A DNA stretch of 64,000 bases from Deltaproteobacteria bacterium HGW-Deltaproteobacteria-2 (GTDB taxonomy: Bacteria; Desulfobacterota; Syntrophia; Syntrophales; Smithellaceae): positions 829,738-893,737 of the forward strand of contig PHBC01000001.1 of NCBI GenBank assembly GCA_002840505.1. Direction: 5' to 3'. The translations under genes and the position numbers were made by a program. Positions 1 through 64,000 of the stretch are shown here, in pieces. How positions within the stretch are numbered: position 1 is the first letter of the stretch; every line of letters begins with the position of its first letter. The notes below the pieces were generated by a model. The model had not been told where the DNA came from and made no database searches. It saw only the letters and a program-made list of their open reading frames with translations.

Positions 1-705
1 TATAAATATTATATCGATTTACCTCTGGCCATGATGCTGATCAAGACGGCTGTTTCCATGGGAGCAGAGCCCTATGGGCTGGGCATTTGGAATGCGGGCT
101 TTATTAATTATCTGTATAATAGCGAAAAGAAACAAAAACTTCTGGCCTACAAAGCCCAGATTGATCCCAATAATATTATGAATCCGGGTAAGTTCTTCAG
201 GATTAAATCAAAGTTTTTCAATATTCCGGCAATTATTTTCCGTCCGGCCATTTTTAACTTTTCCATCAAGCTGTTAATTCTCTTCTCTCCCGTTATCGGG
301 AAAATAGCAACGATAACTTTGGGTGAAATGAAGAAGGTCGACAGTCTTGATTATGAGCTGACCACTCATGCCTGCGCCAAATGCGGAAACTGCATTGCGG
401 TATGCCCGGCATATCTGGTCACCGGAAATGAAGCAGTTACCGCGAAAGGAAAAATTGCTCTTGCCAAAAAACTTATTGAAGGCAAGCCGGTAACTAAAGA
501 AGAAGCAGAAAACGTATTTATGTGCATGCATTGCAAAGGTTGTGAAGAAATATGCCAAACCAATCTGGAATTGATGATGCTCTGGGATGCACTGGAAAAA
601 AGGATAGAGGGTAACTTTGGCCGTCCCGAAGAAAAGATCAATGAATTCCTTAAAAAGGTTGATGATAGCAAAGATTATTGGGAAATGGTGGATCGGAATA
701 ACTGA
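1..705 (+). CDS. FAD-linked oxidase / 4Fe-4S protein, C-terminal part (5' truncated by window edge)
   Basis: The reading frame is open from base 1, so the gene starts upstream of the window; the first ATG at 31 is internal. The visible part opens with the end of a GlcD-type FAD-linked oxidase domain (the DPNNIMNPGKF signature that closes this family). After a hydrophobic linker comes a two-cluster ferredoxin region with CAKCGNCIAVCP and CMHCKGCEEIC. Such fusions (GlcD/GlpC- or LutB-like) oxidise 2-hydroxy acids or similar substrates and pass electrons through Fe-S clusters. Substrate cannot be read from this fragment. It lies 45 bp before an iron-sulfur glutamate synthase-like operon, so it could be an electron-transfer partner; that is inference. 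Confidence 0.8.
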   Translation, partial: YKYYIDLPLAMMLIKTAVSMGAEPYGLGIWNAGFINYLYNSEKKQKLLAYKAQIDPNNIMNPGKFFRIKSKFFNIPAIIFRPAIFNFSIKLLILFSPVIGKIATITLGEMKKVDSLDYELTTHACAKCGNCIAVCPAYLVTGNEAVTAKGKIALAKKLIEGKPVTKEEAENVFMCMHCKGCEEICQTNLELMMLWDALEKRIEGNFGRPEEKINEFLKKVDDSKDYWEMVDRNN

Positions 706-750
706 ACCACCTTATATTAAATTTATTATTTAAAAGGCGAATTAAGGACT

Positions 751-2160
751 ATGCCAAAAAAATATCACATTCACCCTAAAGTAACGCCGCTTAATCTGGA
801 TTACGTTTTCAAATTCAGAATTGAACGCGGAGAAAACTGCATCAATTGCGGCAAGTGCACCAAAGTGTGCATTTATGAAGCGCACAAACGGGGCAAAGGC
901 GGCGATTCGCGCAAAATGGCCGACCCGAACACGATGGTTTGCCGAAACTGCTTCCGCTGTATTCAGGAATGTCCCCGGGGAGCGCTGGAAAAATCTCTGG
1001 ATAAAGACTTTCTAAATATCGGTGGTTCCTACTGGAAATCCGATATGTTTATTACTTTATGGAAACAGGCGGAGGATGGTAAGGTTCCGGTTACCGGCGC
1101 CGGTTATCGCGGTCCTTTTACCGGACCGGGATTCGACAGCATGTGGACCGATATGTCGGAAATCGTTCGTCCAACACGAGATGGAATCCATGGACGGGAA
1201 TATATCAGCACATCCGTTGAACTGGGCAGAAAGCTCAATCACCTGACCTTTGATGATTGCGGAAAGTTACTGTCGAAAATTCATGATACCATTGATATTC
1301 CGATTCCTATCATTTTTGATTTCCCTCAGGATAATTTGAGCCACAATGTGAAAATAGCCATTGTGAGAGCGGCAGCGGAACTCAACACCTGTGTCGTATT
1401 ATCTGCGGATCGTATTGCAGCGGACTTAAAGAAATATACTAAAAACATCATTCCGTTAATTTCCCATAAAGAAATTGATAAGCATCAGGCCTTGATCAAG
1501 AGCGTAAGAATGGTGGCGATTGATTATAATGATGAAGTTTTAAGTGCCTTGCCGGTGCTGCAGGAGAAAATTAAGAAAATAAATAATGTGCTGACTATCG
1601 TTCGAGTTCCGGCAACGAATGCCGTGGAAGCCCTGGTTTCCAAGCTGGCGCAAAGCGGCGCGGAGATTATTCATGTCGTGGCCGATTACCGCGGGATGGA
1701 GCACGGTTCATCCAACGCAGATCAGCGTCTGGCCAAGGATATTATCCGTGCAGTGCATCTGAAGCTTGTAGAAGAAAGAATTCGCGACGAGGTTACCATT
1801 ATCTTTTCCGGCGGAATCGCCATGGCCGAACATGTGCCTAAGGCAATGATCTGCGGCGCTGATTTAACAGCGATCGATCTACCCCTCCTGATCGCGCTGG
1901 GCGCCAGATTATACGAAGAACCGGAAAAGATACTGGTATTCCCCGAAGCACTGGAAAAAATCACAGCGCGAATTGTAATGCAAAGAATCATCAACCTCAT
2001 GGGCGCCTGGCATTCGCAACTTCTGGAAGTCATGGGCGCCATGGGTATCCGTGAAGCACGGCGTCTGCGCGGTGAAACCGGAAGAGCCATCTTCTTTGAT
2101 GAAATCGATAATGATACTTTTGGAAAATTATTTAAAAAAAGAGAAATAGCAAAAACATGA
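751..2160 (+). CDS. Glutamate synthase-like protein, ferredoxin domain plus degenerate TIM barrel
   Basis: 469 residues. The N-terminal ~100 residues carry two ferredoxin-type motifs (CINCGKCTKVC near residue 30; CRNCFRCIQECP near 70). The rest resembles the FMN barrel of the glutamate synthase large subunit and keeps the late signature GGIAMAEHVPKAMICGAD and a C-terminal region like that of the next gene. It lacks the FMN/2-oxoglutarate motifs seen in that neighbour (KPGLGG, YSIEDH, GGYGGTGAAP) and the 3Fe-4S cysteines. It is therefore probably a structural or electron-transfer partner, not a second catalytic subunit. SD AAGGA before ATG 751. Its stop overlaps the next start (ATGA at 2157), which indicates coupled translation. 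Confidence 0.75.
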   Translation: MPKKYHIHPKVTPLNLDYVFKFRIERGENCINCGKCTKVCIYEAHKRGKGGDSRKMADPNTMVCRNCFRCIQECPRGALEKSLDKDFLNIGGSYWKSDMFITLWKQAEDGKVPVTGAGYRGPFTGPGFDSMWTDMSEIVRPTRDGIHGREYISTSVELGRKLNHLTFDDCGKLLSKIHDTIDIPIPIIFDFPQDNLSHNVKIAIVRAAAELNTCVVLSADRIAADLKKYTKNIIPLISHKEIDKHQALIKSVRMVAIDYNDEVLSALPVLQEKIKKINNVLTIVRVPATNAVEALVSKLAQSGAEIIHVVADYRGMEHGSSNADQRLAKDIIRAVHLKLVEERIRDEVTIIFSGGIAMAEHVPKAMICGADLTAIDLPLLIALGARLYEEPEKILVFPEALEKITARIVMQRIINLMGAWHSQLLEVMGAMGIREARRLRGETGRAIFFDEIDNDTFGKLFKKREIAKT

Positions 2161-3644
2161 AACCATCAACTGTAAAAATTAAAAAAATGCCGTCGCGATT
2201 TAAGCATCAGGTGCCCAAGTATAAAGTTACTCGATCCGGCGCCTGCATCAATTGCGGAACCTGTGCCAAATCTTGCCCTTATGGAGTGCACGAAAGACAG
2301 GAAGGGCACAACAAGATGAGCGTGCCAATTGACTATAAATGCATCGGGCTGGAATGCAGGAACAATGATTTCTATTGCGTGGCGAAATGCCCGCGGCAGG
2401 CTTTGAGCATTGCCCTCAATCCCATGTATGAAACGCTCGGCGATTATCGCTGGACAGCAGATATGATCACCGGAACCTGGATAATGGCGGAAACAGGATA
2501 CCCGCCGGAGCGAAAAGATCTGGAATATAATACCGGTAATTCCGGCGGCGGCTTCGACAAGCTTCGCCTCAAGTTTCCGGACAAGCCGTCGAAAATTGAC
2601 AAGCTGGAAATATCAACGGAAATTCCCTTAAATCGCAGAAATGACGGTCGCGCTAATGTTATCATTTCTACTCCTGTCTACGGCGGAGGAATGTCCTTCG
2701 GATCGGTAAGTCTGCCGACAATGGTTTCCAAGGCACACAACGCGACAATATGGAATACATTTACCTGTACCGGCGAGGGAGGATACCCGGAGCTGCTTCA
2801 ACCTTATAACGACCATGTGATCACTCAGGTGGCGACAGGTTTATTCGGGGTGCGCGAAGAAACAATCCAGCGGGTAAAAATAGTGGAATTTAAATACGCG
2901 CAGGGCGCCAAACCCGGCTTGGGCGGGCATCTGCTTGGTGAAAAAAATACGGAAAGCGTCGCCCGGATGCGGGAAGCGGTCAAAGGAACGTCCTTGTTTT
3001 CACCTTTTCCTTTTCATTCGGTGTATTCGATCGAAGATCACAAGAAACACATTGACTGGATCAAACAAATGAATCCCAACGCTCTGGTTTCTGTTAAGGT
3101 TTCGACTCCCAACGATGTGGATATGGTTGCGGTAGGGTCTTACTATGCCGGCGCTCATATCATTCATATCGACGGCGGATATGGCGGCACCGGCGCAGCG
3201 CCGGACATTGCCAAAAAGAATATCGCTATGCCCATAGAATATGCCATCATGAAGGTCCATAATTTTCTAAAGGAAGAAGGCGCGAGGGACGCAATGACAC
3301 TTATTGCTTCCGGCGGCATAAGGACCGCTCATGATTTGGCCAAAGCCATTTGCCTGGGCGCGGATGGCGCGGTGATCGGTACGGCAGAAATGGTTTCGCT
3401 GGAATGTGTCCGTTGTGGAAATTGCGAATCCGGACGCGGCTGCGCCCGGGGCATTGCCTCAACGGATTCGGAGCTGGCTGATTTGTTTAACGAAGAATGG
3501 GCAACACAGCGTTTAACAAACATGTACCATGCCTGGAACGTCCAGCTTGTGGAAATATTACAGAAGTTCGGCATGAGAAGTGTCAGAGAGCTTGTCGGTC
3601 GTACGGATTTGCTGGAGCATATAGATTACAGTGAAAGTCATTAG
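2157..3644 (+). CDS. Glutamate synthase FMN/Fe-S subunit (GltB central domain type)
   Basis: 495 residues. Ferredoxin motif CINCGTCAKSCP near residue 32, then the FMN-binding glutamate synthase domain with its hallmark KPGLGGHLLG, PFHSVYSIEDH and HIDGGYGGTGAAP motifs. A cysteine cluster CVRCGNCESGRGC fits the 3Fe-4S site. This barrel takes ammonia released from glutamine and makes glutamate from 2-oxoglutarate and reductant. The glutaminase and GXGXG domains, fused to it in E. coli GltB, are here encoded by the gene at 3777. The built-in ferredoxin domain suggests electrons arrive through Fe-S proteins, not through a classical GltD, which is absent from this window. Operon with 751-2160 (4-bp overlap). 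Confidence 0.85.
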   Translation: MKPSTVKIKKMPSRFKHQVPKYKVTRSGACINCGTCAKSCPYGVHERQEGHNKMSVPIDYKCIGLECRNNDFYCVAKCPRQALSIALNPMYETLGDYRWTADMITGTWIMAETGYPPERKDLEYNTGNSGGGFDKLRLKFPDKPSKIDKLEISTEIPLNRRNDGRANVIISTPVYGGGMSFGSVSLPTMVSKAHNATIWNTFTCTGEGGYPELLQPYNDHVITQVATGLFGVREETIQRVKIVEFKYAQGAKPGLGGHLLGEKNTESVARMREAVKGTSLFSPFPFHSVYSIEDHKKHIDWIKQMNPNALVSVKVSTPNDVDMVAVGSYYAGAHIIHIDGGYGGTGAAPDIAKKNIAMPIEYAIMKVHNFLKEEGARDAMTLIASGGIRTAHDLAKAICLGADGAVIGTAEMVSLECVRCGNCESGRGCARGIASTDSELADLFNEEWATQRLTNMYHAWNVQLVEILQKFGMRSVRELVGRTDLLEHIDYSESH

Positions 3645-3658
3645 CTTAAGCATAATAA

Positions 3659-3741
3659 CTCCCCTCTTTTTTAAAGAGGGGTTGGGGGAGATTTTGGAAG
3701 ACCATAAAAATCCCCCTTTCATCCCCCTTTAACAAAGGGGC
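3659..3741. repeat. Palindromic intergenic repeat (REP/MITE-like)
   Basis: About 83 bp between two glutamate synthase genes. The left half folds as CCCCTCTTT-TTT-AAAGAGGGG (3661-3681) and the right half as CCCCTTT-AAC-AAAGGGG (3724-3740). The two halves are also inverted copies of each other (a GGGGGAGATTTT block faces AAAATCCCCC). This is the architecture of short non-autonomous intergenic repeats. No ORF crosses it. Confidence 0.75.
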
Positions 3742-3776
3742 AAACATTACGGTAATTAAAGCGGAGTTTAATAATA

Positions 3777-6398
3777 ATGGACAATGTGGAAAAAATAACT
3801 ATATCACGCACTGAAATTTGCAGTCAGGTGCCGCCTTTGAGCTTGAATACCGAAGAAGAAGGGGGCTGCGGAGTAACGGGGTTTATCAGTTCTATTCCTG
3901 TAACGGGGAAGAACATCTTCGAGCCGTCAGCCCAGATGCACAACAGAGGCAACGGAAAAGGCGGTGGTATTGGAGCTGTCGGGTTTGTTCCCGAAGCAAT
4001 GGGTGTATCTAGGCAGGTTTTGCGTGATGATTATATGCTGCACATCGCTCTTCTTGATGAAAGCGTTTGTACCGAAATCGAAGATCAATACATCAAGCCA
4101 TACTTCAAAATTGATAAATCGGAAAAGCTTGCGACCATTGATGATCATCACAGTATCGGATTGGATGTCCGGCCGCCGGATGTTATGCGCTATTTTGTAC
4201 GTGTGAAGGACAATGTACTCGATAAGTTCATTTCTGATAACAAATTTTCATCCATGGATCGACGTGATGCCGAAGATGAATTTCTCTATCAGAACAGCTT
4301 TAAGATCAACTCGCACTATTACGCATCACTTGGTGAAAAGAAGGCTTTTGTCATGTCGCATGGCAGGAACATGATGATCCTGAAAATCGTGGGATATGCG
4401 GAAAACGTGGTCAAATATTATAAATTGGATGACTTCAAAGCGCATGCGTGGCTGGCTCATCAGCGTTACCCTACTCGCGGACGTGTCTGGCATCCGGGTG
4501 GCTGCCATCCGTTTTCCGCGCTTAATGAGGCATTGGTGCATAATGGCGACTTTGCCAATTATCAGGCCGTGAGTGAGTATCTTAAACAGCGCAATTATTA
4601 CCCGCTGTTTTTGACCGATACGGAAGAAGCGGCACTGCTTTGGGATTTGTGGAGCAGAGTCTATAAATATCCGCTGGAGTACCTGATTGAAGCCATGGCG
4701 CCGACTTCGGAAATGGACTTTGATATGTTGCCTGCCGATAAGCAGGCGTTGTATAAAGCCATTCAGACCCATCATGTAGGCTCTTCACCGGATGGGCCAT
4801 GGTTTTTTATCATCGCGAGAAATGACGTCAGAAACGATCAGTTCCAACTGATCGGTATTACGGATACCGCTATGCTGCGCCCTCAGGTTTTTGCCCTGCA
4901 GGAAGGCGAAGTCCAGATTGGTCTGATTTGTTCGGAAAAACAAGCCATTGATGCGACTTTAATCTCACTTACGCGGGAAGATCCGCGCTTCGGGCCTATT
5001 GCCGACAAATACTGGAACGCCCGCGGCGGCAGCTATACAGATGGTGGCTCATTTATTTTCAGCCTGAAAGATACCGCAGAAGGCATGAAACTAATTTGTA
5101 CCGACAAATTCGGAAAGGTCATTGAAACTCCAAAAGGAAAAGCCACCTGTGATGTAGCGAAAAAAATAACGGCTATAGAAAACTACAAGCCCGTATCAGA
5201 TAAAATTGATTCTCTATTTGCCGAAAATGATTATTCAGCCGCTGCCGATAAAGTGTTTACATATGTGAAGGATAGCATTGTCAGCTTTAATCCTGATAAA
5301 CTCAGATTCTGCATTGAGGCGATAAAAGATCATGCTCTGAAAAATGACGATTCCAAGCATACGGCTATCCGCGCGTTAACGCTTTTGAATGATCGTAGAT
5401 TCAATACAGGAACGATAAAACGAAGTTCTTTGCAGCATATACTTAAAATAGCTCTGGATGAAATATTTGACACAACGCCTTCGATCACAAAAATGTCCAA
5501 TTCTCGTTTCAGCCGGATTAATTTTGCCTGCCGCGACCAACTGCGCGCTCCGAAAAATAATGAGAAATTTCTGATTATTGATGCTGAACAGTTTGAACCG
5601 GAAGGCAACGATTGCGACGCCGTAATGATTGTTAAAGCTTTTAAACTCGGATGGAAACATTTCATTGTGTACAAATATCGCGGTCAGCGTTTTACCGGTT
5701 GCGGTTTCGGTCCGGCCACAAAAGATGTTAGGATTGATATTTACGGGGCGTCGGGTGACTATGTTGCCTCTGGCATTGACGGAATGGAAATTTATGTTCA
5801 CGGCAACGCTCAGGATCAGCTCTGCCAGATTATGAAAGAAGGAAAACTCGTTGTGTTCGGCGATGTCGGACAGACCTTTATGTACGGAGCCAAAGGTGGC
5901 AGCGCTTATATCATGGGCAACGCGGCAGGCCGTCCTTTAATTAATGCCGTGGGCAGACCGCGGGTGGTTATTAACGGCACCGCGCTGGACTATCTTGCCG
6001 AATCCTTTATGGCTGGCGATCCACTCAACGGCGGAGGTTTTGTAATTCTCAACGGCATCGGTTTTGACGATGAAGACGGTTCAATTTATGAATACGACAC
6101 ACCCTATCCCGGTTCGAATATATTTTCTCTGGCTTCAGGCGGCGCGATTTATGTCCGTGATCCGCACGAAAAACTTGTTGATGAGCAGCTCAATGGAGGA
6201 GAATTTGTCGACATTACCGACGCGGATTGGAATCTGATAGAACCTTATCTGGAAGAGAATGAAAAACTTTTCGGCATTACCATCGAAAGGCTACTCACAA
6301 TCGACGGCAATAAAAAGACTCCTCAGGACGTCTACCGAAAGATCAGACCTCTAAAAGCTGCAGCTGTCAAAAAAGATGATGATGGCCTGGAAGAATAA
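3777..6398 (+). CDS. Glutamate synthase glutaminase domain fused to GXGXG domain
   Basis: 873 residues. A class II glutamine amidotransferase domain opens with GGCGVTGF; Cys31 is the expected N-terminal nucleophile after removal of a 30-residue propeptide. AHQRYPTRG and HNGDFANY near residues 225-265 are further amidotransferase landmarks. The C-terminal ~250 residues are the GXGXG beta-helix of glutamate synthase (GDVGQTFMYGAKGGSAYIMG, then AGDPLNGGGFVILNG). The FMN barrel that lies between these domains in ordinary GltB is missing and is supplied by 2157-3644. The protein would hydrolyse glutamine and channel ammonia to that subunit. A repeat separates the two genes, but all run the same way. 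Confidence 0.85.
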   Translation: MDNVEKITISRTEICSQVPPLSLNTEEEGGCGVTGFISSIPVTGKNIFEPSAQMHNRGNGKGGGIGAVGFVPEAMGVSRQVLRDDYMLHIALLDESVCTEIEDQYIKPYFKIDKSEKLATIDDHHSIGLDVRPPDVMRYFVRVKDNVLDKFISDNKFSSMDRRDAEDEFLYQNSFKINSHYYASLGEKKAFVMSHGRNMMILKIVGYAENVVKYYKLDDFKAHAWLAHQRYPTRGRVWHPGGCHPFSALNEALVHNGDFANYQAVSEYLKQRNYYPLFLTDTEEAALLWDLWSRVYKYPLEYLIEAMAPTSEMDFDMLPADKQALYKAIQTHHVGSSPDGPWFFIIARNDVRNDQFQLIGITDTAMLRPQVFALQEGEVQIGLICSEKQAIDATLISLTREDPRFGPIADKYWNARGGSYTDGGSFIFSLKDTAEGMKLICTDKFGKVIETPKGKATCDVAKKITAIENYKPVSDKIDSLFAENDYSAAADKVFTYVKDSIVSFNPDKLRFCIEAIKDHALKNDDSKHTAIRALTLLNDRRFNTGTIKRSSLQHILKIALDEIFDTTPSITKMSNSRFSRINFACRDQLRAPKNNEKFLIIDAEQFEPEGNDCDAVMIVKAFKLGWKHFIVYKYRGQRFTGCGFGPATKDVRIDIYGASGDYVASGIDGMEIYVHGNAQDQLCQIMKEGKLVVFGDVGQTFMYGAKGGSAYIMGNAAGRPLINAVGRPRVVINGTALDYLAESFMAGDPLNGGGFVILNGIGFDDEDGSIYEYDTPYPGSNIFSLASGGAIYVRDPHEKLVDEQLNGGEFVDITDADWNLIEPYLEENEKLFGITIERLLTIDGNKKTPQDVYRKIRPLKAAAVKKDDDGLEE

Positions 6399-6458
6399 GC
6401 TCTGAATTGAAAAAGTGGTGCTTTAATTTAAATTTGGAGTTAGTGTAAGTTATTAACA

Positions 6459-9068
6459 TTGTCAAAGTTGAATGGTGCTTTAATGGTTAACATATCCAGC
6501 GTCAGCACAGGCATTCCAGGATTGGATAAAACTCTTAATTACCTGCAAATGGGTGATAATGTTGTTTTTCAGCTCGAAAATATTGAAGATTACAAAATTT
6601 TTGTGACTCCATATGTAAATAAGGCGCTTGAAAAAGGACGGCGCGTTGTTTATATGCGTTTTGCTAAACACCCGCCACTTATAGATACCACCGGAAAAGT
6701 TACTATTTACAAACTTAACGCCGATATCGGATTTGAGTCTTTTTCCACGCAGGTTCATTACATCATCCGGCAGGAAGGACGGGATGTCTTTTATGTGTTT
6801 GATTGTTTATCAGATCTGCTTTTGACCTGGGCAACTGACCTGATGATCGGTAACTTCTTTGTTATTACATGCCCATATCTTTTTGAGTTGAACACTGTTG
6901 CCTATTTCTCCATCCTACGCAACCGGCATTCTTTTAAAACCATCGCCCGCATCAGAGAAACTACTCAGGTGCTGCTGGATATCTATAACCATCAGGGTAA
7001 ACTTTGTATCCATCCTATCAAAGCATGGCAGCGCTATTCACCGACGATGTTTCTTCCGCACATGATGGAAAAAGACGAATTCGTCCCCATTACGAACAGC
7101 GCCGATGCCACAAACTTATTTTCCTTTCTTAATCAGGCCAGCGACTCTAACGTCGAAAGAAATCTGGATTACTGGGATCGCCTGTTCATGCAAGCCAGAG
7201 ACATGCTGGAAAACCCGAAGGACATCAAAGAAAAACAGAAAATGGTGGAGCAGCTTTCCCGTGTATTGATCGGCAGAGAGAAAAGAATGCTGGCTCTGAT
7301 CAAAGAATATTTTACACTGGAGGATCTTCTCGAAATTAAAGACAGGCTCATTGGAACAGGTTTCATCGGTGGTAAATCCGCCGGTATGCTTCTGGCACGC
7401 AACATTTTGCGAAAAGATTCTTCTGTTAAATGGTCTGAACATCTGGAGCTGCATGATTCGTTTTATATCGGATCGGATGTCTTTTATTCTTACATGGTAC
7501 AAAACGGCTGGTGGCGGGCACTCATGTCTCATAAAACCAAAGAAAGCTATTTTGAGAGCGCTCGTGAATTAAAAGACAAAATGTTAAAAGGCGTTTTTCC
7601 TGAAGAAGTACGGGAAAGATTTTTATTAATGCTGGAATATTACGGACAATCACCGATTATCGTACGCTCTAGCTCTCTTCTGGAGGATGCGTTCGGCAAT
7701 GCTTTTGCCGGAAAATATGAAAGCTATTTTTGCGCTAATCAGGGAACACCGGAAGAACGTTATGAGCATTTTGAAGAAGCAGTAAGAAAAATTTTCGCCA
7801 GTACAATGAATGTAGATGCTCTTACTTATCGTTTACAGAGGGGTCTTGATCAACAAGACGAACAGATGGCACTCTTGGTACAGCGCGTTTCCGGTTCTTC
7901 CCGTAAACATTATTTCTTTCCAGAATTGGCCGGTGTCGGTTTGTCTTATAATCCCTTTGTCTGGCGTAAAGGAATGAATCCCAAAGCAGGCATGCTCAGG
8001 CTTGTTTTCGGGCTCGGAACAAGGGCTGTAAACCGTATGGAAAATGATTATCCCCGCATTGTTGCCTTGGATGAACCTCTGGTTAAACCTTATGCTAAAC
8101 CGGAAGATGCGGCGCGTTTTTCCCAGCACTGTGTTGATGTCTTAAACCTGACAGAAAATAGTTTTGAGTCATTATCTGTGGACGAAGCGCTCAACGATAA
8201 TTTAGACGCACGACTGGACATCATTGGCACTCGCGATATTGAGGCCAGTGAAAGGATGAGGGATTTAGGAAAACAAAGGGATGTGTGGATACTAACTTTC
8301 GATGACCTGCTTGTGAAAACAGAATTTACGGAACTGATGTCCATAATGCTCAAGAGATTGGAATCAATCTATAATTATCCCGTGGATATCGAATTTACTG
8401 TGAACTTCAATGCGGATGAGAAAATGCAAATCAATCTCCTGCAATGCAGGCCTTTTCAGACAAAAGGCCTGTCCAGCCGTGTGGAAATTCCCGAAAAAAT
8501 TAAAAAGAGTAAAATATTGCTGCGACAGGAAGGCAACTTTATGGGCGGCAGTGTTCACGAGAATATTGCACGAATTATTTATATTGATCCCAAGGGTTAT
8601 GCAAAGCTTCCTCTTTCCGAAAAATACAACGTTGCCAGACTGGTAGGAAAGATCAATAAGACAATAAATGACAGGGCCGAGATGCCGACGATTTTATTCG
8701 GGCCAGGCCGATGGGGCACAACAACACCGGCCATGGGCGTACCGGTGACTTTTTCCGAAATCAACAACATCGCAGCCATTGCTGAAATAGCATACAAGGA
8801 AGGAAGCTTGATACCTGACCTCTCTTTCGGCACTCATTTCTTTCAGGACATGGTGGAAATGAACATCTTTTATATGGCCATTTATCCGGGACAGGAAAAA
8901 GTTATATTCAACACATCAGTTATGGAAGCCATGCCCAACATCACAAGAAAGCTTGTTCCGGAGGATCGCCAGTATGAGAATGTTGTTCAAGTCTATGATG
9001 TTAAAGAAAAGAAATTGATCTTGCTTTCCGATATTGTGGCACAGGAAATGCTCTGCTTCTTCGAATAA
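6459..9068 (+). CDS. KaiC-like domain fused to PEP-synthase-type ATP-grasp (PPDK_N) protein
   Basis: 869 residues from TTG 6459. An ATG at 6483 is the alternative, and neither has a well-placed Shine-Dalgarno. Residues ~9-235 look like a RecA/KaiC fold (STGIPGLDKTL, Walker-B-like VFYVFDCLSDLL), but the P-loop position reads QLENIEDYKIF without GKT, so it should not bind ATP normally. From ~300 the pyruvate phosphate dikinase N-terminal domain follows: IGGKSAGMLLARNIL, SPIIVRSSSLLEDAFGNAFAGKYES and VFGLGTRAV. The phosphohistidine swivel and PEP-binding barrel of real PEP synthase are absent. A regulatory or phosphotransfer role is possible, but the function is unknown. It follows the glutamate synthase genes by 60 bp. 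Confidence 0.7.
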   Translation: MSKLNGALMVNISSVSTGIPGLDKTLNYLQMGDNVVFQLENIEDYKIFVTPYVNKALEKGRRVVYMRFAKHPPLIDTTGKVTIYKLNADIGFESFSTQVHYIIRQEGRDVFYVFDCLSDLLLTWATDLMIGNFFVITCPYLFELNTVAYFSILRNRHSFKTIARIRETTQVLLDIYNHQGKLCIHPIKAWQRYSPTMFLPHMMEKDEFVPITNSADATNLFSFLNQASDSNVERNLDYWDRLFMQARDMLENPKDIKEKQKMVEQLSRVLIGREKRMLALIKEYFTLEDLLEIKDRLIGTGFIGGKSAGMLLARNILRKDSSVKWSEHLELHDSFYIGSDVFYSYMVQNGWWRALMSHKTKESYFESARELKDKMLKGVFPEEVRERFLLMLEYYGQSPIIVRSSSLLEDAFGNAFAGKYESYFCANQGTPEERYEHFEEAVRKIFASTMNVDALTYRLQRGLDQQDEQMALLVQRVSGSSRKHYFFPELAGVGLSYNPFVWRKGMNPKAGMLRLVFGLGTRAVNRMENDYPRIVALDEPLVKPYAKPEDAARFSQHCVDVLNLTENSFESLSVDEALNDNLDARLDIIGTRDIEASERMRDLGKQRDVWILTFDDLLVKTEFTELMSIMLKRLESIYNYPVDIEFTVNFNADEKMQINLLQCRPFQTKGLSSRVEIPEKIKKSKILLRQEGNFMGGSVHENIARIIYIDPKGYAKLPLSEKYNVARLVGKINKTINDRAEMPTILFGPGRWGTTTPAMGVPVTFSEINNIAAIAEIAYKEGSLIPDLSFGTHFFQDMVEMNIFYMAIYPGQEKVIFNTSVMEAMPNITRKLVPEDRQYENVVQVYDVKEKKLILLSDIVAQEMLCFFE

Positions 9069-9316
9069 GCCCGACTAGTGTGGAGTATAAAATACGAGTG
9101 GTTAGAAGAAATTGAAACCACAAACAGATATTTACACAATATATTTTGTGATTAATATATGATTCAAATATAAGATACTTCTTTATATCTCTCCACTATG
9201 AAACAGGTACAATTAGATTCCATTGTTTTTCAAGCTATAGAAACATGTACTCGTTATATTTTGGTTTATTAATAATTTATCATTTAATAACAAGCAATTA
9301 TTTAGCTTATATTTTG
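9069..9316. other. AT-rich intergenic stretch, nothing recognised
   Basis: About 250 bp of strongly AT-rich DNA between 9068 and the sigma-54 promoter at 9317. I found no coding sequence, tRNA or clear terminator. It could hold upstream binding sites for a sigma-54 activator, but I saw no TGT-N10-ACA element. Confidence 0.4.
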
Positions 9317-9334
9317 TTGGCACAAGTATTGCTG
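9317..9334 (+). promoter_or_regulatory. Sigma-54 (-24/-12) promoter
   Basis: TTGGCACAAGTATTGCTG matches the RpoN consensus: GG (9319-9320) and GC (9331-9332) are separated by exactly 10 bp and TGGCAC-N5-TTGC is perfect. Transcription would start near 9344 and run to the sensor gene at 9510, giving a leader of about 165 nt. No other + strand gene lies between. Confidence 0.75.
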
Positions 9335-9349
9335 ATATTTTCTCTGACG

Positions 9350-9378
9350 GACATCTGTTCGACAATCTATCAGATGTC
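9350..9378 (+). promoter_or_regulatory. Inverted repeat at the 5' end of the sigma-54 transcript
   Basis: GACATCTG (9350-9357) and CAGATGTC (9371-9378) are perfect complements around a 13-nt spacer. They begin about 6 nt after the expected start site, so they would form a stem-loop at the very 5' end of the RNA. The role could be mRNA protection or protein binding; this is not determined. Confidence 0.45.
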
Positions 9379-9509
9379 TGTGATCGCAATTAACAACGCC
9401 TAAATCTACTAGAAAATAGATATGGTGGTAAAATCATCAAATGTGAGCCATATTTTTTAATTTGTCGGCTATTCGATAACAGACCGACTATTTATAACCG
9501 GGAGGAACT

Positions 9510-10289
9510 ATGAAACTAAAAACAAAGCTATCATTGGGTTTAGGATTTTTGTTTGTGATTATTTTCACTCTTGCAGGTGTTTGTTCCTATTATGTCGCAA
9601 GATTGGGTCAGGAATCCGACAATATCCTGAAGAACAATTACAAATCCATTGTCTATTCCAGAAATATGCTTTCTGGTCTTGGTGATATGAGAACATCTAT
9701 CAGTAGCGTCATATATAGTAAAAATAATACTGCAAGAATGTCTGATTATTACCTAAAACTTTTCGAATCAGGAAAAAATGTATTGGAGACTAATTTAAAA
9801 GAGGCAAACAACAACATAACAGAGATAAACGAGAAAGAATATATCGAGGGACTCAACCATGAATATGAGAGTTTTTTGAAGCTTTGTCTTCAGATGCAGA
9901 GCGTTGCAGGCGAAAGCTCGTTGTATTTTAGCGACTTTCTGCCAGCTTACGAAAAACTGAAGCAATCCATCAATAATATTTATGACGTAAACATGCAGGC
10001 AGTAGTGCGGAAAAGCGAATTAACTAAGCACGATTCCGCTAATTTTCACAGGTATATGGCGATGATAGGATCTATCTGCCTCCTATTGGCGTTGGGATAT
10101 TTTTGGTATTTCCCTGTCTATATATCCTCCACGCTTAGCTATCTCTCTGACAAGATGATAAATTTACTGAAGAATAGCGGCATTACCTATGATATAAAAA
10201 CAAGTGACGAGGCTCATGTCATTCTTCAAGGTATAAACTTACTCGAAAACAAATTAGGCATAAAAAAAGAGACCATGCGCAAAGAGTAG
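9510..10289 (+). CDS. Orphan membrane sensor module (four-helix sensor plus HAMP-like end)
   Basis: 259 residues, SD GGGAGG before ATG 9510. TM1 is near residues 7-29 and TM2 near 187-206. Between them lies a ~155-residue helical periplasmic domain like the four-helix sensors of chemoreceptors and some histidine kinases. After TM2 only ~50 residues remain, resembling a HAMP segment (DIKTSDEAHVILQGINLLENKL). No kinase, chemoreceptor signalling or cyclase domain follows, and the next 140 bp contain no continuation in any frame that I can see. It is either a truncated receptor or a stand-alone sensor that works through a partner. A perfect sigma-54 promoter 175 bp upstream argues for regulated expression. 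Confidence 0.6.
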   Translation: MKLKTKLSLGLGFLFVIIFTLAGVCSYYVARLGQESDNILKNNYKSIVYSRNMLSGLGDMRTSISSVIYSKNNTARMSDYYLKLFESGKNVLETNLKEANNNITEINEKEYIEGLNHEYESFLKLCLQMQSVAGESSLYFSDFLPAYEKLKQSINNIYDVNMQAVVRKSELTKHDSANFHRYMAMIGSICLLLALGYFWYFPVYISSTLSYLSDKMINLLKNSGITYDIKTSDEAHVILQGINLLENKLGIKKETMRKE

Positions 10290-10355
10290 GGATAAGTAAT
10301 AGAAAAATTGTTTCACGAATTACTTAAACGTTCTTATATTTCGCTTTCGCGGCAT

Positions 10356-10386
10356 ACTATCCAATGGTCTTTGACTATTGGATAGT
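10356..10386. terminator. Hairpin between convergent genes
   Basis: ACTATCCAATGGTC (10356-10369) pairs with GACTATTGGATAGT (10373-10386) around a TTT loop: 14 pairs including one G-U. It lies between the + strand sensor gene and the - strand nifA-like gene. There is no T-run on either side, so intrinsic termination is only possible, not certain. Confidence 0.5.
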
Positions 10387-10433
10387 TCGTCCAACAAATT
10401 TCAGTACGCTACACTTATGAAACTTGGGACTCA

Positions 10434-12017
10434 CTATTCAGTATCGTCGTTGTTTTTACTCTTCTTACGGAAAAATTTTGGATCAATTCCCAATTTATTA
10501 ATTTTGTATTGAATAATTCGCTTTGTAGTTCCCAACATTTTTGCGGCCTTTGTTTGATTGCCGCCAGTTGCTTCGAGCGTATCAATGATCAAAGACCTTT
10601 CCTGAGCTTCAACAACAGAAGATAATTTGCTGTGTTCCTTTTTCTCCGCTTTAATTTCTTTAACCTGCAAAGAGGGCGGCAGATGGGCACAATCGATAGT
10701 ATCGGTCTTGGATAATAATACAGCTCTTTCAATGCAATTTTCCAGTTCACGCACATTCCCCGGCCATTTATGGGATAAGAATACTTCTATTGCCGCGGTG
10801 GAGATTCTTTTAACATTTTTGCCCATCTCCTTACTGTATTTCAAAATAAAATGATCTGCCAGGAGTATAATATCGCTGCCTCTTTCGCGTAAAGACGGTA
10901 AATATAGGGGAAACACATTCAAACGATAAAACAAATCGGCGCGAAAACGTTCCGCGATAATATCCTGTTCCAAATCTCTGTTGGTTGCCGCGATAATTCG
11001 TACATTAACGTTGACAACCCTGGAAGAGCCCAGTGGCTGAAATCTTTTTTCCTGCAAAACGCGCAAAAGTTTTACCTGAGCGGCAGCGGAAAGCTCACCT
11101 ACTTCATCCAGAAAAATTGTTCCTCCATTGGCCTCTTCAAAACGCCCTCGGCGTTGCTGAAGCGCACCGGTAAACGCCCCCCTTTCGTGACCGAAAAGCT
11201 CACTTTCAATCAAAGTATCGGGAATTGCCGCACAATTAACCTGTACCATTGGCCCTTTGCGCCGGGAAGAGTTCATGTGGATCGCTCTGGCGATTAACTC
11301 CTTGCCTGTTCCCGTTTCACCGGTAATTAAAACTGTTGTATTGGAATCGGCTACCTGGGCAACCAAACCGAAAACTTCCTGCATTGGTTTGGAATGACCG
11401 ATAATATCTACAGAAGGCGGTCTCTCGCTGCCGACAATTTTTTTCAGCCGTTTGTTTTCCTCTTCCAAGGCCCTGATGTGCACGAATTTGGCCGTTAATT
11501 CCGCCACAGCAGAAAGCATCGCCAGTTCTTTATCCAGACTTTCAACTTCTTGCGCAACCTTGTCGGCGGATAAAACGCCGACAACCTTGTCATCATAAAT
11601 AATGGGAACACAAAGAAAGGCCAGTTCGGACCTGTTTAAGTTACGCCGGGCACCGGTACGGTCTAAAAAATGAGCGGAATGTCCCAGATTAGCCACGGCC
11701 ATGGGACGTCCAGTCTGAGCGACTTCTCCGGTAATCCCTTCTCCGGGCTTGTATGTTACATCCAGCCCTTCTATATTTACATCATGAGCAATATCCAGCC
11801 AAATTTCATTCTTATCGTGGTCAAAGAGGGATATCATTCCCCGCTGCATTCCAAGACGCGCACTCATCTCGTGCAGAATCTGCTCCAATTCATCACGCAA
11901 ATCTGTGGGCTGAGCTAAAATTTTAGCTATCGCGTGCAGCGCGGCAAGTTCTTCATAACTATGAATACTCAATTTGTGATCGTTCTCCAAAAAATACTTT
12001 TTTGTACTTTTATTCAT
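10434..12017 (-). CDS. nifA: NifA-type sigma-54-dependent activator (GAF-AAA+-Fis)
   Basis: 527 residues. GAF domain ~20-185 ([12 protein letters not shown] ... GVLSADK), AAA+ sigma-54 interaction domain ~205-435 with Walker A GETGTGKE, the sigma-54 contact loop GAFTGA and Walker [11 protein letters not shown], then a Fis-type HTH ~480-515 ([20 protein letters not shown]). Domain order and length match NifA. The CX4C motif of oxygen-sensitive NifA proteins is not present in the AAA-HTH linker. No nif structural genes are in the window. The three sigma-54 promoters found here (9317, 32677, 45373) are plausible targets by inference, though NtrC would be equally capable. It converges on the sensor gene at 9510. 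Confidence 0.8.
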
Positions 12018-12257
12018 TGCAGGTTTAGCCGACCTTTAAAGTATTTTGTAACAAAATTGTGCCAATATCAATCTTTTTTTAACCTTCCTGAGATAAATGT
12101 GCAAAGAATAAGCCAATTTTGAGTTTTTATGACAATTATGATGAAAAGTACAAGTTCGCAAACTATGTAAAGTCTCATTCGGCGATTTCACCACTTCTTC
12201 AGCCGGAGGCCCTGCTTATTATGTTTTGACAAAATAACAAAAGTTAGTTGAAAAAAT

Positions 12258-12285
12258 TTGATAATCTCTTTAGAAAGACTATACA
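12258..12285 (+). promoter_or_regulatory. Sigma-70-type promoter for the aminotransferase gene
   Basis: TTGATA (12258-12263), 16-bp spacer, TATACA (12280-12285), with SD GGAAAGGA just before ATG 12304. A second TTGACA-like box lies some 30 bp further upstream. Confidence 0.45.
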
Positions 12286-12303
12286 AATTGGAAAGGAATT
12301 CAG

Positions 12304-13443
12304 ATGATTTCAAAGAGAGCCGAGTCATTTACATCTTTCATTGTCATGGATATCATGGCGAAAACCGAGGAATTGGAGCGCAAAGGCGAACATGTTATCC
12401 ATCTGGAAGTAGGCGAACCTGATTTCCCCACACCGAAAGTTATCACACGGACGGCAATCCAGGCTCTACACAATAACAAAATCCGCTATACTCATGCCCT
12501 TGGTCTTTTAGAACTAAGACAAGCCATCTGCAATTTCTACCTTAAAGAATATGGCGTTAATATTACGCCTGACCAGATATTGGTTTCTACGGGAACTTCA
12601 CCTGCGCTGTTGTTCGCGATGCTGGCCATTTTAGATCATGGCGACGAGGTAATTATTTCCAACCCTCGTTACCCCTGCTATCAGAACTTTATTCTCGCGG
12701 CCGGCGGTAAAACTAAAGAAGTTAAAACTTACCCGGAAGACGGATTTCAGTACCGTCCTAAAGACATAAAAAAGAAACTATCTGCAAAAACAAAAGCTAT
12801 CCTGATTAACTCGCCTTCCAATCCCACCGGCATTGTGATGACGGAGGAACAATTACAGAGTGTCGCGCAATTTGAAAAGCAGTATATTATTTCCGACGAA
12901 ATTTATCATGGTCTCGTCTACAAAGATCGCGCTCATTCCATTTTGGAATTTACAGACAAAGCATTTGTCATTAACGGTTTTTCCAAACTATACGCGATGA
13001 CCGGATGGCGTCTGGGCTACTGCATTTTTCCCAAAGAGTTTTCTAAAGTAATGCAGCGCATTCATCAGAATTTTATGATTTCTGCCAACGGTTTTATTCA
13101 ATGGGCGGGAATTGCCGCATTAACCAAAGCTAAAAAAGATGTGGCTAAAATGGTCAAGACTTATGATGAACGCCGCCGGTACATGCTGGAGCGATTAAAG
13201 GACATGGGCTTTGTCATCCATGTCGAGCCGACCGGCGCTTTTTACGTATTCGCTGACGCACGGCGTTTTTGCTTAGATTCTTACAGAGAAGCTTTTCGTA
13301 TTACCGAACAGGCAAAAGTCGGTGTCTCACCCGGCATTGATTTCGGCAGTGGCGGCGAAGGATTTTTGCGCTTCTCTTATGCCAATTCTCTGGAGAACAT
13401 CAAAGAAGGCTTAAATCGCCTGGAACGCTATCTAAGCAAATAG
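12304..13443 (+). CDS. Class I pyridoxal-phosphate aminotransferase (aspartate aminotransferase family)
   Basis: 379 residues, close to the family norm of about 390. GEPDFPTP near residue 36, SNPRYPCYQN, NSPSNPTG and SDEIYHGL are standard motifs. Lys228 in NGFSKLYAMTGWRLGY should form the internal aldimine with PLP, and the substrate-carboxylate arginine falls in FLRFSYA near the end. It transfers amino groups between amino acids and 2-oxo acids in the cytoplasm. Exact substrate (aspartate, alanine, aromatic) is not clear from sequence. It stands alone, divergent from nifA, with its own promoter and SD GGAAAGGA. Confidence 0.85.
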   Translation: MISKRAESFTSFIVMDIMAKTEELERKGEHVIHLEVGEPDFPTPKVITRTAIQALHNNKIRYTHALGLLELRQAICNFYLKEYGVNITPDQILVSTGTSPALLFAMLAILDHGDEVIISNPRYPCYQNFILAAGGKTKEVKTYPEDGFQYRPKDIKKKLSAKTKAILINSPSNPTGIVMTEEQLQSVAQFEKQYIISDEIYHGLVYKDRAHSILEFTDKAFVINGFSKLYAMTGWRLGYCIFPKEFSKVMQRIHQNFMISANGFIQWAGIAALTKAKKDVAKMVKTYDERRRYMLERLKDMGFVIHVEPTGAFYVFADARRFCLDSYREAFRITEQAKVGVSPGIDFGSGGEGFLRFSYANSLENIKEGLNRLERYLSK

Positions 13444-13780
13444 GATTCCAGTCTTTCATTCATCCCCTGCAACTATCCCGATTAAATACCTAAATCTAAC
13501 ACATTGCCTGATTAGAAAGATAATCCTTGCTATTTATTAATAATACCTGTACAAGCCTCACCAGTGATCGCGATAGTTATTTGCCTCCCATCCTTTCTAC
13601 GTCAGAAATTTCGGCAGGAAAATCCGGCTAATCGTAACCGAATCCAATTTTAGAGCCATGTATGCGGCCTGTTTTCAGGCTCCCAATCATGACACACCGC
13701 GGTGTGTTCTCAACAACCGCAACGACTAGACCTGGGTTCAAATGTCACAAATACTGAAAGAAAAAGGAAAAAAGAAAGAA
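13444..13780. other. Intergenic leader region with stem-loops upstream of the helicase
   Basis: No gene recognised. The 3' part holds a GCCTG-TTTT-CAGGC hairpin (13667-13680), a competing GAGCC/GGCTC pairing (13653-13657 with 13678-13682) and a perfect 16-bp palindrome ACACACCGCGGTGTGT (13692-13707). Together these could form a structured 5' leader for the RNA helicase mRNA. Confidence 0.4.
13692..13707. promoter_or_regulatory. Perfect 16-bp palindrome
   Basis: ACACACCGCGGTGTGT, GC-rich in an AT-rich spacer, 74-89 bp before the preferred helicase start. It could be an operator or, in RNA, part of a structured leader. Confidence 0.45.
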
Positions 13781-15055
13781 ATGAGTTTTGAGAAGTTTGA
13801 GTTACACGCGAAAATAATGGCCTGCGTGCAAGCGGCTGGCTATAAAGTACCAACACCAGTCCAATTACAATCAATCCCGCCGATTATGGAAGGCCGCGAT
13901 GTTATGGGGCTTGCCCAGACCGGAACGGGAAAAACAGCAGCTTTTGTGTTACCGATTTTGCAACGTCTGATGCAGGGTTCACACGGTTATGTCCGCGCGT
14001 TGATTATTGCGCCGACACGAGAGTTAAGCGAACAGACCCATAAAGCTATCGGGCAACTGGGACGCAGAACGAATGTGCGCAGCGCTTCCATTTATGGCGG
14101 CGTAAATATCAATGGTCAAATCAATAAGCTGCGAAATAATGTAGAGATCATCTCCGCTTGTCCGGGCCGCTTGCTGGATCACATCGACCGCGGCACCGTG
14201 GATTTATCCAGGGTAGAAGTCCTGGTCCTCGATGAGGCTGATCATATGTTTGATATGGGCTTTCTTCCGGACATCAGAAAAATTGTGAAGCATCTTCCCG
14301 CAAAGCGTCAAACATTGCTGTTCTCCGCGACTATGCCCGAGGACATCCGCTCACTCGCCAATGATTTATTAATAAATCCGGTGAACATTAAAATCGGTAA
14401 CACAGCACCGGTAGAGACTGTTACACATAAATTTTACCCGGTACAAATGGACACTAAAACAGCTCTGTTGAAAGATATTCTTGATAAAACAGAAATGGAT
14501 TCCGTTCTGGTTTTTACAAGGACAAAATCGCGCGCCAAAAGCGTAGCCCTGCAGCTGGATAAATCGGGATATAAAGTCACTTCACTGCATGGAAACCTAA
14601 CGCAGCAGAAACGCCAGCAATCTCTTGACGGATTCCGTGACGGCCGTTACGAAATAATGGTGGCAACCGATATCGCCGCCCGCGGCATTGATGTAACAAG
14701 AATTTCACATGTCATCAATTATGATATGCCGGAAACTACGGATGCCTATACTCACCGCATCGGCCGGACTGGACGCGCCGACAAAACGGGAGATGCCTTT
14801 ACGTTTGTAACAGGAGAAGATCTTGGACTTGCCCACTCTCTGAAAAAAGTGCTGGGAGAAAAGCTTGAGTACCAAAGTGTTGACGGATTAACTATCAGCA
14901 TGCTTGTTGACAGAGCTCCTGCACGCCGTAACAGCAGAGGTAATGGTGGAAAACCAAATAATGGCAGAAAGCTTTTTTCTCCCAAATCGAAAATGAACAG
15001 CAGGCCCAGGCAGCGTTCTTTTGATTCTTCAAACCGTAGTCAGTGGGCACACTAG
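13781..15055 (+). CDS. DEAD-box ATP-dependent RNA helicase (RhlE-like)
   Basis: 424 residues from ATG 13781. This start gives the family-typical opening MSFEKFEL and has AAGGA upstream; an in-frame ATG at 13742 would add 13 lysine-rich residues but has no SD. Motifs in order: Q motif PTPVQLQSIP, I AQTGTGKTAA, Ia PTRELSEQ, II LDEADHMFDMGF, III SAT, IV-V VLVFTRTKSRAK and TDIAARGID, VI HRIGRTGRA. The short basic tail rich in Arg, Asn and Gly suits RNA contact, as in RhlE. It unwinds RNA duplexes in ribosome assembly or mRNA turnover and is often cold-induced. The structured leader upstream may relate to this. Confidence 0.9.
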   Translation: MSFEKFELHAKIMACVQAAGYKVPTPVQLQSIPPIMEGRDVMGLAQTGTGKTAAFVLPILQRLMQGSHGYVRALIIAPTRELSEQTHKAIGQLGRRTNVRSASIYGGVNINGQINKLRNNVEIISACPGRLLDHIDRGTVDLSRVEVLVLDEADHMFDMGFLPDIRKIVKHLPAKRQTLLFSATMPEDIRSLANDLLINPVNIKIGNTAPVETVTHKFYPVQMDTKTALLKDILDKTEMDSVLVFTRTKSRAKSVALQLDKSGYKVTSLHGNLTQQKRQQSLDGFRDGRYEIMVATDIAARGIDVTRISHVINYDMPETTDAYTHRIGRTGRADKTGDAFTFVTGEDLGLAHSLKKVLGEKLEYQSVDGLTISMLVDRAPARRNSRGNGGKPNNGRKLFSPKSKMNSRPRQRSFDSSNRSQWAH

Positions 15056-15099
15056 ATAAAGGCGATTCAATGCTTATTGGCCTTGATCTTTATAAAACA

Positions 15100-15131
15100 A
15101 AAACTCTCCGGGGCTTGCCACGGAGAGTTTT
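15100..15131. terminator. Bidirectional intrinsic terminator
   Basis: AAAACTCTCCG (15100-15110) and CGGAGAGTTTT (15121-15131) form a perfect 11-bp stem with a 10-nt loop and A/T flanks on both sides. It sits between the convergent helicase and PPOX-type genes and should serve both. Confidence 0.8.
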
Positions 15132-15154
15132 AAATTATTGGTAGTAGGAATAAT

Positions 15155-15607
15155 TTATTTTGCCTTACCGCTGATTTCCAGTATTAGCACACGAAAAATC
15201 AAGGTCTTTTTAATAATTTCATCGGAAAAATCGTTCACGTCGCTTCCGTATTGACGCATAATACATTTCAGAGCGGCTTTTTTGTCCTCCACATCATTTA
15301 CTATTTCCGCTGTACCTGTTCCTACAACACTTTCGTATTTTGCTCCCCAGTCGCAAGCCCGTTGTGCTGTGACAATATTATGGAGGATATCAAATTCAAA
15401 ACCTACGCGATTATTTCTTTTGATAATTTCAATTTTTCTTCCTTCCAGCGCGGAATGAAAATAAAGAAAACATCCGTCATAGCCGAAGTGAAGAGGAATA
15501 ACATAAGGTTGTTTATCGTCACACATTGCCAAATGACAAACACGGCAGCGTTCGATAATGCCGTCAATAGCTTTTCTGTCCGTTATCTCTCGTTCTTTTT
15601 TACGCAT
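15155..15607 (-). CDS. Pyridoxamine 5'-phosphate oxidase-like flavoprotein (NimA family)
   Basis: 150 residues. The split-barrel flavin fold is recognisable from RCRVCHLAMCDDKQPYVIPLHFGYDG, the FHSALEGRKIEII segment and VVGTGTAEIV. Proteins of this family bind FMN or FAD; some reduce 5-nitroimidazoles, but most have unknown physiological substrates. It begins 34 bp after the methyltransferase gene on the same strand, so the two are probably cotranscribed. Confidence 0.75.
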   Translation of the reverse strand: MRKKEREITDRKAIDGIIERCRVCHLAMCDDKQPYVIPLHFGYDGCFLYFHSALEGRKIEIIKRNNRVGFEFDILHNIVTAQRACDWGAKYESVVGTGTAEIVNDVEDKKAALKCIMRQYGSDVNDFSDEIIKKTLIFRVLILEISGKAK

Positions 15608-15640
15608 TTTTTATTCCGCTGATAAAGCTTGGCTCGGTAA

Positions 15641-16444
15641 TCATTTTCTGCCTGTTGCTTTAAAGAACGTGTAACAGAAGACACCGTCAGCCTCGGCGGT
15701 TCGATATAAATCCCGTATGCCCTGATCAAAAATGTTTTCTTCTATTATTCCCGATTTGATAGCCGCTTCGCGGACACCTTCTGTCATCGCCGTGAATGTC
15801 TTTTTAGTGAATCCTTCCACAAGTTCAGGTTTACTGGAATCAACATAAACCATTCGCGGAGAAACATGAACCGACTTAAAACCGGCTTGAGTTAACAACG
15901 GATAAAGTTCTCTTCCTATCATGGCATTGCCGCCGGCTCTGCGCTGCAGTTCAACCTGACACTGAATCGCTTTATGCGCGGCTTCGCTTTCCGGATGAAA
16001 ATAGACAGAGCCATGATCCCCTTCGATAACTGTAATCGTACCGCCTTCTCTCAAATAATCTTTCAATGCTTTCAGCGCCGCGACTAACCGTGAGAGATGT
16101 TCCAGAACAAAACAAACAAAAATATGATCGAAGGCTTCCTCCACATAAGGCAAATTAAAAATATCCGCCTGCTCAAAGAAAACATTAGTCAAGCCTGCCG
16201 CTGCCACTTTTTTTCTGGCTTCAACAAGAGAGGTCTCGGATATATCGACAGAAGTAATCAAGGCATCAGGACTGTTTTTTGCCAGCGTAACCGTTTGCGC
16301 TCCAACGCCGCAACCGGCTTCCAAAACACGGCTTCCTGCCGGATAAAAAGTGTCTGCGTGCAATAATTCAACCAGCGTAGATGCCTGATCCTGCAATCTT
16401 ATATTTTCTTTCTGGTCATACCCATGAACGTATTTTTTATTCAT
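15641..16444 (-). CDS. Class I SAM-dependent methyltransferase
   Basis: 267 residues. SAM-binding motif I is VLEAGCGVGAQT near residue 40, the acidic loop is SVDISETSL, and motif IV-like is FDHIFVCFVLEHL. The C-terminal half (residues ~150-265) has no catalytic signature I can name and presumably binds the substrate. Similar small-molecule methyltransferases act on quinones, sterols or antibiotics; the target here is unknown. First gene of a likely two-gene minus-strand unit with the PPOX-like protein. The SD is weak. Confidence 0.75.
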   Translation of the reverse strand: MNKKYVHGYDQKENIRLQDQASTLVELLHADTFYPAGSRVLEAGCGVGAQTVTLAKNSPDALITSVDISETSLVEARKKVAAAGLTNVFFEQADIFNLPYVEEAFDHIFVCFVLEHLSRLVAALKALKDYLREGGTITVIEGDHGSVYFHPESEAAHKAIQCQVELQRRAGGNAMIGRELYPLLTQAGFKSVHVSPRMVYVDSSKPELVEGFTKKTFTAMTEGVREAAIKSGIIEENIFDQGIRDLYRTAEADGVFCYTFFKATGRK

Positions 16445-16623
16445 TAATCAGTTACGCTTATTCCTTTAATGAAATAACAACGATTTTCACTCTAATGTAA
16501 CTTAGGGTATCCAAATAGCATAGCTTGTTTTTTCTTAAAAGGAGAAAGTTATCAAATTTTTGCCCGTTTTGCCGGAATGTGGTATTGACCATTAGCCTCT
16601 ATAAAAAAGCAGGAGGAGGATTT

Positions 16624-18096
16624 TTGGCAACAGAAAATATCTTACAAGAATTTGCAGATCTTGACAGAATATTCGATCCTAAGAGCATTGCGATAATCGG
16701 TGTTTCTTCCGAGGGGCCCGGTTTCGGTCGCAGCATTTTTGTTTCACATCGTTCCATTGGCTATGAAGGCAAATTGTATCCTGTTAATAAGCGAGGCGGT
16801 TCCATTGAAGGAACAAATATTTATCCTTCCATAGAGGCCATCCCCGACAAAATAGATTTTGCCATTATTGCCGTGCCGGCGCATCTGGTTCCTTCAGCAT
16901 TGGAAGCCTGCCGGTCAAAGGGAGCGGTGGGTGCTGAAATTCTTTCCTCGGGTTTCAGTGAAACAGGTACACCGGAAGGAATAGCGCTGGAAGAAGAGCT
17001 AAAGACGATAGCTAAAAAAGGAATCAGGATCATCGGTCCGAATTGTTTCGGAATATATTGTCCTAAATCAGGACTTACCATGCTTCCCGGACCGGACCTT
17101 TCACGAAAACCGGGAAGTGTTGCGTTGCTTTCTCAGAGCGGCGGCCTCTCTGTAGATTTCGGCTATATTGGAAAATGGAAAGGAATACATTTTTCCAAAG
17201 TTGTCAGCTTCGGAAACGGTTGCGATCTCAGGGAAACAGAGATGCTTCGCTATCTTCGTCATGATCCTGAAACAAGAGTAATCTGCATGTACATCGAAGG
17301 AGTTTCCGATGGCCGTGATTTTTTTACTGCTCTCAAGGAAGTAGCCGCGGAGAAGCCCGTCATCATAATTAAGGGAGGTTTGTCGGAATCCGGAAGCAGA
17401 GCGGCCGCGAGTCACACAGCTTCACTCGGTGGAAACAAGGTTATCTGGGAAGCCGCGCTAAGGCAATGTCACGTAACTCAGGTTGAAAATCTTGAAGAAA
17501 TGAGTGATGTAGCACTGGCTTTTTCACTGCTTCCACCGCGGGAATATAAAGGCTGTGCCGTTATGGGCGGTGGCGGTGCGTTGGGGATAGCGGCAGCGGA
17601 TACGGCAGAGTCCTTTGGAATCAAAGTGCCGAGCCTCAGAAAGGATTTACAGGAGGCAATTCTGGAAGTTCTGCCCAAGCCCGGTTCAAGCGCGACCAAT
17701 CCTGTAGACATAGCCAATCCTTATGTCAGTCCTAAGTACATCAGGGAGATTCTTCTTCATGCTTCTCAGGACGAAAATATTGACTTTCACATCGTCATCC
17801 AACTTTTGTATCACTACAAAGCACTGCAGTTGAACCTGGGCAACGTCAAACTAGGGGAGATTACTCCGTACAAAGAACTGGCGAAAGTTTGCCGCGAAGC
17901 AATGGACATCGGAAAGAAACCGGTAATGCTTATTTTGCCAAATATCAGGCGGGACGAAGATGACCTTGAGATTGAAGAAGTCAACCGGGAAACCCGCCGT
18001 CTGTTTACCGAAGCGGGAATGCCGGTTTTTGACAGCGTGAAAAATGCGTTCAATGCCGTTGCCTCGATTTCCAGGTATTACCTTTATCACCGATAA
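16624..18096 (+). CDS. ADP-forming acetyl-/acyl-CoA synthetase alpha-subunit-like protein
   Basis: 490 residues from TTG 16624, chosen for the strong SD GGAGGAGGA just upstream; an in-frame TTG at 16525 lacks an SD and would add unconserved residues. N-terminal CoA-binding Rossmann domain (DPKSIAIIGVSSEGPGFGRSIF), then succinyl-CoA-synthetase-like domains with IIGPNCFGIY, LLSQSGGLS and VSFGNGCD, and the ASHTASL site that carries the phosphohistidine in the family. The ATP-grasp beta domain is not present, so a separate beta subunit would be needed; none is in the window. Role: acyl-CoA plus ADP and phosphate to acid plus ATP, or the reverse, which suits fermentative or syntrophic energy metabolism. 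Confidence 0.75.
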   Translation: MATENILQEFADLDRIFDPKSIAIIGVSSEGPGFGRSIFVSHRSIGYEGKLYPVNKRGGSIEGTNIYPSIEAIPDKIDFAIIAVPAHLVPSALEACRSKGAVGAEILSSGFSETGTPEGIALEEELKTIAKKGIRIIGPNCFGIYCPKSGLTMLPGPDLSRKPGSVALLSQSGGLSVDFGYIGKWKGIHFSKVVSFGNGCDLRETEMLRYLRHDPETRVICMYIEGVSDGRDFFTALKEVAAEKPVIIIKGGLSESGSRAAASHTASLGGNKVIWEAALRQCHVTQVENLEEMSDVALAFSLLPPREYKGCAVMGGGGALGIAAADTAESFGIKVPSLRKDLQEAILEVLPKPGSSATNPVDIANPYVSPKYIREILLHASQDENIDFHIVIQLLYHYKALQLNLGNVKLGEITPYKELAKVCREAMDIGKKPVMLILPNIRRDEDDLEIEEVNRETRRLFTEAGMPVFDSVKNAFNAVASISRYYLYHR

Positions 18097-18225
18097 GCTT
18101 AAAAACTTTGTTTCCTTTTTCCCGGGATGGATGACAGGTGCCCAGTATTTTTCTGGCGTGGATGCCCGACATAGCATCTTATTGATATCGATTATAACCG
18201 TGAACTTATTACTTTTTATATTTGT

Positions 18226-18966
18226 TTATTTATCCGGAAAGACTTCATGCATTAATTTCAAAGTTTTTTTCTTATCCTTTTTATATAAAAAGAAACATAT
18301 TACAGCAATTGATAAAGCGCCAATTGAATCAAATATGAGATCCGACATTGTATCCCGCAAGCCTATTCCCTGAAATGATCTGCCTAGTTCTATTGTATTT
18401 GCAGGCAAATTCCATGACTGCATATCCGTTCCGAAAATTACATCCATTGCAAACTCATAAATTTCAAAAATCACATCCATAGTGACGGCAAAAGTAAAGG
18501 CGAAAACCGCGACCAATAACGGGCTTATATTCATACTATACTTGCCGTTAATCTTATATATGGCTAGAAATCCTATAAATCCAAGAATGAGACCTGAAGC
18601 GGTATGCAGTACGACGTCCCACCAGAACACTTCATCATACAAATTAAAACGAGCGCTTAAAAATATGCTGGCATATATAAAAATAATTATAATGGTTTCC
18701 AGAATATCAGGGATATGTATGTTTTGATTTTGTTCAAAATAATCATGTAAAAATGTAACTGCGAATGTTACAATTGCCCAAGTGGTTATCGTTATATTCC
18801 TATCCAGGATGCTCATCAAAGTGCTTCTCGTGGCAGGGCTATAATCAAATAAATGTATTATTATATAAGCAACATTAATTATCACCGAACAAATCAGCAA
18901 AAATCGAATCGTTAATAATACATATTCATGAGTGCTCTGTTTATATTTTTTAATTCTTTTTCTCAC
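18226..18966 (-). CDS. Multi-pass membrane protein (DUF2238/YjdF-like)
   Basis: 246 residues with about six predicted membrane helices. The conserved-looking features are WWDVVLHTASGLILGFIGF, FEIYEFAMD and RDTMSDLIFDSIGAL; His and Asp residues sit inside or next to helices, as in YjdF/DUF2238 proteins. No enzymatic role is established for that family. The basic N-terminus (MRKRIKKYK) predicts an inside orientation. It stands alone, convergent to the acyl-CoA synthetase gene. Confidence 0.6.
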   Translation of the reverse strand: MRKRIKKYKQSTHEYVLLTIRFLLICSVIINVAYIIIHLFDYSPATRSTLMSILDRNITITTWAIVTFAVTFLHDYFEQNQNIHIPDILETIIIIFIYASIFLSARFNLYDEVFWWDVVLHTASGLILGFIGFLAIYKINGKYSMNISPLLVAVFAFTFAVTMDVIFEIYEFAMDVIFGTDMQSWNLPANTIELGRSFQGIGLRDTMSDLIFDSIGALSIAVICFFLYKKDKKKTLKLMHEVFPDK

Positions 18967-19051
18967 AACAAGATCTCCAATTATTCGGGAAACAAAAGCA
19001 ACCCGAATTCTTGATCCTTCATAAGTATATAGATATACCGGCAGTTAAGTC

Positions 19052-19918
19052 TTATATATTGCCGGCATTGAATGTATCACAGGCATTTATGTTACCCTGC
19101 TCAACGCCTTTTTTAAACCAGCTAACACGCTGTGCCGAACTTCCGTGCGTGAATCCGTCGGGCACAACATAGCCTTGTGTCTGCTTTTGAATGCGGTCAT
19201 CACCTACTGCGCTGGCCGCATTCAAACCTTCTTCAATATCTCCGGCCTCTAAAATATGACGGCTCTTATCGGCCTGATGAGCCCACATACCTGCAAGACA
19301 ATCCGCTTGCAGTTCCATCATTACGGATAATTTATTGCTCTCTGATTTACTCGCGCGCGACTGAAGCTCGTGAACTTTTTCGGAAATGCCCAAAAGCGTC
19401 TGCACGTGATGGCCTACCTCATGGGCGATAACATAAGCTTGGGCAAAATCGCCGGATGCACCAAAGCGGGAATGAAGTTCTTCAAAGAAAGCGAGATCAA
19501 GATATACCTTATGGTCACCGGGACAATAGAAAGGCCCCACGGCTGATCCGGCTATACCGCACGCTGATTCAACAGAGTCGGAAAAAAGGACCAGTTTGGG
19601 CTCTTCATACGTTTTTCCAGCTTGCTGAAAAGTATCCTTCCAAACATCTTCAGTCTCGGCCAAAACGACGGCAACAAAATTACGCATATCATCATTGGCG
19701 GCAGTAGTAGCGCTTTGCTCAACAGACACGGAGGAAGACTGCGTGTTCTGCTGAACTACCTGTAAAATAGAAGTAGGATCGACACCCATAAACATGCTGA
19801 TTACCACAATGGCAATCAGGCCAATGCCGCCTATGCCACCAACCTTTGCGCCGCGGGATATTGACATCCCTCTGCGGTCTTCGACATTGTCACTTTGTCT
19901 TTCACCTCTCCAGCGCAT
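19052..19918 (-). CDS. ypfJ: YpfJ-type neutral zinc metallopeptidase
   Basis: 288 residues. Opens with the family signature MRWRGERQSDNVEDRRG, followed by a membrane helix (~residues 28-45) and the zinc motif HEVGHH within VIAHEVGHHVQTLLG. Downstream family blocks are ELQADCLAGMWAH, where the Glu or Asp is a probable third ligand, and DGFTHGSSAQRVSWFKKG near the end. This fits the complete putative zinc metallopeptidase family (YpfJ/KPN family), membrane-anchored with the catalytic domain probably outside. Physiological substrate unknown. Monocistronic. Confidence 0.85.
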   Translation of the reverse strand: MRWRGERQSDNVEDRRGMSISRGAKVGGIGGIGLIAIVVISMFMGVDPTSILQVVQQNTQSSSVSVEQSATTAANDDMRNFVAVVLAETEDVWKDTFQQAGKTYEEPKLVLFSDSVESACGIAGSAVGPFYCPGDHKVYLDLAFFEELHSRFGASGDFAQAYVIAHEVGHHVQTLLGISEKVHELQSRASKSESNKLSVMMELQADCLAGMWAHQADKSRHILEAGDIEEGLNAASAVGDDRIQKQTQGYVVPDGFTHGSSAQRVSWFKKGVEQGNINACDTFNAGNI

Positions 19919-20052
19919 GAGCTTTCTCCTTTCATAATAAGGATAGTAACGTTAATTGCGACCAAAGTTGCTAAACACAAAAGCGATTTATTGTGAAACG
20001 AGTATAGAAACAAGACCTTAGACTGTCAAGACAATTCAATTTTTATAGCCGA

Positions 20053-20081
20053 TTGACAAACAAACGCATCAATTATATGAA
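20053..20081 (+). promoter_or_regulatory. Sigma-70-type promoter
   Basis: TTGACA (20053-20058), 17-bp spacer, TATGAA (20076-20081), 33 bp before the small gene at 20114, which is preceded by AGAGAG. Confidence 0.45.
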
Positions 20082-20113
20082 CTGACATCGGAAATAATTT
20101 TAGAGAGATTTTT

Positions 20114-20452
20114 ATGCCTTTATATTTACAAATAATTCTGTTGGTTGCCGCTTTAATTGCCTTTGTTGTCCTTGTTCTTTACATGGGTGGTTTAGCTGTA
20201 CAGAAAACTTGCTTAAAAATAATCGCCGAACTGGAAGAGGCCAGAGCCTTTAAAGAAGCGAGGGCGATGAAAATTCAGGATGAACGGAAAAATATTTTCC
20301 GCGTAGGCACCAAAAATATTCGCCCCAAAGCACTAAAGCTGCTGCTTGAAGATGGTCTGGTAATTAAAACAAACAACGGGAAATATTATCTGGATAAAGA
20401 AAAACTCGCCCAGGCAAAAGCGCAATTAGATTCTAATTACAAACTTAAGTAG
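20114..20452 (+). CDS. Small membrane-anchored protein, unknown function
   Basis: 112 residues. One N-terminal membrane helix (residues ~5-28), then a charged, helical stretch (ELEEARAFKEARAMKIQDERKN) and a compact C-terminal part (RPKALKLLLEDGLVIKTNNGKYYLDKEKL). That last segment resembles a small winged-helix or tri-helical fold, but I cannot name a family. Own promoter at 20053. It converges on the HEPN pair with only 9 bp between stop codons. Confidence 0.6.
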   Translation: MPLYLQIILLVAALIAFVVLVLYMGGLAVQKTCLKIIAELEEARAFKEARAMKIQDERKNIFRVGTKNIRPKALKLLLEDGLVIKTNNGKYYLDKEKLAQAKAQLDSNYKLK

Positions 20453-20461
20453 AAAAGTTTT

Positions 20462-20872
20462 TTACTTTTTTGTGTTAATAGTGTTGTTAGACACGCCAAC
20501 ATTCCGCCTACGAGATGTTATCAGGTATGCGTGTTTTATTTGTAATCCAAAAAAGTTGCTATTTTGAATATCGGCTATGCTATGCTCTATATGCATAGAA
20601 TTGTGTATAGCTTTCAAAGCTGGATTTTTTTCATCGATAAGCACAATGCGAGAGAGCATAAGTAAGTTTTCTTTAGATAATGCTTTCTGTATGATGCCTG
20701 TAATGTATTTGAGAGATTCCTCTTTATTCTTTTCAATCCATTCGGCAGCGATTAAAAGATCCCATTTATCGGGAGCATCTTCTCTTAGAAAAAGAGCAAA
20801 AAGGTCAAGAGGTCCTTTTTCTTTAGCTATTGTAATTTCACATTCCCTAAGCTTTTCTGCTAGTTCTTTCAT
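20462..20872 (-). CDS. Partner protein of HEPN gene, unknown function
   Basis: 136 residues, coupled to the upstream HEPN gene by an ATGA overlap. The sequence is helical and soluble: ALFLREDAPDKWDLLIAAEWIEKNKEESLKYI, then VLIDEKNPALKAIHNSMHIEHSIADIQNSNFFGLQIKHAYLIT. I recognise no nucleotidyltransferase GSxxxD motif and no DNA-binding HTH, so it is not an ordinary MNT antitoxin. The last 15 residues (RRRNVGVSNNTINTKK) look non-homologous and may be a read-through tail. Two-gene cassettes of this shape are often toxin-antitoxin or immunity pairs; that is inference from the layout. Confidence 0.55.
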   Translation of the reverse strand: MKELAEKLRECEITIAKEKGPLDLFALFLREDAPDKWDLLIAAEWIEKNKEESLKYITGIIQKALSKENLLMLSRIVLIDEKNPALKAIHNSMHIEHSIADIQNSNFFGLQIKHAYLITSRRRNVGVSNNTINTKK

Positions 20873-21264
20873 AATTTATCCAACAATGACTTAGCTGATG
20901 ATATCATCAAATACGCATCTGCTTGTGTTGCATTTCCTACAGGATTATACCTCGATTCTGGGTCCCATGCAGCCACAGAAGACCACTCAGCGAAAAAATG
21001 CGTTTTAACGCGATCTTCAATTCCAGTGAGATGTAATAACACGTCAAGATCATGTGTTTTGAAGCTTTGGTAACCTTCGAACTCTTTTTTTGAAAATGGA
21101 AATCCCTGCCATTTTAAGGTCTTACAAATACGCGCCTTCAAACCAAGTTCTACCGCATATCCACAAAGATAGATTGCACCTTCACATCTATTTGCGTTAG
21201 CTAAGACTTCGGCATCTCGTAAACGAGCTTTTGCAATCTTCTTGACGTTCTTAGTATCAATCAT
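20869..21264 (-). CDS. HEPN-domain protein
   Basis: 131 residues. The N-terminal helices contain AKARLRDAEVLANANRCEGAIYLCGYAVELGLKARI, the typical opening of bacterial HEPN proteins. The catalytic RX4-6H of HEPN RNases is not evident; the closest is RVKTHFF near residue 85 with three residues between Arg and His. The protein could be a nuclease-type toxin or a non-catalytic HEPN adaptor. First gene of a two-gene unit with 20462-20872 (4-bp overlap). Start ATG 21264. Confidence 0.65.
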   Translation of the reverse strand: MIDTKNVKKIAKARLRDAEVLANANRCEGAIYLCGYAVELGLKARICKTLKWQGFPFSKKEFEGYQSFKTHDLDVLLHLTGIEDRVKTHFFAEWSSVAAWDPESRYNPVGNATQADAYLMISSAKSLLDKL

Positions 21265-21382
21265 AGATATTTTGATATTATAAGTGCCTAACTGTTAATA
21301 TTCGATTTTGCTTTTCACCGATGTTTTTCATGGACAAATTAACACAACTTTTTGCTTTTCAAAAGAAAAAATCCCACGTTTC

Positions 21383-21446
21383 AGGGCTGTTCAAAAGCTT
21401 GTCCCGTACTTGATACGGGATGTTCAGATGCGAGGCGCGCAAAGAA
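21383..21446. repeat. Intergenic repeat, copy 1
   Basis: Begins AGGGCTGTTCAAAA, as does the element at 24663. It then carries a TCCCGTA-CTTGA-TACGGGA hairpin, and continues with the shared TGTTCAGATGC and a GCGCG block. It lies at the 3' end of the minus-strand DUF3999 gene, immediately before its stop codon at 21448. Confidence 0.65.
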
Positions 21447-21447
21447 C

Positions 21448-22722
21448 TCACTGCTCCATACGCCTGAAGACGCGATACTGTAAAAAAATGAGGCCAGCAA
21501 TAACCAGCATCACCAGAATATAAAGAAGATATTTATATCGCTCGGTAAAAGGAAGCCTTGCGTTATCACCGGCAAATTTGGAATTATTAAATGCTTGTCC
21601 CAGATAAGCCATAGGCAATACATCTATGTTTTGTTTTGCAATGATTCCCGATAAATCATACCGAGGTTGTTTTGCCAGAGGGTTTCCCCAAAAGAGATAT
21701 AATTTCCTGTCAGATTGCTGTTTGAAAACAAGCAACCGGCGATAACCTTTGCCGATGACTTTATTGACTGATAAGGGCGGGCTGTCGAAATTTTTGAATA
21801 CTAGACGAAATTCCTTGGTTGCAATCATCGGTATGTCAATTGTCAATTGCGATTCATGCATGGTTGCAGTATCAAAACTAAAAACTGTCCCCTGCGCCCA
21901 AGGTTGCCAATTTTCTTTTTCTATCTTTATTTGCACCTCCACAGAACGCTGAAAATTGCGCTCTGTAGTGTTTATCGTTAAACGGTCGATGGGAAATACA
22001 GCATTCATACGCACAATTATGCTGTTTTCTTTCCGGTTAGTATTTGTATCTGTGTTTTCAATTGTTCCATTAATTACATATGCCTGTTCCGGCTCAACAC
22101 TTTGCCGTAGTACTTTGACATCGCTTATGTTTAATGGCTGCGCCTCGCTATTATTTATTTTGAGGGCAATATATCGAAAACTTACTTGAGGAAAGTTTAT
22201 GCGCGTATGCCGAAGTTTTTCCATTCTGGTGATGTTAAAAATAACTCCGTCCTTACGGACAACATTCCAGTTCTTGCCATCCGCGCTACCGAGCACTTGC
22301 ACTTGGCGGGAAAAATCCATGTCGGGTGTCATGACTTCAACAGCATTGATCATAGCTCCTTGTTGTTCGATTAGAAGTTCCAGCCATGTTTCACCTTTCT
22401 CGTTAATAGAGAGATTTTGCATCTGATGTGGTATTTCTTCCTGCTGTTGTTTCGGTCTTCTTTCTATGATTTGCCAGGCAACTTCTTCTTTCCGGTCGGT
22501 GACTACTCTTAAATCAGCAAAAGGTGTTTGGGCGGTTATGTCGCCTAAATGCTGCGGGTCAAGGTATAAGACAGCCAGATTACCATTGCTTTCGTTTGAA
22601 GAAATTTCGATCTCGGCATATTTCTCCCAGAGTATTTCGTCGAACGTACCGCAAAAGCCTGCCGCTGCTAATAGAAATATAAGAATGCAACAAATGAACG
22701 TACAGGAAAAATATTTATTCAT
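21448..22722 (-). CDS. DUF3999 family exported/membrane protein
   Basis: 424 residues. N-terminal signal peptide (ILIFLLAAAGFCGTF), a long beta-rich extracytoplasmic region resembling carbohydrate-binding-like sandwiches (for example NAVEVMTPDMDFSRQVQVLGSADGKNW), and one C-terminal membrane helix (~395-415) followed by a basic tail. This composition and the partner gene match DUF3999, whose function is unknown. Start codon overlaps the DUF2339 stop by 4 bp (22719-22722), so the pair is coupled. The stop abuts a repeat. Confidence 0.75.
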   Translation of the reverse strand: MNKYFSCTFICCILIFLLAAAGFCGTFDEILWEKYAEIEISSNESNGNLAVLYLDPQHLGDITAQTPFADLRVVTDRKEEVAWQIIERRPKQQQEEIPHQMQNLSINEKGETWLELLIEQQGAMINAVEVMTPDMDFSRQVQVLGSADGKNWNVVRKDGVIFNITRMEKLRHTRINFPQVSFRYIALKINNSEAQPLNISDVKVLRQSVEPEQAYVINGTIENTDTNTNRKENSIIVRMNAVFPIDRLTINTTERNFQRSVEVQIKIEKENWQPWAQGTVFSFDTATMHESQLTIDIPMIATKEFRLVFKNFDSPPLSVNKVIGKGYRRLLVFKQQSDRKLYLFWGNPLAKQPRYDLSGIIAKQNIDVLPMAYLGQAFNNSKFAGDNARLPFTERYKYLLYILVMLVIAGLIFLQYRVFRRMEQ

Positions 22723-24509
22723 GGTTCATCTTCTCCGAAGATTAAGTGTTTAAAACGATTGTAGCCATAGGAAACTGCCAGAAGCAGTAAGCCAAGCACA
22801 ACAAATGAAATAATTCTATAGAAAGTCTGTAATGACGATAGGTCCATTAAAAATACTTTTAAAACTGTTACGCTCAACAGCAGGATGCCGAGAATGCGTG
22901 CTCCACGAATACGTTTTAAAATACCCACTCCTGTTAAAATAGATGCGTACAAAGCCCAGAGAATGGACAGTGAAAGCTGATAAGCGTAGTGTGAAGATTC
23001 AAAGTTAAGAACTTGTTGCGGAAAACGGGACCGAAAATAATCATATGTCTCTATAGAAAATAAGATCAACGACAGTGCTTGGATTATTATGAAGATGATT
23101 TTAAAAATGTTACGCTCTTCCGATGTCAGATTTTCTTTATACCATTTGATGGCGTACAAGAAGATGTATAAACCGACGATGGCAAAAGAACAAACCAGAA
23201 ACCGGCCATTTAAAATGGGTATGAAACTCTGAAATGGTTCAAAGTGAAAATTAATATCGTACGCAAAGCGAATCAACACCAGGAAGCTCATCAGATAAGC
23301 TCCACGCCGCAAAACCTGCAAATTCATCTTGAGGCCGATAAATCCCAACGCAACCATTTCAGCAGTCAACGCAGGCATTATCCAGCGTTGTTCTAGAATG
23401 ATAAAAGTTGCAATAACTGTCAGAATTATCGAGACTATCGCGTAAGATGCTGTGCTTATTCGAGCCATTAATGCCGATTGGCTGATAATCATGGCCAACC
23501 AAATCTCAACAACTGCCAGACTTAATGTAAAAAGCTTTACCGGCCATGTAATTTCACCATGATATTGATGGAAAAAAGCTAGAAAGAAGAAAAGGGCCGA
23601 ACCGAAAATTACACTTTGATCATATACGGTATCGTCGTTTTGCGAATTTAATCGAGAGATAAGGATATAAAGATTATAAAATATGAAGAACATTAAAATT
23701 ACACCGAAGGCAAGCCATTTCTGAGCATCGTTGTAAAATTCAGAGTGCCAGCCGAAATAAAGCAGGGCAGTGCCGAAAAGAGACGCAACAACCAATGACG
23801 GCCATTGTCGAAAACGCATCAGCAATAAGGTCCCCATGTCCAGCAAGAGGATGTATCCAAACAGCGTCATAGGCTGGTTTTGTCCAGTGGATAGCATGAT
23901 TGGAGTAAGAAAGCCTCCCAGAATTGCTATTGCGGCTAAAGAATAGGCCGTATATCTTATGGAAAGAGTCATTCCTGTGGTAGTAACCGCGAGCATGCAG
24001 GCCGCTGCCAGGGAAGCGGGAATCAGATGATAAAGGGCAAAGGCCGCATACAATGCCAAGTAAAGCACTGCAAGGCCACAACCGCTTAGCATCTGGCCGT
24101 ATAATCCAAGATTCTTTTTTTTCTGAAGGTACTCTCCTGCGCCAATAAATACGGCACCCCAGAATATTCCAAGGATTACTCGACCCGTTTCACCGATCAA
24201 TTTATTGTCGAAAGAATATTTAAGAAAGAAAGCGACGCCAAAGAGAATGGCCAGTACGCCAATGCGTCCAATCCAACGTGTGCCAATTGCACTTTCAAGA
24301 GATGAATCTAGCGCTTTGTTTGTTTCTCTTTTCGGTTCTGTTTTGGGAATGAATTTCGTTTCAGGTATTTCTATACCATTATCTTGTTGTAGTGATATGT
24401 TCTCTTCAACGAGGATTTCGCCCTTTAACTGTGCTACTTCATTTTCAAGGGCATTAACTCTGGAGATAAGCAAATCTATACACTTGTCACGTTCATCATC
24501 AGACCGCAT
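22719..24509 (-). CDS. DUF2339 multi-pass membrane protein
   Basis: 596 residues. Opens with a coiled coil (CIDLLISRVNALENEVAQLKGE), then GTRWIGRIGVLAILFGVAFFLKY, the usual DUF2339 entry motif, followed by about 14-16 membrane helices. Members of this family are large integral membrane proteins of unknown function. They are commonly encoded with DUF3999, as here, and a role at the cell envelope is likely but unproven. First gene of a two-gene operon. Confidence 0.8.
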   Translation of the reverse strand: MRSDDERDKCIDLLISRVNALENEVAQLKGEILVEENISLQQDNGIEIPETKFIPKTEPKRETNKALDSSLESAIGTRWIGRIGVLAILFGVAFFLKYSFDNKLIGETGRVILGIFWGAVFIGAGEYLQKKKNLGLYGQMLSGCGLAVLYLALYAAFALYHLIPASLAAACMLAVTTTGMTLSIRYTAYSLAAIAILGGFLTPIMLSTGQNQPMTLFGYILLLDMGTLLLMRFRQWPSLVVASLFGTALLYFGWHSEFYNDAQKWLAFGVILMFFIFYNLYILISRLNSQNDDTVYDQSVIFGSALFFFLAFFHQYHGEITWPVKLFTLSLAVVEIWLAMIISQSALMARISTASYAIVSIILTVIATFIILEQRWIMPALTAEMVALGFIGLKMNLQVLRRGAYLMSFLVLIRFAYDINFHFEPFQSFIPILNGRFLVCSFAIVGLYIFLYAIKWYKENLTSEERNIFKIIFIIIQALSLILFSIETYDYFRSRFPQQVLNFESSHYAYQLSLSILWALYASILTGVGILKRIRGARILGILLLSVTVLKVFLMDLSSLQTFYRIISFVVLGLLLLAVSYGYNRFKHLIFGEDEP

Positions 24510-24662
24510 AACACACCTTCAGACTAAATTTATTTGTTTCTGAACAAGTATTTGCCTAATAATTAATTGTGTGAACTTAATTTGCTTGGTGATTTGAAAA
24601 AGGAAATAGCACAAACTCTTTTTTCTTAAAAGAAAAATGTTATAAAATTTGGATTTATTTCT

Positions 24663-24801
24663 AGGGCTGTTCAAAAATGTTCAGATGCAAAGCGCGTGAA
24701 GCCAGAGAAGTGAGGCGTACTTTTTGTGTACGTCGCAACGACGAGGGCTGAAGCGCAATCCCGATTTTATCGGGACAGATGCACATTTTTCAACAGTCCT
24801 T
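24663..24801. repeat. Inverted-repeat element overlapping the mnmG 3' end, copy 2
   Basis: 139 bp with terminal inverted repeats: AGGGCTGTTCAAAAATGT (24663-24680) faces the complement of 24783-24800 with 16 of 18 matches. Internal hairpins include TCCCGAT-TTT-ATCGGGA and a GTAC/GTAC stem. No transposase inside. The right end enters mnmG: the element's own bases give the last codons and the TGA at 24790. Related to the copy at 21383. Confidence 0.75.
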
Positions 24802-26673
24802 GCTTAGTTCCTGCTTTTTCATCATGATTAACACCGCCGAAATTGCGCCTTCGGTCATGCCGATAATGCGCTCCATCTGGCCGAGAGTTTGCGGCGCTAT
24901 TTTGGTGAGTTTTGCTTTTAGTTCGTTGGAGAGGCCGGGTACACAGTTATAATCAAAGTCCGGCGGGATTTTCTTTTTTTCCTGATCTTTTAATTTTTTC
25001 ACGGCATCGAACTGCCGCTTGATATAGCCTTCATATTTCGTTTCAATTTCAATCTGCTGTTTGACAAAAGAATCATCTTGCGGTTCCCAGCCGGGAAATC
25101 CGGTAAGATTGTCATAAGAGATTTCATGACGTTTCAGCAAACCGTGAAGAGTGGAGTGATTATTCAAAGGCGGCGATGGAATTTTTGCCAATGCTTCGTT
25201 TATTTCCGGTGTTGGATTGATCGATGATGCTTTGAGATGTTCAATGCCCTGTTCTATCTTTTTAATTTTGTCATGAAGCTCCAGATAATGCGCACGTTCA
25301 ATCAACCCCAGCTCACAGCCTTTGCCCATCAAACGAATGGTTGCATTGTCTTCCCGCAAAATCAGGCGGTACTCGGCACGCGAGGTAAACATTCGGTAGG
25401 GTTCATCCACACCTCTAGTTACCAGATCATCTATCATCACTGCCATATAGGCTTCAGAGCGATCCAGAATAAATGCTGGTGCTCCCTGCACAGCGCAGGC
25501 GGCATTTATGCCGGCCCAGAGACCCTGCGCCGCCGCTTCTTCATAACCCGATGTGCCATTTATCTGCCCGGCCAGATACAGGCCGTCAACCAATTTTGTT
25601 TCCAGCGTAGGTTTGAGTTGCGTGGGCTGAACAAAATCATACTCGATGGCGTAAGCCGGACGCATGATTTGCGCCTGTTCCAATCCTTTTACACTGCGCA
25701 CAATCTTGTATTGCAATTCCAGCGGGAGGCAGTTGCCCAAGCCCTTGGCGTAAACTTCCTGCGTGTCCAGTCCTTCATGCTCAAGCACCACCGGATGGCT
25801 TTCACGCTCACTGAAACGCATAACCTTATCTTCCAGCGATGGGCAGTAGCGGGCACTCACGCCTTTAATGATGCCGGAATACAGAGGCGAGTGCTGAATA
25901 TTTTCCCGAATTACGCGATGTGTTTCAGCGGATGTGGCAGAAAAATAAGAAGGTAGACGCTCCGTACGCAACGCCTTCGTGGTAAAGGAAAAAGGCTGCG
26001 GCGAAGGGTCGCTGTCCTGACGCTCGAGTCTGGAAAAATCAATGGACGAAGCACATAGGCGCGGAGGAGTTCCTGTTTTCATTCTGCCGATATCAAAACC
26101 AAGGTTTTTAAGATTTTTCGCCAGCCCAATAGAAGCCAGTTCTCCGGCGCGTCCCGATGGGATTTGAGATGCACCGACGTGTACCAGACCGTTTAAAAAA
26201 GTTCCGGTGGTGATAACAACTTTTTTCGCTCCGTAAAAATGTTCGCTTTGATCCAGTACTCCTATTACTGTGCCGTCTTCAATGACTAAGCTCTCTATCA
26301 TGGCCTGCCGGATATAAAGATTTGGCTGGTTCTCGACAACGGCTTTCATTGTCAGACGATAGAGTTGTTTGTCACACTGCATGCGGGACGAATGCACAGC
26401 CGGACCTTTGGAAGCATTAAGCATACGAAAATGCACGGCTGTTTTATCCGTAACCTTGCCCATCTCGCCGCCGAGCGCGTCAATCTCTTTGACGAGTTGA
26501 CCTTTGGCTAAACCGCCGATTGCCGGATTGCAGGACATGAGGGCTATAGAGTCCAGATTGATATTGAATAAAATTGTCCGGCAACCCATGCGAGCGCAAG
26601 CCAGAGCCGCTTCACAGCCGGCATGCCCACCGCCGATTACCGCAACATCATAATTGTCTGTTAAATTTTCCAT
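24790..26673 (-). CDS. mnmG: tRNA uridine-5-carboxymethylaminomethyl modification enzyme MnmG (GidA)
   Basis: 627 residues from ATG 26673 ([23 protein letters not shown]), the normal length and opening; a longer frame reaching 26838 would add 55 residues drawn from repeat-like DNA. FAD-binding [17 protein letters not shown], family blocks [31 protein letters not shown] and [11 protein letters not shown], and GYEEAAAQG are all present. With MnmE it installs the cmnm5 group on U34 of certain tRNAs, using 5,10-methylenetetrahydrofolate and glycine. MnmE is not in this window. The final residues SKDC and the stop lie inside a repeat. Upstream DNA is also repeat-derived, so promoter position is unclear. 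Confidence 0.92.
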
Positions 26674-26849
26674 GCTTAATCCGATTACTTGCGCTTGTAT
26701 TAAATCAATGTTAGAAAACACCACAAAGTCATACCGTTGAATAGCGGCATCCAGAACTCTTTTCCCGCTCCTAGTAGGGAACCCCGGCGCATGCCTGGGG
26801 GCGGGAATTAAAGGAAGGGGAATTTTAAGAATTTTCACCCTCCTTTTGG

Positions 26850-26911
26850 TTTCCTCCCCTCAAGGGAGGAAAGAGCAATAGTGGATTTCCGTTTCCACAG
26901 GAATGACAACT
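26850..26911. repeat. Composite of short palindromes of dispersed-repeat type
   Basis: TTTCCTCCC-CTCAA-GGGAGGAAA (26850-26872) is a perfect 9-bp stem. It is followed by a GTGGA/TCCAC pair (26881-26885 with 26894-26898) and AGGAATGAC, the kind of sequence found at the ends of common intergenic repeats. Further GC-rich palindromes (around CCCCGGCGCATGCCTGGGG) lie at about 26790-26810. The only SD-like GGAGG for the next gene's GTG start is inside the first stem. Confidence 0.5.
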
Positions 26912-27927
26912 TTTTCTACGGCATAGACTGTAAAAAAACAACAAAAAAAGAGGCGGCCTTGGGTAAACCGGATTTTTGGAAAAATTCTAAGCGGTACTAC
27001 GACCTGAAAAGCTACTGGCGAAATCTGTTCGGCTGTAATGTCCATAAACTGCAGATTGATGCAGGCTTTACCTGTCCGAATCGTGACGGGCATGTGGCTG
27101 CAGGCGGTTGTATTTACTGTGATAGCAGAGGATCAACTTTGCGGCAGAAGGGTGAACTGCCATCAGTTGCCGAACAGATCGCCTCCGGTAAAAAATATTA
27201 TAAGCCGCATGCGTCAAAATTTATTGCTTATTTCCAAACATTTACCAACACTTACGCTCCAGTGGAAAAATTGCGGGCAATCTACGATGAAGCTTTGAAG
27301 CAGGAAGACGTCATCGGCCTTTCCATCGGCACAAGGCCGGATTGCCTTGGTCCCGATGTTATCGAATTATTAAGCGGCTATGCGAAAAAATATCACATCT
27401 GGGTTGAACTGGGTTTGCAATCTGTTCACGACAAGACTCTGCAGTTCATCAACCGGGGACATAATTTTCAGCAATTCTTGGACGCAGCGAATGCTTTGGC
27501 GGGAAGCGGCTTAAACATTTGTGTTCATATTATTATTGGCTTACCGGGCGAAAGCGACAAAGATGTGCTAACCACAGCCAAAACCCTTGCGTCACTTCCA
27601 ATCAACGGCATAAAAATTCACTCTCTACTGGCTTTGGAAGGAACAATTTTGGGTGATATGTATAAAAAAGGTACGGTAAGTATGATAACTAAGGAACAAT
27701 ATGTTTCTTTGACCGCCGATGTTCTGGAGGTATTACCGCCGGAAATGGTCATCCAGCGCCTGACTGCCGACGGTTACCGCGATATTTTTCTTGGACCGAA
27801 CTGGGCAATGAATAAATTAGACGTGTTGAACTCAATAAATAAAGAATTGGAGCGGCGGGACTCTTATCAAGGAAAAGAATATATAAAATCAAAACCAGAT
27901 CCTCCGGTAAAAAATTCCGGGCAATAA
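26881..27927 (+). CDS. Radical SAM protein of the TIGR01212/YhcC family
   Basis: 348 residues from GTG 26881. CPNRDGHVAAGGCIYCDSRG contains the radical SAM cysteines of the TIGR01212 variant, preceded by the family signature KLQIDAGFTCPNRDG. Later blocks GLSIGTRPDCL, VELGLQSVHDKTL and HIIIGLPGE match Elp3-like radical SAM proteins. Family function is unsettled. Start is uncertain: the GTG follows a GGAGG in a repeat hairpin and the first ~25 residues look unconserved. TTG 26959 with AGAGG upstream gives a more typical protein (about 322 residues). Confidence 0.8.
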   Translation: MDFRFHRNDNFFYGIDCKKTTKKEAALGKPDFWKNSKRYYDLKSYWRNLFGCNVHKLQIDAGFTCPNRDGHVAAGGCIYCDSRGSTLRQKGELPSVAEQIASGKKYYKPHASKFIAYFQTFTNTYAPVEKLRAIYDEALKQEDVIGLSIGTRPDCLGPDVIELLSGYAKKYHIWVELGLQSVHDKTLQFINRGHNFQQFLDAANALAGSGLNICVHIIIGLPGESDKDVLTTAKTLASLPINGIKIHSLLALEGTILGDMYKKGTVSMITKEQYVSLTADVLEVLPPEMVIQRLTADGYRDIFLGPNWAMNKLDVLNSINKELERRDSYQGKEYIKSKPDPPVKNSGQ

Positions 27928-27934
27928 TTTGTTC

Positions 27935-28015
27935 TTTTGTCACTTCGAATCTCGATTTATCGGGATGAGAAGTCTTATAAAAACAAGATGTCTCGTTACA
28001 CTCGACATGACAAAA
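27935..28015. repeat. 81-bp inverted-repeat element
   Basis: Ends TTTTGTCACTTCGA and TCGACATGACAAAA are inverted with 12 of 14 matches; inner arms GAGAAGTCTT and AAGATGTCTC also pair with 8 of 10. The layout is typical of mobile intergenic palindromes in proteobacteria. It follows the radical SAM gene by 7 bp and may act as a terminator. Confidence 0.7.
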
Positions 28016-28080
28016 TAAAAAATTAGCTGTAATTTGAGCATAAAAATTGCTAAGTGAAGGGTTAAGGCTGTTTTGCCGAA

Positions 28081-28632
28081 ATGTTTACAAAAAACAATGG
28101 AAATCAATTAAAAATAGAGGATATCCGCTTATCGCCGGAATTATTGAGAATTAATTCCCGCTTTACCGGCGGGGGAGGGCTGGCGAAAATTCTCCTTATT
28201 TTGATTGTTGCGCTTCCATTGATTTTTTATAAGGACATTATACACATAATAAAGGATAAATCGCCTGACGAACAGCTTGTGCTGACGGCGATGGCTGTGT
28301 TTTTTTTAGCAGCTTTTTTCTTTACATTGTACAAAATGACCCAAAACAGTGGCAAAGTTCTGATAGTTACTGAAAAAGGCTTTTTTATAGAACCGGGACT
28401 GGCTGAATTTTGGAAAGATATTGACGAATACAGATGGAATGTTCCTTCTGCTGCAAACAAAGATTTATTTTCCGGGCAAAATGAAGGAACGTCATTGCTC
28501 TTTTTCAATAATAAGGGGGCGTGGCCAAAAACATTTGACCTGATGCAATACAACATTTTTTTTACACCCGATCAGATGCAACAGGTGGATACAATCTGTA
28601 ATCGTATGGGAATTAAAAGATCAGAAAGTTAA
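28081..28632 (+). CDS. Membrane protein with two helices and a cytosolic domain, unknown
   Basis: 183 residues. Two membrane helices near residues 33-53 and 66-84 with a short loop, then a ~95-residue domain beginning GKVLIVTEKGFFIEPG and rich in aromatic residues. It resembles small PH-like membrane-proximal domains (YcxB type), but I cannot assign a family. Upstream of hisH by 15 bp on the same strand, so possibly cotranscribed by chance of spacing. ATG 28081 has no clear SD. Confidence 0.55.
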   Translation: MFTKNNGNQLKIEDIRLSPELLRINSRFTGGGGLAKILLILIVALPLIFYKDIIHIIKDKSPDEQLVLTAMAVFFLAAFFFTLYKMTQNSGKVLIVTEKGFFIEPGLAEFWKDIDEYRWNVPSAANKDLFSGQNEGTSLLFFNNKGAWPKTFDLMQYNIFFTPDQMQQVDTICNRMGIKRSES

Positions 28633-28647
28633 TTTTTACTTAGATTT

Positions 28648-29277
28648 ATGATAGCAATAATTAATTATAACGCCGGAAACATAACGAGCGTAGCACGGGC
28701 TCTGCAAAATATCGGGCAGGATTTTGTCATTACGGACGATACAACAAAGCTCGAAACTGCGACTCATGTAATTTTCCCGGGTGTTGGCGCGGCCGGAGAA
28801 GCAATGGCTTATCTGCGCGAAAAAAAGCTCGATACCTGGCTGAAAAAATATATTAAAACCGGCAGGCCGCTTTTGGGCATTTGTCTGGGTACACAGATTA
28901 TTCTGGATTATTCCGAAGAAAATAAAACCGAATGTATCGGCCTTGTTGCCGGTTCCACAAAACGCTTTCCCGACAATCTGACTTCCGTTGGTCAGGTATT
29001 AAAGATTCCGCACATGGGCTGGAACAGCGTTAAGTTGCAACGCAGTCATCCGGTCTTTAAAAATGTTTCGCCGGATGCCGAATTTTATTTTGTGCATTCC
29101 TATTATCCGGCACCGTCTGACGATGCAGCCTTTTTAGGAACAACCGATTATGGCATGATATTCTGTTCTGTTCTGGCCAAAGATAATCTTGTGGCCATGC
29201 AGTTTCACCCGGAAAAAAGCGGGCGTCCCGGATTACAGATTTTGAAGAATTTCTGCGCTTGGGAGGGGCAATGTTAA
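28648..29277 (+). CDS. hisH: Imidazole glycerol phosphate synthase, glutaminase subunit
   Basis: 209 residues, full length. Class I amidotransferase with nucleophile in LLGICLGTQ and His-Glu of the triad in MQFHPEKSG; the oxyanion [10 protein letters not shown] region is also typical. It releases ammonia from glutamine for HisF in histidine and AICAR synthesis. hisF overlaps it by 7 bp, which matches the obligate complex. The rest of the his pathway is not in the window. Confidence 0.92.
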
Positions 29278-30050
29278 GCAAGAGGATAATTCCCTGCCTT
29301 GATGTGCGTGACGGCCAGCTCACCAAGGGTATCAAATTCAAAGGAAACGTGGATATCGGCGATCCGGTAGAAGCCGCACGGGAATATTACGAACAGGGCG
29401 CTGATGAAATTGTTTTCTACGATATCACGGCATCGTCAGACAAACGCGACATCATGATTGATGTGGTAAGGCGCGTGGCAGAAACGATTTTTATTCCTTT
29501 TTCCGTGGGCGGCGGTATCCGCAATCTGGAAGATATGAGGCGTGTGATTCTAGCTGGAGCGGAAAAAGTCAGCGTTAATTCCGCCGCGGTCGATGAACCG
29601 AAAATTATCACTCAGGGAGCAAAAGCTTTTGGTAGTCAGTGTATTGTGCTGGGCATGGATGTAAAAAAAGTGGAAGTATCCGATAAAATTCCCTCAGGCT
29701 ACGAAATGGTAATTCACGGCGGCAGGATATTTACCGGTATTGATGCTCTGTGGTGGGCCAAAGAAGCGGAAAAGCTCGGCGCCGGTGAAATTTGCCTGAA
29801 TTCCATAGACGCCGACGGCATGCAAACAGGATATGAACTGAATTTAACAAAATTGGTTTCCGAAAATGTACGTATTCCGGTTATTGCCTCAGGCGGTGCG
29901 GGAAAGCCGGAACATCTGGCTCAGGTATTAACGGAAGGAAAGGCTGATGCGGCTTTGATTGCATCTATGGTGCATTATCGTACGTACACAATCACTGAAA
30001 TCAAACAATATTTAAACGAAAAACAAATAAAAACGAGAATGCTGTGGTAG
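29271..30050 (+). CDS. hisF: Imidazole glycerol phosphate synthase, cyclase subunit
   Basis: 259 residues from ATG 29271, preceded by SD GGAGGGG; a TTG at 29259 lies before this SD and is less likely. (Beta-alpha)8 barrel with catalytic Asp11 in [10 protein letters not shown] and the second Asp in VLGMDVKK near residue 130. Phosphate-binding FSVGGGIRN and [10 protein letters not shown] are conserved. Converts PRFAR with ammonia from HisH into imidazole glycerol phosphate and AICAR. The start lies inside the hisH coding sequence. Confidence 0.92.
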
Positions 30051-30126
30051 TTTGATAATTATTTTCACTAGGAAACACCGATGTGAAGTATTATAATATG
30101 CTTATTAAGTTAGGAGGCTAATTAAA

Positions 30127-31008
30127 GTGGATGCAAAAAGGTATGAATTAAATGTCCAGTTGGCGCAAATGCTCAAAGGCGGCGTCATTATGGATGTAAC
30201 CAATGTTGAACAGGCAAAAATCGCGGAAGAAGCGGGAGCCGTGGCGGTCATGGCTCTGGAACGTGTGCCTGCAGATATTCGCAAAGACGGCGGAGTGGCC
30301 AGGATGTCCGATCCTTCAATGATTGCCGCAATTAAAAAAGCCGTATCCATTCCGGTTATGGCGAAAGCCCGAATCGGTCATTTTGTGGAAGCGCAAATCC
30401 TGGAAGCCTTACGTATTGATTATATTGATGAAAGCGAAGTTTTAACTCCGGCTGATGAAGAATGCCATATTGATAAAACAAAATTCTCGATTCCTTTCGT
30501 CTGTGGCGCGCGAAATCTTGGTGAAGCCTTGCGCCGGATTGCCGAAGGCGCGGCAATGATTCGCACCAAAGGCGAGGCGGGAACGGGAAATGTTGTAGAA
30601 GCTGTCCGCCATATGAGAACAATGAATCGTGAAATTCGACAACTGGCACAGATGCCTGTAGAGGAAGTCACCGGTTTTGCTAAAGCAAATGGTCTTCCTT
30701 ATGAATTATCTTTAAAAGTCAAGGAGTTAGGACGTTTGCCGGTGGTTAATTTCGCGGCAGGCGGTATTGCCACTCCCGCTGATGCGGCGTTGATGATGCA
30801 GTTGGGCTGTGATGGTGTTTTTGTAGGCTCGGGAATTTTTAAATCAGCCGACCCGGCCAAACGAGCACGGGCTATCGTCAAGGCAACAGCTTATTTCAAT
30901 GATCCTCAAAAGGTTCTGGAGGCTTCTATGGATCTCGGAGAAGCCATGCCCGGTCTGGAAATTTCTCAAATTCCACCCGAACAAATCCTGGCAGGACGCG
31001 GCTGGTAA
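30127..31008 (+). CDS. pdxS: Pyridoxal 5'-phosphate synthase, PdxS subunit
   Basis: 293 residues from GTG 30127 with SD GGAGG. Highly conserved family: [23 protein letters not shown], the catalytic Lys in [42 protein letters not shown] and the phosphate site [16 protein letters not shown]. Builds PLP from ribose 5-phosphate, glyceraldehyde 3-phosphate and ammonia as a dodecamer with PdxT. pdxT follows by 6 bp. A TATAAT at 30092-30097 may be the -10 element, but no -35 is clear. Confidence 0.95.
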
Positions 31009-31014
31009 TTTTCT

Positions 31015-31689
31015 ATGACTCTTCATTTAGTGAGCAACAAACCATCTGTAATCGGCGTTCTGGATTTACAGGGCGGAGTGCATGAGCATCTGGAACACCT
31101 GGAGAGGTTAGGCGTAGCTTATAAACGAGTTAAGCAGGCAGAGGATTTTGAGGATCTCGCCGGATTAATTATCCCCGGCGGTGAAAGTTCCTGTTTGTCC
31201 AGATTACTTAATATTTTTGAAATCAAGAATGTATTGCTTCAGGCTCATCGACGTGGAATGAAAATCTGGGGCACCTGCGCGGGAGCAATTCTACTGGCGA
31301 AGGAAGTGGTTGGTGAAAAGGCTTGCCTTGGTTTGATCGATATTACAATTGAACGTAACGGCTTCGGCAGCCAACTGGATAGTTTTGTCAGCGAAGCTTT
31401 GATTCCAGCTGTTGCTCCTGAACCCATACCTCTTACTTTCATTCGCGCGCCTAAAATTATTGATGTGGATCCTGATGTTAATATTCTTTTGAAAATTGAT
31501 GATTATGTAGCGGCAGCGGAAACTGAATCCATATTGGTTACTGTTTTTCATCCGGAGTTAACCGGATGTCTTGCCTTTCATCGTTATTTCGCCATGAAAT
31601 GCGGCTTGAAAACAACTGGCAATAATCATGATTATATTGATCCGCTTTGGAAAAACTGGAGCTGGACAAAACATGCCGGCATAATTTAA
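31015..31689 (+). CDS. pdxT: Pyridoxal 5'-phosphate synthase, PdxT glutaminase subunit
   Basis: 224 residues. Class I-like glutaminase: PGGESSCLSRLL early, nucleophile Cys in IWGTCAGAILLA, His-Glu in TVFHPELTG. VLDLQGGVHEHLEHL is the family opening. Supplies ammonia to PdxS. The C-terminal ~20 residues (NNHDYIDPLWKNWSWTKHAGII) extend past the usual end and have no match that I can name. Second gene of the pdxST operon; the downstream acetyltransferase is 19 bp away. Confidence 0.93.
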   Translation: MTLHLVSNKPSVIGVLDLQGGVHEHLEHLERLGVAYKRVKQAEDFEDLAGLIIPGGESSCLSRLLNIFEIKNVLLQAHRRGMKIWGTCAGAILLAKEVVGEKACLGLIDITIERNGFGSQLDSFVSEALIPAVAPEPIPLTFIRAPKIIDVDPDVNILLKIDDYVAAAETESILVTVFHPELTGCLAFHRYFAMKCGLKTTGNNHDYIDPLWKNWSWTKHAGII

Positions 31690-31708
31690 AAAAAATAAAG
31701 GAAATTTC

Positions 31709-32485
31709 ATCCTCATCAAAATCAAAAATGTTGAAGAAAATTTTTTTGCCGTCAGCCGTTACTGGGGAAGCTTAAACTCATCGTTAAAGCGTATTGAACC
31801 AATCTGTGCGATGCACACGGGCGTTGCTATTTCCGATATCAACTGGGTCTGGAATGAAAAGCCTTTAAAAAAAGACGACGTACAAGCTATTGCCCAAATA
31901 AAAGAATATTACAAAAATTTAAATCTACGTTTCTGGTGGTGGGTATATCCCCGTGGACAATCGCCTGAAACCTCAAGAATGCTACAAGAAGCGGGACTGC
32001 GTTTAATTGCAAAAGTCCCCTGTATGGCCGCGGATTTGAATAATTCATTATCCGACGCAAAGTTTTCTGAAAATATATCAGTCATCGAAGTAAAGGATAA
32101 AAGCGACTTGTTTTTTTGGGAAGATGTTTCCTTCCATGGTTTTGAAATGCCTCAACACGCCAGAGAAAAGTATGACACTTTTGTTTCTTCATTTAATCTT
32201 GGCGGGCAATCTCCCCAAAGACTTTTTCTAGCCAGTTTAGATGGAAAGCCCGTAGCTACCTCCCTGCTTTTCACGCACGGAAAGTCGGCGGGCATCTACT
32301 ACGTATCTACTCTTCCGGATTATAGAAACAAAGGATGCGGTCTGAGCATCACACAAGCAGCGATGCAAGCAGCGATGCAGGCGGGATTTAAAGATATAAT
32401 TCTACAGGCAACACCATTGGGGGAAAAGGTTTACACCCGGGCAGGCTTTAAAGAATACTGCCGTGCGGAAATTTATAAACTTTAA
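31709..32485 (+). CDS. GNAT-family N-acetyltransferase without a canonical start codon
   Basis: The coding frame clearly extends upstream of the first ATG (31811). Residues before it (KIKNVEENFFAVSRYW) are coding-like and resemble the opening of GNAT proteins. Between the in-frame stop at 31682-31684 and 31811 there is no ATG, GTG or TTG in frame. ATC 31709 lies 6 nt after AAAGGA and is the best-spaced candidate. The acetyl-CoA domain is at the C-terminus: YYVSTLPDYRNKGCGLSITQAAMQAAMQAG. About 258 residues from 31709, or 224 from the ATG. Substrate unknown. A sequencing error or rare start codon are both possible. Confidence 0.65.
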   Translation: MLIKIKNVEENFFAVSRYWGSLNSSLKRIEPICAMHTGVAISDINWVWNEKPLKKDDVQAIAQIKEYYKNLNLRFWWWVYPRGQSPETSRMLQEAGLRLIAKVPCMAADLNNSLSDAKFSENISVIEVKDKSDLFFWEDVSFHGFEMPQHAREKYDTFVSSFNLGGQSPQRLFLASLDGKPVATSLLFTHGKSAGIYYVSTLPDYRNKGCGLSITQAAMQAAMQAGFKDIILQATPLGEKVYTRAGFKEYCRAEIYKL

Positions 32486-32676
32486 TGTCAGCTTAAAGCT
32501 ATCCTGAAACATCTCAGAATTTATAACCTCCATCATCAATTTAGGCATTAAGCCTCAATTTAGATAATACAAAATTGTCTCTTCTTAATTTTTAAACGAC
32601 TTCTTTGTTGCGCTTTATTGATTCTCCTTAAGAAACAAATTCATAAAAAATCAATATAATTAGCATATTATATATG

Positions 32677-32694
32677 TTGGCATTTATCTTGCCC
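32677..32694 (+). promoter_or_regulatory. Sigma-54 promoter of the amt-glnK operon
   Basis: TTGGCATTTATCTTGCCC: GG (32679-32680) and GC (32691-32692) are 10 bp apart. Placed 44 bp before ATG 32738, the normal distance for a nitrogen-controlled amt operon. No NifA-type TGT-N10-ACA element was found upstream, so NtrC or another activator is possible. Confidence 0.8.
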
Positions 32695-32737
32695 TAATCA
32701 AAGTTGAAAGAAAAACTTTTTGAGGGAGGTATTGATA

Positions 32738-33970
32738 ATGAATTCGGGAGATACAGCGTGGGTTTTGATGGCCAGCGCTCTGGTCTTATTAATGACCATA
32801 CCGGGACTGGCATTTTTCTATGGAGGATTGGTTCGACGCAAGAACGTTCTGTCTATTTTGATGCAGTGCTTTATTATCGTTTGTGTCATTTCTCTGCAGT
32901 GGATGTTGTTCGGTTATTCTTTGGCGTTCGGTCCTGATTTCCATGGCATCATTGGTAAACTGGATTGGATAGGACTTGCAGGAGTCGGTGCGACACCGAA
33001 TCCTGATTACACCAAGACAATTCCTCATTCTGTCTTTATGATTTTTCAGGCGATGTTTGCGATTATCACACCAGCCTTGATTATCGGCGCTTACGCGGAG
33101 CGGGTAAAATTTTCCGCATTTCTGATTTTCACCTTATTGTGGACAACATTTGTCTATGATCCGCTGGCGCATTGGGTCTGGGGTGCGGGAGGTTGGATGA
33201 GGACACTGGGCGCACTGGATTTCGCGGGTGGAATAGTTGTGCATGTGAGCTCCGGAATCTCGGCACTGGTACTGGCTCTGCTTTTGGGAAAAAGAGTTGG
33301 CTACAATCACAGACCCATTCGTCCGCATAACCTGCCCTTTACAGTATTAGGCGCTGCTCTTTTATGGTTTGGCTGGTTTGGATTTAACGCCGGCAGCGCG
33401 CTGGCCGCCGATGGACTTGCCGCCAATGCCTTTATTACCACGCATATTGCAACCGCAGCGGCAGGTCTTACCTGGGCTTTAGTGGAATGGTGGCATAATA
33501 ACTCTCCGACAATCCTGGGCGCCGCGACCGGTGCTGTTGCCGGACTGGTGGCCATTACACCGGCCTGCGGTTTTGTCAACCCGATGAATGCCATGTTTAT
33601 CGGCATGATCGTAGCGGTGATCTGCTATCTTGCTGTAGCGATAATTAAAGGCAAACTTGGCTATGACGATTCTCTGGATGCTTTTGGCGTGCATGGTGTG
33701 GGAGGAGCTGTCGGTACAATAGCAACAGGTTTTTTCGCGGAAAAAGCAGTAAATGCCGCCGGCGCAGATGGCTTGCTTTTCGGTAACGCTCATCAGCTTG
33801 GTGTTCAATCCTTATCGCTTATAGTCACAGTTACCTTTGCCGTGATCATGACTTTCATCATCTTCAAGATTGTGGATGTGTTTATCGGTATGCGTGTGGA
33901 AGAACACAACGAAATCGTCGGTCTGGATTTAACGCAACAAAGCGAAGCCGCTTATACAGTGATTGAATAG
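32738..33970 (+). CDS. amtB: Ammonium transporter (Amt/MEP/Rh family)
   Basis: 410 residues from ATG 32738, preceded by SD GGGAGGT; the in-frame TTG 32720 lies before this SD. Eleven-helix Amt fold with AFFYGGLVRRKN at the start, WVWGAGGWM, DFAGGIVVHVSSG, LLWFGWFGFNAGSAL and the pore histidines in DAFGVHGVGGAVG. The ending GMRVEEHNEIVGLDLTQQSEAAY is the usual PII-binding tail region. Conducts ammonium/ammonia across the inner membrane and is gated by the PII protein encoded next. First gene of a sigma-54-driven operon amt-glnK-fis-like-porin. Confidence 0.93.
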   Translation: MNSGDTAWVLMASALVLLMTIPGLAFFYGGLVRRKNVLSILMQCFIIVCVISLQWMLFGYSLAFGPDFHGIIGKLDWIGLAGVGATPNPDYTKTIPHSVFMIFQAMFAIITPALIIGAYAERVKFSAFLIFTLLWTTFVYDPLAHWVWGAGGWMRTLGALDFAGGIVVHVSSGISALVLALLLGKRVGYNHRPIRPHNLPFTVLGAALLWFGWFGFNAGSALAADGLAANAFITTHIATAAAGLTWALVEWWHNNSPTILGAATGAVAGLVAITPACGFVNPMNAMFIGMIVAVICYLAVAIIKGKLGYDDSLDAFGVHGVGGAVGTIATGFFAEKAVNAAGADGLLFGNAHQLGVQSLSLIVTVTFAVIMTFIIFKIVDVFIGMRVEEHNEIVGLDLTQQSEAAYTVIE

Positions 33971-33982
33971 GAGGAATAAATC

Positions 33983-34324
33983 ATGAAACTAATCATTGCC
34001 ATTATTCAGCCGCACAAACTGGAGGCGGTCAAAAGAGAGCTTGAGGCAGTGGATGTAAATTTGATGACTGTCTCCAATGTTCTGGGACAGGGCCGGCAAA
34101 AAGGCCTCACGGAAATATACAGAGGCGCGAAAGAAGCTGGCGGACTGCTCAATAAAGTCCGGCTTGATATCGCGGTAAATGAGGATTTTGTCGAGCCGAC
34201 AATTAAGGCGATCACCAAAGGGGCTCATACCGGAGGCGTCGGCGACGGTAAGATTTTCGTAGTGGAGCTCGCGGAATGTATTCGCATCAGCAGCGGTGAA
34301 CGCGGCGGTGGCGCCATAGGCTGA
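33983..34324 (+). CDS. glnK: PII signal-transduction protein (GlnK type)
   Basis: 113 residues. GQGRQKGLTEIYRGAK is the T-loop entry. By alignment with E. coli GlnB, Tyr51 is replaced by Glu51 (Tyr46 is kept), so uridylylation at the standard site is not possible. TGGVGDGKIFV keeps the Lys90 equivalent that contacts ATP phosphate and 2-oxoglutarate. It should therefore respond to ligands only and block AmtB when nitrogen is plentiful. SD GGAGGA; 12 bp after amtB. Confidence 0.9.
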   Translation: MKLIIAIIQPHKLEAVKRELEAVDVNLMTVSNVLGQGRQKGLTEIYRGAKEAGGLLNKVRLDIAVNEDFVEPTIKAITKGAHTGGVGDGKIFVVELAECIRISSGERGGGAIG

Positions 34325-34333
34325 GGTTATCTT

Positions 34334-34555
34334 ATGAATAAAGATAAATTTAATACCGAAAAAAATACATTGCAGCGCTTTGTTTTCGACTGCGAAAAAA
34401 CAGTCATCCGTCATGCATTGGTAAGAACTAAAGGCAACATAACTGCTGCCGCAAGACTTTTAGGAACTACAAGACGCGTTCTGACTTACAAAGTTCATAA
34501 ATACGGTATTGACTATGAACAATTCAAACCTGGATGGAGTGTAAAGGAGAATTAA
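34334..34555 (+). CDS. Stand-alone Fis-type HTH protein
   Basis: 73 residues, consisting almost entirely of the DNA-binding domain found at the C-terminus of sigma-54 activators: VFDCEKTVIRHALVRTKGNITAAARLLGTTRRVLTYKV. The core and the following HKYGIDYEQF closely resemble the NifA-type protein of this window ([17 protein letters not shown]). It has no AAA+ or receiver domain, so it could bind enhancer sites and act as a competitor or architectural factor. Third gene of the amt operon, 9 bp after glnK. Its end reaches into the SD of the next gene. Confidence 0.75.
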   Translation: MNKDKFNTEKNTLQRFVFDCEKTVIRHALVRTKGNITAAARLLGTTRRVLTYKVHKYGIDYEQFKPGWSVKEN

Positions 34556-34560
34556 GCACT

Positions 34561-35454
34561 ATGAAAAACTATATGAAGAAGATAATTACTGCTGTTTTAC
34601 TTTTATTGATTATTGCCACATTACCCGTAACTATTCGGGCAGAAGAACAGAAGCCGGTCGAGCCGGAACAAATAACTGTGGAGCAAAAGCAAGAAGAGGA
34701 TAAAGTAACCGGCGAGGTCGCCGCAAGTATTCTCAGCGCTTACATTTGGCGCGGTCAGGAACTGAGTCGCCACAGCGTGGTGATCCAGCCCTCCGCAACG
34801 GTGAGCTATCGGGGAGTTACTGCCAGCATCTGGGGCAATCTGGATACGAGGCCTTATAATGTTGGAGACGAAAAATATTCATCCAATTTTACAGAAACGG
34901 ATGTTACCATTTCCTATTCGCGAAAATTCGGCATGGTGCAGGTAGGCGCCGGGTATATTTACTATGGCCTAGCATCCTTGACGCCGGGTGGAACAGACCC
35001 GCTTGATGCTCAGGAACTCTTTGTCACCTTGGGCTTGGATACGATTTTGGCACCCACAGTGACTGTCTATAAGGAAATCGATCATTACCGTCAGTGGTAT
35101 GCAACGCTGGGTGTATCCCATACCTTTGCCCTGCATGAAAAAGTTGGTTTGAAACTGGCGGCAACAGCAAGTTATTTGCTTTCTACCGATGAGACCACTT
35201 ATCCCAAATTTGACGGTGATTCTCTGGCAACCACGGACAAGTTTAATAATTTGCACGATGGCATAGTTTCTATTTCTTTGCCAGTCAACGTCATTTCATC
35301 TCTTGCGGTTATTCCGACGGTGTCCTATGTCTTCCCGCTGTCCGACGATGCGAAGTATGAGATGAGAGCGCGCGGTCTTCAAGGTGCGGCCAATCCGTCA
35401 GACAAGGATTTTTCATACCTTTATGGCGGGATTGTTTTGAGTTATTTATTCTAA
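34561..35454 (+). CDS. Outer-membrane beta-barrel protein (porin-like)
   Basis: 297 residues from ATG 34561 with AGGAG upstream. Signal peptide MKNYMKKIITAVLLLLIIATLPVTIRAEE, then a short Glu/Gln/Pro-rich linker and alternating amphipathic beta strands (TVSYRGVTASIWGNL, MVQVGAGYIYYGL). It ends in Phe, typical for barrels inserted by BAM. AYIWRGQELS near residue 70 recurs in TorF-like putative porins. As last gene of a nitrogen-controlled ammonium-uptake operon, it may admit a nitrogen compound, by inference. A strong terminator follows. Confidence 0.75.
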   Translation: MKNYMKKIITAVLLLLIIATLPVTIRAEEQKPVEPEQITVEQKQEEDKVTGEVAASILSAYIWRGQELSRHSVVIQPSATVSYRGVTASIWGNLDTRPYNVGDEKYSSNFTETDVTISYSRKFGMVQVGAGYIYYGLASLTPGGTDPLDAQELFVTLGLDTILAPTVTVYKEIDHYRQWYATLGVSHTFALHEKVGLKLAATASYLLSTDETTYPKFDGDSLATTDKFNNLHDGIVSISLPVNVISSLAVIPTVSYVFPLSDDAKYEMRARGLQGAANPSDKDFSYLYGGIVLSYLF

Positions 35455-35472
35455 AAGCTATATATATTTATC

Positions 35473-35511
35473 AGTCACGGCAAGCTTTCGAAAGGATTGC
35501 CGTGACTTTTT
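35473..35511 (+). terminator. Rho-independent terminator of the amt operon
   Basis: AGTCACGGCAA (35473-35483) and TTGCCGTGACT (35497-35507) form a perfect 11-bp stem, extended inside by CTTTCGAAAG, followed by TTTTT. It ends the operon started at the sigma-54 promoter. Confidence 0.9.
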
Positions 35512-35556
35512 ATGAGAATGTTTTAAAGTGTTTACTTGTAATATAAAGGGGAAAAT

Positions 35557-36252
35557 ATGCACGCGCATTATTTACAACATGTTCCGTTTGAAGGGCTGGG
35601 CAGCATTGAACCCTGGCTTAAAGCGGCCGGGCACGAAATAACAAATACCAGATTATTTGAATCAGCAGAATTCCCTGATTTAAAAAAGATAGACCTGTTA
35701 GTGATCATGGGCGGTCCGATGAGTGTCAATGATGAAAATACGTTCCCGTGGCTGGTTTCCGAGAAACAGTTCATTTGTAAAGCCATCAATTCAGGGAACC
35801 CTGTCTTGGGCATTTGTCTTGGTGCGCAGCTTATTGCCAGTGCTATGGACGCTCGAGTGTACCGAAATTCGGAAAAAGAGATCGGGTGGTTTCCCATCGA
35901 GGGGGTCGCATCGACCGACAGGTCCATTTTTAATTTCCCGCCGTCTATGAAAGTGTTTCATTGGCACGGTGAGACATTTGACTTACCATCGGGAGCTGCC
36001 CACCTGGCGAAAAGTGATGGATGTGAAAATCAGGCCTTTCAAATCGGCAAGTCGGTTATCGGTTTGCAGTTTCACCTGGAAACCACACCAAAAGCGGCTT
36101 GGGAAATTGTTTCCCATTGTCGCAAGGAACTGGTTCCATCGAAATATATACAGACAGAGGAAGAAATCCTGTCAGCCACTCCGGAGAGATATAAATCAAT
36201 AAATCAACTGATGGGTAGTGTCCTGTCTTTCCTGCTGCGAAAAGATGGCTAA
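35557..36252 (+). CDS. Type 1 glutamine amidotransferase (GuaA-N-like)
   Basis: 231 residues. Nucleophile in VLGICLGAQLIASA, His-Glu in GLQFHLETTP, with DLLVIMGGPMSVND and FHWHGETFDLP as in GMP-synthase-related stand-alone amidotransferases. No synthetase domain follows. Members of this group are often annotated GMP synthase, but they lack the ATP pyrophosphatase half, so the true acceptor is unknown (gamma-glutamyl compounds are one possibility). Monocistronic, SD AAGGGG, after the amt terminator. Confidence 0.85.
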   Translation: MHAHYLQHVPFEGLGSIEPWLKAAGHEITNTRLFESAEFPDLKKIDLLVIMGGPMSVNDENTFPWLVSEKQFICKAINSGNPVLGICLGAQLIASAMDARVYRNSEKEIGWFPIEGVASTDRSIFNFPPSMKVFHWHGETFDLPSGAAHLAKSDGCENQAFQIGKSVIGLQFHLETTPKAAWEIVSHCRKELVPSKYIQTEEEILSATPERYKSINQLMGSVLSFLLRKDG

Positions 36253-36516
36253 CTGGACCGGGTATTTAACGGCAGCTTCCGCATTGAGAAATTGTTCGAC
36301 AATATTGTAGTCAGGCATATGCATATTTCCTGTATATTGCTTTTCTCCTTTTTCCGATTCACACAGCATTTCTACCAGAAACAATCAAAAAACTGCTGAA
36401 CTCTAACTTAACATGTGGTACAAATCTTAAAGACAGGTTAAAGGCTTCCCGGATTTTTTAAAGAAGAAGACATAAAAAGCAACCTTCAACGCATTCTGCC
36501 AACGGTATAAATTATT

Positions 36517-37215
36517 ATGCCTAAAATACTGATTGTTGATGATGAAAAAGATATAGTTGATCTCATTTCTTATAATCTGGAGAAAGAGAGATTTTCTACG
36601 GTAAAAGCTTATGATGGCGAAACCGCCCTAAAGCTTGTCAAAACACAAAAGCCGGATTTAATTATACTTGACCTTATGCTGCCCAAGATGAATGGACTTG
36701 ATGTATGTCGGGCAATTCGCCATAATCCGGAAACGGTTGGCCTGCCGATAATTATGTTGACGGCAAAAAGTGAAGAAGTTGATAAAATAATCGGTTTGGA
36801 AGTAGGGGCTGATGATTATGTGACCAAGCCGTTCAGCATTAAAGAATTAATTGCCAGAGTGCGCAGCATTTTACGTCGCCTGAAGGAAGGTGAGAAATAC
36901 GCAGGTAAAGAAGAGTTCATTCATAAAGGACTTAAAATAAATTACGTTTCGTGTCTTGTTTCAGTTAATGGAAAGGAAGTAACGCTGAGTCCAACTGAAC
37001 TTAAGCTTCTTTTCTTCTTATCTCAAAATGCCGGTAGAGTTTATTCCAGAAACCAGATTATTGATCACGTCTGGGGCGATGATACTTTTATTACGGATCG
37101 TGCCGTTGATGTACACATCCGGCGTTTACGATCACAAATAGAAGAGGATATGGAAAATCCCCATTATATTCTTACAGTTCGTGGTTTTGGCTATAAATTT
37201 GCCGATAAGAAATAA
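36517..37215 (+). CDS. phoB: PhoB response regulator
   Basis: 232 residues. Receiver domain 1-120 with acidic pocket DDE (residues 8-10), phosphoacceptor Asp in LIILDLMLPKMNG, and PIIMLTAK / DYVTKPFS switch residues. OmpR-type winged helix at the C-terminus (VDVHIRRLRSQIEE, RGFGYKF). Likely controls the pst operon that begins 120 bp downstream behind a Pho box. Its cognate kinase gene phoR is at the far end of that operon, 4.7 kb away. No SD is visible before ATG 36517. Confidence 0.9.
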   Translation: MPKILIVDDEKDIVDLISYNLEKERFSTVKAYDGETALKLVKTQKPDLIILDLMLPKMNGLDVCRAIRHNPETVGLPIIMLTAKSEEVDKIIGLEVGADDYVTKPFSIKELIARVRSILRRLKEGEKYAGKEEFIHKGLKINYVSCLVSVNGKEVTLSPTELKLLFFLSQNAGRVYSRNQIIDHVWGDDTFITDRAVDVHIRRLRSQIEEDMENPHYILTVRGFGYKFADKK

Positions 37216-37274
37216 ATTTCTGCTTATTTTAAAATTAGATTAACTATTCGTGTTGTTTCTGCATTTTAATCAAA

Positions 37275-37308
37275 CTGTCATCAAATTGTAACATTTGTCA
37301 TCTATAAT
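37275..37308 (+). promoter_or_regulatory. Pho box and -10 element of the pst operon
   Basis: CTGTCAT (37275-37281) and TTGTAAC (37286-37292) are 11-bp-phased PhoB half sites, followed by another TTGTCAT at 37295 slightly out of phase. TATAAT (37303-37308) is the -10 element at the distance seen in PhoB-activated promoters, with no separate -35. Start codon of pstS at 37339 with SD GGAGGAG. Confidence 0.85.
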
Positions 37309-37338
37309 ACAGGAAAATTAAATCAGGAGGAGAATTAA

Positions 37339-38193
37339 ATGTTAAGTATTTTCAAAAAAACAGTAATGGCAATGGTAGCTTTTTTTCTAATGAGTGGCCT
37401 TGCTTTTGCCGGTTCATCAATTGTTATCAAGGGGTCAACAACGGTTTTGCCGGTTGCCCAAGGGACACTGGAAGCCTTTATGAAAAAAAATCCCCAAATT
37501 CAGATATCTCTTTCTGGTGGCGGCTCTGGCGAAGGCATTAAAGCATTGATTGATAAGACAGCGGATATTGCCACGTCATCCCGCGAAATCAAAAAAGAAG
37601 AAGTTGATCTGGCCAAAACAAAAGGTATGTATGCTGTCGCTCATGTCGTGGCCAATGATGCCATTGTTCCGGTTGTTCATCCTAAAAACAAAGTTAAAAA
37701 TTTATCCATCGATCAGTTAAGCCAGATCTATCAGGGCAAGATAACCAATTGGAAGGAAGTCGGTGGCGATGATCTAAAAATCGTCGTCATTTCGCGAGAC
37801 TCTTCTTCGGGAACTTTTGAGTCATGGGACCATTTCGTCATGAAGAAAGTTAAAGTAACACCTAGAGCGCAGATGCTGGCGTCCAACGGTGCTATAGTTA
37901 CGGCGATTGCCAAGAACCGTTATGCAATCAGTTACCTGGGGATTGGTTATGTCAATAAAAGCGTCAAGGCTTTGCAGGTCAATGGAATACCTGCTTCTGT
38001 GCAGACGGCTATTGCTAAGGAATATCCGCTCTCCCGCGAACTTTATATGTACACGGATGGAGAAGCAAAGGGTGACGTGGCCAAGTATATTGATTTTGTC
38101 AAATCACAGGAAGGACAAAAAATTGTCGTTAAAGAGGGATTTGTTCCTTTGACGGAAACAAAGGGGAAAAAATCAGCTAAAAGCAAAGAATAA
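37339..38193 (+). CDS. pstS: Phosphate ABC transporter, periplasmic binding protein
   Basis: 284 residues. Signal peptide ends at GLAFA. Phosphate-binding signatures: IKGSTTVLPVAQG, SGGGSGEG and ISRDSSSGTFESWDHF. It captures phosphate in the periplasm for PstCAB. The Lys/Ser/Glu-rich end is dispensable-looking. First gene of the operon pstS-arsC-pstC-pstA-pstB-phoU-phoR. SD GGAGGAG before ATG. Confidence 0.93.
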   Translation: MLSIFKKTVMAMVAFFLMSGLAFAGSSIVIKGSTTVLPVAQGTLEAFMKKNPQIQISLSGGGSGEGIKALIDKTADIATSSREIKKEEVDLAKTKGMYAVAHVVANDAIVPVVHPKNKVKNLSIDQLSQIYQGKITNWKEVGGDDLKIVVISRDSSSGTFESWDHFVMKKVKVTPRAQMLASNGAIVTAIAKNRYAISYLGIGYVNKSVKALQVNGIPASVQTAIAKEYPLSRELYMYTDGEAKGDVAKYIDFVKSQEGQKIVVKEGFVPLTETKGKKSAKSKE

Positions 38194-38220
38194 CTAGGTA
38201 CGCTTTTATAGGGTATTGCA

Positions 38221-38643
38221 GTGAAAACAGATTCTGTAAAAAAGATGGTTCTCTTCGTCTGCACACATAATGCTGTCCGTTCACAGATGGCGGAAGCGTT
38301 TTTAAGCAAGATTTACGGAAATCGATACGCGGCCTTTAGTGCCGGTTCCGATCCCGCACAAATTGATCCCCTTGTTGTATCAGTGATGAATGAAATTGGC
38401 ATTGATGTCAGTCATGCCTATTCCAAAGGATTGGATATGTTTAAAGACTATACCTTCGACTACGTGGTGACCGTCTGCGATCAAGCCAGGGAATCCTGTC
38501 CGTATTTTACAGGAGGAAGTTTCCGTATCCATAAAAGTTTTTCCGATCCGTCCATGTTTGATGGACGGCCTGATAACAAAATTAAAGAATATAGAAAAAC
38601 ACGAGATGAAATAAAAACATGGATAGAAAAAGAATTTAAATAA
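38221..38643 (+). CDS. arsC: Arsenate reductase, thioredoxin-coupled LMW-phosphatase type
   Basis: 140 residues from GTG 38221. P-loop CTHNAVRS with Cys14 and Arg20, and the resolving pair Cys86 and Cys93 in VTVCDQARESCP. These are the three catalytic cysteines of the S. aureus-type ArsC. Reduces arsenate to arsenite using thioredoxin. Its place inside the pst operon makes sense: phosphate starvation raises Pst uptake, which also brings in arsenate. An arsenite exporter is not in the window. 27 bp after pstS. Confidence 0.88.
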   Translation: MKTDSVKKMVLFVCTHNAVRSQMAEAFLSKIYGNRYAAFSAGSDPAQIDPLVVSVMNEIGIDVSHAYSKGLDMFKDYTFDYVVTVCDQARESCPYFTGGSFRIHKSFSDPSMFDGRPDNKIKEYRKTRDEIKTWIEKEFK

Positions 38644-38661
38644 GACTCTGAGGAATAAATC

Positions 38662-39549
38662 GTGTCCAGACACATTAAAGAAATTATTATTAAGTACATC
38701 TTTTTCCTGTTTTCGCTGGTGTCCATTGTTGTTTTGGGACTGATTGTTTTTTCGCTTTTTCGGGAAGGACTACCTATATTGGGGAAAGTATCAGTGCGCG
38801 ATTTTATTTTCGGCATGGAGTGGTACCCCACTTATGATCCGCCCTCTTTCGGTATTTTCCCGCTAATCATAGGTTCTTTAATTGTTACATTTATGGCTAC
38901 AATAATTGCTGTGCCATTAGGTGTGCTGGCTGCTATTTATATTTCCGAGATCGCTCCTGCATCCATTAAAGAGATTCTCAAATCGGTTATAGAACTTTTG
39001 GCTGGGTTGCCCTCTGTCGTTCTTGGTTTTTTCGGGATGGTGATTATTGCTCCCTGGCTCCAAGAAACATTTGATCTGCCCACAGGCTTAAATATTATTA
39101 ACGCATCGGTGATTCTGGCCATGATGGCGATACCGACTATTTCCAGTATTTCGGAAGATGCTCTTTATTCCGTTCCCCGTGAGTTCAAAGAGGCGTCTTA
39201 TGCTTTGGGTGCCACTAAATTTGAAACCATTATACAAGTGATCATTCCGTCAGCAATGTCCGGCATTTCTACAGCGGTAATGCTTGGTATGGCGAGAGCC
39301 ATCGGCGAAACGATGGTTGTTTTGATGGTGGCCGGTGGTGCGGCGGCTATTCCCGAGAGTATATTTGATTCAGTTCGTCCTATGCCCGCAAGCATTGCAG
39401 CAGAAATGGGAGAAGCACCTTTTCGGAGTGCTCATTATCAGTCGCTTTTTGCCATCGGTATTGTTTTATTTTTTCTGACATTAACATTTAACCTGATTGC
39501 CGATTATGTCTCCCATAAATTCCGGCAGGTCGGGTCGGGTACATTGTAA
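38662..39549 (+). CDS. pstC: Phosphate ABC transporter permease PstC
   Basis: 295 residues from GTG 38662 with SD GAGGAA. About six membrane helices with the permease EAA-type loop (EASYALGATKFETIIQVIIPSAMSGI), and IELLAGLPSVVLGFFG, typical of PstC/PstA. Works with PstA as the membrane channel. 18 bp after arsC. Confidence 0.92.
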   Translation: MSRHIKEIIIKYIFFLFSLVSIVVLGLIVFSLFREGLPILGKVSVRDFIFGMEWYPTYDPPSFGIFPLIIGSLIVTFMATIIAVPLGVLAAIYISEIAPASIKEILKSVIELLAGLPSVVLGFFGMVIIAPWLQETFDLPTGLNIINASVILAMMAIPTISSISEDALYSVPREFKEASYALGATKFETIIQVIIPSAMSGISTAVMLGMARAIGETMVVLMVAGGAAAIPESIFDSVRPMPASIAAEMGEAPFRSAHYQSLFAIGIVLFFLTLTFNLIADYVSHKFRQVGSGTL

Positions 39550-39560
39550 ACGGAAATAAT

Positions 39561-40439
39561 ATGAATTCGTTAAAAAATAATTCAATGAAGTGGCGCTATT
39601 TTAAACAGGCTCTTTTTTTCGGCACGGTGCGTTTATCGGCATTGATTATTGTTTTGGCCTTGGGCGGCATACTGTTTTATATTATTGTGAACGGTATTGG
39701 TGCAATCAGCTGGGATTTTGTTACCAAAACTCCGACCGATTCCATGACAAAGGGCGGCATCATGCCTGCCATTCTGGGTACGATCTATTTAACCATAGGG
39801 GCCATTGCCGTAGGATTGCCCCTAGGCATTGCCTCAGCAATATATTTGACAGAATATGCCATTCAAAGCAGATTTATACGCTTTATAAAAGTCGGCATCA
39901 ATTGTCTGGCCGGTGTCCCTTCAGTTGTTTTTGGTTTATTCGGGCTGGGTTTTTTCGTTATCTTCATGAAATTCGGTTCGAGTATCTTATCCGGATCTCT
40001 CACTTTGGGTTTTCTGATTCTCCCGACAATTATTGGTGCCGCGGAAGAAGCATTGAAAGCTGTGCCTCAGACTTTTCGAGAGGCATCACTTTCGCTGGGT
40101 GTGTCTAAATGGCAGACAACTTATAGAATTGTTTTACCTAACGCCATGCCTGGAATTCTGACAGGATCTATTTTAGGCATAGGGCGTGCTGCCGGAGAAA
40201 CAGCTCCTATTATGTTTACCGCTGCTGCATATTTTACCACCAAACTGCCCGGTTCTGTTTTTGATGAAGTGATGGCGCTGCCGTATCACATTTATGTATT
40301 GGCAACGGCTGGAACGAATATTGAGGCAACAAGACCTATACAGTTTGGTACAGTACTTGTTTTAGTTGCCGTTGTTCTGGGAATTGATCTGTTTGCGATT
40401 ATTATTCGCAGTTACATGAGAAGAAATAAAAGGTGGTAA
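39561..40439 (+). CDS. pstA: Phosphate ABC transporter permease PstA
   Basis: 292 residues. Family blocks [19 protein letters not shown] and the cytoplasmic loop [26 protein letters not shown], followed by [20 protein letters not shown]. About six membrane helices. Partner of PstC. It ends 2 bp before the pstB start; the pstB SD AAGGTGG lies within its last codons. Confidence 0.92.
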
Positions 40440-40441
40440 GA

Positions 40442-41197
40442 ATGGATTCCAGTATTATTAAATTGAATAACGTAAATTTCTATTACGGGCAAAGTCGTGC
40501 CCTGACGAATATTTCGATGAAGTTTGTAAAAAATAAAGTCACGGCTCTTATCGGACCTTCGGGATGCGGCAAATCCACGCTGTTGAGACTTTTGAACCGA
40601 ATGAATGATTTAATTAGCGGGACGAGAGTTGAAGGAGAAATACTTTTTGAAGATAAAAATATCTATGCGCCGGATATTGATCCGGTCGAAATACGCCGAA
40701 AGATTGGGATGGTTTTTCAGAAACCCAATCCCTTTCCCAAAACAATTTACAATAATATTTCCTATGGACCGAAGCTTACAGGCATTGGAACGGGGAATAT
40801 GGATGCTTTGGTCGAGCAGAGCCTGAAACAGGCCGTATTATGGGACGAAGTGAAGGATATTTTAAATAAATCAGCAATGAATCTTTCCGGTGGCCAGCAG
40901 CAGAGGCTTTGTATTGCCCGTGCGTTGGCTATGAAGCCGGACATTTTACTGATGGATGAACCTACTTCTGCGCTTGATCCCATTTCTACAGCGAAAATTG
41001 AAGAGTTGATTGAAGAATTGAAAAAGAACTATACTATAATTATAGTTACTCATAATATGCAGCAGGCGGCCAGGATTTCCGATGAGACAGCGTTCTTTTA
41101 TATAGGAAACTTAGTCGAGTATAATAAGACGGATAAAATATTTACTAATCCGGATATAAAACAGACAGAAGATTATATTACTGGCAGATTCGGGTAA
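40442..41197 (+). CDS. pstB: Phosphate ABC transporter ATP-binding protein
   Basis: 251 residues from ATG 40442, directly after AAGGTGG; an upstream GTG at 40433 lies within this SD and is unlikely. Walker [10 protein letters not shown], signature [16 protein letters not shown], Walker [13 protein letters not shown], and an H-loop in [15 protein letters not shown]. The phosphate-specific [15 protein letters not shown] block identifies PstB. Energises phosphate import. Confidence 0.95.
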
Positions 41198-41218
41198 GGA
41201 TTAACTGGAGGATCAATT

Positions 41219-41917
41219 ATGGAAGAAAAACGACATACCAGTTTGCATTATGAAAAAGAATTGCAGGAAATAAAGAATAATCTGATTTATCTTGGCGCTG
41301 TAACGGAAAAAGCTATTCAGAATGCGATGAAATCTCTGTCGGAAAGAAACTCCAACATGGCGCGTAAGGTTATCAAAGACGATGATGAAATTGATAAAAT
41401 GGATGCGGATATAGAAGAACGGTGTATAAGAATACTTGCTTTGCGTCAGCCCACGGCGATAGATTTAAGATTTATTACAACAGCGATAAAAATTACAGGA
41501 CATCTGGAAAGAATCGGCGATATGGCAGTTAACATCGCGGAAAAAGCCATTCAGCTCAATGAAGAACCGATACTGAAGCCATATATTGATTTGCCGCGTA
41601 TGGCTGACCTCGTTGGAGAAATGATCAAAGACTCTTTGGATAGTTTTATCAGAAATGATTTAAATATGGCCGATAAAGTCCGGCGGACGGAACAGGTCAC
41701 CGATGATCTCAACGAACAAATCTTCCGCGAACTTCTGACATTTATGATGGAGGATTCCAAAACTATTCATCGGGCTTTAATGATTATGCAGGTATCAAAA
41801 AATTTGGAGCGTATTGCCGATCACACTAAAGGCATTGCGGATATGGTCACTTATATGGTTACCGGTGAAAACGTAAGACACCAAACTTCAATCATCAGCG
41901 GCGAGGAATCAGCTTGA
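41219..41917 (+). CDS. phoU: Phosphate signalling regulator PhoU
   Basis: 232 residues, two PhoU repeats of three-helix type with metal-binding E/D patterns (HLERIGDMAVNIAEKA and NLERIADHTKGIADMVTYM). Connects the Pst transporter to the PhoR kinase and represses the Pho response when phosphate is high. SD GGAGG before ATG. phoR begins inside its stop codon (TTGA overlap at 41914). Confidence 0.93.
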   Translation: MEEKRHTSLHYEKELQEIKNNLIYLGAVTEKAIQNAMKSLSERNSNMARKVIKDDDEIDKMDADIEERCIRILALRQPTAIDLRFITTAIKITGHLERIGDMAVNIAEKAIQLNEEPILKPYIDLPRMADLVGEMIKDSLDSFIRNDLNMADKVRRTEQVTDDLNEQIFRELLTFMMEDSKTIHRALMIMQVSKNLERIADHTKGIADMVTYMVTGENVRHQTSIISGEESA

Positions 41918-43659
41918 AAAAAAATCTTTTTTACAAAATATTTTTTAGCTACCTTGTCATAATATGTATATCTTTTTTTCTTTTAGATGTTTTCATGCGT
42001 AACGAGGTAAGGGAGGTACTTACTGCCAAAATTGAAACGGAATTATTTTCCTATGCTCAGCTTATTGACCTGAGCTCTCCCCGGAAAATATCAAATCAGT
42101 TGGAGCAAGTTGCGAAAATATCGAATTCCAGAGTTACTTTGATTGACGCTCAAGGAAATGTTTTTGCTGATTCAGAAAAAGACATTGCCAACCTGGAAAA
42201 TCATTTTAACCGCCCGGAATTGCAGGAAGCGAGACTGCGGGGCAAAGGTAAGTCGGTGCGATTTAGTAATTCGCTGGGCATTGATATGCTATACGTAGCC
42301 GTTACAATCAAAGATGGGGCAAGAACTACCGGTTATGTTCGTCTGGCACGTCCTCTACATGATGTGCAGAATGTGATCGACAAAGTATATCAATATATTC
42401 TTCTCTCACTATTCATAGTGGCAATTATTTCGCTCATGATTGCGCTGTTCTTTTCTTACCGCCTGGCTGCGCCAATTAGATCTATGGAAAAATTTACCGA
42501 AAGATTACGGCAGGGAGAGCAGGTTGGAACAATTATTTTAGATACAGCAGATGAAACCAAAACACTGGCCGATAATATTAATTTTCTTGTTGAAGAACTG
42601 AAAAACAAAATCAGAACTGCCAATGAGGAGAAAAGTAAATTAATGACGGCCTTTACCAGCATAAACGAAGGCGTCTTAATTATTAATGAGCAAAACATAA
42701 TAGAGTTTGTCAGTCCCGTTCTAAATAATATGTTGGCTGTTCAATACGATGACGTATACGGAAAGACACTAATGGAAGCTTTTCGCAATATTGATTTACA
42801 AAAATCTTTTTTGGAATTTAAAGAAGCACACACAAATGTGTCTCGAGAAATTACTATGGGTACTGTAGAACCGATTATCTTAAGTGTCAGCATATCAACG
42901 GTTCATGGCCATCCCGATGAAGAAAAAACTATGATTGTCTTTCACGACGTAACCAGGCTTAAAAAGCTTGAACAAATACGAGTTGATTTTGTAGCCAATG
43001 TTACTCACGAGATCAAGACACCACTTACGGCGATAATTGGATATTTAGATACAATCAAAGACGGCGCAATAAATAATATTGAGGAAACAAAAAGATTTAT
43101 TGATGTAATTTTAAAACAAGCCGAAAGACTTAATCGCCTCGTTGAAGATCTGCTGACAATATCAAATATTGAAATGAAAGAAACAAAGCTTAATTTCGAA
43201 AGTGTCTCCTTAAATGCAGCTTTAACTAATGTTATTTCTCTGGTGGAAGCCAAAGCGAAGTTAAAAAATATTACTATTCAAAACGATGTGAGCGAAAATA
43301 TTGCTCAAATCAAAGCTGACAAAGATAAGCTTACGCAAATATTTGTCAATGTTTTAGATAATGCGGTTAAATTTACACCGGAGTCGGGCACTGTCGTCAT
43401 CAAAACTGATGAAGCTGGTGCTTATACAGTAGTATCGATTAGTGACACGGGTATCGGTGTGCCCAAAGATGAAATTCAACGGTTAGGAGAACGTTTTTAT
43501 CGAGTGGATAGATCTCGTTCGCGCGATTTGGGCGGAACCGGGCTGGGACTATCAATTGTTAAGCATCTTATGATAGCACACGAAGGCAAGATGGAAATCG
43601 AAAGTCAATTGGGTCGCGGCACAAAAGTGTCTTTATTTTTCCCCATAGTAAAAGGATAA
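41914..43659 (+). CDS. phoR: PhoR-type sensor histidine kinase
   Basis: 581 residues from TTG 41914, which overlaps the phoU stop by 4 bp. TM1 ~7-28, extracytoplasmic domain ~30-155, TM2 ~160-185, HAMP ~186-235, PAS ~240-350, HisKA with His365 in VTHEIKTPLTAIIGYL, and HATPase with DKDKLTQIFVNVLDNAVKF, VSISDTGIGVP and GLGLSIVKHL. The large extracytoplasmic domain makes it the longer PhoR form found in Bacillus and Desulfobacterota. Phosphorylates PhoB at low phosphate under control of PhoU-Pst. Located at the operon end, apart from phoB. Confidence 0.9.
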   Translation: MKKNLFYKIFFSYLVIICISFFLLDVFMRNEVREVLTAKIETELFSYAQLIDLSSPRKISNQLEQVAKISNSRVTLIDAQGNVFADSEKDIANLENHFNRPELQEARLRGKGKSVRFSNSLGIDMLYVAVTIKDGARTTGYVRLARPLHDVQNVIDKVYQYILLSLFIVAIISLMIALFFSYRLAAPIRSMEKFTERLRQGEQVGTIILDTADETKTLADNINFLVEELKNKIRTANEEKSKLMTAFTSINEGVLIINEQNIIEFVSPVLNNMLAVQYDDVYGKTLMEAFRNIDLQKSFLEFKEAHTNVSREITMGTVEPIILSVSISTVHGHPDEEKTMIVFHDVTRLKKLEQIRVDFVANVTHEIKTPLTAIIGYLDTIKDGAINNIEETKRFIDVILKQAERLNRLVEDLLTISNIEMKETKLNFESVSLNAALTNVISLVEAKAKLKNITIQNDVSENIAQIKADKDKLTQIFVNVLDNAVKFTPESGTVVIKTDEAGAYTVVSISDTGIGVPKDEIQRLGERFYRVDRSRSRDLGGTGLGLSIVKHLMIAHEGKMEIESQLGRGTKVSLFFPIVKG

Positions 43660-43673
43660 AAATGGAATGGGGT

Positions 43674-44051
43674 TCACCGGTTTTTCTTTTCATCAATATC
43701 ACCCGGATACATCATGGCCTCCGGTCCCCGCTCGCGTGTGCGGACGCGAATGACATCCTCGACAGGCGTAACAAAAATAATGCCGTCGCCCGTCTCGCCC
43801 GTATAAGCCGATTTCAGAATCGCTTCAATCGCAGCGTCAAGGTTGCGTTTGTTCAAAACAATATTAATTTGTATCTTGGGAAGCATGTTGACCTGATAGG
43901 TTCCGGCGCGTCCGACCAGCTGAATCCCTCCCTGGCGTCCATGACCGCGCACCTCAAACATATTCATGCCCACAATGCCTATCTCATTAAGGGCTTCCCG
44001 GACATCGTTTACTTTATCTTCGCGAATAATTGCTTCGATTTTTTTCAGCAT
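43674..44051 (-). CDS. glnB: PII protein (GlnB type), divergent ligand site
   Basis: 125 residues. GHGRQGGIQLVGRAGTYQVNMLPK aligns so that the Tyr51 equivalent (Tyr52) is kept while Tyr46 is Gly. TGETGDGIIFV has Ile at the Lys90 position. The C-terminus GPEAMMYPGDIDEKKNR is longer than usual. It is thus complementary in its losses to the PII at 33983. Second gene of a minus-strand amt-glnB pair (42-bp gap) and probably gates that Amt. Its stop lies 14 bp from the convergent phoR stop. Confidence 0.88.
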   Translation of the reverse strand: MLKKIEAIIREDKVNDVREALNEIGIVGMNMFEVRGHGRQGGIQLVGRAGTYQVNMLPKIQINIVLNKRNLDAAIEAILKSAYTGETGDGIIFVTPVEDVIRVRTRERGPEAMMYPGDIDEKKNR

Positions 44052-44093
44052 GGCAAAATCTCCAATGTATAAAAGCTGTAACTGTTATGTTGT

Positions 44094-45320
44094 CTATGAG
44101 TATGATCTTTCTCCATGGGAACTGATATCCAGCCCCACTTCTTCTTCCATCGGGCTTACCCGCAATCCGATGCTCATGTTCAACGCCTTGGCCAGCACAT
44201 AGGTCATACCGAAGGAAAAAGCGATGGTGACGATGACAGCAATGATCTGAATAGCAAGCTGGCTGGGATTACCAAAAAATAACCCGTTGGCTCCATCGGC
44301 GTTAACGGCTACTGTAGCGAATAAACCCGTGGCAATGGTGCCCCAGGTGCTGGCCATGCCGTGACAAGCCCAGACATCAAGCGATTCGTCCAGTTTGCGT
44401 CGATCCCGGAAACGCATAGTATAATAAGAAAGAGGCGCGGCTACGGCCCCGATAATCATAGCAGCCAAAGGTGTAATATAACCGCAAGCCGGTGTCACCG
44501 CCGCCAGGCCGACAACCATTCCTGTGGCGATCCCCAGGGTGCTGGGTCTGCCGTCCAACCAGGAGAGCAGCATCCAGACCAGACCGGCGGTTGCCGCTGA
44601 GGTGTTGGTCGTCACTAAAGCATTTACCGCCACACCATTTGCCCCGAGAGCACTGCCTGCGTTAAAGCCGAACCAACCGACCCACAGCAATCCGGTTCCC
44701 AAAACCGTTAGCGGAATATTGTTCGGTTCCATCGGAACATTACTGTAGCCTTTGCGCGGACCGATAACTAAAGCAAACGCTAATGCGGAAAATCCGGCAG
44801 CAATATGCACAACCGTCCCGCCGGCAAAATCGAGAACGCCCATTTCCTTTAGCCAGCCACCTTGTCCCCAGACCCAGTGGCAAAGAGGATCATATACCAG
44901 CGTCGCCCAGAGAAGACTGAAAAGCAGAAAACTCTTGAATTTGACCCGCTCCACGAAAGCACCTGTAATCAACGCAGGCGTAATGACAGCAAACATCATC
45001 TGAAAAGATGCGAAAAGTTCATGAGGAATGGTTTTAGCGTAGGCGGTGTTCGGCTCGGCGCCGACTCCCTGAAAACCCAGGAAATTCAATCCACCGATCA
45101 ATCCACCGATGTCCGAACCGAAGGAAAGAGAATATCCGTAAAGCACCCACTGCACTCCGATCAGGGACATGAAGATATAGCTCAAAGTTAAAGTGGAGAG
45201 CACATTTTTTCTCCTCACCATACCTCCATAAAAAAACGCCAGAGCCGGCGTCATCAAAAGAACAAGAGAACAACACACTAATATCCAGGCCGTATCGCCT
45301 GCACTGATTTGCGCACCCAT
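44094..45320 (-). CDS. amtB: Ammonium transporter, second copy
   Basis: 408 residues, start ATG 45320 with SD GGGAGGAA. Amt signatures ALAFFYGGMVRRKN, HWVWGQGGWLKEMGVLDFAGGTVVH and VGWFGFNAGSALGANG, but the histidine loop reads DVWACHGMASTWG, different from DAFGVHGVGGAVG in the first copy. C-terminal GLRVSPMEEEVGLDISSHGERSYS. Transports ammonium; gated by the PII encoded downstream. Own sigma-54 promoter at 45356-45373. The two Amts are clearly paralogues and not a recent duplication. Confidence 0.92.
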   Translation of the reverse strand: MGAQISAGDTAWILVCCSLVLLMTPALAFFYGGMVRRKNVLSTLTLSYIFMSLIGVQWVLYGYSLSFGSDIGGLIGGLNFLGFQGVGAEPNTAYAKTIPHELFASFQMMFAVITPALITGAFVERVKFKSFLLFSLLWATLVYDPLCHWVWGQGGWLKEMGVLDFAGGTVVHIAAGFSALAFALVIGPRKGYSNVPMEPNNIPLTVLGTGLLWVGWFGFNAGSALGANGVAVNALVTTNTSAATAGLVWMLLSWLDGRPSTLGIATGMVVGLAAVTPACGYITPLAAMIIGAVAAPLSYYTMRFRDRRKLDESLDVWACHGMASTWGTIATGLFATVAVNADGANGLFFGNPSQLAIQIIAVIVTIAFSFGMTYVLAKALNMSIGLRVSPMEEEVGLDISSHGERSYS

Positions 45321-45355
45321 TATATTCCTCCCATCTATATAATGGGATTACGTAA

Positions 45356-45373
45356 CAGCAATTATCCTGCCAT
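45356..45373 (-). promoter_or_regulatory. Sigma-54 promoter of the second amt-glnB pair
   Basis: On the minus strand ATGGCAGGATAATTGCTG: GG (45371-45370) and GC (45359-45358) 10 bp apart. The expected start site is near 45346, giving a leader of about 26 nt to ATG 45320. Confidence 0.75.
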
Positions 45374-45541
45374 AATATATTAGCTATTAAATACAGCTGG
45401 TTATGAAATTTACAAAAAGGCGGAAGGGCGCATATTTGTGCAGCTTGAAAAATGATGAAACATAATTGTACCGATTTATTTAGCTAGTATAACAGAGTTT
45501 TCTATGTTCCCGCCTGCACAGGAATTGCTAGAACAATAGGG

Positions 45542-46204
45542 CTACTTTTTCAACAAATCCAGCCGCTCTTTGATTCCCTTTGCTTTGACCGTTTCACCGC
45601 GATCTAGATAATATTTTTGCAGTTTGGTTAAATACGCCCAAAGAGGTCGCCTCCATCCGTTCTCGGCGGAAGTATTGATGGCTGATTGTAAAATTTTTTC
45701 ATCATAAGATAGATACTTTACCAAGATTCCGCAGGCAATTAAACGGGAAAGGGGATCACTAATGGATTTAATTTCCCCAACAGCTTTTGCCATATCTTTG
45801 CTTCTGGCAGCCTTTATAAAACCGCTATAGTTGGAAGGAAGAAGATTATCTTTTACCGCAGCAAAGCTTCCTTTTAAAAAGGAATAATAGGCAAAATTGG
45901 ATTCATTGGGCTGGAGGTTATTAATATGAATAAATTCACTATCGTCAAATTCTTCCAACGCCGCCGTGTGCAAAGCATATTTGGTCAAATAAATTCTGGC
46001 TAAAAGATTTAAATCGTTACCATCAGACAAGGCTTGTTTTGCTTTGTAAAAATGAGGCTCAGATGCACCTTCTTTGCCGTTTAAAAAATTAGTTTTGTAG
46101 TTTTCGAAATTTCGGAAAGCCACATCTTTCCAATCAGGAAGCTGTTGTGTCGATCCGCAAGCGCAAATAAATACCAACAATACCAGGATTAAATATTTTC
46201 TCAT
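45542..46204 (-). CDS. Lipoprotein of an MCE/Mla operon
   Basis: 220 residues. Lipobox at the N-terminus (LVFICAC, lipid-modified Cys about residue 16 after the cleavage site). The mature part is predicted all-helical, with TPR-like or repeat character (for example DLNLLARIYLTKYALHTAALEEF). It overlaps the mlaD stop by 4 bp (46201-46204) as the last gene of mlaE-half ATPase-mlaD-lipoprotein. It occupies the place of an outer-membrane lipid-transport component, but its sequence is not MlaA or MlaC. Role unknown. Confidence 0.65.
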   Translation of the reverse strand: MRKYLILVLLVFICACGSTQQLPDWKDVAFRNFENYKTNFLNGKEGASEPHFYKAKQALSDGNDLNLLARIYLTKYALHTAALEEFDDSEFIHINNLQPNESNFAYYSFLKGSFAAVKDNLLPSNYSGFIKAARSKDMAKAVGEIKSISDPLSRLIACGILVKYLSYDEKILQSAINTSAENGWRRPLWAYLTKLQKYYLDRGETVKAKGIKERLDLLKK

Positions 46205-46962
46205 GGCAATTTAATCTCCGGTTCTTTTTTCGTGGAAATGATCGAATCAACTCCTCTAGCCACACCTTCCACGGCTTTAAGCGTATCGTCTACATTCGAG
46301 CGCAGTATACCAATATCTTTCAAGCCGTCCGAAGCATCTGTGCTTATTTTATTGATGTTATCCACGGTGGGATTTATTTTTTCCAGTTTTCCATTAACAT
46401 CCTTGAGTATTTTATTAAACTGCGGCATTGTGCCCTCCTTGCCGAATACCTGCACATCGGCTTTCCCCGCCATAACATCAACTTTACTGCTTATTCGTTC
46501 CAGATTTTCCGCGATCTGAGTTATTTTGTCCAGCAAGGGCTGCACCTTTTCAATCGAGTCATTGATGTCATTAACTGTTTGCACTTCCGGAATTTTGCCT
46601 TCCGGCAACGGTTCGCTATTTAAATTATCAGTTGTCACGACAACGCGCGCGGTACCGATCAACGAGCGGTAAAGCGTAAAAGTACTATCTTTTCTGATCC
46701 ATTTTACATGTTTTTGAGGAATTTTAATTTTAATTAGCACGATACCTTTATTGTTGAGCTCCAGCTTCTGAACCTTACCGATAGTAAATCCTGAAAATTC
46801 AACCGGCATACCTTCTGTAAATCCGTCACCCGACCGGGAAGCAAGTGTAAAAGTGTCATGTCTGGTAAAAAATCCTTTTTCCTGTGCCAGATAAAGAAGA
46901 GCCAGACAAATTATAATTGCCGTGCAAACGATAAACAAACCAACTTTAATTTCTCTTTTCAT
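46201..46962 (-). CDS. mlaD: MCE-domain protein (MlaD-like)
   Basis: 253 residues. N-terminal membrane anchor (~residues 7-25), then an MCE domain (~35-115) with GDGFTEGMPVEFSGFTIGKVQKLEL, and a long helical, coiled-coil C-terminal region (NDINDSIEKVQPLLDKITQIAENLERI). It forms a hexameric lipid tunnel with the MlaE permease in the inner membrane. Overlaps its upstream and downstream neighbours by 4 bp each, a tight operon. Confidence 0.85.
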   Translation of the reverse strand: MKREIKVGLFIVCTAIIICLALLYLAQEKGFFTRHDTFTLASRSGDGFTEGMPVEFSGFTIGKVQKLELNNKGIVLIKIKIPQKHVKWIRKDSTFTLYRSLIGTARVVVTTDNLNSEPLPEGKIPEVQTVNDINDSIEKVQPLLDKITQIAENLERISSKVDVMAGKADVQVFGKEGTMPQFNKILKDVNGKLEKINPTVDNINKISTDASDGLKDIGILRSNVDDTLKAVEGVARGVDSIISTKKEPEIKLP

Positions 46963-47369
46963 TTAGATAACGCCTCATATTTTTCTCTCATCCATTCATA
47001 ATCATATATATGACAGCTTAAATAAAAATCTTCAATATTTTTTAGCGCCTGAAAAATGTAATCAATATTTTTCAGATGCGGAACAATTTTAAACGGTCGA
47101 TCGATAATTATCAAAGCATCTCGAACCATAGCAGCTCTCAGCAGCATAGCAAAAAATCGCTCTTCATTAGTTAAATCAGGATTTCTCTTATAGGCAATAT
47201 GTTCCAATTTAAGTCGCCGCAATGCGCTAAAAACAATCGGCTCGACTTTGGCTAAGGGCATATTCTCATGATACTGCTTGATTAAGGCTATGTTCATCAA
47301 AACACTTTGATTAGAAATCAGAGGAACATCAACGGAAACAGGCGCCGCCTGCCGCGGATTATTTTCCAT
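46959..47369 (-). CDS. ABC ATPase C-terminal half lacking the P-loop (Mla-type)
   Basis: 136 residues from ATG 47369. Reads like the second half of an MlaF ATPase: PLISNQSVLMNIALIKQYHENMP follows where the Q-loop would be, LTNEERFFAMLLRAAMVRDALIIIDRP replaces signature plus Walker B, and a late CH recalls the H-loop. Walker A and Q-loop are absent. The signature has no SGG, and Walker B ends IDRP, not DEP. The frame stays open upstream into the mlaE 3' end without a canonical start. The 4-bp overlap with mlaD argues for an expressed gene; a decayed ATPase is the alternative. Confidence 0.6.
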   Translation of the reverse strand: MENNPRQAAPVSVDVPLISNQSVLMNIALIKQYHENMPLAKVEPIVFSALRRLKLEHIAYKRNPDLTNEERFFAMLLRAAMVRDALIIIDRPFKIVPHLKNIDYIFQALKNIEDFYLSCHIYDYEWMREKYEALSK

Positions 47370-47416
47370 AAACGCTTGCAGACCTTGATCCAGAGCCTGT
47401 TCGTTCTCAAAAAATT

Positions 47417-48199
47417 TTAAAATAATTTGATGATTAATGACAACACCTCAATAGTCATAATGGCTGCAAAAACATTGACCATCCCACGGGAAACAACGAT
47501 GGGAATACTGGTAAGCTCGTGCGAAGCCTGCAAACCAAAACGAACCGGAATTAAAATGATAAAAAAACCGAAAACAATACTTTTCAGCAAGGCTATTACT
47601 ATATCAGAAAAATTTGCCGAATTTAATAAAATGTTTGAATATGCATCCATACTCATGCCAAAAATTAAACTTGAAAATAAAATACCACTGCCCAGCAAAG
47701 CTACAGAAAATAAAGTGCTCAACAAAACTATTGATATCACTCCATTAATTACTCTGGGCACCAGAAGGTAATTGATTACATCTATATGGAATGCTTCCAA
47801 TGCACTCATTTCTTTATTGACTTTCATCACAGCCATTTCCGTGTTGATAGCGGAACCTGAACGTAAAGTGATCAACAGTACCGTTATAAATGGAGAAAAT
47901 TCGGTAACAATAAAACCCATTAAAAGATTGCCAAAATATTGCGTGAGCCCTAATTGCTTTAATTGGAGAAAAAGGACACCTATAAGCAACGATCCAAAAA
48001 TTATTGATACTATTAGAAAAATTGGCAATATTTGTACGGAAGTAAAGTATATTTGATCAAGCAACACTGTACGCATAGCACTGTTGTAAGTGTTGCGGTT
48101 AAAAATACGAAATAAAACTTTCCCGGCAAAATAAATAATATCGGTAAATGATTTTATAAATTTTATTGCCAAACGCCCTATATTTTCTAGAAAAGCCAT
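47417..48199 (-). CDS. mlaE: MlaE-type ABC transporter permease
   Basis: 260 residues from ATG 48199, preceded by AAGGAA; an upstream ATG at 48256 gives 19 extra residues without SD. About five membrane helices. Family signatures: amphipathic N-terminal helix, ILPIFLIVSIIFGSLLIG, VTEFSPFITVLLITLRSGSAINTEMAVMKVNKEMSALEAF and NVFAAIMTIEVL. Moves lipids between the inner membrane and MCE proteins. First gene of a minus-strand operon. A complete ATPase partner is not found in the window. Confidence 0.85.
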   Translation of the reverse strand: MAFLENIGRLAIKFIKSFTDIIYFAGKVLFRIFNRNTYNSAMRTVLLDQIYFTSVQILPIFLIVSIIFGSLLIGVLFLQLKQLGLTQYFGNLLMGFIVTEFSPFITVLLITLRSGSAINTEMAVMKVNKEMSALEAFHIDVINYLLVPRVINGVISIVLLSTLFSVALLGSGILFSSLIFGMSMDAYSNILLNSANFSDIVIALLKSIVFGFFIILIPVRFGLQASHELTSIPIVVSRGMVNVFAAIMTIEVLSLIIKLF

Positions 48200-48277
48200 A
48201 AATACAAATTCCTTAATTTTGTGATAGTAACACATGATGGCCAAGACTTCAAACATCTAAAATCTAAGAATATTTCA

Positions 48278-48305
48278 TTGACAAAAATACGGCTATCGTT
48301 ATATT
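48278..48305 (+). promoter_or_regulatory. Sigma-70-type promoter of the Deg protease gene
   Basis: TTGACA (48278-48283), 16-bp spacer, TATATT (48300-48305), 85 bp before ATG 48390. The strand-opposed mla operon starts at 48199, so the intergenic region serves both. Confidence 0.55.
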
Positions 48306-48389
48306 AATCTAACTTGTTAAATAAATTAATTTTAAACAAAGTGACAGAAAAGCTTTATTTTTCTATCAATCAATATGGTGGAGGATGAT

Positions 48390-49844
48390 ATGGAAAACAA
48401 AAATCGTAAGACATTTTTCATGTTCTTATTGGCGTTTTTAGTTGCATTTTTTATTGTTTCTTTTGTAGAAGTTCTAAGATCTTCTTTTTTTCCGTCTGGT
48501 GCGCCAGAAATTCAAACGGCATCAGCAGTTTCCCCAGACGCTATGCCTGGTTCTTTTTCCGATTTAACCGAGCGTGTTAAACCCGCAGTAGTTAATATCA
48601 GTACAACAAAAATACTTAAAGGACGAAACGGATCAGGCCGATCGCCTTTCAGAGGACCTTTCGGAGATGACTTCTTTGAACGCTTTTTTGGCGATATACC
48701 TCAACGCGAATTTAAACAAAGAAGCCTTGGTTCCGGTTTTATTATAAGCAGCGACGGCTACATATTGACCAATAATCACGTTGTAGAACAGACAGACAAA
48801 ATTCTGGTAAAAGTCTCCGACGGCCAAGAATACGAAGCAAAAATTATTGGTACCGACGCAAAAACCGATATTGCCTTAATTAAGATAAAGCATGAAAATA
48901 ACTTGCCTTTTGTCGAAATTGGCGATTCCGATGCGGCAAGAGTGGGCGAGTGGGTCATTGCCATTGGCAATCCCTTTGGTTTGGAACAAACCGTTACAGC
49001 CGGCATTATCAGCGCCAAAGGACGTGTCATTGGCGCTGGAGTTTACGACAATTTTATACAGACTGATGCTTCCATAAATCCCGGCAATAGCGGAGGACCA
49101 TTATTTAATATGGCCGGAAAAGTCATCGGTATCAACACGGCAATTGTTGCCCAGGGGCAGGGAATAGGTTTTGCGATACCAATCAACATGGCAAAAAGTA
49201 TTTTGGATGATCTTAAAACCAAAGGAAAAGTAACGCGAGGATGGCTGGGCATTTCCATACAGAATATTACAGAAGACATAGCAAAAAATATCAATCATCA
49301 AAATAAGAATGGTGCTTTAGTCTCCGATGTTTTTAAAGGCGATCCTGCAGACATAGCTGGGATTAAAGTTGGTGATATAATTACTGAAATAAACGGAAGG
49401 CCTGTTAAAGACACTCATGAATTACTTCTGACAATAGCATCTCTTCATGTTGGCGAAAAGGCAACCATCAAAGCCCTGCGTGATGGCAAAGAAATATTAT
49501 TTAAAATTGCTGTGGCAGAGCGTAAAGACAAACACGAAATTGCTCTGACTAAAAAGGCAGGTGAATATTTCGGAATCTCTGTACAGGAAATAACCAAAGA
49601 CATCGCTAAACAACTAGGAATTCCTCAAGATGCCGGCGTAATAGTTACTGATGTAGAAGAGGGTAGTCCGGCAGATGATGTAGGCATTCAAACGCACGAT
49701 ATAATTGCCCAAGTTAACAAAATTAAAATTACATCCATAAAACAATACAACTCGGAAATGAACAAGGCAGCCCAAAAGAAGGGAGTTATGCTTTTAGTTA
49801 AGCGTGGTAAGGCTAATTTCTTTGTAGGATTGCACATGGAATAA
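48390..49844 (+). CDS. Deg/HtrA-type periplasmic serine endopeptidase
   Basis: 484 residues from ATG 48390, after SD GGAGG; an ATG at 48375 lies before this SD. N-terminal hydrophobic anchor (FFMFLLAFLVAFFIVSF). Trypsin-like domain with His in ILTNNHVV, Asp in DAKTDIALIKI and Ser in NPGNSGGPLF. Two PDZ domains at about 280-375 and 390-480. Protease and chaperone for misfolded envelope proteins (Do family, DegQ/MucD-like). Monocistronic with promoter 48278 and terminator 49869. Confidence 0.9.
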   Translation: MENKNRKTFFMFLLAFLVAFFIVSFVEVLRSSFFPSGAPEIQTASAVSPDAMPGSFSDLTERVKPAVVNISTTKILKGRNGSGRSPFRGPFGDDFFERFFGDIPQREFKQRSLGSGFIISSDGYILTNNHVVEQTDKILVKVSDGQEYEAKIIGTDAKTDIALIKIKHENNLPFVEIGDSDAARVGEWVIAIGNPFGLEQTVTAGIISAKGRVIGAGVYDNFIQTDASINPGNSGGPLFNMAGKVIGINTAIVAQGQGIGFAIPINMAKSILDDLKTKGKVTRGWLGISIQNITEDIAKNINHQNKNGALVSDVFKGDPADIAGIKVGDIITEINGRPVKDTHELLLTIASLHVGEKATIKALRDGKEILFKIAVAERKDKHEIALTKKAGEYFGISVQEITKDIAKQLGIPQDAGVIVTDVEEGSPADDVGIQTHDIIAQVNKIKITSIKQYNSEMNKAAQKKGVMLLVKRGKANFFVGLHME

Positions 49845-49868
49845 AGCACAGAGTCTTTATTTGCAAAG

Positions 49869-49900
49869 AAAAAGGCAGGTTAAAAAAACCTGCCTTTTTT
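49869..49900 (+). terminator. Rho-independent terminator
   Basis: AAAAAGGCAGGTT (49869-49881), AAAAA loop, AACCTGCCTTTTT (49887-49899), then T. Perfect stem ending in a T-run, 25 bp after the protease stop. Confidence 0.92.
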
Positions 49901-49916
49901 GTGTCTCCTTAACGAT

Positions 49917-49936
49917 AATGTTTCACGTGAAACATT
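49917..49936. promoter_or_regulatory. parS chromosome-partitioning site
   Basis: TGTTTCACGTGAAACA (49919-49934) is a perfect 16-bp palindrome equal to the established parS consensus bound by ParB, extended to 20 bp by AA/TT. It sits in a noncoding region just after a terminator. parA and parB are not in this window. In bacteria these sites cluster near the replication origin, so the region may lie close to oriC. Confidence 0.85.
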
Positions 49937-50371
49937 TCATTAAACCGAAACAGATAAATATCTATTTCCTTTATATCCGTTATTTTTATACTGATCCGGG
50001 ACAAATGGAAAAACATTTTCATCGGTACATCTTTATCCCAGCACATTGCATGCAAAAAGAACTGAGCAAGTTCTGAACAAATAACCCGCCAATTATTTTT
50101 TGTCTTCGTTATCAAGCGGAGCCAGCCAAATAATCTTATCCTTAATATTGTAGCACTAAATTGTTCATCATGGAAAGGATTGACAACAAACTATCTTTTG
50201 CTTTTCCGTATCGGTAATATTAAAAACCATTAAAGCACTTCCGGCTGCTTTCTTTACATGCAGAGGGCCATGAATCGAAAATCATCTTTTTTAATTTATT
50301 CATATATGCTTTATACGTTACTCTATACTTACTACATCTTTTATGTTTTTCCATTTTATGAAATTAAAACA
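49937..50371. other. Intergenic stretch, nothing recognised
   Basis: About 435 bp, AT-rich, between parS and the TetR gene. Short overlapping open frames exist on both strands but show no SD, composition or similarity that would support a gene. No RNA gene was recognised. Confidence 0.4.
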
Positions 50372-50983
50372 TCATTTCAATTCCTGTTCATTCAAAGGAG
50401 CAACAACTCTCCAGAAAAAATCAAAAAATTTGTTTATCGTATCGGTGAGCTTCCATTTCATACCATGAATATACCAATTTTGTATGTGTCTGTGTATGAT
50501 CATCATATAAAGATCAACAAAATAATGGTTTTCAATATCTGATCTTATTGCACCTTTTGTTTTTGCCTTTTCAATGATTCCGTTCAATATATCTATTTCT
50601 GCTTCTCTTTTATAAGATTTGTCGGCCATAAAACTTTTCAATGGAACCGTTATAAAAACTGTAATTGCCAGTTCAGGATTGTTGTCGAAAAAATTCATGG
50701 TAACCCAGAATAACTTTCGGAGCATTTCGCGAATATCCTCGATTCCCCCTAAATGCATCCTTAACAATGAAGCGAGATCTCGCAATTTTTCATCAATTAT
50801 AAAAAGACAAAGGTCTTCTTTGGATGAAAAATATTTGTAGATGGTTCCTGTGCTTATTCCACTTTCCTTAGATATATCACGCATATTGACAGTATGAAAA
50901 TCTTTCATAGAAAACTGTCGCAATACGACCGGATACAAACGTTCTTTTATTTTTTCATTAATGACTGGTTTTTCTGGAATCAT
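50372..50983 (-). CDS. TetR-family transcriptional regulator
   Basis: 203 residues. TetR HTH at residues ~25-65 (VNMRDISKESGISTGTIYKYFSSKEDL), followed by an all-helical ligand and dimer domain. Two near-identical palindromes lie upstream at 51017 and 51049 and are probably its operators, so it likely represses itself and perhaps the divergent + strand operon from 51216. Ligand unknown. Confidence 0.85.
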   Translation of the reverse strand: MIPEKPVINEKIKERLYPVVLRQFSMKDFHTVNMRDISKESGISTGTIYKYFSSKEDLCLFIIDEKLRDLASLLRMHLGGIEDIREMLRKLFWVTMNFFDNNPELAITVFITVPLKSFMADKSYKREAEIDILNGIIEKAKTKGAIRSDIENHYFVDLYMMIIHRHIQNWYIHGMKWKLTDTINKFFDFFWRVVAPLNEQELK

Positions 50984-51016
50984 ATTTTTTTACTTTTATA
51001 TTTTTCTTGAATCAGA

Positions 51017-51037
51017 ATATGAAACATTGTTTCATAT
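51017..51037. promoter_or_regulatory. TetR operator 1
   Basis: A perfect palindrome: ATATGAAAC, ATT centre, GTTTCATAT. Located 34 bp upstream of the tetR start codon and sharing the core GAAACATTGTTT with operator 2. Confidence 0.7.
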
Positions 51038-51048
51038 GTCAAGCATTA

Positions 51049-51067
51049 ATTGAAACATTGTTTTAAT
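51049..51067. promoter_or_regulatory. TetR operator 2
   Basis: ATTGAAACATTGTTTTAAT, same core GAAACATTGTTT with imperfect flanks. Its centre is 31 bp from that of operator 1, about three helical turns, so two dimers could bind on the same face. Confidence 0.65.
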
Positions 51068-51158
51068 ATAATTTACCAATAGGCTCATAAAAGTTTTTTC
51101 GAATATTGTGATTTTAATTTTACTCTACAAAGCTTATATTAAAATGATCATTTTCTCC

Positions 51159-51187
51159 TTGACGAAACAGTTTTGCACTAATACATT
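51159..51187 (+). promoter_or_regulatory. Sigma-70-type promoter of the thioredoxin-rhodanese operon
   Basis: TTGACG (51159-51164), 17-bp spacer, TACATT (51182-51187), followed by SD AAGGAG and ATG 51216. It is about 92 bp downstream of TetR operator 2, so direct repression is uncertain. Confidence 0.5.
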
Positions 51188-51215
51188 CAGTAGATAAAAC
51201 TTTTAAGGAGCCAAT

Positions 51216-51725
51216 ATGGCTAACGATGAAGTTAAACAAATTATGATTAACGGCCACTTGGTTGGAATTATTGGCTTAAATGATATAATAATAAAAACAG
51301 CTAAAAACCAGCCCGGCAAGAGCGATGAGGACATAAAAAATATTTTACTTAATGAAATTATCGTCAATAATTATGTGCCTCCCTCCGCAGTCGAAGCCTA
51401 TGGACATGCTCTTTTACGCGAATATAAAATAACTCAAGGGTTCCCTGTTGCTGACGAACCAAGCCACGGATTAAATATAGCAGTTTTGGGTATCGGTTGC
51501 ACTCGTTGTCATCAATTGGAAAATGATGTTCGTGATTTACTATCGGAAATGAAAATTGCCGCTGATTTACATCACATTACTGATTTAAAAGAAATAGCAC
51601 AGTATGGGGTATTAGGTTCTCCGGCTCTGGTTATTAATAATAAGGTAATGTCGGTTGGCGAAGTTCCGCCTAAAAGTAAAATTCGCCAATGGATAATTGA
51701 AGCCTATAATCCATCCGATAAATAA
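51216..51725 (+). CDS. Thioredoxin-family protein with N-terminal extra domain
   Basis: 169 residues. C-terminal half is a small thioredoxin or glutaredoxin-like fold of the redox-active disulfide type: LNIAVLGIGCTRCHQLENDV with CxxC, cis-Pro in GVLGSPALVINNKVMSVG. The N-terminal ~75 residues (QIMINGHLVGIIGLNDIIIKTAKNQPGKSDEDI ...) are helical and not part of that fold; I do not recognise the domain. First gene of an operon with a rhodanese and a DoxX/MauE protein, so a role in thiol or sulfur redox is likely. Confidence 0.75.
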   Translation: MANDEVKQIMINGHLVGIIGLNDIIIKTAKNQPGKSDEDIKNILLNEIIVNNYVPPSAVEAYGHALLREYKITQGFPVADEPSHGLNIAVLGIGCTRCHQLENDVRDLLSEMKIAADLHHITDLKEIAQYGVLGSPALVINNKVMSVGEVPPKSKIRQWIIEAYNPSDK

Positions 51726-51750
51726 TACTAACATTCGGCATAATTTCAGA

Positions 51751-52254
51751 ATGACAAAAAATAATTTCTCGCAAAAATTTTATTCGTCTTTTCGTGAAGT
51801 CATCATTATTTTAGCCATTGCTTTATTTATTGCCATTGTTTCTAACTCCATTAGATCTAATAATACTCCCTTGTTTGGTTTTTCCTCCGCGGCTTTGATT
51901 AAGGAACAACAAGCAAAAATTCCTTCTATAACTCTTTCTGAAGCTTATGATCTTTATCTGAAAAAGAAAGTCATATTTATTGACGCCCGCGATCCTTATA
52001 GTTTTGAAGAAGGCCACATCGTTGGCGCAATCAACATTTATCCTGATGAAGTTTCATTTCACACAAAAAGTCTTAAAGCAAAAGCTAATCAGGGTTTTAT
52101 TTTCGTAACATATTGCGATGGTCCTCAATGCCCATTAAGCAAAGAAACAGCACACGCGCTGATATTGCGCGGAATCTCAACAGTAAAAGTTTTAGTAACT
52201 GGATGGAGTCTCTGGTTAAATGCCGGATATCCAATCTCTAAAGGAAAAAAATGA
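51751..52254 (+). CDS. Membrane-anchored rhodanese-domain protein
   Basis: 167 residues from ATG 51751; an upstream TTG at 51697 would start inside the previous gene. N-terminal membrane helix (IIILAIALFIAIVSN), then a rhodanese domain with VIFIDARDPYSFEEGHIVGAINI and the active loop FVTYCDGPQCPLS, which has two cysteines. The domain should lie outside the membrane. It may relay sulfane sulfur or disulfides between the thioredoxin-like and MauE-like partners. Ends in a 4-bp overlap with the next gene (52251-52254). Confidence 0.8.
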   Translation: MTKNNFSQKFYSSFREVIIILAIALFIAIVSNSIRSNNTPLFGFSSAALIKEQQAKIPSITLSEAYDLYLKKKVIFIDARDPYSFEEGHIVGAINIYPDEVSFHTKSLKAKANQGFIFVTYCDGPQCPLSKETAHALILRGISTVKVLVTGWSLWLNAGYPISKGKK

Positions 52255-52700
52255 AATTACGAAACTTTCCCCGTCCCTTGCTTCCTGTTTTTGCTCTACT
52301 TTGCCGATTGACTTTGGCCATAATTTTTTTGTACTCCGGTATAGAAAAACTTTTTAATCCGGGCGATTTTGCCGTAGCCATTTATAACTATCGTCTGCTT
52401 CCGGACTATGTCATCAATTTTGTCGCCGTACTCCTACCGTGGTTGGAAGTTATCATAGCGATAAGCCTTATCAGCGGTACTAATACTCGAGGAGCCGCCT
52501 TGCTTTCCGCATTACTTTTTCTGACATTTGCCACAGCGTTGACGATCAACTTAATGCGAGGGTTGGATATTTCCTGTGGTTGTTTCGGAGCGTCTTCAGG
52601 AAATATAAATTGGTCTTATCTCGTGCGCGACTTTGCACTTTTCTGCATGTCTGTTTTTGTTATGATTTACGACCGGGGCTGGCGTTATTTCGTTGTTTAG
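52251..52700 (+). CDS. DoxX/MauE-family membrane protein
   Basis: 149 residues, four membrane helices. LCRLTLAIIFLYSGIEKLFNP is the DoxX-type start and DISCGCFGASSG near residue 105 carries the Cys pair that resembles MauE and vitamin-K-epoxide-reductase-like proteins. Such proteins help form disulfides or handle thiols in the membrane. Third gene of the operon, 15 bp from the convergent mutM. Confidence 0.75.
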   Translation: MKLRNFPRPLLPVFALLCRLTLAIIFLYSGIEKLFNPGDFAVAIYNYRLLPDYVINFVAVLLPWLEVIIAISLISGTNTRGAALLSALLFLTFATALTINLMRGLDISCGCFGASSGNINWSYLVRDFALFCMSVFVMIYDRGWRYFVV

Positions 52701-52714
52701 TTCTATCGAAAACG

Positions 52715-53488
52715 TTATTGTTGGCAATCGGGGCAATAAAAAGTGCTTCGTCCTCCCTGCTTTATACGGCAGATTGTCCCTCCGCACATTAAACAGCATT
52801 TTCCTTCACGTCCATAGGCTTTTAACTCATTTTGATTCTCGCCTTTACAGCCATACAGATCGCGCCAGTCGGAAATAGACGTCCCCCGCTTTTCAATCCC
52901 TTTTTTCAAAATGCTTTTAGCATGACTAAAAACTGTCTTCCATTCCTTTACAGATAAATTTGCGGCTTGTCTTAAAGGAGAAATCCCCGTGCGATATAAA
53001 ATCTCACAGGCGTAAATGTTGCCGATGCCGGCCACCGCCTTCGGGTCCATCAGCAGGACTTTAACATTGACCTTGCGTCTGGCCTGTTTCTCCAGAAATA
53101 TACCCTGATTAAAACCGGTGAGCAGGTCGTTGTCTACTTTCTCGTGCTTTGTCTTTTCGACGCTTACTGTGGCAAAGCGTCGCGGATCAACAAGAAAGAT
53201 ATCTCCTTCTTTAAAGGTTATTTTCCATCGGCTATGTTTCGGCCTTGCTGAACTGGATGACAAAAGCAGCCTTCCGGTCATCCTCAAATGTATCAGTATT
53301 GAATTCCCATCATCAAGATGAATGGCGATTGTCTTTCCCCGGCGTTCAACGGCAAGAATTCTCCTTCCCTGAACATTTCTCATCCCGTTCAATTTATCGT
53401 CGTAAACCTTTGAGGTTAGTATTACGCATCCGCAAATTTTCCTTTGCAGCTGACGACTCAGGGTTTCTACTTCCGGCAACTCCGGCAT
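52715..53488 (-). CDS. mutM: Formamidopyrimidine-DNA glycosylase
   Basis: 257 residues. MPELPEVE opening with catalytic Pro2 and Glu3, H2TH region (AVAGIGNIYACEILYRTGISPL), and a C-terminal zinc finger in which the cysteine pairs are CLMC and CPDC. Removes 8-oxoguanine and formamidopyrimidine from DNA and cleaves the strand. Slightly short compared with the usual 270 residues, but all sites are present. Monocistronic; converges on the DoxX/MauE gene. Confidence 0.93.
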   Translation of the reverse strand: MPELPEVETLSRQLQRKICGCVILTSKVYDDKLNGMRNVQGRRILAVERRGKTIAIHLDDGNSILIHLRMTGRLLLSSSSARPKHSRWKITFKEGDIFLVDPRRFATVSVEKTKHEKVDNDLLTGFNQGIFLEKQARRKVNVKVLLMDPKAVAGIGNIYACEILYRTGISPLRQAANLSVKEWKTVFSHAKSILKKGIEKRGTSISDWRDLYGCKGENQNELKAYGREGKCCLMCGGTICRIKQGGRSTFYCPDCQQ

Positions 53489-53812
53489 GGACGATCTCCA
53501 GATTAAAATTAAAATCGGTTCCCTTATTACTAAAAAGCATTCCGTTTGCCTACTTCTTTTTCTCTGGGAGAAATGTTTCCTCTAAAAATAATCGGATATA
53601 TTTTAAAATGCTGATACCTCTCTATTCCAGTATTGACGGGAGCTAGCGAATATTGATTCCATGATAAATATTTGCTTAAAATACTTCCGGCTGAGTCTGA
53701 TAAAAATGTTTTTCCCCACATTAATGCGCCAAAGAAAGCCGGTGGGGGATATTTTTGAGGAGACGCTATCAAATAATATTTTAATTTTTTCTGTCAATAA
53801 TGCAAAAAAGTG
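53489..53812. other. Intergenic region before kamA, nothing recognised
   Basis: About 320 bp between mutM and the kamA promoter. No convincing gene, and no lysine riboswitch architecture is apparent. Confidence 0.4.
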
Positions 53813-53840
53813 TTGACAAAAATTTTTGTATGAGTACATT
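53813..53840 (+). promoter_or_regulatory. Sigma-70-type promoter of the kamA cluster
   Basis: TTGACA (53813-53818), 16-bp spacer, TACATT (53835-53840). Leader of about 65 nt, then SD AAGGAGGAAC and ATG 53913. An additional SD-like AGGAGGGAG lies upstream in the leader. Confidence 0.6.
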
Positions 53841-53912
53841 CGTAAATTAAGAAGTAATTTTTTCATCACAGAATTATTTTACAGGAGGGAGACCTTCATC
53901 AAGGAGGAACAA

Positions 53913-55220
53913 ATGGAAAGCGAGACCCTGTTCAAAGAGGAGGAGGAACCTCCTGGTCATTTGACCGGTCTTGTTAATGCTAAAAATAATGTAAGTGACT
54001 TTTTGTTATTCAAAGAAGGGATTACCCCGTATTCGATTAAACAAAAGTCAGATAGCGTTTTATTTCCTTTTAAAGATTCCGCCCGCTCCCGTATCTTCCG
54101 AACACGACTTTATCCCGAAATCACCCGTCTGGAATGGTTCGATTGGCACTGGCAAATGCGTAACGCCATTAGGGATGTTGATACTCTTTCCGAAATAATT
54201 AATCTTTCGGACAATGAACGCCAGGCAATGATGCACCATTCCGGTGCTTTGCCCGTTTCCATTACTCCTTATTATGCCAGTTTGCTTAATCCCGATGATC
54301 CTTCGGATCCTCTGCGTCGTTGCGTTGTTCCCGTAGTGGATGAGTGCCTGCATACTGAAGGCGAAGAAGAAGATCCTCTCTGCGAGGATGTGGATTCTCC
54401 TGTGCCTGGCATTATTCATCGCTACCCTGACCGTGTTTTGTTTCTGGTAACTGATAGCTGCTCAACTTATTGTCGCTATTGCACCCGTTCCCGCATAATT
54501 GAACGAAGCAAACATCATTTAATAAGTTTGGAAAAATGGGAAAAGGCTATTCAATACATTGCCGGTAATAAGAATGTGCGAGACGTCCTGCTTTCCGGCG
54601 GCGATCCTTTAACCCTGTCCGATGAAAAACTGGAATGGCTATTAGCTAAATTGCACAAGATTTCTCATGTTGAACTTATCCGTATCGGTACAAAGGTGCC
54701 GGTTGTTTTGCCACAGAGAATAACGCCGGCTCTAACAGCTATGCTCAAAAAGTATCATCCTTTATGGATGAGTATCCATATTACCCATCCCAAAGAACTG
54801 ACTCCGGAGATGAGTGCCGCCTGCATTCGTCTGGCTGACGCCGGTATTCCACTGGGAAGCCAGACAGTTTTGCTTTCCGGTATTAATGATGACGTTGAAA
54901 CAATGACCAGGCTGGTGCATGGTCAATTACAAATCAGAATCCGTCCTTATTATCTGTATCAATGCGACCCTATTCCAGGCTCTTCTCACTTCCGGACCCC
55001 CATCAGCAAGGGCATTGAAATTATTCAGGGCATGCGCGGACATACCACTGGTTACGCTGTGCCTACTTATGTTGTCGACGCCCCCGGCGGCGGCGGCAAA
55101 ATTCCTTTACTTCCCGAATACGCCATTGGATGGGAGAACGGCGCCTTGCTGCTGCGCAATTACGAAGGCAATACCTTCCGCTACCCCGACAATCACGCAA
55201 AGTCTAAGGATATACATTAA
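53913..55220 (+). CDS. kamA: KamA-family lysine 2,3-aminomutase-like radical SAM protein
   Basis: 435 residues from ATG 53913, preceded by AAGGAGGAAC; a frame start at 53826 has no SD. Radical SAM cysteines in CSTYCRYCTRSR, followed by DVLLSGGDPLTLSDEKLEWLL, IRIRPYYLYQCDPIPGSSHFRTP and VPTYVVDAPGGGGKIP. The Asp in YQCD and the Asp in VVDAPGGGG align with the residues that bind the lysine epsilon-amino group in clostridial lysine 2,3-aminomutase, which favours lysine over glutamate; this is from memory and unverified. The C-terminal Zn-binding tail of clostridial enzymes is missing. PLP-dependent, makes beta-lysine. First gene of a cluster with two ATP-grasp ligases. Confidence 0.85.
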   Translation: MESETLFKEEEEPPGHLTGLVNAKNNVSDFLLFKEGITPYSIKQKSDSVLFPFKDSARSRIFRTRLYPEITRLEWFDWHWQMRNAIRDVDTLSEIINLSDNERQAMMHHSGALPVSITPYYASLLNPDDPSDPLRRCVVPVVDECLHTEGEEEDPLCEDVDSPVPGIIHRYPDRVLFLVTDSCSTYCRYCTRSRIIERSKHHLISLEKWEKAIQYIAGNKNVRDVLLSGGDPLTLSDEKLEWLLAKLHKISHVELIRIGTKVPVVLPQRITPALTAMLKKYHPLWMSIHITHPKELTPEMSAACIRLADAGIPLGSQTVLLSGINDDVETMTRLVHGQLQIRIRPYYLYQCDPIPGSSHFRTPISKGIEIIQGMRGHTTGYAVPTYVVDAPGGGGKIPLLPEYAIGWENGALLLRNYEGNTFRYPDNHAKSKDIH

Positions 55221-55257
55221 ATCGGCAGAATTTTTTCAGGGGGTAGATAGTTTAACT

Positions 55258-56256
55258 GTGGGTCGCGTCAGTAAGAAACTCAAAATCGGTCTCACCTATG
55301 ATCTGCGCGACGATTACCTGAAAGAAGGATACGGTCTCGAAGAAACTGCCGAATTCGACCTCCCCGACACAATCGAAGCTATCGAAAAAGTAATTTTTGA
55401 CAACGGCTTTATTGCTGATCGCATCGGCAACATAAAAGCGTTGACCCGCCGTCTTGCGGCAGATAATCGCTGGGATCTTGTTTTTAACATTGCCGAGGGA
55501 GTGCATGGCTTTGGCCGTGAAGCGCAGGTTCCCGCACTTCTGGAAGCATATAACATCCCGTATACTTTTTCCGATCCCCTTGGCCACGCCGTTTCTCTTC
55601 ACAAAGGCATTACAAAACAGATTCTGCGCGATCTGGGAATTCCCACGCCTGACTTTGCCATAATTAACAATGCAAAAGATATTGAAAAGGTTACTCTTCC
55701 TTTTCCACTTTTTGCCAAACCGGTGGCGGAAGGAACGGGCAAGGGTATAACGGCGCTTTCCAAAATAACTACTCGTAAAAATCTGCAAAAAGTCTGCAGG
55801 CAGCTTTTAAAGACTTTTCAGCAACCGGTTCTGGTCGAAACATATCTTCCCGGACGCGAATTCACCGTGGGAATTCTGGGAACAGGAAAGGATGCCCGTG
55901 TCCTGGGAGCACTGGAAGTAATTCTGAAGCCCAACGCGGAAAAGAACGCTTATTCTTACGAAAATAAAGAACACTATGATAAACTGGTCCAGTATGTTCT
56001 GGCCAACGATGATGAAGCCCAAAAAGCCATGGAAATCTCCCTGATGGCTTGGCGCGGACTGGATTTAAAAGATGCCGGACGCATTGATTTGCGCTCCAAT
56101 GTTCATGGTGTTCCTCATTTCATGGAAGTCAATTCCCTTGCCGGACTTAATCCCGTGCGGTCTGATTTGCCCATTTTGTGTTCTAAAATAGGAATGAGCT
56201 ATCATAAATTGATAAGTTCCATTATTAAGTCAGCCCTAAAGCGCACGAAAAAATAA
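55258..56256 (+). CDS. ATP-grasp ligase, D-alanine-D-alanine ligase-like (1)
   Basis: 332 residues from GTG 55258; frames reaching further upstream run into kamA and are not credible. ATP-grasp fold with RWDLVFNIAEGVHGFGREAQVPALLEAY, FPLFAKPVAEGTGKGI, VETYLPGREFTVGILG and GRIDLRSNVHGVPHFMEVNSLAGLNP, which matches the Ddl superfamily. The serpentine HGxxGE loop of true Ddl reads EGVHGFGRE, so it need not use D-Ala. Probably joins a carboxylate to an amino group with ATP. It begins 37 bp after kamA and is followed by a second ATP-grasp gene. Confidence 0.8.
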   Translation: MGRVSKKLKIGLTYDLRDDYLKEGYGLEETAEFDLPDTIEAIEKVIFDNGFIADRIGNIKALTRRLAADNRWDLVFNIAEGVHGFGREAQVPALLEAYNIPYTFSDPLGHAVSLHKGITKQILRDLGIPTPDFAIINNAKDIEKVTLPFPLFAKPVAEGTGKGITALSKITTRKNLQKVCRQLLKTFQQPVLVETYLPGREFTVGILGTGKDARVLGALEVILKPNAEKNAYSYENKEHYDKLVQYVLANDDEAQKAMEISLMAWRGLDLKDAGRIDLRSNVHGVPHFMEVNSLAGLNPVRSDLPILCSKIGMSYHKLISSIIKSALKRTKK

Positions 56257-56283
56257 TTATCCATAAATGCCGGTGAAATAAAA

Positions 56284-57279
56284 TTGAAGAAAAAAATATT
56301 AATTTTGCACAGTGATATTTCGCCGGATGCCAGCCAAGACGAACTTGATTGCCTTGAGCAGGCCGAAGCTATAGCCCAAGCTCTGTGCACACTTCATTAC
56401 GAACCCATTCTTCTGCCTTTTGAACTCAATTTAAATCATACAATAACGATGCTGCAATCATTAAAACCTTTGGCTGTTTTCAACATTGTGGAAACTCTGG
56501 ACTCCAAAGGCAATCTGATTCATTTTGCGCCTGCTTTACTTGATTCTTTAAAGATTTCTTATACCGGTTGTCCAACGCAAGCTGTTTTTCAGACATCCAA
56601 TAAACCTCTATCCAAGAAAATCATGCATTCTGCCGGGATTGCCACTCCGGACTGGATAGAGCAGGATGGTTTCAGTTCTCAACAAGAAATTTCCGGGCAC
56701 TATTTAATCAAGTCTTCCTGGGAACATGCCTCCATAGGCCTCGATGAAAACTCGCTCATCATCTACACAAACAAAGCGAAGATATTACAAGAAATGAAAC
56801 GCCGCGAAGAAAAACTTGGCGGCTTCTGTTATGCCGAAGCTTATATTGACGGCCGTGAATTCAATGTCGCGCTAATATCAGATAGGGCTGGCGTCAAAGT
56901 ATTACCAATAGCTGAAATGTTGTTTCAGGATTACGCACCGGACAAATTGAAAATAGTTGATTACAAAGCTAAATGGGACGCGGATTCTTTTGAATACAAC
57001 AATACGATAAGAAAATTTGATTTTGATGACGACGATGCCCCGTTAATATCGTCTTTGAGTGAAATTTCTCTGCAGTGCTGGAATATTTTTTCCCTGCGCG
57101 GTTACGCACGCGTTGATTTTCGTGTTGATAACAACGGCAAGCCCTGGGTACTTGAAATAAATACCAATCCATGCTTATCTCCCGACGCTGGTTTTGCCGC
57201 AGCACTTGCGCAAGCCAATATAAAATATCACGAAGCTATCGGTTTGATACTTGATAATGCATTAAAATCAAGGGCATGA
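56284..57279 (+). CDS. ATP-grasp ligase, D-alanine-D-alanine ligase-like (2)
   Basis: 331 residues from TTG 56284; the SD is weak. N-terminal ILILHSDISPDASQDELDCLEQAEAIAQALC, ATP-grasp residues in YLIKSSWEHASIGLDENS and EAYIDGREFNVALISDRAG, and the metal/phosphate site GYARVDFRVDNNGKPWVLEINTNPCLSPDAGF. Distant paralogue of the previous gene, with different acceptor loops. Two different ATP-grasp ligases in tandem suggest two successive amide or peptide bonds. Its stop codon lies in the left arm of a 11-bp hairpin (57271-57310). Confidence 0.8.
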   Translation: MKKKILILHSDISPDASQDELDCLEQAEAIAQALCTLHYEPILLPFELNLNHTITMLQSLKPLAVFNIVETLDSKGNLIHFAPALLDSLKISYTGCPTQAVFQTSNKPLSKKIMHSAGIATPDWIEQDGFSSQQEISGHYLIKSSWEHASIGLDENSLIIYTNKAKILQEMKRREEKLGGFCYAEAYIDGREFNVALISDRAGVKVLPIAEMLFQDYAPDKLKIVDYKAKWDADSFEYNNTIRKFDFDDDDAPLISSLSEISLQCWNIFSLRGYARVDFRVDNNGKPWVLEINTNPCLSPDAGFAAALAQANIKYHEAIGLILDNALKSRA

Positions 57280-57310
57280 ATTCCAACGCAAGCATTGTGA
57301 TTCATGCCCT
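57271..57310 (+). terminator. Hairpin at the 3' end of the second ligase gene
   Basis: AGGGCATGAAT (57271-57281) and ATTCATGCCCT (57300-57310) form a perfect 11-bp stem with an 18-nt loop. No T-run follows. It may attenuate transcription or stabilise the upstream mRNA, and it splits the cluster into two possible units. Confidence 0.5.
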
Positions 57311-57401
57311 CCGCTATGCGTGATAATTTGACCTGCAAGCTTCCGTGCACTCTGCTTCTGGAGCTTGGGTCTCATTAATTTTTTAAGGAGATTTTAATTC
57401 T

Positions 57402-57749
57402 GTGTTAAGAACCATTGTATTTCTTTTCTTTTCCAATTTATTTATGACCTTCGCCTGGTATGGACATTTAAAAAATTTTAACAGCAAACCTTTATTGTTT
57501 GTTATATTTTTCAGTTGGGGTATAGCTTTCTTTGAATACGTTTTGCAGGTACCCGCCAATAGAATAGGATTTCAATATTACAGTCTGGGACAGCTCAAAA
57601 TTATTCAGGAAGTTATCACAATGATTGTTTTTGCCGGTTTTGCGATTATGTACATGAAACAACCTTTGAAGCTGGATTTTCTCTGGGCGGGACTTTGTCT
57701 TGTCGGCGCGGTTTACTTCATGTTTCGAGAGGGATTGCCTCAATCTTAA
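57402..57749 (+). CDS. DUF486/DMT-family small membrane protein
   Basis: 115 residues from GTG 57402 with SD AAGGAG. Four helices with the DUF486 opening LFFSNLFMTFAWYGHLK and YSLGQLKIIQEVITMIVFAGFAIMYMKQPLKLDFLWAGLCLVGAVYF. Related to small drug/metabolite transporters. If the cluster makes a small molecule, this could carry it; that is speculation from position. 7 bp before the GNAT gene. Confidence 0.8.
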   Translation: MLRTIVFLFFSNLFMTFAWYGHLKNFNSKPLLFVIFFSWGIAFFEYVLQVPANRIGFQYYSLGQLKIIQEVITMIVFAGFAIMYMKQPLKLDFLWAGLCLVGAVYFMFREGLPQS

Positions 57750-57755
57750 TATTTT

Positions 57756-58238
57756 ATGAAAAATTTTACCTATCGTCAACAGATTCAGCCTTCGGATATC
57801 GGAGCCATTGCCGATATCGTAAAATCAAGCGGCTTTTTTTCCGACGAGGAGGTAGCAATAGCCATAGAACTGGCTGAAGAAAAGCTGGAAAAGCAGGAAG
57901 CCAGCTCTTACCGGTTTTTATTTGCCGAAAATAAAAATCGTGTCATCGGATATGCATGTTATGGCCTCATTCCCGCAACCTCTTCCAGTTACGACATTTA
58001 TTGGATCGCCGTCCACAAAACCATGATCGGCAAGGGACTGGGCAAGCTTCTTTTGGCCGAAACCGAAAAATTCATTTACCAGAGTGGCGGCAGACAGGTT
58101 TATGCAGAAACATCATCAAGAGACCAGTACAAACCAACCCATGGTTTTTATGAGAACTGCGGTTATCGAAAAGAAGCTTTCTTGAAAGATTTTTATACGG
58201 AAGGCGACAGCAAAATTATATACGCAAAAACTCTTTAA
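57756..58238 (+). CDS. GNAT-family acetyltransferase of the kamA cluster
   Basis: 160 residues. Acetyl-CoA binding core IYWIAVHKTMIGKGLGKLLLAETEKFI, ETSSRDQYKPTHGFYENCGYRKEA and conserved FAENKNRVIGYACYG. Too short and too different to be the beta-lysine N6-acetyltransferase AblB, which is about 270 residues. It lies with the kamA genes and so may acetylate a product of that pathway. No SD is obvious. Confidence 0.75.
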   Translation: MKNFTYRQQIQPSDIGAIADIVKSSGFFSDEEVAIAIELAEEKLEKQEASSYRFLFAENKNRVIGYACYGLIPATSSSYDIYWIAVHKTMIGKGLGKLLLAETEKFIYQSGGRQVYAETSSRDQYKPTHGFYENCGYRKEAFLKDFYTEGDSKIIYAKTL

Positions 58239-58381
58239 TAACATATAGTAAGCCCTCAAAACGAAAATGTCATGCTTTAAAACAACTTGCATTTTTTTTC
58301 AAAATTCGCTAGAGCACTGCCAGCATTTTTATAACGTTTTAACAACATTAATTTATTACGGAACGCAAGGAGGATTTTCTC

Positions 58382-59002
58382 ATGCGCTTGTTCCCTAAAG
58401 AAGAAAATTTTTTTGAACTTTTTGAAGAACTTGCTGATAAAATTGAAGAAGGCGGCAAGCTTTTTCTGGAAATGGCTCAAACCAGGGATTATTCCGACGT
58501 AAGAGTTGCCAAACTCAAAGAAGTTGAGCATGAGGCTGACGGCATTACCCATAAAACATACGAAAAAATGCACAAAACATTTCTCACGCCCATAGATCGA
58601 GAAGATATTTATGCGCTAGTTAACAAAATGGACAGTATTATGGACGTCATCGAAGCTACCGCTGTCCGTATTCATCTTTATAAAGTCAAAAGAACATCCG
58701 ATGAAATAATCAAACAGGCTCAAATTCTGAACGACGCTATAAAGAAAGTAAAAAGCATTGTTCACGCCATGCGCAATATGAAAAACTCCGCAATGATTCT
58801 GGCGGATTGCGTGGAAATTAACACACTGGAAAATGCCGGTGACATTACTTTAAGATCCATCATGGCTAATCTTTTCGAAACCGAAAAAGACGCCATTGAA
58901 CTTATAAAGTGGAAAGATATTTTTCAACTCCTGGAAGAAGCAATTGACGTTTGTGAAGATGTATCCAACATCGTTGAAGGGATTGTCCTGAAACATGCTT
59001 GA
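58382..59002 (+). CDS. DUF47 PhoU-like protein, phosphate transporter accessory
   Basis: 206 residues, all helical, with EVEHEADGITHKTYEKMHKTFLTPIDREDIYALVNKMDSIMDVIEATAVRIHL, characteristic of DUF47. Often coupled to PiT transporters and thought to control them. SD AAGGAGG before ATG. The PiT gene begins inside its stop (58995-59002). Confidence 0.88.
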   Translation: MRLFPKEENFFELFEELADKIEEGGKLFLEMAQTRDYSDVRVAKLKEVEHEADGITHKTYEKMHKTFLTPIDREDIYALVNKMDSIMDVIEATAVRIHLYKVKRTSDEIIKQAQILNDAIKKVKSIVHAMRNMKNSAMILADCVEINTLENAGDITLRSIMANLFETEKDAIELIKWKDIFQLLEEAIDVCEDVSNIVEGIVLKHA

Positions 59003-59996
59003 TTCAATGGCTTTTGTCATTTTTCTCGTTTTTGTCGCGCTTGTTTTTGATTTCATCAATGGTTTTCATGACTCTTCTAATTCCATTTCCACTATTGTTT
59101 CCACTCGTGTTCTTTCTCCCAAATATGCGGTACTCTGGGCGGCATTCTTTAATTTTGTAGCCGCCTTTTTTATCGGCACAGCGGTAGCGCATACTATCGG
59201 CAGAGGCATCATTCATATTGAAATTGTAGATAATTTAGTGATTCTTGCCGCCCTTAGCGGCGCCATAATCTGGAATCTTACAACATGGTATTTCGGATTG
59301 CCCAGCAGTTCATCGCATGCCCTGATTGGCGGTCTTATCGGTGCGGGTGTTGCCAAAGCGGGTACCAGCACACTCGTTTGGTCGGGCATAATAAAAACGA
59401 CAGCCTTCATTGTTCTTTCACCGGCCATAGGCATGTTTTTAGGCTTCTTCTTTATGGTACTTTCTATGAATCTAAACCGCAATTCCAACATGGCCCGTTC
59501 TGATAAGCTTTATCGAAAATTACAATTTGTTTCTTCGGCGATATATTCACTCGGCCACGGCATGAATGATGCGCAGAAAACTATTGGAATAATTGCAATA
59601 GTTCTTTACAGCAAGGGTCTGATTAACTCCAATTTCAACATCCCTTATTGGATTATTATCATGTGTTATTCTACCATTGCATTGGGAACAATGTTCGGCG
59701 GCTGGCGAATTGTAAAAACTATGGGAACAAAAATTACTAAACTACAGCCAATTGGCGGATTTAGCGCTGAGGCGGCCGCGGCCTGTGCAATTATCGGAGC
59801 GTCAATAGGAGGTATCCCCGTTAGCACAACTCATACCATTACCGGCGCGATTGTTGGCGTCGGGTCCACCAAAAGACTCTCTGCCGTGCGCTGGGGCGTC
59901 GCCGGAAACATTATCTGGGCATGGATTTTAACCATACCCATTTCCGCTTTCATTTCCGCCGTAACATACTTTCTCATCTCATCTTTCATCCAATAA
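58995..59996 (+). CDS. pit: PiT-family inorganic phosphate transporter
   Basis: 333 residues, about 10 membrane helices. PiT signatures DFINGFHDSSNSIST near the start and GHGMNDAQKTIGI plus GFSAEAAAACAI in the second half. Low-affinity phosphate/metal symport or Na-coupled transport, complementing the high-affinity Pst system at 37-41 kb. ATG 58995 overlaps DUF47 by 8 bp; an ATG at 59007 is possible. Confidence 0.9.
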   Translation: MLDSMAFVIFLVFVALVFDFINGFHDSSNSISTIVSTRVLSPKYAVLWAAFFNFVAAFFIGTAVAHTIGRGIIHIEIVDNLVILAALSGAIIWNLTTWYFGLPSSSSHALIGGLIGAGVAKAGTSTLVWSGIIKTTAFIVLSPAIGMFLGFFFMVLSMNLNRNSNMARSDKLYRKLQFVSSAIYSLGHGMNDAQKTIGIIAIVLYSKGLINSNFNIPYWIIIMCYSTIALGTMFGGWRIVKTMGTKITKLQPIGGFSAEAAAACAIIGASIGGIPVSTTHTITGAIVGVGSTKRLSAVRWGVAGNIIWAWILTIPISAFISAVTYFLISSFIQ

Positions 59997-60100
59997 TAAC
60001 AATTCATCCGGCACTGGCGGAAAATAATATTGATAATTTTCTGATTTTGCCGTAAATCTGTTTTCACGTTTCATTTCATATAAAATCAACGGAGAGCTTT

Positions 60101-61366
60101 ATGTCTCAAAAGCTATTGCCTTTTACCAAAAACCAAATCGAAAAAATAATAAAACAATATCCGACGCCTTTTCATCTTTACGACGAAAAAGCTATTCGGG
60201 AAAACGCGCGCGCCTTTAAGAACGCTTTTAACTGGAATAAAGGTTTTAAAGAATTTTACGCTATCAAAGCCGCCCCCAATCCCTATTTGATGAAAATCCT
60301 GCATAAGGAAGGCTATGGCGCTGATTGCAGTTCACTGGCCGAACTGATTATGGCGCAAAAAACCGGTGTAACCGGTGAAGAAATCATGTTTTCTTCCAAC
60401 GACACGCCCGTGGAAGATTTTCTACTGGCCAAAAAATTAAAAGCCATCATCAACTTGGACGATATCAGCCACATTGCCTATCTCGAAAAATGCGCCGGAC
60501 TCCCTTCTTTGATTTGCTTCCGCTACAATCCCGGCAAGTTGAAAAAAGGTAACCATATTATCGGCCACCCTGAAGAAGCAAAATACGGCTTCACCAGAGA
60601 ACAGCTTTTTGAAGGCTATAAAATTTGCAAAGAAAAAGGCGTTAAACGATTCGGCATTCATACCATGGTCGCCTCCAACGAACTCGATGCCTATTATTTT
60701 GAAGAAACCGCTGAAATATTGTTTCAACTTGTAGCGGAAATTTCACAAAAGCTGAAAATCAAATTTGAATTTGTCAATATCGGCGGGGGAGTGGGCATAC
60801 CTTACCGGCCGGAACAAAAACGCATTGACCTTAAAGTAATGAGCCACGGCATCAAGAAACAATACGAAAAAATTATTGTTGCCAACGGCCTTGCCCCACT
60901 GAAGCTTTTTACGGAATGCGGCCGATATATCACCGGCCCTTATGGTTATCTAGTCTCACGTGTTTTGCATATTAAAGACACTTATAAAAAATTCGCCGGC
61001 TTGGATTCCTGCATGGCCAACCTGATGCGTCCCGCTCTTTACGGCGCGTATCATCATATAACTGTAATGGGTAAAGAAAATAAACCTCGTAATGTTGTTT
61101 ATGATGTCACCGGCTCGCTTTGTGAAAACAATGATAAATTCGCTATCGATCGCAAACTTCCCAAACTCGACCAGGGTGATATCATAGTAATTCATGACGC
61201 CGGCGCTCATGGATTTGCCATGGGCTTTAATTACAACGGCAAGCTTCGCTCAGCAGAACTACTTTTAAGAGCAAACGGCGACGTTGTGCAAATCCGCCGT
61301 TCTGAAACAGTCAAAGACTACTTTGCTACTTTAGATTTCAACGGTTTGACTGACTTTAGGGTGTAA
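60101..61366 (+). CDS. lysA: Diaminopimelate decarboxylase-like PLP enzyme
   Basis: 421 residues, fold type III. PLP lysine in FYAIKAAPNPYL, GGGVGIPYRPE for the phosphate, ECGRYITGPYGYLVSRV, and CENNDKFA with HDAGAHGFAMGFNYNG near the end. These fit diaminopimelate decarboxylase of the longer, ENNDKFA-containing group; carboxynorspermidine or ornithine decarboxylases are alternatives. It would make lysine, the presumed substrate of the KamA encoded 5 kb upstream. SD GGAGAG. No other lysine genes are here. Confidence 0.75.
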   Translation: MSQKLLPFTKNQIEKIIKQYPTPFHLYDEKAIRENARAFKNAFNWNKGFKEFYAIKAAPNPYLMKILHKEGYGADCSSLAELIMAQKTGVTGEEIMFSSNDTPVEDFLLAKKLKAIINLDDISHIAYLEKCAGLPSLICFRYNPGKLKKGNHIIGHPEEAKYGFTREQLFEGYKICKEKGVKRFGIHTMVASNELDAYYFEETAEILFQLVAEISQKLKIKFEFVNIGGGVGIPYRPEQKRIDLKVMSHGIKKQYEKIIVANGLAPLKLFTECGRYITGPYGYLVSRVLHIKDTYKKFAGLDSCMANLMRPALYGAYHHITVMGKENKPRNVVYDVTGSLCENNDKFAIDRKLPKLDQGDIIVIHDAGAHGFAMGFNYNGKLRSAELLLRANGDVVQIRRSETVKDYFATLDFNGLTDFRV

Positions 61367-61458
61367 GCATAAAGCAAAAAATATTATAAATATTTCTTTG
61401 GAAATGTTGTTATTCTTATTTTTTCAATTCACATAACATTTTATGGCCGTTATTTCCT

Positions 61459-61487
61459 TTGACATTCAAGGAACTTATTTGTATATT
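61459..61487 (+). promoter_or_regulatory. Sigma-70-type promoter for the HD-GYP gene
   Basis: TTGACA (61459-61464), 17-bp spacer, TATATT (61482-61487). Leader of about 110 nt before ATG 61605; SD AGGAAG. Confidence 0.6.
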
Positions 61488-61604
61488 TTACAGTGAAATA
61501 AGATATATTCTCTTTCCTATGATTAAGAACAATCAAACGGCCACGTTAATTGATTAATTAACGTTTAATCTATCAAATTATTTACATACACAGGAAGCAA
61601 CTAC

Positions 61605-63398
61605 ATGCAGGATACATCCCTTCGGTTATTAATGGTTGAAGATTCGAAAGATGATGAGTTTCTTATAATACGCGGACTAAAAAAAGGTGGATACAATCCG
61701 GCATATGAACGAATAGAAACCGCCTCCGCCATGAAAAAAGCCCTCAAAGAAAAGCAATGGGACATTATCCTTTGCGATTATAAGCTGCCGAAATTCAATG
61801 CTCACTCAGCCATTACACTATTAAAAGAAGTAAAAATCGACATACCTATTATCATTGTATCCGGAACTATTGGTGAAAATGAGGCTATAGACTGCATGCG
61901 TTTAGGCGCGCAAGATTATATCATGAAGGAAAACTTATCACGCCTTTGCCCGGCCATAGCCAGAGAAATACAAGATGTAAAAGTCAGAGCAGAACAAAGG
62001 CGTACAGAGGAGAAATTACGCCACGAGGAACAACTATTCAGGACTTTTACAGAACAAGATTCTGATTTGATTATTCTAATAAATAAAGATTTTCAAATCA
62101 CTTATAGTAATCCTGCGGTGGAAAGCTTTCTGGGAATCAAGAAAGAAGAAATCATAGGAAGTAAAGTATATAATTATCTTCACCCTGATGATTTGGAACC
62201 TGTGAGAGATATACTTGATACATTTTTAAAGGATACAAGTACCAATATTAAGAATGCTGAATTTCGCATTTGTAACAAGGACGGAACATGGCACACAGTC
62301 GAAGCTGTAGGAACAAATCTGGTGCACAATAATGTCTTTGAAACAGTTGTTGTTAAACTCCGTGATATCACAGATCGCAAGAAGGCGGAAAAATCGTTGA
62401 AGGCCAGCGAAGAACGTTACCGTCTTCTTGCGGATAACGTGGCCGATGTAATCTTAACCTTGGACATGAATTTTCAATATACTTATGTCAGTCCTTCCGC
62501 TTACCATCTCTTCGGACATACAGTTAATGAATTAATGGCTATGAAAGTAAAAGACCTGGCCACGCCTGAAACATTTAGCCATCTCGTTAATGTCTTTTCA
62601 GAAGAATTGGAGATAGAAAAAAGAGCGGACAAGGATTTGACAAGATCACGGGTGCTGGAATCTCAATACATGCGTAAGGATGGAGTTAAAATATGGGTAG
62701 AGAGCAAGCTTACTTTTCTCAGGGATGAAAATAACACGGCCGTGGGAATTCTCAGCATTGTGCGCGACATTACTGACCGAAAGGAAGCGGAGAGCAGACT
62801 TCATCAAAGCCTTGATAGCCTAAAGAAAGCGGTTAGCACAACTATTCAGGTTTTGGTGTCAGCTTTGGAATCCAGAGATCCTTACACGACAGGTCATCAG
62901 TCCCGGGCTTCCGATCTGGCCTGTGCCATAACTACAGAGATGGGATTAGATCAGGATAAAGTTGAAGGAATTCGCATGGCAAGCATCATTCATGACATTG
63001 GCAAATTAGCGGTCCCCACGGAGATATTGGCCAAGCCCGGCAAATTGACAGACATTGAATTTTTACTGATTAAACAACATTCTCAGACCGGATACGAGAT
63101 GTTGAAGGATGTGGAATCTCCATGGCCGCTGGCGCAAATTGTTCACCAACATCACGAGCGAATGAACGGCACAGGTTATCCCCAAAATCTGAAAGGAGAT
63201 GAGATTCTTTTGGAGTCACGCATTTTGGCTGTCGCTGATGTTGTGGAGGCCATTTCTTCCAACCGTCCTTACCGGCCGTCCTTGGGTATTGACTTCGCGC
63301 TTGAAGAGATCGATAAAAATAAAGGAATTCTTTATGACGATGTCGTCGCCAACGCTTGCCTGAATTTATTCCGGGAAAGAGGATTTCAACTCAAATAA
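61605..63398 (+). CDS. Response regulator with two PAS domains and HD-GYP phosphodiesterase
   Basis: 597 residues. Receiver domain 5-125 with DD pair early and Asp58 in ILCDYKLPK; PAS ~140-255 and PAS ~270-395, each followed by RDITDRKEAE-type PAC tails; HD-GYP ~405-590 with HDIGKLAVP and HHERMNGTGYP. HD-GYP domains hydrolyse cyclic di-GMP. PAS domains may sense redox or ligands and the receiver links it to a kinase not in this window. A PilZ receptor gene follows 80 bp downstream. Confidence 0.9.
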   Translation: MQDTSLRLLMVEDSKDDEFLIIRGLKKGGYNPAYERIETASAMKKALKEKQWDIILCDYKLPKFNAHSAITLLKEVKIDIPIIIVSGTIGENEAIDCMRLGAQDYIMKENLSRLCPAIAREIQDVKVRAEQRRTEEKLRHEEQLFRTFTEQDSDLIILINKDFQITYSNPAVESFLGIKKEEIIGSKVYNYLHPDDLEPVRDILDTFLKDTSTNIKNAEFRICNKDGTWHTVEAVGTNLVHNNVFETVVVKLRDITDRKKAEKSLKASEERYRLLADNVADVILTLDMNFQYTYVSPSAYHLFGHTVNELMAMKVKDLATPETFSHLVNVFSEELEIEKRADKDLTRSRVLESQYMRKDGVKIWVESKLTFLRDENNTAVGILSIVRDITDRKEAESRLHQSLDSLKKAVSTTIQVLVSALESRDPYTTGHQSRASDLACAITTEMGLDQDKVEGIRMASIIHDIGKLAVPTEILAKPGKLTDIEFLLIKQHSQTGYEMLKDVESPWPLAQIVHQHHERMNGTGYPQNLKGDEILLESRILAVADVVEAISSNRPYRPSLGIDFALEEIDKNKGILYDDVVANACLNLFRERGFQLK

Positions 63399-63478
63399 GA
63401 TGGAGAGAACAGTCCATGCTATAGAAAAACGTTTTTATAATTTTTAATCGTTATTTATACAAAAAGGTTTATATTGTT

Positions 63479-63886
63479 ATGAACGAACAAAGAAAAGCGG
63501 AACGCCTGAGGGAATTAAACGAGATTACAATATCTTTGATCTCCAAAGGAAAAAATATTCCTCAAGAAAAAATCTCATATAATTACAGTGAGGATATCTC
63601 TGCGACCGGCACTAAAATTCGTGGGAATATTCTTCTGCCTGTCGATACTCTCCTCCAGATAGATTTCAGATTAAAGACTCTGAAAAAACAGATCACCGCA
63701 GTCGGCAAAATAAAATGGATCAAGGTCATTATTGAAGATAAGTATTATGAGGCTGGTGTGGAGTTTGTCAATACAACCGACGAAGCGATCCAGATAATTG
63801 AGAATTACGTTTCGTGGAAACAAACCAGTAGAAGGCTGAATCCATTTTGGATTTTTACAAAATTTAACGAACTAGAACCCAAGTAG
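63479..63886 (+). CDS. PilZ-domain protein
   Basis: 135 residues. Arg-rich start MNEQRKAERLREL and the SEDISATGTKI motif resemble the RxxxR and (D/N)xSxxG of PilZ, although Arg spacing is unusual, so c-di-GMP binding is probable but unproven. Beta-rich core followed by a helical tail. Located after an HD-GYP gene, giving a turnover/receptor pair. No SD is visible before ATG 63479. Confidence 0.75.
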   Translation: MNEQRKAERLRELNEITISLISKGKNIPQEKISYNYSEDISATGTKIRGNILLPVDTLLQIDFRLKTLKKQITAVGKIKWIKVIIEDKYYEAGVEFVNTTDEAIQIIENYVSWKQTSRRLNPFWIFTKFNELEPK

Positions 63887-63955
63887 ACAAAGCGCACCCG
63901 GACTATAAAATTCTTATAAGAAATCTTGCTATATTTTGATTAGTTATGATAAGCA

Positions 63956-63981
63956 TTTCCACGATGGCAACATCGTGGAAA
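63956..63981 (+). terminator. Hairpin with GCAA tetraloop
   Basis: TTTCCACGATG (63956-63966), GCAA, CATCGTGGAAA (63971-63981): perfect 11-bp stem. No T-run follows immediately, so termination is possible but uncertain. Confidence 0.55.
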
Positions 63982-64000
63982 GAGACAGTTTTAATACCAT

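Follow-up and report, generated by a model that had tools for sequence, protein, structure and literature searches.

The genes kamA, atg1, atg2 and gnat, encoding a lysine 2,3-aminomutase family enzyme, two divergent ATP-grasp ligases and an N-acetyltransferase, form a four-gene cassette that, by sequence comparison, is common to many anaerobic relatives of Deltaproteobacteria bacterium HGW-Deltaproteobacteria-2; its apparent product would be a small molecule of a type not yet characterised. The preferred reading, with a probability of roughly 60%, is that the cassette specifies an amide-ligase pathway for a small β-lysine-containing compound. The cassette lies in a window of 64,000 nucleotides (the whole stretch of DNA analysed), in which kamA, ATG1, ATG2, a DUF486 gene and the GNAT gene occupy the positions given by a first-pass annotation (Table 1), separated by 37, 27, 122, and 6 bases. 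There were no Rfam matches at the gathering score between positions 52,600 and 58,500. Promoter and terminator scans gave results close to chance level.

Table 1. Genes of the cassette and its neighbours in the window
Feature	Position	Strand	Details
kamA, lysine 2,3-aminomutase family (radical SAM, PLP), 435 aa	53913..55220	+	Pfam LAM_C, Radical_SAM
ATG1, divergent Ddl-fold ATP-grasp ligase, 332 aa	55258..56256	+	GTG start; Dala_Dala_lig_C E 1.3e-26
ATG2, another ATP-grasp ligase of the Ddl fold, 331 aa	56284..57279	+	TTG start; Dala_Dala_lig_C E 9.6e-16
DUF486 (DMT_6), a small membrane protein and a variable, non-core passenger	57402..57749	+	Pfam E 8.5e-46
Cassette GNAT N-acetyltransferase, distinct from AblB	57756..58238	+	Acetyltransf_1 E 5.1e-12
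lysA-like diaminopimelate decarboxylase, neighbour, probably housekeeping	60101..61366	+	TIGR01048 301.6 bits, cut-off 297.9

A KamA with lysine-type site residues

The window KamA is extended at its N terminus, and its C-terminal domain is shortened. In an alignment with lysine 2,3-aminomutase 2a5h (E 9.9e-136) it conserves R134, D293, D330, and K337, which are taken here to be the lysine- and PLP-binding residues of that enzyme. Seven site columns, presumably the radical SAM CxxxCxxC motif, the PLP lysine, the lysine-binding Asp pair and the Arg, are invariant in all 78 KamA sequences compared, in or outside the cassette. These observations bear out the lysine-type site proposed in the first-pass annotation; the predicted activity of the window KamA is the formation of β-lysine from L-lysine. 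Since the same residues also occur in AblB-linked KamA, they are not a marker for the cassette pathway.

Family models place the protein within KamA (TIGR00238, 356.4 bits, cut-off 199.2) and below the AblA equivalog level (TIGR03820, 498 bits, cut-off 525.4), while the models for glutamate and arginine mutases give lower scores that fall well short of the respective cut-offs. In the KamA tree, cassette-adjacent proteins fall on at least three separate branches, and three AblB-linked KamA form a branch of their own.

Two divergent ATP-grasp ligases

ATG1 and ATG2 are approximately 25% identical, and a profile-profile comparison matches ATG2 to ATG1 with a probability of 99.6. Against the Ddl model TIGR01205 (cut-off 245.65 bits), ATG1 scores 121.8 and ATG2 86.4 bits, and both lie below the cut-offs of all Ddl and Van models among the matches listed (the best 25 of 38 for ATG1, all 22 for ATG2). 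The AlphaFold model of ATG2 (pLDDT 71) matches Ddl structures; that of ATG1 was poor (pLDDT 62) and was excluded.

With the Ddl and Van ligases the pair shares its fold and ATP/metal residues, and probably acyl-phosphate chemistry: the positions corresponding to Lys144, Arg255, Asp257, Glu270, and Asn272 are invariant in 57 ATG1 sequences and, bar one Asp at Glu270, in 50 ATG2 sequences. They differ from those ligases in being a two-type pair tied to KamA, with mostly Glu (ATG1) or Trp (ATG2) at Tyr216. This residue and Ser281-Leu282 are assumed to form the specificity and acceptor site of Ddl, with the Ser-Leu pair holding the acceptor carboxylate. The Tyr216 position is Glu in 39 of the 57 ATG1, with other non-Tyr letters in 17 more and one not printed, and is Trp in 50 of 50 ATG2. 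Ser281 is retained in 53 of the 57 ATG1; Ser281-Leu282 is not kept in the 50 ATG2, all of which carry an N-P-C motif. The donor-amine Glu of Ddl is present in every ATG1 (57/57) and in 33 of the 50 ATG2.

A typical ddl is encoded elsewhere in the host genome (E 3.2e-74), which together with the low Ddl scores and altered specificity residues largely refutes the reading of ATG1 and ATG2 as ordinary D-Ala-D-Ala ligases. The identification of two different Ddl-like ligases in the first-pass annotation has held, as a conserved but divergent pair, and the objection that they might be ordinary cell-wall enzymes has failed.

Conservation of the cassette

The cassette was surveyed in 297 genomes from a single phylum, 62 of which carry a close ATG1 relative. 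Both kamA and atg2 occur within 8 kb at no fewer than 54 of 63 close ATG1 loci, counted with only the stronger KamA and ATG2 matches and, for KamA, among the matches listed, so that the figure for kamA adjacency is a lower bound. This count used 109 of 113 ATG1 matches, omitting four second matches to the same place, and scored as near an ATG2 lying 6.6 kb away in genome G074. Wider regions were extracted for 60 of the 109 places, picked from strong to weak, and genes in them were called with a simple custom caller that missed some, such as the deacetylase gene of locus L069; one contig scan for relatives detects close relatives only.

Gene order is conserved as well. Among 37 uncut loci, drawn from the 43 with an ATG1 match among L054-L095 and L136, kamA is upstream of atg1 in 35 and absent from that place in two, atg2 is downstream in 35 and likewise missing in two, and the cassette GNAT follows in 33, leaving four without. 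At six loci with six family codes, ATG2 and GNAT are fused. Comparison establishes the identities, pairing and order of the genes, together with their fusions, the conservation of their residues, and their separateness from AblB, Ddl and the KamA linked to EF-P.

All 107 genomes in which an ATG1 relative was detected (E <= 1e-40) also encode KamA, as do 101 of the 190 others; with the adjacency at 54 of 63 loci, this places the kamA-ligase association well beyond chance. Pairwise distances of the four cassette proteins also correlate across 30 loci (r 0.62-0.84, with none of 999 permutations as high), although shared species history would yield the same. Lack of conservation had been named as a ground for dismissing the block, and this objection fails because the block is widely conserved.

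Two neighbours with which the first-pass annotation had filled out the pathway fared less well. DUF486, proposed as an exporter, is found near the cassette in only 5 of the 15 loci from near relatives, in one case as a 38-residue fragment, and its patchy presence led to its rejection as a core or dedicated component. The lysA-like gene adjoins the cassette in 13 of the 15 near-relative loci and in 11 of 71 in a wider set, all Smithella-like, and its proximity among the loci examined is limited to these relatives. It is the sole lysA match in the host genome and is therefore probably housekeeping; as a single-copy, local neighbour it was rejected as a core pathway gene.

A candidate pathway and its alternatives

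In the proposed pathway, KamA would convert L-lysine to β-lysine, and ATG1 and ATG2 would each form one amide bond at the expense of ATP, via a Ddl-like acyl-phosphate, coupling β-lysine to one or two partners. GNAT would acetylate the substrate or the product at an amine, in the simplest case the ε-amine. We infer β-lysine as the ligase substrate, along with the partners, the sequence of reactions and a role as a compatible solute or other soluble metabolite. The best reading of the sequences is that the product would be a small β-lysine peptide or amide, acetylated reversibly in some species and possibly a polyamine conjugate. What survives of the earlier proposal is this ligated, acetylated class of β-lysine compound, shorn of DUF486 export and of lysA. 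A further, more tentative suggestion is a new metabolite class in which twin ligases join β-lysine to an amino acid or a polyamine, while enzymes of the same operon would add the acetyl group and, in some species, remove it.

Genes for a GNAT-deacetylase, arginine decarboxylase and agmatinase in related loci, which lay outside the view of the first-pass annotation, suggest that acetylation is reversible there and that one partner may be a polyamine. GNAT-deacetylase fusion proteins occur in 10 of 75 loci and in L142, with both domains confirmed by Pfam in L072, L084, L091, and L142 only and the others identified by tblastn. Where present, such a fusion would make acetylation reversible, either for protection during ligation or for product recycling. 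The His-His and Asp/His positions of the deacetylase do not vary among 10 aligned sequences, and the L072 domain has acetylpolyamine amidohydrolase as its nearest match (E 1.1e-70). Most loci, including that of the window, lack a deacetylase gene in the operon; the host genome encodes another deacetylase-family protein elsewhere, 29% identical to the fusion deacetylase.

The possibility that the product is a polyamine conjugate of β-lysine, or of another amino acid, is not the favoured reading but is the strongest of the alternatives. In this scheme, a ligase would join putrescine, agmatine or spermidine, and acetylation and deacetylation would tune charge. Besides the similarity of the deacetylase domain to acetylpolyamine amidohydrolase and the absence of the Ddl Ser-Leu pair from ATG2, it draws on PvlArgDC, an arginine decarboxylase that adjoins the two ligase genes in 4 of 75 loci, and on agmatinase, which adjoins them in three of these, lies approximately 4 kb away in L062, and in L060 forms a fusion with the cassette GNAT. 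The host also has its own PvlArgDC and agmatinase, but on contigs other than that of the window. Moreover, the four PvlArgDC loci all have the 1b/2b version of the ligase pair, with kamA elsewhere in the genome; other 1b/2b loci with adjacent kamA (L104-L106, L110, L111, L137, and L142) have no arginine decarboxylase, and shared regulation may alone explain the neighbouring genes. From the four loci with kamA elsewhere it follows that some versions of the pair may act on a substrate other than β-lysine.

Replacement of AblB by the cassette GNAT, resulting in acetyl-β-lysine synthesis, is unlikely. KamA and AblB make N-ε-acetyl-β-lysine in methanogens, and the same is proposed for Pelobacter carbinolicus (PMC3543383), with lysine 2,3-aminomutase and a GNAT likewise in one operon. 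The window resembles this arrangement in that KamA and GNAT share an operon, in a host genome for which a model search found no AblB match. However, the cassette has two ATP-grasp ligases in between, and its KamA lies on a different branch of the tree from the three AblB-linked KamA. Its GNAT scores 20.6 bits against the AblB model (cut-off 205.1), bearing out the earlier statement that it is not AblB, and 48.5 bits against RimI (cut-off 86.4). The GNAT also fuses to ATG2, the two ligase genes match kamA approximately in their degree of conservation, and genomes G178 and G280 carry kamA-ablB in addition to the ligase system.

Modification of a protein or other macromolecule, comparable to EF-P β-lysylation by EpmA and EpmB, is improbable. 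That system likewise uses a KamA-family enzyme to make the β-lysyl group, and ATP-grasp enzymes of the RimK type can modify proteins. In the host, however, EF-P adjoins another KamA copy, and the window KamA scores below the EpmB cut-off (263.2 against 369.3 bits); both ligases belong to the Ddl type, which acts on small substrates, and beyond the cassette no gene cluster is found in more than 11 of 71 loci. Least credible is a KamA for lysine fermentation, a route that starts with this enzyme, beside plain cell-wall Ddl copies, the Ddl part of which is largely refuted by the separate ddl, the sub-threshold scores and the changed specificity residues; lysine 5,6-aminomutase had no match in the host genome, a result of little weight as no control genome matched either.

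Related systems

Synthesis of N-acetylglutaminylglutamine amide uses a GNAT-ATP-grasp fusion and an asparagine-synthetase-like amidotransferase. It resembles the cassette in bringing together an amide ligase and a GNAT, fused in some members, but the cassette has two Ddl-type ligases and KamA. On plasmid pTHIMO01 of Thioflavicoccus mobilis, KamA adjoins a Ddl-like ATP-grasp enzyme approximately 30% identical to ATG1, with one ligase instead of two and extra genes whose annotations refer to the synthesis of diaminobutyrate and diaminopropionate. Apart from three rhizobial plasmids, the other KamA plasmid neighbourhoods examined list no ATP-grasp ligase gene by KamA, and no KamA is listed near the ATP-grasp gene of NGR234. 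As a lead only, two of the rhizobial KamA plasmids have a nearby ATP-grasp-type gene and the third has none in its listing. All matches from searches of plasmid and phage proteins were below 60% identity.

No description of the cassette was recognised in searches of open papers. Such neighbourhoods may be mentioned in an older survey of ATP-grasp amidoligases outside that scope (Iyer et al. 2009), and any priority is accordingly provisional.

Implications

If the cassette makes a β-lysine peptide or amide, it would produce a metabolite unrecognised so far, perhaps a compatible solute, and a lone KamA would be no proof of acetyl-β-lysine synthesis or lysine fermentation. The four-gene set is a defined target for heterologous expression. 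A new metabolite class, if real, would add a further use of β-lysine to those in free acetyl-β-lysine and EF-P. Within the phylum sampled it would be commoner than the kamA-ablB operon, with AblB above its cut-off in 9 and close ATG1 in 62 of the 297 genomes.

Gene content and genomic setting

The first-pass annotation described kamA, encoding a member of the lysine 2,3-aminomutase family (KamA), followed by two ATP-grasp genes and then by genes for a DUF486 protein and a GNAT, and the gene content agrees with this order. The two ATP-grasp genes encode divergent Ddl-fold ligases (ATG1 and ATG2), and the five genes are tightly spaced except for 122 bases upstream of DUF486. The host genome comprises 11 contigs (3.28 Mb); the nearest named relative of its ATG2 is a Smithella record with 92% identity, and Smithella-like relatives are assigned to Thermodesulfobacteriota. 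The lysA-like gene previously noted downstream is present, following genes for DUF47 and a phosphate permease, but its suggested pathway role did not hold up, as it is the sole match to its family in the host genome and is therefore probably an ordinary gene.

Coordinates of the cassette and associated features (L, locus; G000, the window's own genome; PvlArgDC, pyruvoyl-dependent arginine decarboxylase; EF-P, elongation factor P)
Feature	Position	Strand	Remark
kamA, ATG1, ATG2, DUF486, GNAT	window, 53913 to 58238	+	two Ddl-fold ATP-grasp genes in the middle
Histone-deacetylase-family match (L144/L145)	G000 C1:166258-166899	-	split in two; gene perhaps broken
Amidohydrolase (family f42)	L094:8245-9828		after cassette GNAT; could cleave product
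Amidohydrolase (family f42)	L095:3347-4927		after cassette GNAT; could cleave product
PvlArgDC relative (54% identity), genome G295	L133:230-775		~3.4 kb from a cassette-branch kamA without a ligase beside it
Additional KamA	L147:804-2523 (G000 C5, about 29.1-30.1 kb)		lies 67 bases before EF-P gene
PvlArgDC	G000 C5, about 29-38 kb		<9 kb from EF-P-linked KamA, which lies in the same span

Conservation of the cassette

Among 15 loci encoding close relatives of ATG2, ATG1 and GNAT are always present and kamA is missing only from L020, which is cut off inside ATG1 (14/15). lysA occurs in 13 of these loci, directly after GNAT and without DUF47 and permease in L016 and L021, and DUF486 in five, one a fragment.

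When 297 genomes of the phylum were searched with an ATG1 profile, 107 had a match at E ≤ 1e-40, and the survey bore out the expectation of a conserved kamA-ATP-grasp-ATP-grasp block. Within 8 kb of the 63 loci (62 genomes) matching at E ≤ 1e-100, kamA was found at 58 or more, ATG2 at 59, and both at a minimum of 54; in three of the four loci lacking ATG2, the contig ends <300 bases away on the ATG2 side. Both partners were near in at least 10 of 11 loci at 1e-80 to 1e-99 and at least 12 of 35 at 1e-40 to 1e-79. Where there was room on either side of ATG1 (37 uncut loci), a same-strand kamA lies upstream in 35, with ATG2 (35) and GNAT (33) downstream and a deacetylase nearby in nine. KamA was present in all 107 genomes with an ATG1 relative versus 101 of 190 without (Fisher p = 2e-22, ignoring kinship and counting KamA of any kind). 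Distance correlations among the four cassette proteins were 0.62-0.84 (30 loci), which shared species history could also produce.

Predicted properties of KamA and the ligases

The KamA of the window matches lysine 2,3-aminomutase structure 2a5h across 365 residues (E 9.9e-136) and, as previously claimed, keeps the lysine-site positions R134, D293, D330, and K337, which are kept in all 78 KamA compared, including those linked to AblB, the acetyltransferase of the acetyl-beta-lysine route. It falls below the AblA cut-off, and its C-terminal domain is partly missing (LAM_C matched at 60 of 127 positions). In a quick tree of the 78 sequences, without bootstrap, 47 cassette KamA and one stray copy form one branch, three AblB-linked KamA lie on another, and two or more additional branches also hold KamA linked to the ligases.

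Of the residues with known roles in Ddl, ATG1 keeps the donor-amine position E32 in 57/57 sequences, the ATP and metal positions, and mostly Ser281, but where Ddl has Tyr216, 39 of the 57 carry Glu. ATG2 has Trp at that position in 50/50, a fixed Asn-Pro-Cys motif, no Ser-Leu pair, and the donor-amine Glu in just 33. Because of these differing sites, the ATG1 acceptor plausibly has a free carboxylate, whereas ATG2 would take something else. The AlphaFold model of ATG2 (pLDDT 71) has Ddl structures as top matches (TM about 0.5-0.6, rmsd 8-10.5); the predicted structure of ATG1 was a poor model. ATG1 and ATG2 separate in the ligase tree, with more distant versions (1b and 2b) close to each but in no clean groups.

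Deacetylase fusions and a possible polyamine partner

ATG2 is fused to GNAT in L068, L078, L081, L083, L091, and L136. In 10 of 75 loci the cassette encodes a histone-deacetylase-family domain with a GNAT domain on its N-terminal side, located between ATG2 and the cassette GNAT in eight; where the gene was read, this is a single protein of about 550-600 residues, and the fusions of L084 and, in a further locus, L142 carry an extra GNAT. The functional His-His and Asp/His positions of the deacetylase domain are invariant across the 10 aligned sequences. The host genome encodes a deacetylase-family protein outside the cassette with only 29% identity to that of the fusion.

The best match of the L072 deacetylase domain is acetylpolyamine amidohydrolase (E 1.1e-70), and this deacetylase type, together with agmatinase and arginine decarboxylase links, suggests a polyamine partner. 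L060 encodes a fusion of GNAT with an agmatinase that scores above its family cut-off, and in L103, L107, L108, and L109 a PvlArgDC gene lies upstream of a 1b/2b ligase pair, with agmatinase also present in three of the four. However, arginine decarboxylase was seen next to the ligase pair only at loci without a neighbouring kamA. In the ten 1b/2b genomes of this kind whose kamA was retrieved (L123-L132), it lies away from the pair, in one on the same contig ~44 kb off. Other 1b/2b loci have an adjacent kamA, upstream in L104-L106 and L111 and downstream in L110, L137, and L142. Arginine decarboxylase and agmatinase of the window's genome are on other contigs.

Comparison with known systems

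AblB matched at E ≤ 0.001 in 36 of the 297 genomes and above cut-off in nine, at least eight of which have KamA beside it. The host genome had no AblB match in this search, which speaks against a KamA-AblB osmolyte operon and upholds the view that the cassette GNAT is not AblB; G178 and G280 hold both a kamA-ablB operon and the ligase system. EF-P modification by the cassette is made unlikely by another KamA copy adjoining EF-P; the two are a likely modification pair, even though this copy scores below the cut-off of the EpmB model. Ordinary D-Ala-D-Ala ligation, named at first pass as a refuting reading, is largely excluded by a typical ddl on another contig. A search for lysine 5,6-aminomutase, which would point to lysine fermentation, matched neither the host genome nor any control genome.

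The closest published statement found proposes kamA-ablB osmolyte synthesis for Pelobacter carbinolicus (PMC3543383). A Ddl-like ATP-grasp gene adjoins KamA on Thioflavicoccus mobilis plasmid pTHIMO01 (L116), with genes assigned by annotation to the synthesis of diaminobutyrate and diaminopropionate, possibly another beta-amino-acid product cluster. Rhizobial plasmids (L117, L118) have an ATP-grasp-type gene near a KamA family gene, that of L117 annotated as the biotin-carboxylase kind. No account of the cassette was recognized among the open-access papers searched; the 2009 work of Iyer et al., reportedly a survey of ATP-grasp amidoligases, might include it.

Proposed route

KamA may convert L-lysine to beta-lysine, as its residues indicate. 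Gene association points to further steps that may follow: GNAT could acetylate before or after ligation, ATG1 and ATG2 could form two amide bonds, and in certain species the fused deacetylase could remove the acetyl group. The cassette may represent a form of a known kind of pathway, the synthesis of peptides or amides by ATP-grasp enzymes, with beta-lysine as its building block.
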